Of a DNA stretch of 33,109 nt, positions 1 to 33,109 are shown one piece after another (position 1 is the first letter of the stretch; each line of letters starts with the position of its first letter). A program made the translations under genes and the position numbers. The stretch comes from an uncultured Clostridia bacterium (GTDB lineage Bacteria > Bacillota > Clostridia > TANB77 > CAG-508), in contig CALXYR010000004.1 in NCBI GenBank assembly GCA_944393025.1, positions 1-33,109 on the forward strand, written 5' to 3'. The notes beneath the pieces are model-generated. The model was not told the DNA's origin, did not search any database, and saw only the letters and a program-made list of their open reading frames with translations.

Positions 1-110
1 TTACAAATTATGTTTTGTGTAAAAATTATTTCCATACTTATATATTTCATTTGGAAGTTACTTTTAAAATTTTTGATCATAAATAATTTATGTCAATTTA
101 GTCAAATATG

Positions 111-139
111 TTGATATTTTTCTTATTTAGTGATAAAAT
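111..139 (+). promoter_or_regulatory. Promoter of the serS T-box transcript
   Basis: A TTGATA -35 box (111-116) and a TAAAAT -10 box (134-139) are separated by exactly 17 bases. This places transcription start near position 146, just before the first conserved parts of the T-box leader. It is the best sigma-A type promoter in the upstream region. Confidence 0.6.
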
Positions 140-149
140 ATTATTGTTT

Positions 150-383
150 TTAATAAAGCATTGATAAAAGATTAGTAATAAAACCAATTTTATTTAGAGA
201 GGCTATGGTTGGTGAAAATAGCATAAAAAGTTTTATGAATCTACTTTTAGAGCTTCTTATGAAAATAAGACCGAGTAATGCTAGGTTACAAGCATTTTAA
301 AGTTGTCAATTAATTTTGAATAATTAAGGTGGTACCGCGACTATTTCGCCCTTATGCTTTTTTGCATATGGGATTTTTATTTT
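150..383 (+). promoter_or_regulatory. T-box riboswitch (serine) with terminator, upstream of serS
   Basis: The conserved T-box sequence AAGGTGGTACCGCG lies at 326-339. Stem I is recognisable from the AGAGAG stretch (about 195-201), the GGTTGGTGAAAAT apical region and a specifier loop GAA-TCT-AC, where TCT (240-242) is a serine codon, agreeing with the downstream gene. The competing terminator is a hairpin of CCCTTATGC and GCATATGGG (349-372) followed by a T-rich run to about 383. Known T-box logic applies: uncharged tRNA-Ser pairs with the specifier and the T-box bulge, stabilises the antiterminator and lets serS be transcribed. The leader start is approximate. Confidence 0.93.
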
Positions 384-400
384 ATTAGGAGGTATTTTAT

Positions 401-1681
401 ATGATAGACATTAAGTTTTTAAGAGAAAATCCAGATTTAGTAAGAGAAAATATTAAGAAAAAATTCCAAAATCACAAACTTATTTTAGTAGATGAAATTT
501 TAGAATTAGATAAAAAAAATAGAGAAACTAAATTAAATGGTGATGAACTTAGAATGAAAAGAAATTCTTTAAGTTCTGAAATTGGAAATTTAATAAGAAA
601 TGGAAAAAAAGATGAAGCAGAATCTATAAAGTCACAAGTTCAAAAAATAAACATTGAATTAGAAAAAAATGAAAAACTCGAATTAGAATATTCAAATGCA
701 ATCACTGAGAAAATGATGAAAATTCCTAATATGATACATGAATCTGTACCAATTGGTGAAGATGATAGTAAAAATGTAGAAATAGAAAAATTTGGTGAAC
801 CTATAGTTCCTGATTATGAAATACCATATCATGCAGATATTATGGAAAATTTAAATGGATTAGACTTAGATTCTGCGCGTAGAGTTGCTGGAAATGGTTT
901 TTACTATTTAATGGGAAATATTGCAAGACTTCATTCAGCAATACTTTCTTACGCTAGAGATTTTATGATTAATAAAGGTTTTACTTATTGTATTCCACCA
1001 TATATGATTCGTAGTGATGTTGTTACAGGTGTTATGAGTTTTGAAGAAATGGATGCAATGATGTATAAAATTGAAGGTGAAGATTTATACTTAATTGGAA
1101 CCAGTGAACATTCAATGATTGGAAAATTTAAAGGTCAAATTCTTCAAAAATCTAATATGCCATATACTATGACATCTTATTCACCATGTTTTAGAAAAGA
1201 AAAAGGTGCTCATGGAATAGAAGAGCGTGGTATTTATAGAATACACCAATTTGAAAAACAAGAAATGATAGTTGTATGCGAACCTGAAGATAGTTGGAAA
1301 TGGTATGATAAATTATGGTCATATACAGTAGAATTATTTAGGAGTATGGACATTCCTGTTAGAACTCTTGAATGTTGCAGTGGAGATTTAGCTGATTTAA
1401 AAGCTAAAAGTTGTGATGTTGAAGCTTGGAGTCCTAGACAAAAAAAATATTTTGAAGTTGGAAGTTGTTCTAATTTAACTGATGCACAAGCGAGAAGATT
1501 AGGAATTAGAATTAAAGGTGAGAAAGGAAATTATTTTGCACATACTTTAAATAATACTGTTGTGGCTCCACCTAGAATGCTAATTGCTTTTTTAGAAAAT
1601 AATTACAATAAAGATGGAAGTATCAATATTCCAGAAGTACTTCGCCCATATATGGGTGGAATTTGTAAATTAACACCTTAG
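401..1681 (+). CDS. serS: Seryl-tRNA synthetase, divergent
   Basis: This class II synthetase attaches serine to tRNA-Ser (and to tRNA-Sec where present). The N-terminal ~110 residues form the charged coiled-coil arm that binds the tRNA long arm. The catalytic domain carries TSEH (234-237), motif 2 (FRKEKGAHGIEERG then IHQFEK, 264-286) and a motif 3 that reads LNNTVVAPPRMLIAFLENN (383-401). At 426 aa it is the usual length. The start has AGGAGGT at 387-393, seven bases before ATG. Expression is controlled by the serine T-box just upstream. Motifs 2 and 3 depart from the common bacterial pattern (NGSGLAVGR in motif 3) and look closer to the LNNT/LNST type I associate with archaeal and eukaryotic enzymes. 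Serine identity rests on the fold, motif 2 and the UCU specifier. engB follows 50 bases downstream and is probably cotranscribed. Confidence 0.95.
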   Translation: MIDIKFLRENPDLVRENIKKKFQNHKLILVDEILELDKKNRETKLNGDELRMKRNSLSSEIGNLIRNGKKDEAESIKSQVQKINIELEKNEKLELEYSNAITEKMMKIPNMIHESVPIGEDDSKNVEIEKFGEPIVPDYEIPYHADIMENLNGLDLDSARRVAGNGFYYLMGNIARLHSAILSYARDFMINKGFTYCIPPYMIRSDVVTGVMSFEEMDAMMYKIEGEDLYLIGTSEHSMIGKFKGQILQKSNMPYTMTSYSPCFRKEKGAHGIEERGIYRIHQFEKQEMIVVCEPEDSWKWYDKLWSYTVELFRSMDIPVRTLECCSGDLADLKAKSCDVEAWSPRQKKYFEVGSCSNLTDAQARRLGIRIKGEKGNYFAHTLNNTVVAPPRMLIAFLENNYNKDGSINIPEVLRPYMGGICKLTP

Positions 1682-1731
1682 ATTTAAATGTCATTTTAAA
1701 GTTCAAAGTATTAAAAGAAATGGAGTTATTT

Positions 1732-2322
1732 ATGATAATTAAAAATCCTAAATTTACAATATCAGCTGTAAGTCCTAAACAGTATCCTAATGATACACTT
1801 CCTCAAGTAGTATTAGTAGGAAAGTCAAATGTTGGTAAATCATCTTTTATTAATACTATGGTTAATAGAAAAAAACTAGCACGAACTAGCAGTGAACCAG
1901 GAAAAACTAGGCAAATAAATTTTTATAATATAGATGATAAATTTTATTTTGTAGATTTACCTGGTTATGGCTATTCTAAAATGTCTAAAAAAGAACAAAT
2001 TAAAGTTGGTACTTTTATAGAAGAATACTTAAATAAAAGCCAAAATATATCTTTAATTATATTTTTATTGGATATAAGACATTTACCAACCGAAAATGAT
2101 AAATTAATGTATCACTATATTATAAACAGTGGTAGACCATGTGTAATACTTGCTAATAAAGCAGATAAAATAGCTATTACAAAAGTAGAACAAACTGTTG
2201 AAGATTTGCAAATGGAACTAAATCCATTAAAAGATTTAAGCTTTCTAGCATTTTCTTCTGAAAGAAAAATATATTCTGAAAGTGTCTGGGAAATAATAGA
2301 AAAACACATACTAACATTATAA
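1732..2322 (+). CDS. engB: Ribosome biogenesis GTPase EngB/YsxC
   Basis: This small TRAFAC GTPase acts in late assembly of the 50S ribosomal subunit. The 196-aa protein shows the G1 loop GKSNVGKSS (30-38), the GKTRQINFY switch I segment (57-65) containing the G2 threonine, G3 DLPGYG (75-80) and G4 NKAD near residue 142. Length is normal for the family. I chose the ATG at 1732 because GGAG lies six bases before it at 1722-1725; an in-frame ATG at 1720 would add MELF but has no ribosome binding site. It follows serS with a short gap and no visible terminator, so it probably shares the T-box transcript. In many Firmicutes engB sits beside lon or clpX, so the position beside serS is less usual. 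Confidence 0.95.
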   Translation: MIIKNPKFTISAVSPKQYPNDTLPQVVLVGKSNVGKSSFINTMVNRKKLARTSSEPGKTRQINFYNIDDKFYFVDLPGYGYSKMSKKEQIKVGTFIEEYLNKSQNISLIIFLLDIRHLPTENDKLMYHYIINSGRPCVILANKADKIAITKVEQTVEDLQMELNPLKDLSFLAFSSERKIYSESVWEIIEKHILTL

Positions 2323-2420
2323 TAAATTAATATTATTTACTAATTAAATTATTTAAGTATATGCTTTTAGCTATTTAGGTTATTAAGCTAATAAACACTG
2401 ACATAATATATTATATAACA

Positions 2421-2449
2421 TTGACTTTATGTAACTTTTGTATTATACT
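2421..2449 (+). promoter_or_regulatory. Promoter of the 79-codon unknown gene
   Basis: TTGACT (2421-2426) and TATACT (2444-2449) are separated by 17 bases. Transcription would start near 2456. The untranslated leader then contains an imperfect inverted repeat, TTCAATAAGAAC (about 2459-2470) against GTTCTATTGAA (about 2489-2499), which can form a hairpin before the GGAG ribosome binding site at 2513-2516. Confidence 0.65.
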
Positions 2450-2525
2450 AATATTATGTTCAATAAGAACTATGCAATATCTTATTTGTTCTATTGAATA
2501 AATAAAAAATTTGGAGTGAAATCAT

Positions 2526-2765
2526 ATGGCAAAAAAGAAGAACTCTGCTAAAAAAGGAGACTTGAAAATTGAGTTTAAATCTTCGGAATTCATGCAAAGT
2601 TTTATCTTAAGCCTAAGGGAGTTTTTCCCTGAGGCTAAGTTCAAAGAAAATAACAGTTCTACTTTAACTATTTGGGCGGATAACAATTTGATTTCTGAAA
2701 TTCGGATTCTTTCTGAAAGAGCTTGCTTCCAGCGTACGAAGCTTTCCGTGTTCACTCCTTGCTGA
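2526..2765 (+). CDS. Small protein of unknown function (79 aa)
   Basis: I do not recognise this protein. It starts with a Lys-rich tail (MAKKKNSAKKGD), followed by what looks like a compact alternating beta/alpha domain (LKIEF, a helix MQSFILSLREFF, TLTIWAD, then a helix ISEIRILSERA) and a Cys C-terminus. It has its own consensus-like promoter, GGAG at 2513-2516 nine bases before ATG, and a strong terminator right after the stop, so it is a monocistronic unit and likely expressed. Its codons (TCG, GCG, CGG, ACG, TCC, CAG, GTG) are rare in the surrounding AT-rich genes, suggesting recent transfer. Within the gene, AGCCTAAGGGA and TCCCTGAGGCT form an inverted repeat around 2610-2638, so an RNA role is possible. 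The opposite strand is also open over this length, which lowers certainty slightly. Confidence 0.7.
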   Translation: MAKKKNSAKKGDLKIEFKSSEFMQSFILSLREFFPEAKFKENNSSTLTIWADNNLISEIRILSERACFQRTKLSVFTPC

Positions 2766-2779
2766 TTTTTTCAGTTTTT

Positions 2780-2817
2780 AAAAAATGGTGTCCTTATGTC
2801 AAGGACACCATTTTTTT
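2780..2817 (+). terminator. Strong intrinsic terminator
   Basis: A 16-bp perfect stem (2780-2795 with 2801-2816; core ATGGTGTCCTT/AAGGACACCAT) has a five-base loop ATGTC and A-run/T-run flanks. It ends the 79-codon gene at its 3' side and, being A/T flanked on both sides, could also stop transcripts arriving from the right. Confidence 0.9.
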
Positions 2818-2818
2818 A

Positions 2819-3195
2819 TTGTATAGCAAAAATCGACTTTTTATTTAAAATTTCAGTATTTTTAATGATTTTTGCTATACAACAAGGTTAGGCATCCTTA
2901 GACTGTCCGAGCGAAGCGAGTGACATGTATTTCGCACTTGCTTCAGAGGAATACTTGGCGAAATGCCTTTCTTATTGTATAGCAAAAATCGACTTTTTAT
3001 TTAAAATTTCAGTATTTTTAATGATTTTTGCTATACAACAAGGTTAGGCATCCTTAGACTGTCCGAGCGAAGCGAGTGACATGTATTTCGCACTTGCTTC
3101 AGAGGAATACTTGGCGAAATGCCTTTCTTATTGTATAGCAAAAACCGACTTTTTTCGTGATATTTTAGTACGCTTATCTATTCTTGCTATATAAA
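2819..3195. repeat. Exact 156-bp tandem repeat, two full copies plus a partial third
   Basis: The sequence starting at 2821 repeats exactly at 2977, and its first part recurs in degenerate form at 3133; the period is 156 bp each time. Each unit has two parts. The AT-rich part is bounded by a perfect 16-bp inverted repeat, TTGTATAGCAAAAATC (2819-2834) and its complement (2867-2882), with 32 bases between. The GC-richer part holds GAAGCGAGTG (2913-2922) facing CACTTGCTTC (2935-2944), enclosed by AGGCAT (2890-2895) and ATGCCT (2963-2968). The third copy keeps only the AT-rich part, with decayed arms (about 3131-3146 and 3180-3195). No ORF with a start and ribosome binding site was seen. It lies where rightward and leftward transcription meet. 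Its nature (MITE-like element, structured RNA or other) is unknown. Confidence 0.95.
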
Positions 3196-3242
3196 AATGT
3201 TTAATTTTCTTAAATAATCTTTACTGTATTTTAGTATTTTAA

Positions 3243-3425
3243 TTAACTATTTTCTACTTTTTTTACTATCATTTTCAATGCTTTTGGTCTTTCTATCATT
3301 ATAGTATGTCCACACCCCAAGCATTTTAATTTAAAATCTACTCCAACTCTAGTTACTTCCCATAATTTACTTCCACAAGGATGCTGTTTTTTTGTTCTTA
3401 CAATATCTCCTATATTGTATTCCAT
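3243..3425 (-). CDS. DUF951 family small protein
   Basis: This is a 60-aa protein matching the DUF951 pattern: an N-terminal YNIGDIVRTKKQHPCGSKLWEV, then a KLKCLGCGHTIMIER segment. Cys17, Cys35 and Cys38 suggest a metal site, and the first half resembles an SH3-like barrel. Function is unknown. In many Firmicutes this family sits near the replication origin, close to parB/noc, ychF or serS, and serS is indeed within 3 kb here although on the other strand. An AAAGGGG sequence lies about 13 bases before the ATG, a rather long spacing. The gene follows gltX by 51 bases in the same direction and may be the last gene of that transcript. Confidence 0.88.
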   Translation of the reverse strand: MEYNIGDIVRTKKQHPCGSKLWEVTRVGVDFKLKCLGCGHTIMIERPKALKMIVKKVENS

Positions 3426-3476
3426 ATAAATTACACATCCCCTTTCTTTGATAATATAGACTTTTCTATTTTGATA

Positions 3477-5132
3477 CTAATTTTTAGCTATTGCTTTTTC
3501 TAATCTTTTTATTACACTATCTTTTCCTAATACTTGCATTATTTCATACATGTCTGGGGTATTTTGTCTTCCTGTTAAAGCTATTCTTAAAACAGTACTT
3601 ATATCTCCTACATGCCCTGGCCATTTTTCTGGATTTTCTTTAAATTCTTTTACTTCTCTTGCATAGCCACATTTTTCTGCAAGGTCTTTTATTTTATTAA
3701 ACCATGTATCTTTTTCATCATTAATATCAAAAAATTCATTAATGTATGCTTGTAATATTTTATTTATTTCTTCTTTATTATTTATTTTTACATATTCATA
3801 TACAACATTTTCATTTAAAAATTTATTATCAAACATATATACTATAGAATTTTTAACATCAGACCATTTAGAAATATCTTTTCTAGGTTTTTTATTTCCT
3901 CTTTCAATTCCAAATACTTTTAAAGAATATTCTTTATCTTGTAGTAATTCTTCTAATTCCTTGTCATACTTTTTTGCCCAATTTAAAGAATTTTCATACA
4001 CTTCTTCAGCTGTCATTTTTGATATAACTGTTTTTCCTATATCTAATAATTTTATCATATCAAATAATGCACCACTTACACTCATTTTGTTTAATTGGAA
4101 ATCAAATTCTTCCATATCTTTATCCGGATTTGCTCTTCTCCAATTTTCAAAAGTAGAGTTTGCAATGTTTAGTAAATATTCCTTAACAGCATTTACTGGT
4201 ATACCTTCCTCTTTATAGTACGAAACTGCTGCTTCTGGGTCTTTTCTTTTACTTAATTTACGCTTATTCCCATTATCATTTTTCATGATTGGAGATATAT
4301 GAGCATATTTTGGAGCTTTAAATCCTAATTCATGGAATAATTGTAAATGTAATGCTACTGAAGATAACCATTCATCACTACGAATTACATGAGTAGTTCT
4401 CATTAAGTGATCATCTACTGCATGTGCGAAATGATATGTTGGTAGTCCATCTGCTTTAATTATTACTATATCTTGATCATTTTCTGGAAAGTCTACATTT
4501 CCTTTAATAATATCATGGTGTTTTATTTTTCTATCTTCTCTTCCTGGTGATTTAAAACGAATTATATACTTTTCTCCATTTTTTATCTTTTCTATAGATT
4601 CTTCTACAGTAAGATTTCTACATTTTGCCCATACTCCATAATATCCAGGTCTTATTTTAGCAGCTTCTTGTTTTTTTCTAATTTCTTCTACTTGTTCTGA
4701 TGTGCAAAAACATGGATAAGCTTTTCCTTGCTCTAATAAATATTTTGCATAAGCTTCATAAATGTCTTTTCTTAAAGATTGCTTATATGGTCCATATTTT
4801 CCTATTTCTTCTGTTTCTGTTATCATTCCTTCATCTGGTACCATATTAAAATCTTTTAAAGAGTTTACAATACCTGTTACACCATTTTCTACTTCTCTTT
4901 TTTGATCTGTATCTTCAACTCTTAAGAAAAATACACCTTTTGTCTTTTTTGTCATTTCAAGTGCAACTAAAGCTTGATATAATCCACCAATATGAACAAA
5001 TCCTGTTGGACTTGGTGCAAATCTAGAAACTATTGCTCCTTCAGGTAAATTTCTTTCTGGATACTTTTCTTCATAATATGATATTTCCTTTGCATTTGGA
5101 AATATTAAATCTGCTAAATCTTTATAATTCAT
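3477..5132 (-). CDS. gltX: Glutamyl-tRNA synthetase
   Basis: This class I synthetase charges tRNA-Glu with glutamate; in organisms lacking GlnRS it also misacylates tRNA-Gln for the GatCAB pathway. The 551-aa protein has the signature APSPTGFVHIGG with the HIGH-equivalent HIGG at residues 47-50, the LRVEDTDQ segment, and the KMSKS-equivalent KLSKR near residue 292. A CFC pair near residue 142 with a later KCRNL could form the zinc site found in many GluRS. The alpha-helical anticodon-binding region follows. At 551 aa it is longer than the typical ~490, and the N-terminus carries about 30 extra residues before the Rossmann fold. An AAGGAGAG ribosome binding site precedes the ATG. It begins 21 bases after the RNase J stop, so the two are probably cotranscribed. 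Confidence 0.96.
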   Translation of the reverse strand: MNYKDLADLIFPNAKEISYYEEKYPERNLPEGAIVSRFAPSPTGFVHIGGLYQALVALEMTKKTKGVFFLRVEDTDQKREVENGVTGIVNSLKDFNMVPDEGMITETEEIGKYGPYKQSLRKDIYEAYAKYLLEQGKAYPCFCTSEQVEEIRKKQEAAKIRPGYYGVWAKCRNLTVEESIEKIKNGEKYIIRFKSPGREDRKIKHHDIIKGNVDFPENDQDIVIIKADGLPTYHFAHAVDDHLMRTTHVIRSDEWLSSVALHLQLFHELGFKAPKYAHISPIMKNDNGNKRKLSKRKDPEAAVSYYKEEGIPVNAVKEYLLNIANSTFENWRRANPDKDMEEFDFQLNKMSVSGALFDMIKLLDIGKTVISKMTAEEVYENSLNWAKKYDKELEELLQDKEYSLKVFGIERGNKKPRKDISKWSDVKNSIVYMFDNKFLNENVVYEYVKINNKEEINKILQAYINEFFDINDEKDTWFNKIKDLAEKCGYAREVKEFKENPEKWPGHVGDISTVLRIALTGRQNTPDMYEIMQVLGKDSVIKRLEKAIAKN

Positions 5133-5153
5133 AACTTTCTCTCTCCTTATTTC

Positions 5154-7022
5154 TTACACTTCCATTATAATTGGTAATATCATTGGATTACGCTTTGTTC
5201 TTTGAAAAATATAATCTCTTAAATCATCTTTTAATGTTGATTTTATTGTAGACCAATCTCTTATTCCTTCTTCTTCAAAGGTTCTAACTTCTTGTTTTAT
5301 TACTCTTTTCACATCATCCATTAAAGTTTCTGATTCTCTTACATATACAAATCCTCTTGAAACCACATCTGGCCCTGATATTATTTCTCCTGTAGATTTG
5401 TCCATTGTCATTACTATTACTATTAATCCATCTTGTGACAAATGTTGTCTATCTCTTAATACTATATTTCCTACATCTCCTATTCCTAAACCATCAACTA
5501 ATATTTTTCCTGATGGAACTGATGTAGTTATTTTAGCTTCTTTTTTATTTAATTCTAATGTTTTTCCATTTTCTAATATAAATATATTTTCTGTTGGAAT
5601 TCCCATTTTTTTTGCTGTTTCCGCATGTGCTTTTAATTGTCTATATTCTCCATGTACAGGAATAAAATATTTTGGTTTTGCAAGAGATATTATTAATTTT
5701 TGTTCTTCTTGACATGCATGTCCAGATACATGAATATCTTCTAATGCACTATATATAACTTCAGCACCAATTTGCATTAAATCATTTATTACATTTGAAA
5801 CCAATTTTTCATTTCCTGGTATTGGTGTTGCTGAAATTATAACCATATCATTTGGTGTAATAACTACTTTTTTATGTTCTCCTGCTGCCATTCTTGTTAA
5901 TGCTGACATAGTTTCACCTTGACTTCCTGTAGTTATAATTACTAATTGTTCATCTGTATAATTTTTAATTAAATCTATATCAATAAACATATTTTCTGGT
6001 GCATCAATATAGCCTATTTCTCTTGCAGTATTTATCATATTTATCATACTTCTACCACATACTGCAATTTTTCTATTATGCTCTTTTGCTGAATTTACAA
6101 TTTGTTGAACCCTGTGCACATTTGAAGCAAATGTCGCTACAACTATTCTTTTTTTATTATTTTGAAATAATCTATCAAAAACATCTCCAACAGTACTTTC
6201 AGACATTGTATAACCTTTTCTTTCAGCATTTGTACTATCTGACATTAATGCTAAAATTCCTTTATTTCCTAATTCTGCAATTCTCCCTAAATCCATAATT
6301 TGATCATCTATTGGTGTATAATCCACTTTAAAGTCTCCAGTATGCAATACCACTCCTACTGGTGTATGAATTGCAAGCATAACAGAATCTGGTATACTAT
6401 GACTGCTTCTGATAAATTCTATTTTAATGTTTCCAAAATTAATTGTTTGTCCTTGTTCTACTATATTTAATTTAGTAGATGAAAGTAAGTTATGTTCTTC
6501 TAATTTGTTCTTTATTAAACCAGCTGTTAATCTAGTTGCATAAATTGGTATATTGATTTTTTTAAATATATATGGTATAGCACCAATGTGATCTTCATGT
6601 CCATGTGTTATAACTAATCCTTTAATTTTATCTTTGTTTTTTTCTAAGTATGTTATATCTGGTATTACTAAATCTATTCCTAGCATATCATCTTCTGGAA
6701 ATTCTAATCCACAATCTACTAATATTATTTCATTTTCGTATTCAAATACAGTTATATTTTTTCCTATTTCATCTAATCCGCCTAAAGGTATAATCTTTAA
6801 GTTATTTTTCTTAAATTCAAATTTATTAGTATTAGATTTTTTCTTTTTATCTAAAGATTTTATTAACATATCTTCTTTTTTTATATCTTGTAAGTTATTT
6901 TTTCTAATTCTGTTCTCTTTTCCATCTTCACTTTTATTGGCCTTGTTTATTCTTCTAGTCATGTTTTTCTTTTCTTCTAATTTTGCATATTCCTTCTTTT
7001 CCATTATCTCATTTTTTTTCAT
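5154..7022 (-). CDS. rnj: Ribonuclease J
   Basis: RNase J is a zinc-dependent endo- and 5'-3' exoribonuclease of the metallo-beta-lactamase/beta-CASP family, central to mRNA decay and rRNA 5' maturation in Firmicutes. The 622-aa protein starts with a ~70-residue Lys-rich, low-complexity extension, then the catalytic core: PLGGLDEIGKN, VDCGLEFP and the metal-binding THGHEDH (around 140-145). The beta-CASP region ends in PVHGEYRQLKAHA, and a C-terminal domain follows (DGLGIGDVGNIVLRDRQ). The basic N-terminal extension is longer than in B. subtilis RNase J1 and could contact RNA. I prefer the ATG at 7022, with GGGAG 11 bases upstream; the longer ATG at 7040 (adding MGENNY) has no ribosome binding site. 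Whether it corresponds to J1 or J2 is not decided. Confidence 0.95.
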   Translation of the reverse strand: MKKNEIMEKKEYAKLEEKKNMTRRINKANKSEDGKENRIRKNNLQDIKKEDMLIKSLDKKKKSNTNKFEFKKNNLKIIPLGGLDEIGKNITVFEYENEIILVDCGLEFPEDDMLGIDLVIPDITYLEKNKDKIKGLVITHGHEDHIGAIPYIFKKINIPIYATRLTAGLIKNKLEEHNLLSSTKLNIVEQGQTINFGNIKIEFIRSSHSIPDSVMLAIHTPVGVVLHTGDFKVDYTPIDDQIMDLGRIAELGNKGILALMSDSTNAERKGYTMSESTVGDVFDRLFQNNKKRIVVATFASNVHRVQQIVNSAKEHNRKIAVCGRSMINMINTAREIGYIDAPENMFIDIDLIKNYTDEQLVIITTGSQGETMSALTRMAAGEHKKVVITPNDMVIISATPIPGNEKLVSNVINDLMQIGAEVIYSALEDIHVSGHACQEEQKLIISLAKPKYFIPVHGEYRQLKAHAETAKKMGIPTENIFILENGKTLELNKKEAKITTSVPSGKILVDGLGIGDVGNIVLRDRQHLSQDGLIVIVMTMDKSTGEIISGPDVVSRGFVYVRESETLMDDVKRVIKQEVRTFEEEGIRDWSTIKSTLKDDLRDYIFQRTKRNPMILPIIMEV

Positions 7023-7040
7023 ATAATTATTTTCTCCCAT

Positions 7041-7511
7041 CTTTTATAATTTATTGTATATATTTAATAATATAATACTAAAAGTTAATTTATATACAAA
7101 TTCTAAAATAATAATTATTTCTATTAACAATAAAACTAGCTAATTATAAATATAAAATATCTTACTATTTATTTCATACTATTACTATACATAGATTTTA
7201 CTTTACAAACATAAGCAAATAACAATGTAAGTAAGATTTGTTATATACTTTTATTTTTTCTTATGATATAAAATAAAAGTAGCTTATAAATATTATAAAC
7301 TACTTTGCTAAAACATCAGTAAAATATTTTATTTATACTTTAGCATAAAATACATAACATACTAAATATATTTTCCGCACCATAAGTATGTTTCTATTTT
7401 ATATTATCTAAATTTTATAATCCGCTTCATAATTTACAATATCATAATATATTTTAATTATATATAAATCTCTTCTTTACCTTATTTTGGTAACAACTGT
7501 AAATTATTATA
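7041..7511. other. Gene-free AT-rich intergenic region
   Basis: About 470 bases lie between the ROK kinase stop and the RNase J start. It is very AT-rich and holds no ORF with a ribosome binding site on either strand. The only clear structure is a leftward terminator at 7277-7305. A promoter for the RNase J transcript must lie left of that terminator. A possible one near RNase J reads TTGTAT-17-ATTATA on the minus strand, but the match is weak. Confidence 0.6.
7270..7305 (-). terminator. Intrinsic terminator, leftward
   Basis: The arms AAGTAGCTTATAA (7277-7289) and TTATAAACTACTT (7293-7305) pair at 12 of 13 positions. On the minus strand the hairpin is followed by TTTATTTTAT, a T-rich run. 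It would end the transcript carrying the ROK kinase, although it lies about 200 bases beyond that stop codon, leaving a long 3' untranslated region. Confidence 0.65.
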
Positions 7512-8417
7512 CTATTTTTTTTTATTTTTGTCAACTATAACTGCACCTATTAGACCTGCATCATTTTTAAATTCAGATAATAATATATCTGGCATACTAT
7601 CTTTATTAAATTTATATTTTCTTAAATTCATTTCTTCAACTAATTTTTCATAAAATATTTCTTTAAAAAATACAAAACTTCCTCCAAAGCAAATTGCTTC
7701 TGGTTCAAATATATCTATAATATTTGAAAGTCCTATAATTAAATTATTTATAAATTCTTCTATTAAATTATTAATTTTATTATCTTTAATATTTTCCTTT
7801 ATTTTTTCTAATATTTCTTCTGAAGAAACATCTTCTAAATTTAATATATCTTTTGTTTTGTCCTTAAATCTTTTTATAGAACAATAAGTTTCAAAGCATC
7901 CTCTTTTTCCACAATTACATATATTTCCATCTTTTTGTATTATCATATGTCCTAATTCAAACCCATTATTTTTTTTATTTTTTAATTCTTTTCCATTTAA
8001 AAATACTGCTGAACCTATTCCTGTTCCCAAACATAGGAATACAGCATCTTTATATGGTTTTAATGCTCCATATTTAAATTCTGCAATTCCTGCAGATTTT
8101 GCATCATTTTTTATGTCGATTTTTATTTTATATTTTTCAAATATTTCTTTAAAATTTAATTTTTCTATTCCTAAATTAACAATATTATTTATATTTAATT
8201 CTTCTGTATTCGGATTTCCAGGGCCAGCTATACCAATTAATTCAATTTTATTTTTTTCTTTAAATTTATTTATGTAAAAATCAATTATATTTAATATATC
8301 ATGCTCTATATTTTTATGCTTTTCTATTGGTATTTCTATTTTTTCTATAATCTTGTTTTTATTATTAACTAATGCAAATCCTATATGACTTCCACCTAAA
8401 TCTACTCCTATTTTCAT
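7512..8417 (-). CDS. ROK family sugar kinase (glucokinase-like)
   Basis: ROK proteins are sugar kinases or transcriptional repressors. This one is 301 aa with no N-terminal helix-turn-helix, so it is expected to be a kinase phosphorylating glucose or a related sugar with ATP. It shows the phosphate-binding GVDLGGSHIGFA (4-15), the catalytic Asp105 in KNDAKSAG, the GTGIGSAV loop (131-138), the EGGH-equivalent ELGH (154-157), and the zinc-binding CNCGKRGCFETYC (167-179) typical of bacterial ROK glucokinases. The first Gly of EGGH is replaced by Leu. Lysine and isoleucine content is very high even for this genome. AGAGAGG lies just before the ATG. It is a single gene bracketed by the pil operon terminator upstream and its own terminator downstream. 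The true sugar cannot be told from sequence. Confidence 0.85.
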   Translation of the reverse strand: MKIGVDLGGSHIGFALVNNKNKIIEKIEIPIEKHKNIEHDILNIIDFYINKFKEKNKIELIGIAGPGNPNTEELNINNIVNLGIEKLNFKEIFEKYKIKIDIKNDAKSAGIAEFKYGALKPYKDAVFLCLGTGIGSAVFLNGKELKNKKNNGFELGHMIIQKDGNICNCGKRGCFETYCSIKRFKDKTKDILNLEDVSSEEILEKIKENIKDNKINNLIEEFINNLIIGLSNIIDIFEPEAICFGGSFVFFKEIFYEKLVEEMNLRKYKFNKDSMPDILLSEFKNDAGLIGAVIVDKNKKK

Positions 8418-8429
8418 ATTTACCTCTCT

Positions 8430-8490
8430 ATTTTAAAAAAATAATACTATTCAAAGAGAAAATTAATATATTTCTATGAATAGTACTATT
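8430..8490 (-). terminator. Intrinsic terminator at the end of the pil operon
   Basis: The arms AATAATACTATTCA (8440-8453) and TGAATAGTACTATT (8477-8490) pair at 13 of 14 positions. Reading leftwards the hairpin is followed by a run of six or more T. It lies 14 bases after the pilC stop and separates the pilus operon from the ROK kinase gene. The loop is fairly long (23 bases). Confidence 0.75.
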
Positions 8491-8503
8491 TTATTATATT
8501 TTA

Positions 8504-9871
8504 TTACATAGTTATATCTATGTCTAAATCTACAGATTCGAATATCCAGCCACCCATATATAATTGTATACATGGTACAATTACTACTATTACTAGGAAT
8601 ATTAAAAATATACCTACTATAGAATATACAACTTGTGGTAGCACTGCCATAACTTTTTGTATTAAATTATTAATATCCATTTCCATATATTCTACTAATT
8701 TTCTCATCATTTCTATTAAATCTGTTTGCATTCCTATTTTTAACATTTCTGTCTGCATTGATGAAGATAATCCAGAATTTTCAAATGGTTCAATCCAAGA
8801 TGCACCAATTAATATATTATTAATTGCTGTTTCGATAATTGATAACATAACATAATTTTTTACTACTGCCTTACTTACATCTAATGCTTCTTGAATTCTC
8901 ATTCCATTTTCAAGATTTAATAACATTGCTCTCATAAATCTTGAAAAATCCATTGCATAAATTAGTTTTCCAAATATCGGCATTTTATATTTGAAATAAT
9001 CAAAATCATATCTTCCCTTTGGTGTTTTAATATATACTATTACTCCTCCTATAACTGATGAAAATATAATTACAGGTATATACCATACATTTATTAGTCC
9101 ATTACAAAAATCTACAAACCATAATGTTATTTCTGGAAGTGTCTGAGTTGTTCCTGATTGTGCAAATGCTTCTTGAATTAATGGTATTATATATGCTACA
9201 CCAAATATTAATAATCCTAAAATTGCCAATAATTGTAATACATTAGGAATTATTATTTTCTTTAATCTTGAACTTGTAAGATCAACATCTTCCAAATACT
9301 TTACAGCTTGTTCTAAAGATTTTTCAAGAGAACCAGACATTTCTCCAACTCTTATCATATTAATATATATATATGGAAATATATTAGAATAATACTCCAT
9401 TGTTGTATACATATATTCTCCTGATTCAACACCAGCTAATATATCTTGTAATATACCTCTTAGTGATAAATTGTCTGTACTTTCTATAATTGTACTTAAT
9501 GCATGTATATTATTAAAATTTGCTTTTTTAAGTAAGTAAAAATTCTGAGTAAATATAATAATATCTCTAGTGGTTATTTTTTCTTCTCTTGCCAAAGCAA
9601 TATTTATTCTCTCTTTTAAAGTTGGTTTAGCTTTTAATCTTCCTTGCATTATATTGGCTGAATTTGCTTGTTTCATAATGTCATCGATATCTAATATATT
9701 TCTTCTATTAGCTTTTGCTTTTTTGCTTTTATAACCAACTTGTGTAATACTTATTGGCATTAATCCGTTATTTTTTAATTTCTTTATAAGGTTATTCCTA
9801 TTTACATCTTCAACTCTATTCCTTACAACTTGTCCATTTGATGTTATTGCTCTATAAATATATTCAGGCAT
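8504..9871 (-). CDS. pilC: Type IV pilus platform protein PilC/GspF
   Basis: PilC is the polytopic inner-membrane platform that couples the PilB and PilT motors to pilin assembly. The 455-aa protein has the usual N-terminal segment (YIYRAITSNGQVVRN, with the family's LKNNGLMPISI), a linker, and two T2SSF domains. Each T2SSF domain ends in hydrophobic segments: one around residues 210-235, another at 262-285, and a last at 410-435. The signature VGEMSGSLEKSL lies near residue 175. Length is slightly above the usual ~400 because of a ~50-residue basic linker after residue 45. GGAAAGGAGG precedes the ATG. It is the last gene of the pilus operon, 32 bases after pilT and immediately before the operon terminator. 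Confidence 0.93.
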   Translation of the reverse strand: MPEYIYRAITSNGQVVRNRVEDVNRNNLIKKLKNNGLMPISITQVGYKSKKAKANRRNILDIDDIMKQANSANIMQGRLKAKPTLKERINIALAREEKITTRDIIIFTQNFYLLKKANFNNIHALSTIIESTDNLSLRGILQDILAGVESGEYMYTTMEYYSNIFPYIYINMIRVGEMSGSLEKSLEQAVKYLEDVDLTSSRLKKIIIPNVLQLLAILGLLIFGVAYIIPLIQEAFAQSGTTQTLPEITLWFVDFCNGLINVWYIPVIIFSSVIGGVIVYIKTPKGRYDFDYFKYKMPIFGKLIYAMDFSRFMRAMLLNLENGMRIQEALDVSKAVVKNYVMLSIIETAINNILIGASWIEPFENSGLSSSMQTEMLKIGMQTDLIEMMRKLVEYMEMDINNLIQKVMAVLPQVVYSIVGIFLIFLVIVVIVPCIQLYMGGWIFESVDLDIDITM

Positions 9872-9903
9872 TTTTCCTCCTTTCCAATAAAATTTTAATA
9901 ATT

Positions 9904-11022
9904 TTATTGCTGTATTCTATTTGTTTTTTCTTTATTTATTTTTAATTGCATTATAGTTCTATTTAAAATTTCTATATTTTTTTCCTCTATTTGTGCCTTT
10001 GCTTGTTCTAATGTTATTACATCATTCACAAAAAGCTCTGCTATTGAATTAATTAATCCTATACTTCCTTTTTCTGAATTACTTTGTATCGCATCTTCTA
10101 TTTCAGATACACTGATTTTCTCTTTTCGTATTATTCCAGCTACTATATTATCTACAACCATAACTTCTGGAACTAAAACTAACTCATTTTTTTTGTCAGG
10201 TAATAGTCTTTGTGAAATTACTAATTTTAACAATGAAGAAATTAAATATTTAACTGTTTGTTGGTCTCTTATTTCATAAAAGTTTACCATTCTATCTATT
10301 GTTTCTGCACATGATTTTGTATGAAGTGTACCTATTACTAAATGCCCTGCTTCTGCTGTTTCAATTGCTGCTTCCATAGTTTCTCTATCTCTAATTTCTC
10401 CTATTACTAATATATCACAATCTTCTCTTAAACAGTTTTTTACACCATCACTATAATTTAAACAATCTCTACCAGCACCAATTTCTTTTTGTACTACTAT
10501 TGACTTTTTACTTTTATGTTTATATTCAACAGGACTTTCTAATGTAAGTATTTTTTTATTTTGATTTTCATTTATTTCATTTATAAGAGCATTTAAAGTA
10601 GTAGTTTTACCTGAATTTGTCTTACCTGTGACTAATATTAAACCTTGTGGTTGGTATGTCATTCTTCTTACTATATCTGGTACACCTAAGTCTTTGTATT
10701 TTGGTAATTCACTTTTTATTAATCTTAATGTAAATATTGGTACATCATCTGCTAGTGAAATGTTTACCCTTAATCGTATATCTTCATACTCAAAAGAAGT
10801 ATCTAATCTTTTAGTTTCTTTAAATACTTTATCTTTATCTAAATTTCCTCTTACAAAATAATCATATATGTCATACATATCATCTACTGTAAGAACTGAA
10901 GGAGTTTCAAATTCAATTAATTGTCTTCTTATTCTAAGCATTGGCTTTAAGTTACATATTAAATGAATATCAGATGCATCCTTTTTTTTTGCAACTTTTA
11001 AAATTTCATCAATGTCTATCAT
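9904..11022 (-). CDS. pilT: Type IV pilus retraction ATPase PilT-like
   Basis: PilT-type hexameric ATPases depolymerise pili and power twitching. The 372-aa protein has the PilT N-terminal PAS-like domain (KKDASDIHLICNLKPMLRI), a Walker A GKTNSGKTT (133-141), Walker B DILVIGEIRD (203-212), the Asp and His boxes (LESPVEYKHK, GTLHTKSC), and C-terminal helices. The Walker A has Lys-Thr-Asn where GPTGSGKST is usual, and the PilT hallmark AIRNLIRE appears to be replaced by AIQSNSEKG near residue 312. It could therefore be a divergent retraction ATPase or a second assembly-type motor. It begins 17 bases after pilB with an AGGAGGT site. Presence of two ATPases supports a real type IV pilus rather than a secretion-only pseudopilus. 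Confidence 0.88.
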   Translation of the reverse strand: MIDIDEILKVAKKKDASDIHLICNLKPMLRIRRQLIEFETPSVLTVDDMYDIYDYFVRGNLDKDKVFKETKRLDTSFEYEDIRLRVNISLADDVPIFTLRLIKSELPKYKDLGVPDIVRRMTYQPQGLILVTGKTNSGKTTTLNALINEINENQNKKILTLESPVEYKHKSKKSIVVQKEIGAGRDCLNYSDGVKNCLREDCDILVIGEIRDRETMEAAIETAEAGHLVIGTLHTKSCAETIDRMVNFYEIRDQQTVKYLISSLLKLVISQRLLPDKKNELVLVPEVMVVDNIVAGIIRKEKISVSEIEDAIQSNSEKGSIGLINSIAELFVNDVITLEQAKAQIEEKNIEILNRTIMQLKINKEKTNRIQQ

Positions 11023-11039
11023 TGGTTACCTCCTAAATA

Positions 11040-12665
11040 TTAATATATAGCTAATTTATTATTTAGTTCTTGCATATTTGTTATTCCATCTAACATTTTA
11101 TATATTCCATCTACAATTAATGGAACATATCCTGATTCTAATGCACTATTTCTTATTTCTATTGCAGATTTATTATCTACAATTAATGTTCTTAATTCAT
11201 CATTTAAAATAAGTATTTCAAATATACCTATTCTTCCAAGATAACCAGTATTATTACATTTTTTGCAACCAACTGCATCAAATGTTTTTTTGCCATTTAA
11301 ATCAAACTTTATTCCATATTTATCACCAATTTTATTTATAATTTCTTTTTCCTGTTGTGTATATTCTCTTTCTTTTAAACAATATGGGCAAAGCTTTCTT
11401 ACAAGTCTTTGTGATACAGATGTTGCTAATGTACTAGATATATCATAATTTGAAATTCCCATTTTTCTAAGTCTAGTTATAACTTCTATTGCATCTATTG
11501 TGTGAATTGTAGATAATACATAATGTCCTGTTTGTCCTGCTTGCATAGCAATTTCTGCTGTTTCTTTATCTCTTATTTCTCCCACTAGTATTATGTCTGG
11601 GTCTTGTCTTAAGACTGTTCTTAAAGAACTTGCAAATGTTATTTTTGGATCAACTTCAATTTGATTTAATCCATTAATTCTTATTTCAACAGGATCCTCT
11701 ATTGTTGTAATATTTATTTCTGGTCTATTTAAATAATCTATAATACTATATAATGTTGTTGTTTTTCCTTCTCCTGTTGGTGCTGCAATAACTGTTATAC
11801 TATTCTTTTTGTTAAATGCTTTTTTTACTAATTCTTCGTCCTTTGGAAACCCTAAATCAAATATTGATTTTACATCTTCATTTTTCTTTAATAATCTTAA
11901 AACAAATTTTTCTCCATATATATTTTTTTGTGAAGAAACACGAATATTATATTCTGGATACATAACAATCCTTCCATCTTGTGCTTCTTGCTTTTCTTGA
12001 TGCATATTTGATATAGCTTTTAGTCTACCTATAATTTGAGTTTGTTTTTCTTTTCCTATATTTGCTACATCTATTAAAACACCATCAATTCTATATCTTA
12101 TTCTCATACCTTCTTGCATAGGTTCAATATGAATATCGCTTGCTCTTTTTTCCATAGCTGATTTTATTACACTATCTATAAAACCAGATACATCTGCATT
12201 TACATCTATATTTTCTGGATTAGGTGAAAAAGAGTTTAATATTGCATCAATATTTGTTTCAAATGTAATGTATTTTTCCATTATTAAACCTTTATTTAAA
12301 AGTAACAATCTAACGGTTTCAATAGCTCTTCTATTAGATGTATCTGCAAAGCATACTTTTATTTTACCAGCATTTTCTTCAAAAGGTATTGCTTTATATT
12401 GTTTAGCAATATCTATAGATATATAATCTAACATATTAATCCTTAAATCTGCTTCTCTTAAGTAAATAGCTTTTTCGTCTAAGATTTCTCCAATTGCATT
12501 TATTAATATATATGGATCACATAATCTTAAAATATTTAATATATCTCCTATTTTTTTCTTTGGTTCAGCTTTTTGATATTCTAACGCTTTTTCTATATCC
12601 GCTTCAGATACAATTCCTTTTTTTACCAATTCTATTCCTAATGGTTGTCTTTTTTTAGAATCCAT
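11040..12665 (-). CDS. pilB: Type IV pilus assembly ATPase PilB/GspE
   Basis: PilB hexamers hydrolyse ATP at the cytoplasmic face of PilC to extrude the pilus. The 541-aa protein has an N-terminal MshEN/GspE-N domain (PLGIELVKKGIVSEADIEKAL), the linker N2 domain (SDIHIEP, RIRYRIDGVL), a Walker A APTGEGKTT (295-303), Asp box TIEDPVE (321-327), Walker B DIILVGEIRD (357-366), a His box STIHT, and a tetracysteine zinc site CPYC (426-429) and CKKC (467-470). The first Gly of the canonical GPTGSGKTT is Ala and the Ser is Glu. The MshEN domain in relatives binds cyclic-di-GMP; whether this copy does is inference only. AAAGGAGA precedes the ATG. pilT follows in 17 bases. Confidence 0.95.
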   Translation of the reverse strand: MDSKKRQPLGIELVKKGIVSEADIEKALEYQKAEPKKKIGDILNILRLCDPYILINAIGEILDEKAIYLREADLRINMLDYISIDIAKQYKAIPFEENAGKIKVCFADTSNRRAIETVRLLLLNKGLIMEKYITFETNIDAILNSFSPNPENIDVNADVSGFIDSVIKSAMEKRASDIHIEPMQEGMRIRYRIDGVLIDVANIGKEKQTQIIGRLKAISNMHQEKQEAQDGRIVMYPEYNIRVSSQKNIYGEKFVLRLLKKNEDVKSIFDLGFPKDEELVKKAFNKKNSITVIAAPTGEGKTTTLYSIIDYLNRPEINITTIEDPVEIRINGLNQIEVDPKITFASSLRTVLRQDPDIILVGEIRDKETAEIAMQAGQTGHYVLSTIHTIDAIEVITRLRKMGISNYDISSTLATSVSQRLVRKLCPYCLKEREYTQQEKEIINKIGDKYGIKFDLNGKKTFDAVGCKKCNNTGYLGRIGIFEILILNDELRTLIVDNKSAIEIRNSALESGYVPLIVDGIYKMLDGITNMQELNNKLAIY

Positions 12666-12696
12666 AGACTTCTCCTTTCATTTGTTAATAATATTA

Positions 12697-13143
12697 TTAC
12701 CAATATCTTAATGTAAATTCAATTTCTTTTTCCATATAATTATTAGAATCTTTTCCAATCTTCATATAAACACTAATAATATTTTTTGTTATAGAATTTA
12801 CATTATATGTTTTTGATTGAAATTTACATTCCAATATATTTCCTGCTATTTTAACATCATTCCTATAAATTGAAACACCCTGAAATTTATATGTTGGTCC
12901 TTCCTCAAATATAATAGTATTATCAGTAACTGTAGCTGAATTATAATTTTTGACATCTGTAGCAAAAAACATAGTAAATTTATTAAATTCTGCAAGATAT
13001 CTAGGAGTATTATTTAATTCATTTATGTTATCATAAAATGTTGTAGCAACTGTAGTCATAACACTCATTACAATAGTTAAAATTACCATGTATATAGTAA
13101 GTGATACTAATGTAATGCCTTTTTGACTATTTACATCATACAT
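12697..13143 (-). CDS. Minor pilin-like protein (148 aa)
   Basis: A short leader ending in QKG is followed by the hydrophobic helix ITLVSLTIYMVILTIVMSV, the class III signal of type IV prepilins, so PilD-type processing after Gly9 is expected. The rest (about residues 35-148) is polar, with beta-rich segments and little similarity to anything I recognise; the C-terminus TLRYW is typical of a beta-strand end. Mature position 5 is Ser rather than Glu. A minor pilin (PilW/GspJ-like position) that primes assembly or caps the fibre is the likely role. GGAG lies nine bases before the ATG. It sits between the other minor pilin and pilB, with 20- to 31-base gaps. Confidence 0.75.
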   Translation of the reverse strand: MYDVNSQKGITLVSLTIYMVILTIVMSVMTTVATTFYDNINELNNTPRYLAEFNKFTMFFATDVKNYNSATVTDNTIIFEEGPTYKFQGVSIYRNDVKIAGNILECKFQSKTYNVNSITKNIISVYMKIGKDSNNYMEKEIEFTLRYW

Positions 13144-13163
13144 TTTTAATACTCCTTTCTTTA

Positions 13164-13571
13164 TTACATTTCTTTAATTTTTAATCTTTGTACATTAAAT
13201 TCTTCTGTATCGCCTTTAAAAGTATAAGATATTTTTAAATTTACAATTTTAATTATATCTTTTAAATTTTCTCCGTAATTTTCAAATTCCAATGAAACTT
13301 TAAAACCATTTGGTATTGAATACTTATTAATATAATATTGACCAGTTTTAGTTTGAGCATCCTCATAAGAAATTTTGTCTATATCTTCTAATATTTGTAC
13401 TGCATACACTGTCATTTGTGAATTCAATTTAGTTTTAATATTATTTTTATATATTGCTGTCATTAGCATTATAACTGAACCTACAAATACAAAAATAATA
13501 ACACTTGCAACTATTATATCTTGCATTGTAAATCCTTTTTCTTCTTTTAACTTTAATTTAATATTTTTCAT
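13164..13571 (-). CDS. Minor pilin-like protein (135 aa)
   Basis: A basic leader KNIKLKLKEEKG is followed by FTMQDIIVASVIIFVFVGSVIML, a type IV prepilin N-terminus with Phe at +1 and Asp (not Glu) at +5. The remainder is a small polar domain with predicted beta strands near the C-terminus (IVNLKISYTFKGDTEEFNVQRLKI). A PilV/GspI-like minor pilin is plausible. There are two adjacent ATG codons; I chose 13571 because AGGTGG lies four bases before it, against one base for 13574. The gap to pilD is only a few bases, suggesting translational coupling. Function is inferred from the signal and the neighbourhood, not from domain similarity. Confidence 0.75.
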   Translation of the reverse strand: MKNIKLKLKEEKGFTMQDIIVASVIIFVFVGSVIMLMTAIYKNNIKTKLNSQMTVYAVQILEDIDKISYEDAQTKTGQYYINKYSIPNGFKVSLEFENYGENLKDIIKIVNLKISYTFKGDTEEFNVQRLKIKEM

Positions 13572-13583
13572 CATACCACCTAT

Positions 13584-14399
13584 TTACTTATAGAATATTG
13601 CAAAATTAGTTATTATTAAAATAATTATATTAGAAACGCACATATAAAATCCTATAGGAATTTTTGCTGAATCTATTTTTATCTTTTTTACTATTTTGCT
13701 TTTTTTAATATGTAATTTATAAATTAATAATTGAATTGAAATTGCAAGTAATGTAACTATAATTGTATAAATACATACTAACTCATAAGTATATAAAACT
13801 ATTAACATGCATAATATTAAAATGTCGATTGTATAACTATCCTTTCCTTTTTTTCTTAAATACGTTACAGAAAATAATAATAAAATACATGATAATATTA
13901 AATAAATAACATATCTATAAATACTAGTGTCATTTTCTACTATGTATAGATATATCATATATATTGCAACACAAATAAAGCCAAATAGTAAAACTGGCTT
14001 TTCTATTTTAATTTTTTCTTTATCAATTCCTCCTATAATAAATAAAGTTGATATATATAATAATCCTATAATTAAATATGTTAATAACTGCCCATTTATA
14101 GTAAGTAAACTTGTTTTAATTGAAAGAGCAAATAATACAAAAACGACTCCTGATAATATTTCAAGTAAAATATATCTTGGTCTTATTTTTTCTTTACAAT
14201 ATCTACATTTTCCTCCTAAAAAAGTATAACTTAATATTGGTATCATATCTAAAAATGATAACCTATGATTACACTTTGGGCAATAAGAACGAGTATGAAG
14301 TATATCTTGTTTTATTGGAATTCTATATACTGCAAGTGAAAAAAAACTTCCAAAAAGTGTTCCTATAAAGAATATTAACATATATAGTATGTAATCCAT
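13584..14399 (-). CDS. pilD: Prepilin peptidase PilD (type 4), divergent catalytic motif
   Basis: PilD cleaves the prepilin leader after Gly and methylates the new N-terminus, at the membrane. The 271-aa protein begins with the FFIGTLFGSFFSLAVYRIP signature and the cytoplasmic DiS_P_DiS zinc domain, CPKC (40-43) and CRYC (65-68) around DMIPILSY. Several membrane helices follow. The first catalytic Asp is Asp126 in GGIDKEKIKIEKP. The second should sit in GxGD, but the matching place reads KKGKDSYTID (183-192): Asp187 or Asp192 may serve, but the strict motif is absent. The last ~60 residues extend past the usual end with a basic segment (IKKSKIVKKIKI). AAGGAG precedes the ATG. It is the only candidate enzyme here for processing the three pilins. 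Confidence 0.85.
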   Translation of the reverse strand: MDYILYMLIFFIGTLFGSFFSLAVYRIPIKQDILHTRSYCPKCNHRLSFLDMIPILSYTFLGGKCRYCKEKIRPRYILLEILSGVVFVLFALSIKTSLLTINGQLLTYLIIGLLYISTLFIIGGIDKEKIKIEKPVLLFGFICVAIYMIYLYIVENDTSIYRYVIYLILSCILLLFSVTYLRKKGKDSYTIDILILCMLIVLYTYELVCIYTIIVTLLAISIQLLIYKLHIKKSKIVKKIKIDSAKIPIGFYMCVSNIIILIITNFAIFYK

Positions 14400-14422
14400 A
14401 TTTTCTCCTTAATTTTAAAATA

Positions 14423-14478
14423 GAGATTATACTTAAAATATAATTATATATTTTAAATTATATTAAGTGTATAATCTC
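14423..14478 (-). terminator. Long AT-rich hairpin between pilin and pilD (possible attenuator)
   Basis: GAGATTATAC (14423-14432) pairs perfectly with GTATAATCTC (14469-14478), and much of the AT-only interior can pair further. Reading leftwards it is followed by a TATTTTAAAATT stretch, an incomplete T run. Such a structure after the pilin gene could stabilise pilin mRNA or reduce read-through into pilD and the downstream motor genes. Confidence 0.5.
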
Positions 14479-14503
14479 ATATTTAATAAAATAATTTTAA
14501 ATC

Positions 14504-14743
14504 TTATTCTGTTACACTTGGAATTGTACCATTTGCTACAAGATCTTCCATGTATTTTATAGCATCATTTACCATTATTGCTGAATTTTCTGAATCTTGT
14601 TGTCCAACTTCTTTTGCTTTTTCAGCATATGGTATTAATCCACCATTAAAAGCAAATGAAATTGCTACTGTTGCTAATATTATTAGTATAACTATTGTTA
14701 TTACTAATGCAACTAAAGTAATACCTTTTTGATTTCTTAACAT
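14504..14743 (-). CDS. Pilin, very short (79 aa)
   Basis: The leader MLRNQKG is followed by ITLVALVITIVILIILATVAIS, the class III type IV pilin helix common in Firmicute prepilins, then a short helical stretch (GGLIPYAEKAKEVGQQDSENSAIMVNDAIKYMEDLVANG) and no globular beta domain. It is about half the size of ordinary major pilins (130-160 aa). Mature position 5 is Ala instead of Glu. The AAAGGAGG site is the strongest in the operon, and the gene is flanked by a 75-base gap upstream and a hairpin downstream, consistent with separate high expression. It is the best candidate for the main subunit in the window, though a larger major pilin could be encoded elsewhere. Confidence 0.82.
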   Translation of the reverse strand: MLRNQKGITLVALVITIVILIILATVAISFAFNGGLIPYAEKAKEVGQQDSENSAIMVNDAIKYMEDLVANGTIPSVTE

Positions 14744-14818
14744 TTAAAATTCCTCCTTTATTTTTTTGTATATATCTATATAAAATAAATATAACCTAAG
14801 TTTATTATGAATTAAGTT

Positions 14819-15214
14819 TTACTTAATTCCTTCATCATTAAAAAATGTTTCTGTTGAATTTTTATCTACTGTTTCCGAATTGTTATTTGCATTTGTATTA
14901 TTTTCATTTTCTATATTACTATTATTTTCACTAGATAATGCAAATGGATTTGCTTTACCTTCTGAATAACTTCCACTTTGTTTGTATATATTTAAATCAG
15001 AATCTGTAACTTCATAAGTTACTTCAATTTTTTCTGATTCAGTTATTTCTTCTTCTATTTCATTTTTTACTTCATCAGGTGTAATATATGCTTCTTTCTC
15101 TGGTATAACTTTATTTATAGGAATATAGTCATAAAATAATATTCCTAATATTAATATTATTGCTATACTCAAGAGTAATATTATGACAATTTCCTTTATT
15201 ACAGATTTTATCAT
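14819..15214 (-). CDS. Membrane-anchored protein in the PilP position (131 aa)
   Basis: One N-terminal membrane helix (IVIILLLSIAIILILGILFYDYI) is followed by an extracytoplasmic region rich in Glu, Asn and Ser. It includes the segment GSYSEGKANPFA, reminiscent of the short xDPF/ANPF stretch seen in PilP and other alignment proteins, and a low-complexity Asn-rich tail. I chose the ATG at 15214, which has GGAGG five bases upstream; a longer ORF from 15226 (adding MEEN) would begin inside that ribosome binding site. Its place right after pilO is that of pilP, but monoderm bacteria have no secretin for PilP to bind and no lipobox is visible. The PilP-like assignment is therefore by position and weak motif only. 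Confidence 0.65.
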   Translation of the reverse strand: MIKSVIKEIVIILLLSIAIILILGILFYDYIPINKVIPEKEAYITPDEVKNEIEEEITESEKIEVTYEVTDSDLNIYKQSGSYSEGKANPFALSSENNSNIENENNTNANNNSETVDKNSTETFFNDEGIK

Positions 15215-15232
15215 ATTTTCCTCCATTTCTAT

Positions 15233-15895
15233 TTATTGAGTAACTTCATTTGTTGTATTTTCTGATACATTATTTTCAGTTTCTTCATTTGTCTGCTTAA
15301 CTTCTTCTGTGGTATTTTCTAATTTTATTTTTATATCTGTAACATTAAATGTTGCTTTTAAATTTTCTCCATCAGGTGTTAATATAAAATCATTTACTCT
15401 AAAATTAAGTTCACTATCTTCTTCTATTGCTGATATAAATTCAATAATTCCTACATATTTTCCAACCACTGTAAAATTTAAATCTTTTGTTATTTTATCA
15501 CCTGCTGTTCCTTCTTTAATGTCTAGTTTTAGATTAACTCCTTCTTTTCTTGCATGTCTACCTATTTTTACCCATAAATATTCTATATTGTACATTTCTT
15601 CTGTATTTGCTTTATTTATTTCATTTTCTGTACTTATATTTGCTAATTTATAATAACTTTCTTTATTTGTCAATAATAATTCAACATTTTGATTTAATTC
15701 TGACTTTTTTGATTGTAAGTCACTTTTTATTTTTTTGTTAGTTTCATTTATTTTATTTGTTAAATCATTATTTAATTCTATAATTTGAGATACGCCTAAT
15801 ACTTGAAATGTACTTATTGATAATCCTTGAAACATAGCAAAATATGCCAAAACAATTAATAATATTAGTAATATTAAAATCAAAAATTTTCTCAT
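15233..15895 (-). CDS. pilO: Type IV pilus alignment protein PilO-like
   Basis: PilO is a bitopic membrane protein that dimerises with PilN to link the cytoplasmic PilM/PilB machinery with the pilus. The 220-aa protein has a short basic N-terminus, one membrane helix (residues 4-24), a coiled coil (about 40-80) and a ferredoxin-like domain (about 85-190; LNFTVVGKYVGIIEFISAIEED is the characteristic segment), then a low-complexity Thr/Asn/Glu tail. The start codon overlaps the pilMN stop by four bases (ATGA), so translation is coupled. Together with the preceding fusion it gives the complete M-N-O set. Confidence 0.87.
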   Translation of the reverse strand: MRKFLILILLILLIVLAYFAMFQGLSISTFQVLGVSQIIELNNDLTNKINETNKKIKSDLQSKKSELNQNVELLLTNKESYYKLANISTENEINKANTEEMYNIEYLWVKIGRHARKEGVNLKLDIKEGTAGDKITKDLNFTVVGKYVGIIEFISAIEEDSELNFRVNDFILTPDGENLKATFNVTDIKIKLENTTEEVKQTNEETENNVSENTTNEVTQ

Positions 15896-17508
15896 GGCAT
15901 ATCCCCCTCTATTACAATCTTAACAAACTCTTCTTGTTTTTCTCCTTGTGTTGAAACTACATTTTTTAAAATTCCATCTTCTTTAAGTTTTGCTTTAAAA
16001 TATCCAAGTTCATCATAATATTTTGATTGTGCATTTATTACTATATGTTTATTATTATTAGCTGATGTATTCTCAATTTCTGTTATTTGAACTTGTTGAG
16101 GTATTACAGCCATTATTCTTATTAATAAGTTAGGAATAGAGCCCTTCATATTTAAATTATCTTCTACTTTATCATTAATATCTCTAAGATTGTTTTCCAT
16201 GTCTTTATATTTACTTGCCTTTTGTTTCGTAGCATTTATATCATTGTCAACTAATTGTATTTGATTATCTGTATATTGTGCTACATCTTCTGCATCTGAT
16301 ATTTTATAATTTATTTGTTTATTTATATAAATAGAAAATAATGAATACAGAATTGTAAGTATTAATACTCCTGATGTCATTCTTAATAACCATTTTTCCG
16401 TATTATCAAGTTTTCCTTTTAAGCTAAAATCAATATTATGACTCTTTTTTTCTTTTTTAGTAAGACTCATATCTAATTTAAGCCATTCTGGTAATTGATC
16501 TGCAAAGCTTGTTTTTTTAAAATTCATATTTTTTATTCCATACCCTAAGCCTTGCATTGCAATAGCTATAGCAGAATTTACTTCGATATAATCTTTAATG
16601 TTTATTTTTAAATTTTCTGTTACAAAATATGGTTTTAATATTTCACATTTTTCATTGGTAAAAAATTCTTGAAAATATAAGTCTATATTGTTAACCACTG
16701 ACATAGTTCCAGTTATATAAATTTTTTCATATTTAATAGTTGAATTTGCAATATATTCTTGTATATTTGTAACTATTTTGTATAAGGTTGGCATTATATA
16801 ATTTAAGTTTTCATTTTCTTCTTCTTGAAGTTCTTTTCCTTCCATTGTATATATTGTGGATTCTTTACAAATTTCATATGCTTTTAAATATGAATTCTCT
16901 TTACTTGCTATTTGACTTAATATTTCTTCAGATCCAAATTCCAATTTTTGAATATCATACACCTTTTGATTTATAATACTAGTAATCGTTGTTTGGCCTT
17001 CAATATTAACTATTAATATATTTTCTTTTGGTTTTATAGAAGCAACATTTGATATGCTTGTACCAATTGGAGTAATTGTTGATAGTTTATAATTTACCAT
17101 TGATTGTGTTGTTTTTGAAATTGAAGATTTATCTGATGAAATATGAATTATTTTTACTTTATCTTTATCATTAATTTCATTAGATATAGCATATCTTGTT
17201 TCAAAAGCATTTTTGTTAATTTTTTTATCATAACAATATGATTCAAATTCTGTGTCAATTGCTTTTTTTAAATCGTTTTTATTTAGTAGACTAAACATAT
17301 AAAAATAATTATATGCTTCTTCTGCTAAATTAACACTAATTGGTATATTGTAACTAAAAGTTTCAGATACTATTTGTTCAAGTGCCTCTCCTATTTTTTC
17401 ATAAAATTTAACTCCAAAAGCTTCTACTTTTAAAATTTCTCTTTCCTTAGTTACTTTTGCATATTTAATTACATTTTTTTCTATATACAATCCTAAACAA
17501 CTTGACAT
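15892..17508 (-). CDS. pilM: PilM-PilN fusion protein (GspL-like layout)
   Basis: Residues 1 to about 325 form a PilM-like actin-fold ATPase (LGLYIEKNVIKYAKV at the start, VNIEGQTTITSI near 167-178 and YITGTMSVVNN near 264-274). A linker containing SFADQLPEWLKL follows, then a membrane helix at about 373-395, a coiled coil (400-450) and a ferredoxin-like domain resembling PilN (PNLLIRIMAVIPQQVQITEI to the C-terminus). PilM and PilN are usually two proteins held together by the PilN N-terminal INLLP peptide; here they are covalently joined, as in GspL of type II secretion. CAAAGGAG precedes the ATG. It is the first gene of the pilus operon, followed by pilO with a four-base overlap. Confidence 0.87.
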   Translation of the reverse strand: MSSCLGLYIEKNVIKYAKVTKEREILKVEAFGVKFYEKIGEALEQIVSETFSYNIPISVNLAEEAYNYFYMFSLLNKNDLKKAIDTEFESYCYDKKINKNAFETRYAISNEINDKDKVKIIHISSDKSSISKTTQSMVNYKLSTITPIGTSISNVASIKPKENILIVNIEGQTTITSIINQKVYDIQKLEFGSEEILSQIASKENSYLKAYEICKESTIYTMEGKELQEEENENLNYIMPTLYKIVTNIQEYIANSTIKYEKIYITGTMSVVNNIDLYFQEFFTNEKCEILKPYFVTENLKINIKDYIEVNSAIAIAMQGLGYGIKNMNFKKTSFADQLPEWLKLDMSLTKKEKKSHNIDFSLKGKLDNTEKWLLRMTSGVLILTILYSLFSIYINKQINYKISDAEDVAQYTDNQIQLVDNDINATKQKASKYKDMENNLRDINDKVEDNLNMKGSIPNLLIRIMAVIPQQVQITEIENTSANNNKHIVINAQSKYYDELGYFKAKLKEDGILKNVVSTQGEKQEEFVKIVIEGDMP

Positions 17509-17624
17509 TTTATTCTCCTTTGTTTTTATTTACACCACTATTATATTTTGCAAAATGTAACAAATAATACTTGTATTTTTTACCTTTTCTAAATTTTCTA
17601 CAACATAATCATAGTTCTGTTAAT

Positions 17625-17652
17625 ATTTTACCTTTTTTTTTTCAAAAGTCAA
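17625..17652 (-). promoter_or_regulatory. Probable promoter of the pilus operon
   Basis: On the minus strand TTGACT (17652-17647) is followed after 16 bases by TAAAAT (17630-17625). Transcription would start near 17617, leaving a leader of about 110 bases before pilMN. A TATAAT sequence closer to the gene (about 17550) lacks a good -35 box. Confidence 0.5.
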
Positions 17653-17678
17653 TAATTATTGTTTTTTTTAACATAAAT

Positions 17679-17715
17679 GTAATATTTTTGTAATATTTTT
17701 GTAATATTACAAAAA
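17679..17715. repeat. 11-bp direct repeats and a 20-bp palindrome between uppP and the pil operon
   Basis: GTAATATTTTT occurs at 17679-17689 and 17690-17700, and its first eight bases recur at 17701. The last repeat merges into a perfect 20-bp palindrome, TTTTTGTAATATTACAAAAA (17696-17715). It lies 27 bases upstream of the pil promoter -35 box and just after the uppP stop. It could be a regulator binding site or part of a weak uppP terminator. Confidence 0.7.
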
Positions 17716-17723
17716 ATATAATT

Positions 17724-18536
17724 TTAAATTCGTACAAATGCAAGAATTAATATTATTATTCCAAATATCATTCTATATATTGCAAAAATTTTAAAACTGC
17801 CCTTCTTTAGATAATTTAAAAGCCATTTTATAACAATTATTCCTACTATAAAACTTGTAAATACTCCTATAAAAAATGGTATACTAAAAATAAATTCTCC
17901 TTCTATAAGCTTAAGCATACTAGCTGCAAAGACAATTGGTGTTGATAACATAAAAGAATACTTTGCAACAGATTCTCTATCTACGCCCATTGCTCTTCCA
18001 ACAGTCATAGTTATGCCAGATCTAGAAACTCCTGGTACAAATGCTAAGCATTGTGAAAGTCCTATTAAAAAACTTTGTTTAAAATTCATATTTTCATAGT
18101 TTGTATTAGATTTTGCTTTTTTATCAACCAAATATAAAATAATTCCCATTACTATTAATGAAATGGCAATTATTATTGGTTGTTTTAATGCATCACCTGC
18201 AAATTTATCTAATATTAAACCAATTATACCACTTGGTATTGTTGCAATAACTAAATACCAAAACATTCTTCCTTCAGTTGTTTTTTCTTTTTTTATTACT
18301 TGATTATATCCACCAATAAATAAATTAATCCAATCTTTAAAAAAGAAAATTCCTATTGCTAAAAGTGTTCCAAAATGTAATGCTACATCAAATCCTTCAA
18401 ATGCTATTTCAAATTCTGGATTAGATGTCCAATTAAATATCCATGGTATAATATTTAAATGTCCTGAACTAGATATTGGTAATAATTCAGTTAATCCTTG
18501 TATAATACCTAATATTAAAGCTTGTAAAATAGTCAT
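17724..18536 (-). CDS. uppP: Undecaprenyl-diphosphatase UppP/BacA
   Basis: UppP removes a phosphate from undecaprenyl pyrophosphate to regenerate the lipid carrier for peptidoglycan and wall polymer export; high levels confer bacitracin resistance. The 270-aa polytopic membrane protein has the two family motifs, GLTELLPISSSGH (14-26) and PGVSRSGITMTVG near residue 168, with the expected Glu17 and Ser/Arg residues. Length is normal. AGGAGG precedes the ATG. It follows dpaA by 26 bases and is probably cotranscribed with it and the TPR gene upstream. Confidence 0.96.
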   Translation of the reverse strand: MTILQALILGIIQGLTELLPISSSGHLNIIPWIFNWTSNPEFEIAFEGFDVALHFGTLLAIGIFFFKDWINLFIGGYNQVIKKEKTTEGRMFWYLVIATIPSGIIGLILDKFAGDALKQPIIIAISLIVMGIILYLVDKKAKSNTNYENMNFKQSFLIGLSQCLAFVPGVSRSGITMTVGRAMGVDRESVAKYSFMLSTPIVFAASMLKLIEGEFIFSIPFFIGVFTSFIVGIIVIKWLLNYLKKGSFKIFAIYRMIFGIIILILAFVRI

Positions 18537-18562
18537 ATTTTCCCTCCTAATTTCAATATAAA

Positions 18563-19411
18563 TTATACTATATTTTTACTAATAATTTTTTTAATGTATT
18601 TTGCTGCTGTTTTTGGTGTTTCTCTTCCTGGAATTCCTAAAGCAACTATTAAATTCATTTTTTCTTTTTGTGCATATTCTTTATCTACTCCGCCTGGGCT
18701 TGATGCTAAATCTATTATTAAGGTATTTTTATTTATTAATTTTAATTCTTTTTCACCTAAAATTATATATGGAACTGTATTAATTATAATATCAAATTTA
18801 TTTAAAAAATTTTGCAATTCATCATATTTTAGTGGAAAATATCTTTTCTCTCTTATCCAAGCTAAATCACTATCTTTTCTAGCTGTACAATATATATTTG
18901 CACCAAGTGCACTGAATCTATCACATAATATTTTTCCAATTTTTCCAAATCCACATATCAATACATTACTTTCGTGAATTGTTTCTTCTCTTTCATTAAT
19001 TGCAATTTTTATTGTTCCTTCAACTGTTGGAATAGCATTTAAAATTGTTAGTTCTTCATCTTCTAATAAATCAATATTATTTATTGTTTTATCATCATAA
19101 TAATCCTTAGGAATTTTTCCTGCTATAAAATATTTATTTTTTATTAATTCTTTTAATTTTTGTACTTTTATTTCTTTATCCGAAAATGGTGTATTTACAT
19201 TTATTCCATCTTTTGTAAATGGTATACTACTTATTATATATTTTGATGAACTAATAGCTGTTTCTAAATTTGTACAATTTATTATATTTTTTTCTTCTTT
19301 GTTATTAAAATATTTCTCAATTCCAAATGTATACACTTTATTATTTTCATTAGCATATAATTGTGCTAATCTAATATTTCTTAAATCTCCACCTATTATA
19401 GATATTTCCAT
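18563..19411 (-). CDS. dpaA: Dipicolinate synthase subunit A-like (DpaA/SpoVFA)
   Basis: DpaA with DpaB oxidises the dihydro(xy)dipicolinate intermediate of the lysine pathway to dipicolinic acid, which is loaded into the spore core with calcium. The 282-aa protein has an N-terminal domain typical of DpaA (MEISIIGGDLRNIRLAQLYANE, IISSIPFTKDG) and a C-terminal NAD(P)-binding Rossmann domain (VLICGFGKIGKILCDRFSALGANIYCTARK, residues ~146-175), ending with IIDLASSPGGVD and ALGIPGRETPKTAA. The flavoprotein partner dpaB normally follows directly, but here the next gene is uppP and no dpaB occurs in the window. GAGGATGTG precedes the ATG at a long spacing. The gene suggests a spore-forming lineage; the mother-cell sigma-E/K promoter expected for it was not identified. 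Confidence 0.85.
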   Translation of the reverse strand: MEISIIGGDLRNIRLAQLYANENNKVYTFGIEKYFNNKEEKNIINCTNLETAISSSKYIISSIPFTKDGINVNTPFSDKEIKVQKLKELIKNKYFIAGKIPKDYYDDKTINNIDLLEDEELTILNAIPTVEGTIKIAINEREETIHESNVLICGFGKIGKILCDRFSALGANIYCTARKDSDLAWIREKRYFPLKYDELQNFLNKFDIIINTVPYIILGEKELKLINKNTLIIDLASSPGGVDKEYAQKEKMNLIVALGIPGRETPKTAAKYIKKIISKNIV

Positions 19412-19478
19412 AATTCAAAATCACATCCTCATATAATACTTATTCAATTATATGAAGATAGCATGTACTTTATATTTG

Positions 19479-20687
19479 TTAATTTTCTCTTTGTTTTTGT
19501 TCTTTTCTTATATAATTTTTTTCTAAATTTTTCATCATTGTTAAGTCATCATTATTTAGTTCACTTGTCAATGAACAGGTTCTTGATAAATGATTTAATG
19601 CTCTTTTTTCTTTTAATAATAATTTTGTTTTTTTGATTTCTTCTCTTTTCTCTTTTTCTGGCTTTTTCACTTCATTTTTTATAGGAGTAAATACAGTTTC
19701 CTTTTGCATTTTATCATATAGTTTTGGATCAAGTTCTATTGCAATATTCATATAATTAGCTGATTTTTCTTTATCTCCTTTTAAAATAGCTACTTGTGAT
19801 AAATAATAATATGAACCTGATTCAACATCTTCTCCTTTTAAACTTTCTTTAAAAAACTTTTCTGCTTCTTCCAAATCTCCTGCAATTAATGCTATTTGTC
19901 CTAAACTTAATTTAGCATTATATAATAATGAATTGATTTCTGCTGCTTTTTCGTAAAATTCCTTTGCTCTTTGAAAATCATTAGTCATTGTATATACCAT
20001 TCCTAAATTATAATATAAATCATAATTTCCTGGATTGTACCTTAATGCATTCATGTAAACATTAATAGCTTCTTTATATCTTTCATTTATATATAATATT
20101 TCTCCTAATAAGTTAGTTGCTTCATAATATTCTGGGTTCTTCTTTAAAATGTCTTGTAACATTATTATTGCTTCTTCAGTTTTTTTATCTTTTTCTAACA
20201 ATTTAGCTATTTTATAATTTAATTTTATATCTTTATTATTTATTTGTGTAGCTCTAATGTATTCATCAACTGCAACAGAATAATTTTCTTCTTTTTCATA
20301 TATTTCTGCTAAAGTTTTATGTCCAATATAACTTTCAGGATATTTTTTTATAACTTTAAATAAATATTCTTTTGCCTTTTCTGCATTTCCTGAAGACATT
20401 GCAATTTTAGCTAATGTAATATATAGAATTTCAGGAAAATCTACTTTTTTACTATATTCTAATATTAAAATAATTGCTGGTAATATTATTGACAATATAT
20501 ACATTATTATTTTAAATATTATATTTAAATTTATATTAAAAAATAATTCTATAAAATTTATTACTATTCCAACAAATTCTAATCCAAGTATATATACATA
20601 AGTTGTGTCATTCTTTTTTATAAATCTTCCAAAAACAATAATAAATATAGCAAAAGCCAAAATATTAAAAATTATTTTTTCAATCAA
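19479..20687 (-). CDS. Membrane-anchored TPR repeat protein
   Basis: The 402-aa protein has three hydrophobic N-terminal segments (about 5-20, 29-52 and 56-76), then an array of tetratricopeptide repeats from about residue 88 to 325. The repeats are recognisable from recurring A-Y-P-x-Y and AxxLG/YxNLGxVY patterns such as YDLYYNLGMVYTMTNDFQRAKEFYEKAAEIN. A charged Lys/Glu tail follows. TPR domains bind partner proteins; no enzymatic motif is seen. The start is TTG, supported by GGAGAG seven bases before it and by the lack of an ATG nearby. It precedes dpaA by 67 bases, with a 9-bp-stem hairpin (19429-19455) in between. Partner and process are unknown; a cell-envelope or sporulation role is possible from position only. 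Confidence 0.85.
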   Translation of the reverse strand: MIEKIIFNILAFAIFIIVFGRFIKKNDTTYVYILGLEFVGIVINFIELFFNINLNIIFKIIMYILSIILPAIILILEYSKKVDFPEILYITLAKIAMSSGNAEKAKEYLFKVIKKYPESYIGHKTLAEIYEKEENYSVAVDEYIRATQINNKDIKLNYKIAKLLEKDKKTEEAIIMLQDILKKNPEYYEATNLLGEILYINERYKEAINVYMNALRYNPGNYDLYYNLGMVYTMTNDFQRAKEFYEKAAEINSLLYNAKLSLGQIALIAGDLEEAEKFFKESLKGEDVESGSYYYLSQVAILKGDKEKSANYMNIAIELDPKLYDKMQKETVFTPIKNEVKKPEKEKREEIKKTKLLLKEKRALNHLSRTCSLTSELNNDDLTMMKNLEKNYIRKEQKQREN

Positions 20688-20757
20688 TTATTTTCTCTCC
20701 TTTTTGAACCTAACATATTTAATTTGTATTTTTATCTTTGAGCTTTAAAAAACATTT

Positions 20758-21288
20758 TTAAAATTCAAAATTTTTTTCGTACCTTTTCATACATTTTTCT
20801 ATTATTTTTTCTGCTTCTTCTCTTCCTAGCATTCTATCTACAGTTGTTGTTTTTCCTTCTAATTGTTTATATACTTCAAAAAAATGTTTTATTTCATCAG
20901 ATATATGGTTTGGCAATGCTGAAATATCATTATAGCCATTTAAATATGGATCTTTTTTAGATATTGCAATTATCTTTTCATCTTCTTCTCCACAATCATT
21001 CATAATAAGAACTCCTATTGGATAACATTCAACTAAAGTAAGAGGTTGAATTTCTTCATTGCATAAAATTAATACATCTAGTGGATCATTATCTTCTGCA
21101 TAAGTTCTTGGAATAAATCCATAATTTGTTGGATAATGTGTAGCAGTATAAAGTACCCTATCTAATTTCAACATACCTGTTTCTTTATCTAATTCATATT
21201 TGTTTTTTCCACCTTTTGAGATTTCTACTACACTTACAAAATCACTTTTTGTAATTCTTTCTTTTTTTATATCATGCCATATATTCAT
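20758..21288 (-). CDS. ppa: Inorganic pyrophosphatase, family I
   Basis: This soluble enzyme hydrolyses pyrophosphate to phosphate, pulling biosynthetic reactions forward. The 176-aa protein carries the family I signature EDNDPLDVL with metal-binding Asp66, Asp68 and Asp71, plus HYPTNYGFIPRTY (51-63) and the C-terminal HFFEVYKQLEGK. Length matches bacterial family I enzymes. Many Clostridia use the unrelated family II enzyme or a membrane pyrophosphatase, so a family I enzyme is worth noting. A promoter and a weak ribosome binding site (GAAAGGAAATTAAG) lie upstream. The downstream neighbour is the TPR gene after 70 bases. Confidence 0.95.
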   Translation of the reverse strand: MNIWHDIKKERITKSDFVSVVEISKGGKNKYELDKETGMLKLDRVLYTATHYPTNYGFIPRTYAEDNDPLDVLILCNEEIQPLTLVECYPIGVLIMNDCGEEDEKIIAISKKDPYLNGYNDISALPNHISDEIKHFFEVYKQLEGKTTTVDRMLGREEAEKIIEKCMKRYEKNFEF

Positions 21289-21323
21289 TTTTTCTTAATT
21301 TCCTTTCTTTTATAACTTATATT

Positions 21324-21352
21324 ATTTTAATTTAAATTGCAAAATTTGTCTA
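21324..21352 (-). promoter_or_regulatory. Promoter of ppa
   Basis: On the minus strand TAGACA (21352-21347) is followed after 17 bases by TAAAAT (21329-21324). Transcription would start near 21316, about 28 bases before the ppa ATG. A terminator for the preceding gene lies just upstream, so ppa is likely to begin its own transcript. Confidence 0.55.
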
Positions 21353-21389
21353 GTAGTTTAATAAATATTAGTAATATTTCAAATTAGAT

Positions 21390-21429
21390 AAAATATAAAT
21401 GAACTTTAAGGAATGTCCCTAAAGTTCAT
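21390..21429 (-). terminator. Intrinsic terminator after dapF-murE
   Basis: ATGAACTTTA (21399-21408) pairs perfectly with TAAAGTTCAT (21420-21429), with further G-C pairing inside. On the minus strand the hairpin is followed by TTTATATTTTAT. It lies only a few bases beyond the dapF-murE stop codon and separates it from ppa. Confidence 0.8.
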
Positions 21430-21433
21430 GATT

Positions 21434-23764
21434 TTAATTATATAATTTTTCTTCAGCCTTTTTTACTGCTTCTCTTTCATCCCAATAATATTGAACGCCT
21501 TTTATTTCTTGATATTGTTCATGTCCTTTTCCTATTAAAAGAATAATGTCTCCTTCTAAAGCATTTTTCATAGCGTATTCTATAGCTTCTTGTCTATCTT
21601 TTATTATAATATATTTTCCACTACTTTTATTTAATCCAATTATTATATCATTATTAATAGATTCAATTTCTTCAAAACGAGGATTATCTTCAGTAAGAAT
21701 AGTTAAACCCGCATATTTTCCTGATATTTCTCCCATATCATATCTTCTGTCTTTTGCTCTATTGCCTCCACCACCAAAAATGCACACAATTCTTTTTGGT
21801 TTGTATTCCATTATTGTTTCCATTAAATTTGTCATTTCGTCTTCATTGTGAGCATAATCTATTATTAGCTTGTATTTTTCATTAGATACTGCAAGTTCCA
21901 TTCTTCCTTTAACATAAGCTGATTCTAATGCCTTTTTCATTGATAATACTTTTATTCCTAATTCATTTGCTATTGTTATAGCGCATAATGAATTATATAC
22001 TGAAAATCTACCTGGAATTGCCACTTCAAATTTATCATTTATTTTTCCTGTTGTATCAAATCCCATTCCCAAAAATTTTTCATTCATAATAAACTTAATG
22101 TCTTTAGCTCTCATATCTACATTTTCAGAATTTATTCCGAATTTTATTATTTCACATGTGTAATTTTCAATAATATTTTGCCAATTTTTATCATCTACAT
22201 TTATTATTCCTTTTTTGCATTTTTGAAATAATAAACTCTTACATTTCATATATTCTTCAAAACTTTCATGTTCGTTTGGTCCTATATGTTCGTTAGATAT
22301 ATTTGTAAATACTCCATAATCGAATATAAATCCATCTACTCTATGCATTTTTAATCCTTGAGAAGATACCTCCATAATTGCATATTTACAACCTTCTTCA
22401 ACCATTTCTCTAAATAATCTCTGTACATCATAATTTTCAGGTGTTGTATTATGTAGTGATATTTTTCTTTTTCCTATGTATGCACCTATAGTTCCAATTA
22501 ATCCAGCTTTTTCTCCATTTTCTTCAATCATCTTTTTTAGAATTGTTGAAGTAGATGTTTTACCTGCTGTTCCTGTTATTCCAACAGTAATTAGATCTTT
22601 TGATGGATATTTAAAATATGCTGCAGATATTTCTGCCATAGCTTGTCTTGATGATTTTACTTTTAATACTGTTACATCCTCATTTATTTCTACATCTCTT
22701 TCTATAATAATAACTTTTGCACCTTTTTTTATTGCATCTGGTATATATTTATGCGAATCTGCAGTAAAACCAACCTTTGCTATATATAAATCATCTTTTT
22801 CTACTTTATTTGAATTATCCTTTATATCTGATATATCTACATCTAGACTTCCTTTTATAAGTTCATAATCCACATTTTCCACAAGTTTTCTTAAATTTGT
22901 TATTCTATATTTTTTTATAATATCATCCACATCAATTTCAGATTCAAATACAGTATGTGCTGGTCCTTTCATAAACATTTTACCTGTTTTTTCATCCCAA
23001 TTTGTTTCCAAAATTCCACCTATTTGGTGTACACTTACCTTTCTATCACATCTTCCTGTTAAAACTGCTGCAACTGTTGCCGTACAGCATCCTGTTCCAC
23101 AACCTATTGTTTCTCCAGTTCCTCTTTCCCATTCTCTCATTTTTATATTGTTTCTGTCTATAACTTGTGCAAATGTAACATTGGTTTTATTAGGAAATAT
23201 ATCTGTTTTATACTCTATAGCTTTTCCATATTTCTCTACATCAAAATTATCTACATCATCTATAAACATTACACAATGAGGATTTCCCCATGAAACTGCA
23301 GTTATTTTAAATGTCTTGTCAAGTATTTTTACCTCTTGTTCTACAAATTCTGGTAATTTTGTATTTACAGGGATTAGACTAGTGTCTAATACAGGTTTGC
23401 CAATATTAGCTTCAATATTAACTGCTTTTCCATTTTCTACAATTAATTTAACATGTTGAATTCCACCTAAAGTTTCTATTGTTAATTCTTCTTTATCAGT
23501 TAGTTTATGATCATATACATATTTACTTAAAGATCTTAAAGCGTTCCCACACATTTCTCCTTCTGTTCCATCCGGATTAAACATTCTCATTCTGAAATCT
23601 GCAACATCAGAGGTGCAAATTAAAACTAATCCATCAGAACCTACTCCAAAATGTCTATCACTTATATATTTCGCAAGTTCATGTACATTATTTATTTTTT
23701 GATTAATTGCATCTATATATACATAGTCATTACCATAAGCTTGCATTTTTGTAAATTTTGTCAT
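21434..23764 (-). CDS. dapF-murE: DapF-MurE fusion: diaminopimelate epimerase / UDP-MurNAc-tripeptide ligase
   Basis: One 776-aa reading frame covers two enzymes. Residues 1-285 are DapF, which converts LL- to meso-diaminopimelate: MTKFTKMQAYGNDYV at the start, catalytic Cys72 in EMCGNALR and Cys222 in GCGTG, with WGNPHCV between. Residues ~295-776 are MurE, which ligates meso-DAP to UDP-MurNAc-L-Ala-D-Glu using ATP: an N-terminal domain with ITNLRKLVENVDYELIKGS, Walker A GITGTAGKTST (396-406), NTTPE, the DNPR motif for meso-DAP (693-696) and GKGHEQYQ. No stop, start with ribosome binding site or low-complexity break is visible at the junction. I chose the ATG at 23764, with AAGGAGAG eight bases upstream; a longer ORF from 23800 lacks one. 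All active-site motifs of both halves are present, so both activities are expected. Confidence 0.93.
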   Translation of the reverse strand: MTKFTKMQAYGNDYVYIDAINQKINNVHELAKYISDRHFGVGSDGLVLICTSDVADFRMRMFNPDGTEGEMCGNALRSLSKYVYDHKLTDKEELTIETLGGIQHVKLIVENGKAVNIEANIGKPVLDTSLIPVNTKLPEFVEQEVKILDKTFKITAVSWGNPHCVMFIDDVDNFDVEKYGKAIEYKTDIFPNKTNVTFAQVIDRNNIKMREWERGTGETIGCGTGCCTATVAAVLTGRCDRKVSVHQIGGILETNWDEKTGKMFMKGPAHTVFESEIDVDDIIKKYRITNLRKLVENVDYELIKGSLDVDISDIKDNSNKVEKDDLYIAKVGFTADSHKYIPDAIKKGAKVIIIERDVEINEDVTVLKVKSSRQAMAEISAAYFKYPSKDLITVGITGTAGKTSTSTILKKMIEENGEKAGLIGTIGAYIGKRKISLHNTTPENYDVQRLFREMVEEGCKYAIMEVSSQGLKMHRVDGFIFDYGVFTNISNEHIGPNEHESFEEYMKCKSLLFQKCKKGIINVDDKNWQNIIENYTCEIIKFGINSENVDMRAKDIKFIMNEKFLGMGFDTTGKINDKFEVAIPGRFSVYNSLCAITIANELGIKVLSMKKALESAYVKGRMELAVSNEKYKLIIDYAHNEDEMTNLMETIMEYKPKRIVCIFGGGGNRAKDRRYDMGEISGKYAGLTILTEDNPRFEEIESINNDIIIGLNKSSGKYIIIKDRQEAIEYAMKNALEGDIILLIGKGHEQYQEIKGVQYYWDEREAVKKAEEKLYN

Positions 23765-23815
23765 AACTTTTACTCTCCTTATATAAAGTTTTTTGTGCAT
23801 TTTTAAAATTCATTA

Positions 23816-23870
23816 GTGCAAAGTATATATAAAATATTTTAATTCAAAATATTTTATATATACTTTGCAC
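23816..23870. terminator. Perfect 25-bp inverted repeat with 5-base loop
   Basis: GTGCAAAGTATATATAAAAT and five further bases (23816-23840) pair perfectly with 23846-23870 around the loop AATTC. It lies 21 bases beyond the stop of the PLP enzyme gene and about 50 bases before the dapF-murE start. A terminator role is likely from position, but there is no clear T run after the stem, so it may instead be an mRNA-stabilising structure or a regulatory site. Confidence 0.65.
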
Positions 23871-23891
23871 CTAATATTTAAATGCTTTGAC

Positions 23892-25070
23892 TTATTTCAT
23901 AGCTTGTTCCAAATCTGCAATGATATCATCTGCATCTTCTATTCCAACTGATAATCTAAGTAATGTATCTGTAATTCCTAAAGCATTTCTTTTTTCTTCA
24001 GAAATTTCAGTATGTGTTCTACTTATTGGATGAGTTATTAAGCTCTCTACTCCTCCTAGACTTTCTGCAAATATAACTAATTTTAAATTTTCTAAAATTT
24101 TATTTACAGTTTCCATACTATCTACTCTAAAAGATATCATTCCTCCAAAACCTGTTGTTTGTTTTTTTGTTACTGCATAATCTTTATGATCTTCAAATCC
24201 TACATAATATACTTGTTCAACTTTAGGTTGTTTACGAAGCCAATTTGCTACTTTAATTGCATTTTCTTGATGTTTTTCCATTCTTAATGCTAATGTTTTT
24301 ATTCCTCTTAACATTACCCAAGAATCTAGTGGGCCTAAACCTGCACCGTAAATATACATTTTTATTTCTAAAATTTCACCAATTTTACTATCTTTAACTA
24401 CAACAATACCTGCTAATACATCATTATGTCCACCTAAATACTTTGTACCGCTATGTACTACAATATCTGCTCCGAGTGTAAGTGGTCTTTGGAAATATGG
24501 TGTTAAAAATGTATTATCTACTACAACTAAAGCACCAATGTCATGTCCAATTTTAGCTATTTTTTCAATATCTGCCACTTTCATCATAGGATTTGTTGGA
24601 GTTTCTACAAATATCATTTTTGTATTTTTCTTAATAGTCTTTTTCAATAGTTCTAAATCAGATAAGTCTATACTATCATACTCTACTCCATTAACTGATA
24701 AAACTTCATTTACTTCTCTAAATGTGCCACCATAAATATCATCTGACATAATTATATGGTCACCTGGTTTTAATAATGAAAATACAAGTGTTGTTGCTGC
24801 CATTCCTGAATTTACAGCAAAAGCTCTTGTTCCTTCTTCTAATATTGCCATAGTTTTTTCCAATTCTTCTCTTGTTGGATTAATACATCTAGAATAATTG
24901 TATGGGTCTCTTATTTCAATTGCACTGTGTTTAAAAGTAGCTGTTTGATAAATAGGGAAACTAAGTGAACCTGTTGCTGGATCAACGCCATCTCCACCAT
25001 GTACTACTTTTGATGATAATTTTAAATTTTCCTTTCTGTTAAAATTTTTGTAATCTTTTGAATCTTTCAT
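23892..25070 (-). CDS. Trans-sulfuration PLP enzyme (cystathionine gamma-synthase/lyase family)
   Basis: The 392-aa protein belongs to the Cys/Met metabolism PLP family. It has VVHGGDGVDPATGSLSFPIYQTATF, the YSRCINPTREELE segment, the PLP-contacting VNSGMAA, FVETPTNPMM and VVDNTF, and the Schiff-base Lys210 in VVHSGTKYLGGHND. The C-terminal ESLGGVESLITHPISRTHTEI is complete. Family members act as cystathionine gamma-synthase (MetB), cystathionine gamma- or beta-lyase, or methionine gamma-lyase, and sequence motifs alone do not separate them safely; gamma-lyase or gamma-synthase is the best guess. GAGGT precedes the ATG. The gene appears monocistronic, with a 22-bp palindrome in its upstream region and a long hairpin behind it. 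Confidence 0.9.
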   Translation of the reverse strand: MKDSKDYKNFNRKENLKLSSKVVHGGDGVDPATGSLSFPIYQTATFKHSAIEIRDPYNYSRCINPTREELEKTMAILEEGTRAFAVNSGMAATTLVFSLLKPGDHIIMSDDIYGGTFREVNEVLSVNGVEYDSIDLSDLELLKKTIKKNTKMIFVETPTNPMMKVADIEKIAKIGHDIGALVVVDNTFLTPYFQRPLTLGADIVVHSGTKYLGGHNDVLAGIVVVKDSKIGEILEIKMYIYGAGLGPLDSWVMLRGIKTLALRMEKHQENAIKVANWLRKQPKVEQVYYVGFEDHKDYAVTKKQTTGFGGMISFRVDSMETVNKILENLKLVIFAESLGGVESLITHPISRTHTEISEEKRNALGITDTLLRLSVGIEDADDIIADLEQAMK

Positions 25071-25104
25071 GTTTATTACCTCAGTTTCTAAATATTATAA
25101 ACAG

Positions 25105-25126
25105 TATATTCTTAATTAAGAATATA
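25105..25126. promoter_or_regulatory. 22-bp perfect palindrome upstream of the PLP enzyme gene
   Basis: TATATTCTTA followed by its exact complement TAAGAATATA lies 35 bases before the start codon of the trans-sulfuration gene. It directly precedes (on the minus strand) a TATAAT (25094-25089) that could serve as a -10 box. A dimeric repressor or activator binding here would overlap the promoter. It does not match the CymR consensus as I know it. Confidence 0.45.
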
Positions 25127-25201
25127 AGCCTGTTGGTTTAAACATATCGTTATTATACACTAATTTTTGAAAATAGTACAGCTTTTTTATATTTTTTCAC
25201 C

Positions 25202-25225
25202 AAAAAAGGAACCCTAATGGATTCC
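25202..25225 (-). terminator. Intrinsic terminator after the ABC permease remnant
   Basis: On the minus strand GGAATCC (25225-25219) pairs with GGGTTCC (25214-25208, one G-U) around the loop ATTA, and is followed at once by TTTTTT. Flanking bases allow a longer 16-bp pairing (25196-25237) in which the T run becomes part of the stem. It lies 20 bases after the pseudogene stop. Confidence 0.75.
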
Positions 25226-25245
25226 TTTCTTGGTGAATAGATTCT

Positions 25246-25820
25246 CTACTCACTTCGTAATGCTTCTACTGGATCTTTTTTACTTGCCATCTTTGCTGGA
25301 ATTAAACCTGCAATTACTGTAAGTAGCATACTAATTGTAACAAGAGCTATTCCTCTCACATCTATTATCGTAGATACCGAACTCATCATTGTTCCTACTA
25401 AATCTGTATAAGTTATAACATTTTCTTCCTTATTTGCACTTCTCTGTTCCTCATTATATTCTTCTACATATGAAGCAATTTGCTCTTTTGCATCAAAATC
25501 TTTTGGATATATATTTATAGAACTTGGATTATCTATATCTACTACTCCTAATTTTTCTAAGTTTCCTTCATATGTAGCATTTGCATTTTCTGTATATTGG
25601 CTCATTAATTTTGCATTCCATTTGATAAAGACATAATTAATGCTATACCAATTATTCCTATACTGCCTGCAAATGAAGTTAGAAAAGTTCTTCCTTTTTT
25701 AGTCATTAAATTGTTTAGACTAAGTACTTTCCTTTCCTTTAACAAGAATACAGAGCATTTTTTCAAGACTCCGAACCAATGTACACAACTCTTGTTTGTT
25801 TTACTGGTAAATAATAACAT
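25246..25820 (-). pseudogene. Remnant of a MacB/FtsX-like ABC transporter permease with internal deletions
   Basis: Two short frames lie end to end. The upstream one (25820-25605) carries LSLNNLMTKKGRTFLTSFAG and IGIIGIALIMSLSNGMQ, the start of the permease part of large Firmicute ABC exporters, preceded by unrelated-looking residues. It hits a TAA that overlaps the ATG of the second frame (25605-25246). That frame reads MSQYTENANATYEGNLEKLGVVD, YTDLVGTMMSSVSTIIDV, then jumps to ISMLLTVIAGLIPAKMASKKDPVEALRSE, the normal C-terminus. Compared with intact relatives, a large middle region is missing at the junction and roughly 90 residues with two membrane helices are missing after STIIDV. Neither frame has a ribosome binding site. 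The ATP-binding domain is absent. I read this as a decaying gene. Confidence 0.85.
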
Positions 25821-26038
25821 TTTATTATTTTTTATTCAATATTATTCTTAAATTTTTTTAATTTTTTGTTGCTCTATAATAATTTATTAAATTTTAAAAA
25901 ATTTCAACAAATATTCATATTTCTAGTTTTATAGTGTATCAAGTAATTAAATAGTAACAATTTTATTCTTTGAAAAAGAAGTATATATTTCTTATCGATA
26001 TTCATATAACTGTAAATAGTAACTTTTAGTACATTGGT
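25821..26038. other. Gene-free AT-rich spacer
   Basis: About 220 bases between the permease remnant and the promoter of the small RNA locus. It is strongly AT-rich, with no ORF carrying a ribosome binding site and no convincing hairpin or promoter on either strand. Confidence 0.5.
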
Positions 26039-26067
26039 TTGACAACAACATAAATATATATTATAGT
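26039..26067 (+). promoter_or_regulatory. Strong promoter of the sense (toxin-type) RNA
   Basis: Consensus TTGACA (26039-26044) and TATAGT (26062-26067) are separated by exactly 17 bases, giving a start near 26074. It is one of the two best promoters in the window, although no annotated gene lies behind it. Confidence 0.85.
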
Positions 26068-26104
26068 ATTAGTGCCGACTTCTCTTAAGTTGGAGAAAGG
26101 AGGT

Positions 26105-26134
26105 CTTCATGAAAAGTTTATTTTGCAATTGCTA
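26105..26134. repeat. 30-bp direct repeat, copy 1 (over the start codon of the sense RNA)
   Basis: The 30 bases beginning CTTCATGAAAAG are identical to 26219-26248 (offset 114). This copy spans the ATG right after the ribosome binding site. Identity ends abruptly on both sides. Confidence 0.97.
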
Positions 26135-26135
26135 G
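26109..26135 (+). CDS. Short reading frame after a perfect ribosome binding site (8 codons; possible broken toxin)
   Basis: AAAGGAGGT is spaced five bases from ATG, but the frame reads MKSLFCNC and stops at TAG (26133-26135). In the -1 frame, codons from 26114 to 26179 encode KFILQLLALYVIYLIVKHFDD, a single hydrophobic helix with a charged tail, the size and shape of Fst-type membrane toxins. Adding one A to the run after ATG would join the start codon to it as MKKFILQLL. The second repeat copy has the same four-A run, so a simple deletion in this copy alone is not the whole story. It could be a decayed toxin, a recoded one, a sequencing error, or a real 8-aa peptide. Confidence 0.4.
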   Translation: MKSLFCNC

Positions 26136-26182
26136 CTCTTTATGTTATTTACTTAATTGTAAAACATTTTGATGATTAGCAT

Positions 26183-26247
26183 ACAAAAAGACTAGGTCTG
26201 GACACCTAGTCTTTTTTACTTCATGAAAAGTTTATTTTGCAATTGCT
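26183..26247 (-). ncRNA. Antisense RNA (RNA II-like antitoxin)
   Basis: The perfect promoter on the minus strand predicts a start at about 26247 and an end after the shared hairpin near 26183, giving an RNA of about 65 bases, the size of pAD1 RNA II. Its first ~30 bases are the complement of the direct repeat and so can pair with 26105-26134 of the sense RNA, blocking its start codon. The terminator hairpins of the two RNAs are also complementary and could start the pairing as kissing loops. No ORF is present in it. Confidence 0.7.
26185..26217. terminator. Bidirectional terminator shared by two convergent small RNAs
   Basis: AAAAAGACTAGGT (26185-26197) pairs perfectly with ACCTAGTCTTTTT (26204-26216) around the loop CTGGAC. 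The A run on one side and T run on the other make it functional in both directions. Confidence 0.92.
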
Positions 26248-26248
26248 A
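26219..26248. repeat. 30-bp direct repeat, copy 2 (5' end of the antisense RNA)
   Basis: This copy is identical to 26105-26134. Its right edge coincides, within a base or two, with the predicted antisense transcription start, so the whole repeat is transcribed as the 5' half of the antisense RNA. Confidence 0.97.
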
Positions 26249-26253
26249 TAATT

Positions 26254-26282
26254 ATTATAGCTCATTTTTAATTATATGTCAA
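26254..26282 (-). promoter_or_regulatory. Perfect consensus promoter of the antisense RNA
   Basis: On the minus strand TTGACA (26282-26277) is followed after exactly 17 bases by TATAAT (26259-26254). All twelve consensus positions match, making it the strongest promoter in the window and stronger than the opposing one, as expected for an antitoxin RNA made in excess. Confidence 0.9.
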
Positions 26283-26339
26283 ATTTTTAAAATTTATACT
26301 TTTTTGAAATCATTCAAAATTAAATATTAAAAAGTTATC

Positions 26340-27015
26340 TCACATTACATACAGCAATATACAAAAGAAATGTAATAAACTTCCTAATAATATAAATAAA
26401 TGAAATATAGAATGCATCCATTTATGTTTTTTACCTAAGCCATAAAGAATTGCACCTAAGGTATATGCTATTCCTCCTGCTACTAATAATACTAGACCTG
26501 GTAATGGTAAAAGTATAGGTAACAAATTAGCTTTAAAAATAATTGCCCAACCCATTCCTAAATAACATATCATTGAAAATACTTTATATTTTTTTAAATC
26601 AATAGCATTAAGTATAATTCCTAGAATTGCCATTGCCCATATAACTCCAAATATTATCCATCCTGTTTGTACATTATATTCTCTAAATGTACAAAGTGCA
26701 AAAGGTGTATATGAACCTGCTATAAGTAAAAATATTGTGCAATGATCTAATACTTGAAGTACTTTTTTACCGCTTACATCTAGGGCTTAATCCATGATAT
26801 ATACTAGACATTGTATATAAAATGAACATTGTAGTTCCATATATTGCACCACTCACAATTCCATATACATTTCCATGTATAGCTGCAATTATTATACAAA
26901 GTACTATAGCCACAATTCCTAATACAGCACCTACAATATGTGAAGTCATATTAAAAATTTCTTCTCCCTTTGTATAAGTTGGTAAAATCCTATCTTTTAA
27001 TTTTGTTCTAGTCAT
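26340..27015 (-). pseudogene. Hemolysin III / TrhA family membrane protein, frameshifted
   Basis: The family is a seven-helix membrane protein of the PAQR/YqfA type, often called hemolysin III, with a role in membrane homeostasis. The N-terminal frame (27015-26767) reads YTKGEEIFNMTSHIVGAVLG through YTMSSIYHGLSPRCKR and stops. The family sequence resumes at once in another frame as SGKKVLQVLDHCTIFLLIAG, SYTPFALCTF, then WAMAILGIILNAIDLKK, and runs to the normal end at 26340 (MHSIFHLFILLGSLLHFF). The span is 676 bases, one more than a multiple of three, so a one-base insertion near 26771-26783 explains it and a restored protein would be 224 aa. GGAGAGG precedes the ATG. Either a recent pseudogene or a sequencing error. 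Confidence 0.85.
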
Positions 27016-27132
27016 AAAACCTCTCCTTTATTTTTTTATTACCAAAGGCCAAAATTATTAAAGTTTTTTATTATTATTAATTTAGACTTATACTTATAAA
27101 AATATAATTTTAAAATTAAATTATAATTATAT

Positions 27133-28092
27133 TTAATTTTCATTTATGATTCTATCTATAGAATCTTTCCTCATCTGTTTTATTATATTACAACTATTAT
27201 TAAGTTTTTCTTGTTCTTCCTTATTCAAATCTAATTTCAACACTTCTCTTACACCTTGTGAATTAATAATAACTGGTACTCCTATATATATATCATTTTG
27301 TCCATAATCTCCATTTTCTAGATAAGTTGATACAGTAAGAATAGAATTTTCATTATCTAATATAGCTCTTACTATCCTATTTAAAGCCATTCCTATGCCA
27401 TAATATGTGGCTTTCTTCTTATTTATAATTTCATATGCAGCATTTACAACACCTCTATGAATTTTATCTAAATCTGATATTGGATGATTATTATCTTTCA
27501 TTATATTTATTATGCTTTTACATCCAATATATGCATGGTTCCATGGTACAAATGATGAATCTCCATGTTCTCCCATTATATATGCATGAACATTTTTACT
27601 AGATACTTTAAAATAATCTGCTAATAAATATCTAAGTCTTGCTGTATCTAAAACAGTACCTGATCCGATCACTTGATTTTTTGGAAGTCCTGATACCTTT
27701 GCAACAACATATGCCATTAAATCTACTGGATTGCTTGCAACAATTATTATTCCGTTAAATCCACTTTCCATAATTTTTTTAGTTATATCTTTCATTATTT
27801 TTGTATTAATTTCTGCAAGTTCTAACCTAGTTTGACCTGGTTTTTGTGCTGCTCCTGCTGTAATTACTACTATCTGTGCATCTTTGCAATCGCTATAATC
27901 TCCTGCTTTAATAACCATTTTTTGAGGTGCATAAGGAAGTCCATGAGATAAATCCATTTCTTCTCCAATAGTTTTATCTTTATCTATATCAACTAATACA
28001 AGTTCATTTATTCCTCCACGATTCAACATAGAATAAGCCATACTCATTCCAACAAATCCTGTACCTACTAACACTATTTTACCTTTTTTCAT
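27133..28092 (-). CDS. ldh: L-lactate dehydrogenase
   Basis: This enzyme reduces pyruvate to L-lactate with NADH, regenerating NAD in fermentation. The 319-aa protein has the Rossmann motif VGTGFVGMSMAYSM (9-22), Asp35 for NAD specificity, the substrate loop KPGQTRLELAEIN with Gln87 (lactate rather than malate) and Arg89, ASNPVD (119-124), the DTARLR helix (149-154) and catalytic His176 in GEHGDSS. Length is typical. AGAGGAT lies ten bases before the ATG. It is monocistronic, between the hemolysin III pseudogene and the clpC terminator. A promoter and a 12-bp palindrome upstream suggest redox or other control, but a canonical Rex site was not found. Confidence 0.95.
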   Translation of the reverse strand: MKKGKIVLVGTGFVGMSMAYSMLNRGGINELVLVDIDKDKTIGEEMDLSHGLPYAPQKMVIKAGDYSDCKDAQIVVITAGAAQKPGQTRLELAEINTKIMKDITKKIMESGFNGIIIVASNPVDLMAYVVAKVSGLPKNQVIGSGTVLDTARLRYLLADYFKVSSKNVHAYIMGEHGDSSFVPWNHAYIGCKSIINIMKDNNHPISDLDKIHRGVVNAAYEIINKKKATYYGIGMALNRIVRAILDNENSILTVSTYLENGDYGQNDIYIGVPVIINSQGVREVLKLDLNKEEQEKLNNSCNIIKQMRKDSIDRIINEN

Positions 28093-28179
28093 ATATACTT
28101 AATCCTCTTATAATATGTTTATACAGTTTATATTTAATATTTTATAAACATATTCTTTCCTTTATATTTTTACTTTATT

Positions 28180-28208
28180 ACTTTACCATATTATGTCATA
28201 TTTTTCAA
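28180..28208 (-). promoter_or_regulatory. Promoter of ldh
   Basis: On the minus strand TTGAAA (28208-28203) is followed after 17 bases by TAAAGT (28185-28180). The start would be near 28172, leaving a leader of about 80 bases before the ldh ATG. Confidence 0.5.
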
Positions 28209-28220
28209 TTGTTTAAACAA
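28209..28220. promoter_or_regulatory. 12-bp palindrome abutting the ldh -35 box
   Basis: TTGTTTAAACAA is a perfect palindrome directly upstream of the ldh -35 element. It shares the TTGTT/AACAA ends of Rex operators but lacks the wider central spacing, so Rex binding is only a possibility. Confidence 0.3.
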
Positions 28221-28309
28221 ATAATTCTTAAAACAATACATATTATTTTATATTTGTAGCATTTTACTTTGTAGATATGCATACTTCATAATTTAACCTT
28301 ATTGTATAG

Positions 28310-28367
28310 GCAAAAAATTTAGAACACTAGATAAATTTATATTTTAATACATTTACCTAGTGTTCTA
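28310..28367 (-). terminator. Intrinsic terminator of the ctsR-clpC operon
   Basis: Seventeen bases at 28351-28367 (core CTAGTGTTCTA) pair with 28320-28336 with a single G-U, around a 14-base loop. Reading leftwards a run of six T follows. It lies about 50 bases after the clpC stop. Confidence 0.85.
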
Positions 28368-28413
28368 TCATTTTATAATAGTGTAAAATATTACTAGTAG
28401 TCATTTTTTATTC

Positions 28414-30867
28414 TTACTCAATTTCTATTTCATTATTTTTTACAATTATTTTTGAACTTTTATTTGGAATAATTTTTCCATCTAAAATTGCCTGTGCTAT
28501 TTTATCTTCTACATTACTTTGTATTGCTCTTTTTAATGGTCTAGCACCATAGTTTGTATCTATTCCTTTTTTTGCAACTAACTCTTTTACAGAATCATCT
28601 ATTTCAATTACATAATTTTGTTCTTTTAGTCTTGTTTGAACTTGTTTTAACATTATTTCTATAATTTGTTTAATATCTTCATCTGTAAGTTTATGAAATA
28701 CTATAATATCATCTATACGGTTTATAAATTCAGGTCTAAATTGTTTTTTTAATTCAGCCATAACATCTTTTTTTATACTTTCATACTCTTTTTCTTGAGA
28801 TTCTTTATTATTATCTCCTGATTTGCTAAAACCTAATACATTTTTATCTGTAATCGTTCTAGCTCCAACATTTGATGTCATAATAATTACTGTATTTTTA
28901 AAGTTTACTGTTCTACCTTGTGCGTCTGTTAATCTACCATCATCTAGTATTTGTAGTAACATATTCATAACATCTGGATGTGCTTTTTCAATTTCATCAA
29001 ATAATATAACAGAATATGGTTTTCTTCTTATTTTTTCTGTTAATTGACCTCCATCGTCATATCCTACATATCCTGGAGGTGAACCAATAAGTTTTGCAAC
29101 TGAATGTGGTTCCATAAATTCAGACATATCTACTCTTATCATTGAATTTTCATTTCCAAATAAGCTTTCAGCTAAAGCTTTGGAAAGTTCAGTTTTACCA
29201 ACACCTGTAGGTCCTAAAAATAAGAATGAACCTATTGGTCTATTAGGATCTTTTAATCCTACTCTTCCTCTTCTTATTGCCTTACTTACTGCTTCTACTG
29301 CTTCATTTTGCCCAATTACTCTTTTATGTAATGTTTCTTCTAAATGTTTTAGTTTATCATTTTCATCTTGAGTTATTTTATTTACTGGAATTCCGGTTTG
29401 TGTAGATATAACTTCTGCTATGTCTTCCTCTTTTAAATTTAAAACATTTTTATTATTTTTATTTTGCCATTTTTTCTTTTCTTTTTCTAATTTATCTTTT
29501 TCTTCATTTTTCTTATCTCTTAATGTAGCAGCTTTTTCAAAATCTTGCATACGAATTGCTTCTTCTTTTTCCCTATCTAATAAAGCTATCTTTTCTTCTA
29601 TTTCTTTTAAATTATCTGGCATTGTGTATGTTCTCATTTTTACTCTTGAAGCTGCTTCATCTATCAAATCTATTGCTTTATCTGGCAAAAATCTATCATT
29701 AATATACCTTATAGATAATTGAACTGCTGCTTTTATTGCTTCTTCTGTAATTTTCACATTATGATGTGCTTCATATTTATCTCTTAGTCCTTCTAGAATT
29801 TTTATAGTTTCTTCTTCTGTTGGTTCTCCTACTGTCACTGGACTAAATCTTCTTTCTAATGCACTATCTTTTTCAATATATTTTCTATATTCATTTAAAG
29901 TAGTGGCACCTACAACTTGAACTTCTCCTCTTGCTAAAAGTGGTTTTAAAATATTTGCTGCATCAACTGCACCTTCTGCTGAACCAGCTCCTACTATTGT
30001 ATGAATTTCATCAATAAATAAAATTACATCTCCTGCTTTTTTTACTTCTGACAAACATTTTTTTATTCTTTCTTCAAAATCTCCTCTATATTTTGCACCT
30101 GCTACCATTCCTGAAATATCTACACTTACTATTCTTTTGTTTTTAAGCATTTCTGGAACATCTTCTGATACAATTTTCTCTGCCAAGCCTTCAACTACTG
30201 CTGTTTTACCAACACCTGGTTCTCCTATTAAACAAGGATTATTTTTTGTTCTTCTTGATAATATTTGAATTACTCTATCTATTTCATTTTTTCTACCAAT
30301 TACTGGATCTAATTTTCCCTCTCTTGCCTGTTTTGTTAAATCAGAACCAAATTGATTTAATGTTGGCGTAGAATTAAAGCTTCCTAAATTTTTATCTGTT
30401 TGATTTCTAGGAGAATTTGAATCTATTCCATCTTCATTTAAAACTTTTACTATTTCATTATAAAGCTTTCTTGGATCTATGTTTAAATCCATCATAATTC
30501 TAACTGCTACACTATCTCCTTCACGCATAATACCTATTAAGATATGTTCTGTTCCTATAAATTCACTTCCTAATTTTCTAGCTTCTATAAATGCATTTTC
30601 AATTATCCTTTTACTTCTTGGAGTAAATCCTAATGATTCATTTGAATTTAATGGTTCATTTGTACCAATAAGCATTTCAATTTCTTGTAATATGTCATCA
30701 GCAGTTACCCCTTGATTTTCTATTACTCTACTTGCAACACCAGTTCCTTCCTTGCATAATCCATATAAAATATGCTCAGTACCTATATAATTATGTCCAA
30801 GTTCTAATGCAATATCATTTGCAATTTCTATAGCCTTTTCAGCTCTATTGGTAAATCTATACATCAT
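28414..30867 (-). CDS. clpC: ATP-dependent Clp protease ATPase subunit ClpC
   Basis: ClpC is a hexameric AAA+ unfoldase that feeds substrates to ClpP and in Firmicutes degrades proteins marked by arginine phosphorylation. The 817-aa protein has two Clp-N repeats (about 3-145; MMYRFTNRAEKAIEIA, SLGFTPRSKRIIENA), a first AAA domain with Walker A GEPGVGKT (215-222), a UVR-type coiled middle region (EEKIALLDREKEEAIRMQDFEKAATLRDKK), a second AAA domain with GPTGVGKTELSKA (near 553), and a complete C-terminal D2-small domain (YGARPLKRAIQ). I chose the ATG at 30867, preceded by AAGGAAGGTG at six bases; the longer ORF from 30915 would add 16 residues (MAQKVYYQC...) from a hairpin region with no binding site. 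It is the last gene of the CtsR-controlled operon. Confidence 0.96.
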   Translation of the reverse strand: MMYRFTNRAEKAIEIANDIALELGHNYIGTEHILYGLCKEGTGVASRVIENQGVTADDILQEIEMLIGTNEPLNSNESLGFTPRSKRIIENAFIEARKLGSEFIGTEHILIGIMREGDSVAVRIMMDLNIDPRKLYNEIVKVLNEDGIDSNSPRNQTDKNLGSFNSTPTLNQFGSDLTKQAREGKLDPVIGRKNEIDRVIQILSRRTKNNPCLIGEPGVGKTAVVEGLAEKIVSEDVPEMLKNKRIVSVDISGMVAGAKYRGDFEERIKKCLSEVKKAGDVILFIDEIHTIVGAGSAEGAVDAANILKPLLARGEVQVVGATTLNEYRKYIEKDSALERRFSPVTVGEPTEEETIKILEGLRDKYEAHHNVKITEEAIKAAVQLSIRYINDRFLPDKAIDLIDEAASRVKMRTYTMPDNLKEIEEKIALLDREKEEAIRMQDFEKAATLRDKKNEEKDKLEKEKKKWQNKNNKNVLNLKEEDIAEVISTQTGIPVNKITQDENDKLKHLEETLHKRVIGQNEAVEAVSKAIRRGRVGLKDPNRPIGSFLFLGPTGVGKTELSKALAESLFGNENSMIRVDMSEFMEPHSVAKLIGSPPGYVGYDDGGQLTEKIRRKPYSVILFDEIEKAHPDVMNMLLQILDDGRLTDAQGRTVNFKNTVIIMTSNVGARTITDKNVLGFSKSGDNNKESQEKEYESIKKDVMAELKKQFRPEFINRIDDIIVFHKLTDEDIKQIIEIMLKQVQTRLKEQNYVIEIDDSVKELVAKKGIDTNYGARPLKRAIQSNVEDKIAQAILDGKIIPNKSSKIIVKNNEIEIE

Positions 30868-30884
30868 AATTATCACCTTCCTTT

Positions 30885-30914
30885 TGGCACATTGGTAATA
30901 GACCTTTTGTGCCA
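30885..30914 (-). promoter_or_regulatory. Hairpin just upstream of the clpC ribosome binding site
   Basis: TGGCACA (30885-30891) pairs with TGTGCCA (30908-30914) around a 16-base loop. It occupies the mcsB-clpC gap, ending just before the AAGGAAGGTG site. GC-rich for this window, it may affect clpC translation or be an RNA processing site. Confidence 0.4.
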
Positions 30915-30928
30915 TTTCAAAATATTAT

Positions 30929-31945
30929 TTACTCATTTATAATTTGTTTTATTACTTCTGCTCTTTTAATTTCTCTTTCATAACCCTCTAATGTTTTTCC
31001 AAAATATTTTTGCAAATTTCCTGATTTAGTATATAATTCTAATTTTTTTATTTTACCATCGTTTAATTCTTTTATAATTCCTAAATCCACACCAAGTTTT
31101 ACATCTGATAATATTTTTTTGCATTCATCTGATGACATTTTACTTGCATATTTAAGAATTCCATAAGTTCTATAAACTCTATCTTCTAATTCCAAACTAT
31201 TTTTTCCTAAAAATTTTCTTGCTGTTCTTTCTTGCTCAATAACTTTTTCCGCAATATTTTTTACATTTGCAATTATTTCTTTTTCAGTTACTCCTATTGT
31301 TTGATTATTAGATATTAAATACATATCCCCTTGATTTTGTGTGCCTTCTCCATATAATCCTTTTACACTCATACCAAAGTTGTTTACAATCCTTAAAACT
31401 TTAGATAAATTTCCTGTATAAGTTAAGGCTGGAAGATGAACAATAACTGATGCTTTCATTCCAGTTCCTACGCTTACTGGAGAAGTTGCTATATAACCAA
31501 ATTTTTCACTATATGAATAATTTAATATTTCTCCTATTTTTTCATCTATTTCTATTATTAAATTCATCAAATTATCTAGTTCTTGTCCTGAGCTAAAAAC
31601 TTGTAATTTAATATGATCATCTTCATTTAGCATTATACATATATTTTCTTCATTATTTATTACAATTGCTTTTCTTGCATTGTTATTAATTACAAATTCA
31701 GGACTTATTAAATGCTTTTCTACTAAACTTAATTTAGTAATATCATCTAAATCTTCTAAATTAATATATTTTAATTCATGGCCTATACTAGGTACAATTT
31801 CTTTTATCTTTTCTAAAACTTTTTCTTGCTCTTCTTTTGAGCATTTTTTTAGAAATTTAAATCCATTTAAATTTCTAACTAGTCTTACTCTTGAGCTTAT
31901 AACAACATCTGAATCTCTACCATTTTGCAAATACCAATTTGACAT
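30929..31945 (-). CDS. mcsB: Protein-arginine kinase McsB
   Basis: McsB phosphorylates arginine residues on damaged or regulatory proteins (including CtsR), marking them for ClpCP. It derives from the phosphagen kinase fold. The 338-aa protein shows SSRVRLVRN (17-25), LNEDDHIKLQ near residue 105, GTGMKASVIVHLPAL near residue 160, and GLYGEGTQNQGDMYLISN near 195, matching active McsB enzymes. The EGT/NQ loop and DRVYRTYGIL segment are intact. GGAGG lies seven bases before the ATG, inside the end of mcsA, from which it is separated by two bases. Co-translation with its activator McsA is expected. Confidence 0.96.
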   Translation of the reverse strand: MSNWYLQNGRDSDVVISSRVRLVRNLNGFKFLKKCSKEEQEKVLEKIKEIVPSIGHELKYINLEDLDDITKLSLVEKHLISPEFVINNNARKAIVINNEENICIMLNEDDHIKLQVFSSGQELDNLMNLIIEIDEKIGEILNYSYSEKFGYIATSPVSVGTGMKASVIVHLPALTYTGNLSKVLRIVNNFGMSVKGLYGEGTQNQGDMYLISNNQTIGVTEKEIIANVKNIAEKVIEQERTARKFLGKNSLELEDRVYRTYGILKYASKMSSDECKKILSDVKLGVDLGIIKELNDGKIKKLELYTKSGNLQKYFGKTLEGYEREIKRAEVIKQIINE

Positions 31946-31947
31946 AT

Positions 31948-32478
31948 TTATTCCTCCAATCCTTTAATTTCATCACGAATTTTAGCTGCATCCTCATATC
32001 TTTCTTCTTTTATTGCTTTTTGTAAATCTTTTTTTAATTTTTCTAGTTTTGTTTCTTCTTTTTTTATTGGTTTATTTTTTTCTAAATCCTTGCTATGATC
32101 TACTTTTCTGTATCCTCTTCCTATATGTCTATTTGCTCCTTGTAAATTTTTAAGAATTGAAGAAATTCTATCTTCAAATATGTTATAGCAACTATCACAT
32201 CCAAATTCACCACTATCTATAAAATTATCAAATGTTGTTCCACAATTATTACATTGTAAATTTTGAGTTCCTACAAAACTTGGTAACAAATTATCACTAT
32301 AATCATTAAAGAAATCACTTAAAAAACTTGAAAAATTAATAGGCATACTAAAATTAATATCTTTTAACCCCATTTCTTTTGCACATTTATCGCAAAGATT
32401 CATCTCCTTTTTTACACCATTTATAACTTGTGTATATTTAAATGTAACTTCATTTTTTCCACAATTTTGACACATCAT
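31948..32478 (-). CDS. mcsA: McsA, zinc-finger and UVR-domain activator of McsB
   Basis: McsA activates the arginine kinase McsB and takes part in CtsR control and stress responses. The 176-aa protein has two zinc-binding modules: Cys3/Cys6 with Cys29/Cys32 (CQNCGKNE, CDKCAKE), and CNNCGTTFDNF with FGCDSCYNIF (about 74-97). A linker follows, then a C-terminal UVR domain (LEKLKKDLQKAIKEERYEDAAKIRDEIK). All four CxxC pairs are intact. AAGGAGG lies eight bases before the first of two adjacent ATG codons. It sits between ctsR (30-base gap) and mcsB. Confidence 0.96.
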   Translation of the reverse strand: MMCQNCGKNEVTFKYTQVINGVKKEMNLCDKCAKEMGLKDINFSMPINFSSFLSDFFNDYSDNLLPSFVGTQNLQCNNCGTTFDNFIDSGEFGCDSCYNIFEDRISSILKNLQGANRHIGRGYRKVDHSKDLEKNKPIKKEETKLEKLKKDLQKAIKEERYEDAAKIRDEIKGLEE

Positions 32479-32508
32479 AATAAAAACCTCCTTAATTTTT
32501 AAATAAAT

Positions 32509-32958
32509 TTAATCATCAACTAAGTTTATTAACATATTCTTAAAAATTTTTGCTCTTAGTTCATCCTTTATCTCTTGTGGTACTGTAAGAATATTATCAC
32601 TTGTTGCTACTTTTAATAATTTTGCTTCTTTTTTTGTTACAACATTATATGATAGAAAATTACTTAAAAAAATATTCACTTCTTGTGCAGTTAATTCATC
32701 TCCTATACTTGATATTGTGTGCATTAAATAATTACTTTTAGTAATATTTATTTTTCGTATACTAATATGCCCTCCACCACCTCTTTTACTTTCCACATAG
32801 TAACCTTGTGAAGGTTTAAATCTTGTAGATATAACATAATTTATTTGTGATGGTACACAATTAAAGTGTTCTGCTAAATCATTTCTTTGTATTTCTATAT
32901 AATCTTCATCATCAAATAATTCTTTTATAAATTCTTCTATCATATCTGATATTCTCAA
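32509..32958 (-). CDS. ctsR: Transcriptional repressor CtsR
   Basis: CtsR represses class III heat-shock genes (clpC, clpP, clpE and its own operon), acting as a heat sensor. The 149-aa protein has the N-terminal winged helix-turn-helix (SDMIEEFIKELFDDEDYIEIQRNDLAEHFNCVPSQINYVI), the glycine-rich wing ESKRGGGGHISI that senses temperature, and the C-terminal dimer domain. I chose the TTG at 32958 (giving MRISDMIEEF, matching the usual N-terminus) because GGAAGTGAT lies at proper distance; an in-frame GTG at 32967 would add three residues but sits within that site. The operator and promoter upstream confirm autoregulation. Confidence 0.94.
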   Translation of the reverse strand: MRISDMIEEFIKELFDDEDYIEIQRNDLAEHFNCVPSQINYVISTRFKPSQGYYVESKRGGGGHISIRKINITKSNYLMHTISSIGDELTAQEVNIFLSNFLSYNVVTKKEAKLLKVATSDNILTVPQEIKDELRAKIFKNMLINLVDD

Positions 32959-32983
32959 TTTTATCACTTCCGTTTTTTCTTTT

Positions 32984-33006
32984 TTTGACTTTGACTTTCT
33001 TTGACC
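32984..33006 (-). promoter_or_regulatory. CtsR operator with three half-sites
   Basis: On the minus strand GGTCAAAGAAAGTCAAA (33006-32990) matches the CtsR box, a tandem heptad (A/G)GTCAAA with a three-base spacer. A further AGTCAAA follows immediately (32990-32984), sharing one base with the second heptad. It covers the predicted transcription start region of the ctsR operon, so bound CtsR would block initiation. Confidence 0.93.
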
Positions 33007-33015
33007 TATATAAAT

Positions 33016-33043
33016 ATTATACTCTCTTTTTTTTAGAAGTCAA
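33016..33043 (-). promoter_or_regulatory. Promoter of the ctsR-mcsA-mcsB-clpC operon
   Basis: On the minus strand TTGACT (33043-33038) is followed after 16 bases by TATAAT (33021-33016). Transcription would begin near 33008, at the edge of the CtsR operator. Confidence 0.8.
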
Positions 33044-33109
33044 TAGTTTTTTTATTTTTTTCTAAAATATTATATAGATGTAAATTAAAAAAGTAAATTC
33101 TATTCAAAT

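Follow-up and report, generated by a model that had tools for sequence, protein, structure and literature searches.

A gene-free, foldable interspersed repeat of uncultured Clostridia that probably inserts behind intrinsic terminators

Small foldable repeats of the bcr1 and BOX kind have been known for years, and we know of no proven mover for them. The length of bcr1 is about 155 bp. In the Bacillus cereus group, where bcr1 occurs with bcr2 and bcr3, its mobility has been tied to the sequence TTTAT and a mechanism resembling site-specific recombination has been proposed (PMC6542083, PMC3446304). In S. pneumoniae, there are BOX, RUP and SPRITE, which are modular, foldable and intergenic, have tandem modules, and sometimes stand near convergent gene ends (PMC3049150). 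The repeat described here is like bcr1, as described in the same two sources, in having tens of interspersed, MITE-like, foldable, intergenic copies, and it is like BOX, RUP and SPRITE in being modular, foldable and interspersed, with tandem modules.

The locus lies in a stretch of 33,109 nucleotides from an uncultured Clostridia bacterium (the window). It is situated between convergent transcription units, as the original prediction had it: a small open reading frame (ORF) of 79 aa on the plus strand is followed by its terminator, by a tandem array and then, on the minus strand, by a 60-aa ORF and gltX. The 60-aa ORF is putatively of the DUF951 type. The features, with the parts of the unit given for copy 1, are as follows.

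2526-2765, plus strand: small ORF, 79 aa, convergent with the DUF951-type ORF
2780-2816, plus strand: intrinsic terminator hairpin of the 79-aa ORF, 16-bp stem; its T-tract is the putative insertion site
2812-2819, plus strand: target TTTTTTAT, outside the element and bordering the first copy on its left
2820-2975, plus strand: copy 1, 156 bp, B1 subtype, from TGTATAGC through TTTCTTAT
2819-2882, plus strand: P1, with arms at 2819-2834 and 2867-2882 and a variable 32-nt loop
2884-2899, plus strand: P2 (putative), AAGG at 2884-2887 with CCTT at 2896-2899; loop AGGC at 2890-2893
2890-2968, plus strand: long-range helix, AGGC at 2890-2893 with GCCT at 2965-2968
2904-2925, plus strand: P3, hairpin with a GCGAAGC tip
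2929-2964, plus strand: P4, ATTTCGC at 2929-2935 with GCGAAAT at 2958-2964
2968-2975, plus strand: right end TTTCTTAT, which resembles the target; copy 2 follows directly
2976-3131, plus strand: copy 2, identical to copy 1
3132-3195, plus strand: third copy, decayed, P1 module only, AT-rich
3243-3425, minus strand: presumed DUF951-type ORF, 60 aa
beyond the DUF951-type ORF, minus strand: gltX

The tandem repeat has a period of 156 and comprises 2.2 copies with 98% matches. In the frame 2812-2967 versus 2968-3123 there is a single base difference, located in the first T-tract (TTTTTT versus TTTCTT); when the unit is phased from 2820, 2820-2975 and 2976-3131 are identical base for base, so that the two identical copies of a 156-bp unit that had been predicted are confirmed, in a short-read metagenome assembly where the number of identical tandem copies may be wrong. 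The third copy is, again as predicted, a degenerate AT-rich module alone (77% identity over 78 nt) with a weaker fold (z -1.6), and the predicted 16-nt palindrome arms are present, TTGTATAGCAAAAATC at 2819-2834 and GATTTTTGCTATACAA at 2867-2882. Within 2400-3500, no terminator-like site was found other than the hairpin at 2780-2816. No Pfam match was found for the 79-aa ORF; small ORFs like it seem to be present at the same convergent spot in many relatives, with a G+C seemingly higher than that of their surroundings. Elsewhere in the window, there is a T-box leader (152-356) upstream of a seryl-tRNA synthetase gene, and two neighbouring minus-strand ORFs (26340-27015) resemble the halves of one hemolysin-III-type membrane protein gene, which is possibly broken.

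The repeat is a family of dispersed copies, beyond a local oddity. A BLAST search with the unit, the means by which the original prediction had proposed to count copies, gave 53 matches, i.e. about 50 copies, in the bacterium's own genome (1.19 Mb in 86 contigs, 79% complete), and 43 of 95 relatives also matched. Copies were counted with a covariance model built from the commoner right module described below, which found 34 copies in the own genome and 0 to 35 in members of the genus. Outside the genus, the model counted 15, 10 and 2 copies in three further genera of the family, and the order's other families had none. A pattern of the conserved core was found in at least 100 genome-contig stretches, nearly all from uncultured gut-type Clostridia; a match in Omnitrophota, without the rest of the element, is likely due to chance. 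The element was not found in viral contigs or in phage and plasmid collections, a blastn comparison with plasmids, including some from the B. cereus group, gave no match (bcr1 itself being outside this comparison), and in an Rfam scan no family matched the element at gathering or at lax thresholds. On a MAG contig labelled Bacilli (L201), the element and its flank are nearly the same as at a locus of the own genome (L024, contig C33), a likeness across differently labelled assemblies that reflects either mis-binning or transfer.

The anatomy of the element was derived from 133 distinct full copies. It is 110-165 bp in length, gene-free, and built on a shared plan, which comprises, from left to right, P1, an AAGG...CCTT stem (P2), one or two GC-rich hairpins, and the end TTTCTTAT. 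P1 is a long hairpin (TTGTATAGG.../...CCTATACAA), of which there are a short form and a long one, the latter having a variable loop of ~30 nt; among related copies the P1 loop varies or is missing. The right module has several subtypes: B1, the type of the window, has a GCGAAGC-tip hairpin and an ATTTCGC/GCGAAAT hairpin, and the commoner B2 types have GTGC...GCAC hairpins, most of which contain a single bulged base, plus a second hairpin. Most P3 stems have one bulged base, and GCGAAGC tips are present in 103 of the 133 copies. GCGAAGC is an unusually stable DNA mini-hairpin, and the fit of the tips to it is suggestive only. P1 loops and right modules are found in differing combinations, and thus the element is modular. 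Minimal copies, with P1, AAGG...CCTT and TCTTAT and without the right hairpins, are found on the minus strand at L219 (~2654) and L220 (~2903); either these arose by deletion or they are the minimal form able to move. At L149 (1239, plus strand; 1778, minus strand), the right-end hairpin is present twice, in inverted orientation and almost without mismatch, as the dimer ATAAGAAAGGTGTGCG...CGCACACCTTTCTTAT, which stands between two oppositely oriented elements.

Compared with shuffled sequences, the single-stranded AT-rich module has a far more stable fold (z -6.2), whereas that of the GC-rich module is moderately more stable (z -2.4). A conserved fold of the element is supported by the alignments: 96% of the cells are paired in both, with double changes in 14 of 33 pairs for B2 (111 cells, versus 30 in shuffles) and in 6 of 22 pairs for B1, where compensatory changes are common within subfamilies and the sequences are kin by descent, so that cell counts overstate the independent events. 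The double changes are located in P3, where they are compensatory among relatives, in P4, which is paired in 100% of the cells and has one compensatory change (C-G to T-A), and in the long-range helix. In the latter, the P2 loop is the exact reverse complement of the tetranucleotide preceding the right end in 104 of 122 distinct right modules, in four versions (AAGT/ACTT, AGGC/GCCT, AGGT/ACCT, and AATT/AATT), and shuffling gives far fewer; in one copy of the own genome (L013), AGGT/ACCT stands within a B1 right module, i.e. both sides have changed. The P2 segments themselves, AAGG and CCTT, are complementary and nearly invariant, without covariation; because P2 hardly varies, its stem is putative rather than proven, and if it forms, the AGGC/GCCT helix would be a pseudoknot. 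Of the pairings in the original prediction, AGGCAT/ATGCCT and ATTTCGC/GCGAAAT were upheld, and covariation in the GC-rich module was found for P3, P4 and the long-range helix, whereas the proposed inner hairpin GAAGCGAGTG/CACTTGCTTC pairs in 75% of the cells with covariation no better than in shuffled or slid controls.

Among the B1 copies of the own genome, identity is 97% in the right module versus 84% in the P1 loop; the right module has been kept more than the loop, which implies that structure matters. When the two strands were compared by folding energy, P1 and the right module pointed in opposite directions. Mismatches confined to single copies are G-U in 14 columns versus A-C in 12, i.e. 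without an excess of G-U, and these do not decide between RNA and DNA, because neutral decay predicts no excess. Inherited mismatches, common to several copies, are mostly G-U on the top strand (the tRNA control being small), in line with a fold of the top strand, as RNA or as single-stranded DNA.

To the left of 115 leading copies there is a T-rich octamer ending in TTAT, usually (T)TTTTTAT (T at -4 in 114, T at -3 in 110, A at -2 in 112 and T at -1 in 114). The octamer varies at -8 to -5, with T, not C, at -5 in 96 of the 115, whereas the TTTCTTA of the element's right end is fixed, partly due to the extraction pattern; because the left flank has T at -5 where the fixed right end has C, there is no target-site duplication. 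The right flank is AT-rich and without a motif, and TGTATAGG at one end is no inverted repeat of TTTCTTAT at the other. The lack of terminal inverted repeats excludes an ordinary DDE-type MITE, which would also have the target-site duplication that is absent here. Of 106 copies, 44 (42%) have a stable hairpin ending at the T-tract, versus 37 (9%) of the 400 intergenic TTTTTTAT sites compared from elsewhere in the same loci, an odds ratio of 7.0; by a wider definition of the hairpin, it is found in 66 of the 115 copies. None of the 93 copies with enough flank lies inside an ORF of more than 150 aa, and 26 of 91 stand between convergent genes, compared with 13% of adjacent gene pairs. The terminator preference may arise partly from survival rather than from targeting, and selection against harmful insertions may have a part in these placements.

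In genus relatives, the interval from the DUF951-type gene, next to gltX, to the convergent small gene usually has a terminator only, without the element (these empty sites are all from other species and too diverged for a base-exact junction). As the orthologous interval is empty, the array of the window is an addition. In one relative (G011) an element is near, at a different terminator (L066). Other arrays in the own genome are mixed: there are three unlike units in a row at one locus (L021) and pairs of unlike units at four (L004, L009, L017, and L018), with neighbouring units sharing a single TTTCTTAT. Such unlike units are not accounted for by copying of a neighbour; insertion at the element's own end accounts for them, since this end, with its hairpin, T-run and TTAT, is similar to the target. 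In 95 of the 133 copies, a right-end hairpin of -5 kcal/mol or better stands no more than 4 nt from the T-run. The recent duplication or homogenisation put forward in the original prediction is plausible for the pair in the window, which a recent duplication in place, or two insertions of one source copy, would explain most simply, but local duplication leaves the arrays of unlike units unexplained.

The dispersal, the boundaries, the target, the terminator preference, the empty orthologous locus, the conserved fold and the mixed arrays form the observed basis of our reading, that this is probably a non-autonomous, gene-free mobile element, which relies on its fold and inserts 3′ of TTAT in T-tracts, preferably those of terminators. 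The small structured mobile element of the original prediction is thereby supported by the dispersed family, the empty orthologous site and the covarying fold. In the proposed mechanism, the information of the element would reside in its folded strand and its fixed right end. An enzyme supplied in trans would read the folded strand, and P1 together with the loop-to-3′-end pairing would bring both ends together. The element would enter a T-tract immediately 3′ of TTAT, with a preference for the T-tracts of intrinsic terminators, and without a target-site duplication. The element's right end, a hairpin and then TTT(T)CTTAT, copies the target, so that later insertions could fall behind an existing copy, and a succession of such insertions would yield head-to-tail arrays such as that of the window. 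In 1.29 Mb of flanking DNA, no gene stood between a left and a right end, as it would in an autonomous version, and the search yielded neither a mobilising enzyme nor an autonomous relative.

The layout, directly 3′ of a fixed TTAT without duplication, is nearest to that of IS200/IS605 elements, and a family of this type, or a REP moved by Y1, in which a Y1 HUH transposase would insert the folded top strand 3′ of TTAT, is an unlikely alternative. The likeness extends to the short fixed left target, the lack of a duplication, the bulged end hairpins and the intergenic dispersal (PMC6006769, PMC8266576); terminal inverted repeats are absent, most P3 stems have a bulged base, GCGAAGC tips prevail, and a Y1 gene exists in the own genome. 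Membership fails, however, on the position of the guide: the foot of P1 includes the last target base, leaving no space for a guide tetranucleotide 5′ of it, and the bases 5′ of P3 are variable. It is disfavoured by the absence of replication-strand bias (orientations relative to GC skew are 29 to 29, although 85% of gene bases are on the G-rich strand). None of the Y1 loci examined carries the element, TnpB is nearly absent from the genus, and the repeats bordering the own-genome Y1 gene are of another kind. Four relatives with 8-17 copies have no Y1 match (G012, G016, G025, and G034, the last being 96% complete), an absence weakened by incomplete assemblies, from which genes may be missing. 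The REP hallmarks, GTAG/GTGG at the hairpin foot and a linked tnpA-REP gene, are absent as well.

The own-genome Y1 gene (L043, G000:C5:19725-23057; gene 1069-1875, minus strand) encodes a 268-aa transposase, is flanked by 56-nt perfect inverted GGGACAGGTC repeats, and resembles the TIRYT/subclass 2.1 type. Subclass 2.1 has GGGG[AT][CG]A[CG]-like repeats (PMC6006769), and the repeat of the own-genome Y1 gene is of that type. At one locus (L002), the GGGACAGGTC repeat stands directly left of the element. True IS200 copies in relatives were considered, and their ends differ from those of the element.

Rather less likely is a structured RNA useful to the host at gene ends, acting, for instance, on transcript ends or stability, which would have been duplicated and selected, with mobility being secondary. 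The much greater conservation of the right modules than of the P1 loops, the position of copies at gene ends, and the inherited top-strand wobble changes are as this would predict. However, copies are often behind terminators, where little transcription is expected, they stand in either direction relative to neighbouring genes, their number ranges from 0 to 35 among close relatives, and the orthologous site in relatives is without the element.

Descent from a group II intron or a TnpB/IscB guide RNA, of which the element would be a remnant, is very improbable. Group IIC introns insert behind intrinsic terminator hairpins (PMC3898094), a preference which the element shares, and the pairing beside its 3′ boundary recalls guide RNAs, which also pair near theirs. 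Nevertheless, the element is far too short, no intron core (domain V) was detected in it, it has no linked reverse transcriptase and matches no Rfam family, TnpB is nearly absent, and the sole reverse transcriptase of the own genome is decayed, with no element nearby. The latter gene (L259, contig C64) has stops and adjoining ORFs like variable regions, and it looks like the remnant of a diversity-generating retroelement; there is also a weak, sub-threshold Rfam RT-14 match. Lastly, a purely local, functionless duplication may account for the identity of the window pair (P1 loops differ by ~16% genome-wide) but is refuted as a full account, to which we give almost no credence, by about 50 further copies with the same boundaries and by the covariation.

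The mobile element favoured here has what characterizes repeats of the bcr1 and BOX kind: its copies are dispersed, mostly intergenic and gene-free, and its fold is conserved. Terminal inverted repeats and candidate IS partners, both of which BOX and RUP possess, are lacking in the element, which inserts behind TTAT. The passages on bcr1 cited above mention neither terminator targeting nor a loop-to-3′-end pairing. The best reading is that the family is new and its kind is known, namely that of foldable, interspersed small repeats, among which bcr1 and BOX are its nearest counterparts and from bcr1 of which it is provisionally set apart. Distinctive against those descriptions are the landing behind terminator hairpins of an element that ends in a copy of its target, and the covarying pairing of the left module with the right end. 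It is doubtful that the element forms a class of its own, in which a gene-free folded strand would be placed behind terminator hairpins by an enzyme belonging to none of the known systems (HUH, DDE, integrase, intron), and its 3′ end, by copying the target, would allow stacking.

With more than 130 copies, the family offers a sharp target rule (TTAT in the T-tract of a terminator) and a covarying link between left module and right end. As relatives have from 0 to 35 copies, the search for the enzyme becomes a tractable comparison. By landing behind terminators and leaving a fresh landing site each time, such an element would spread with low harm to its host.
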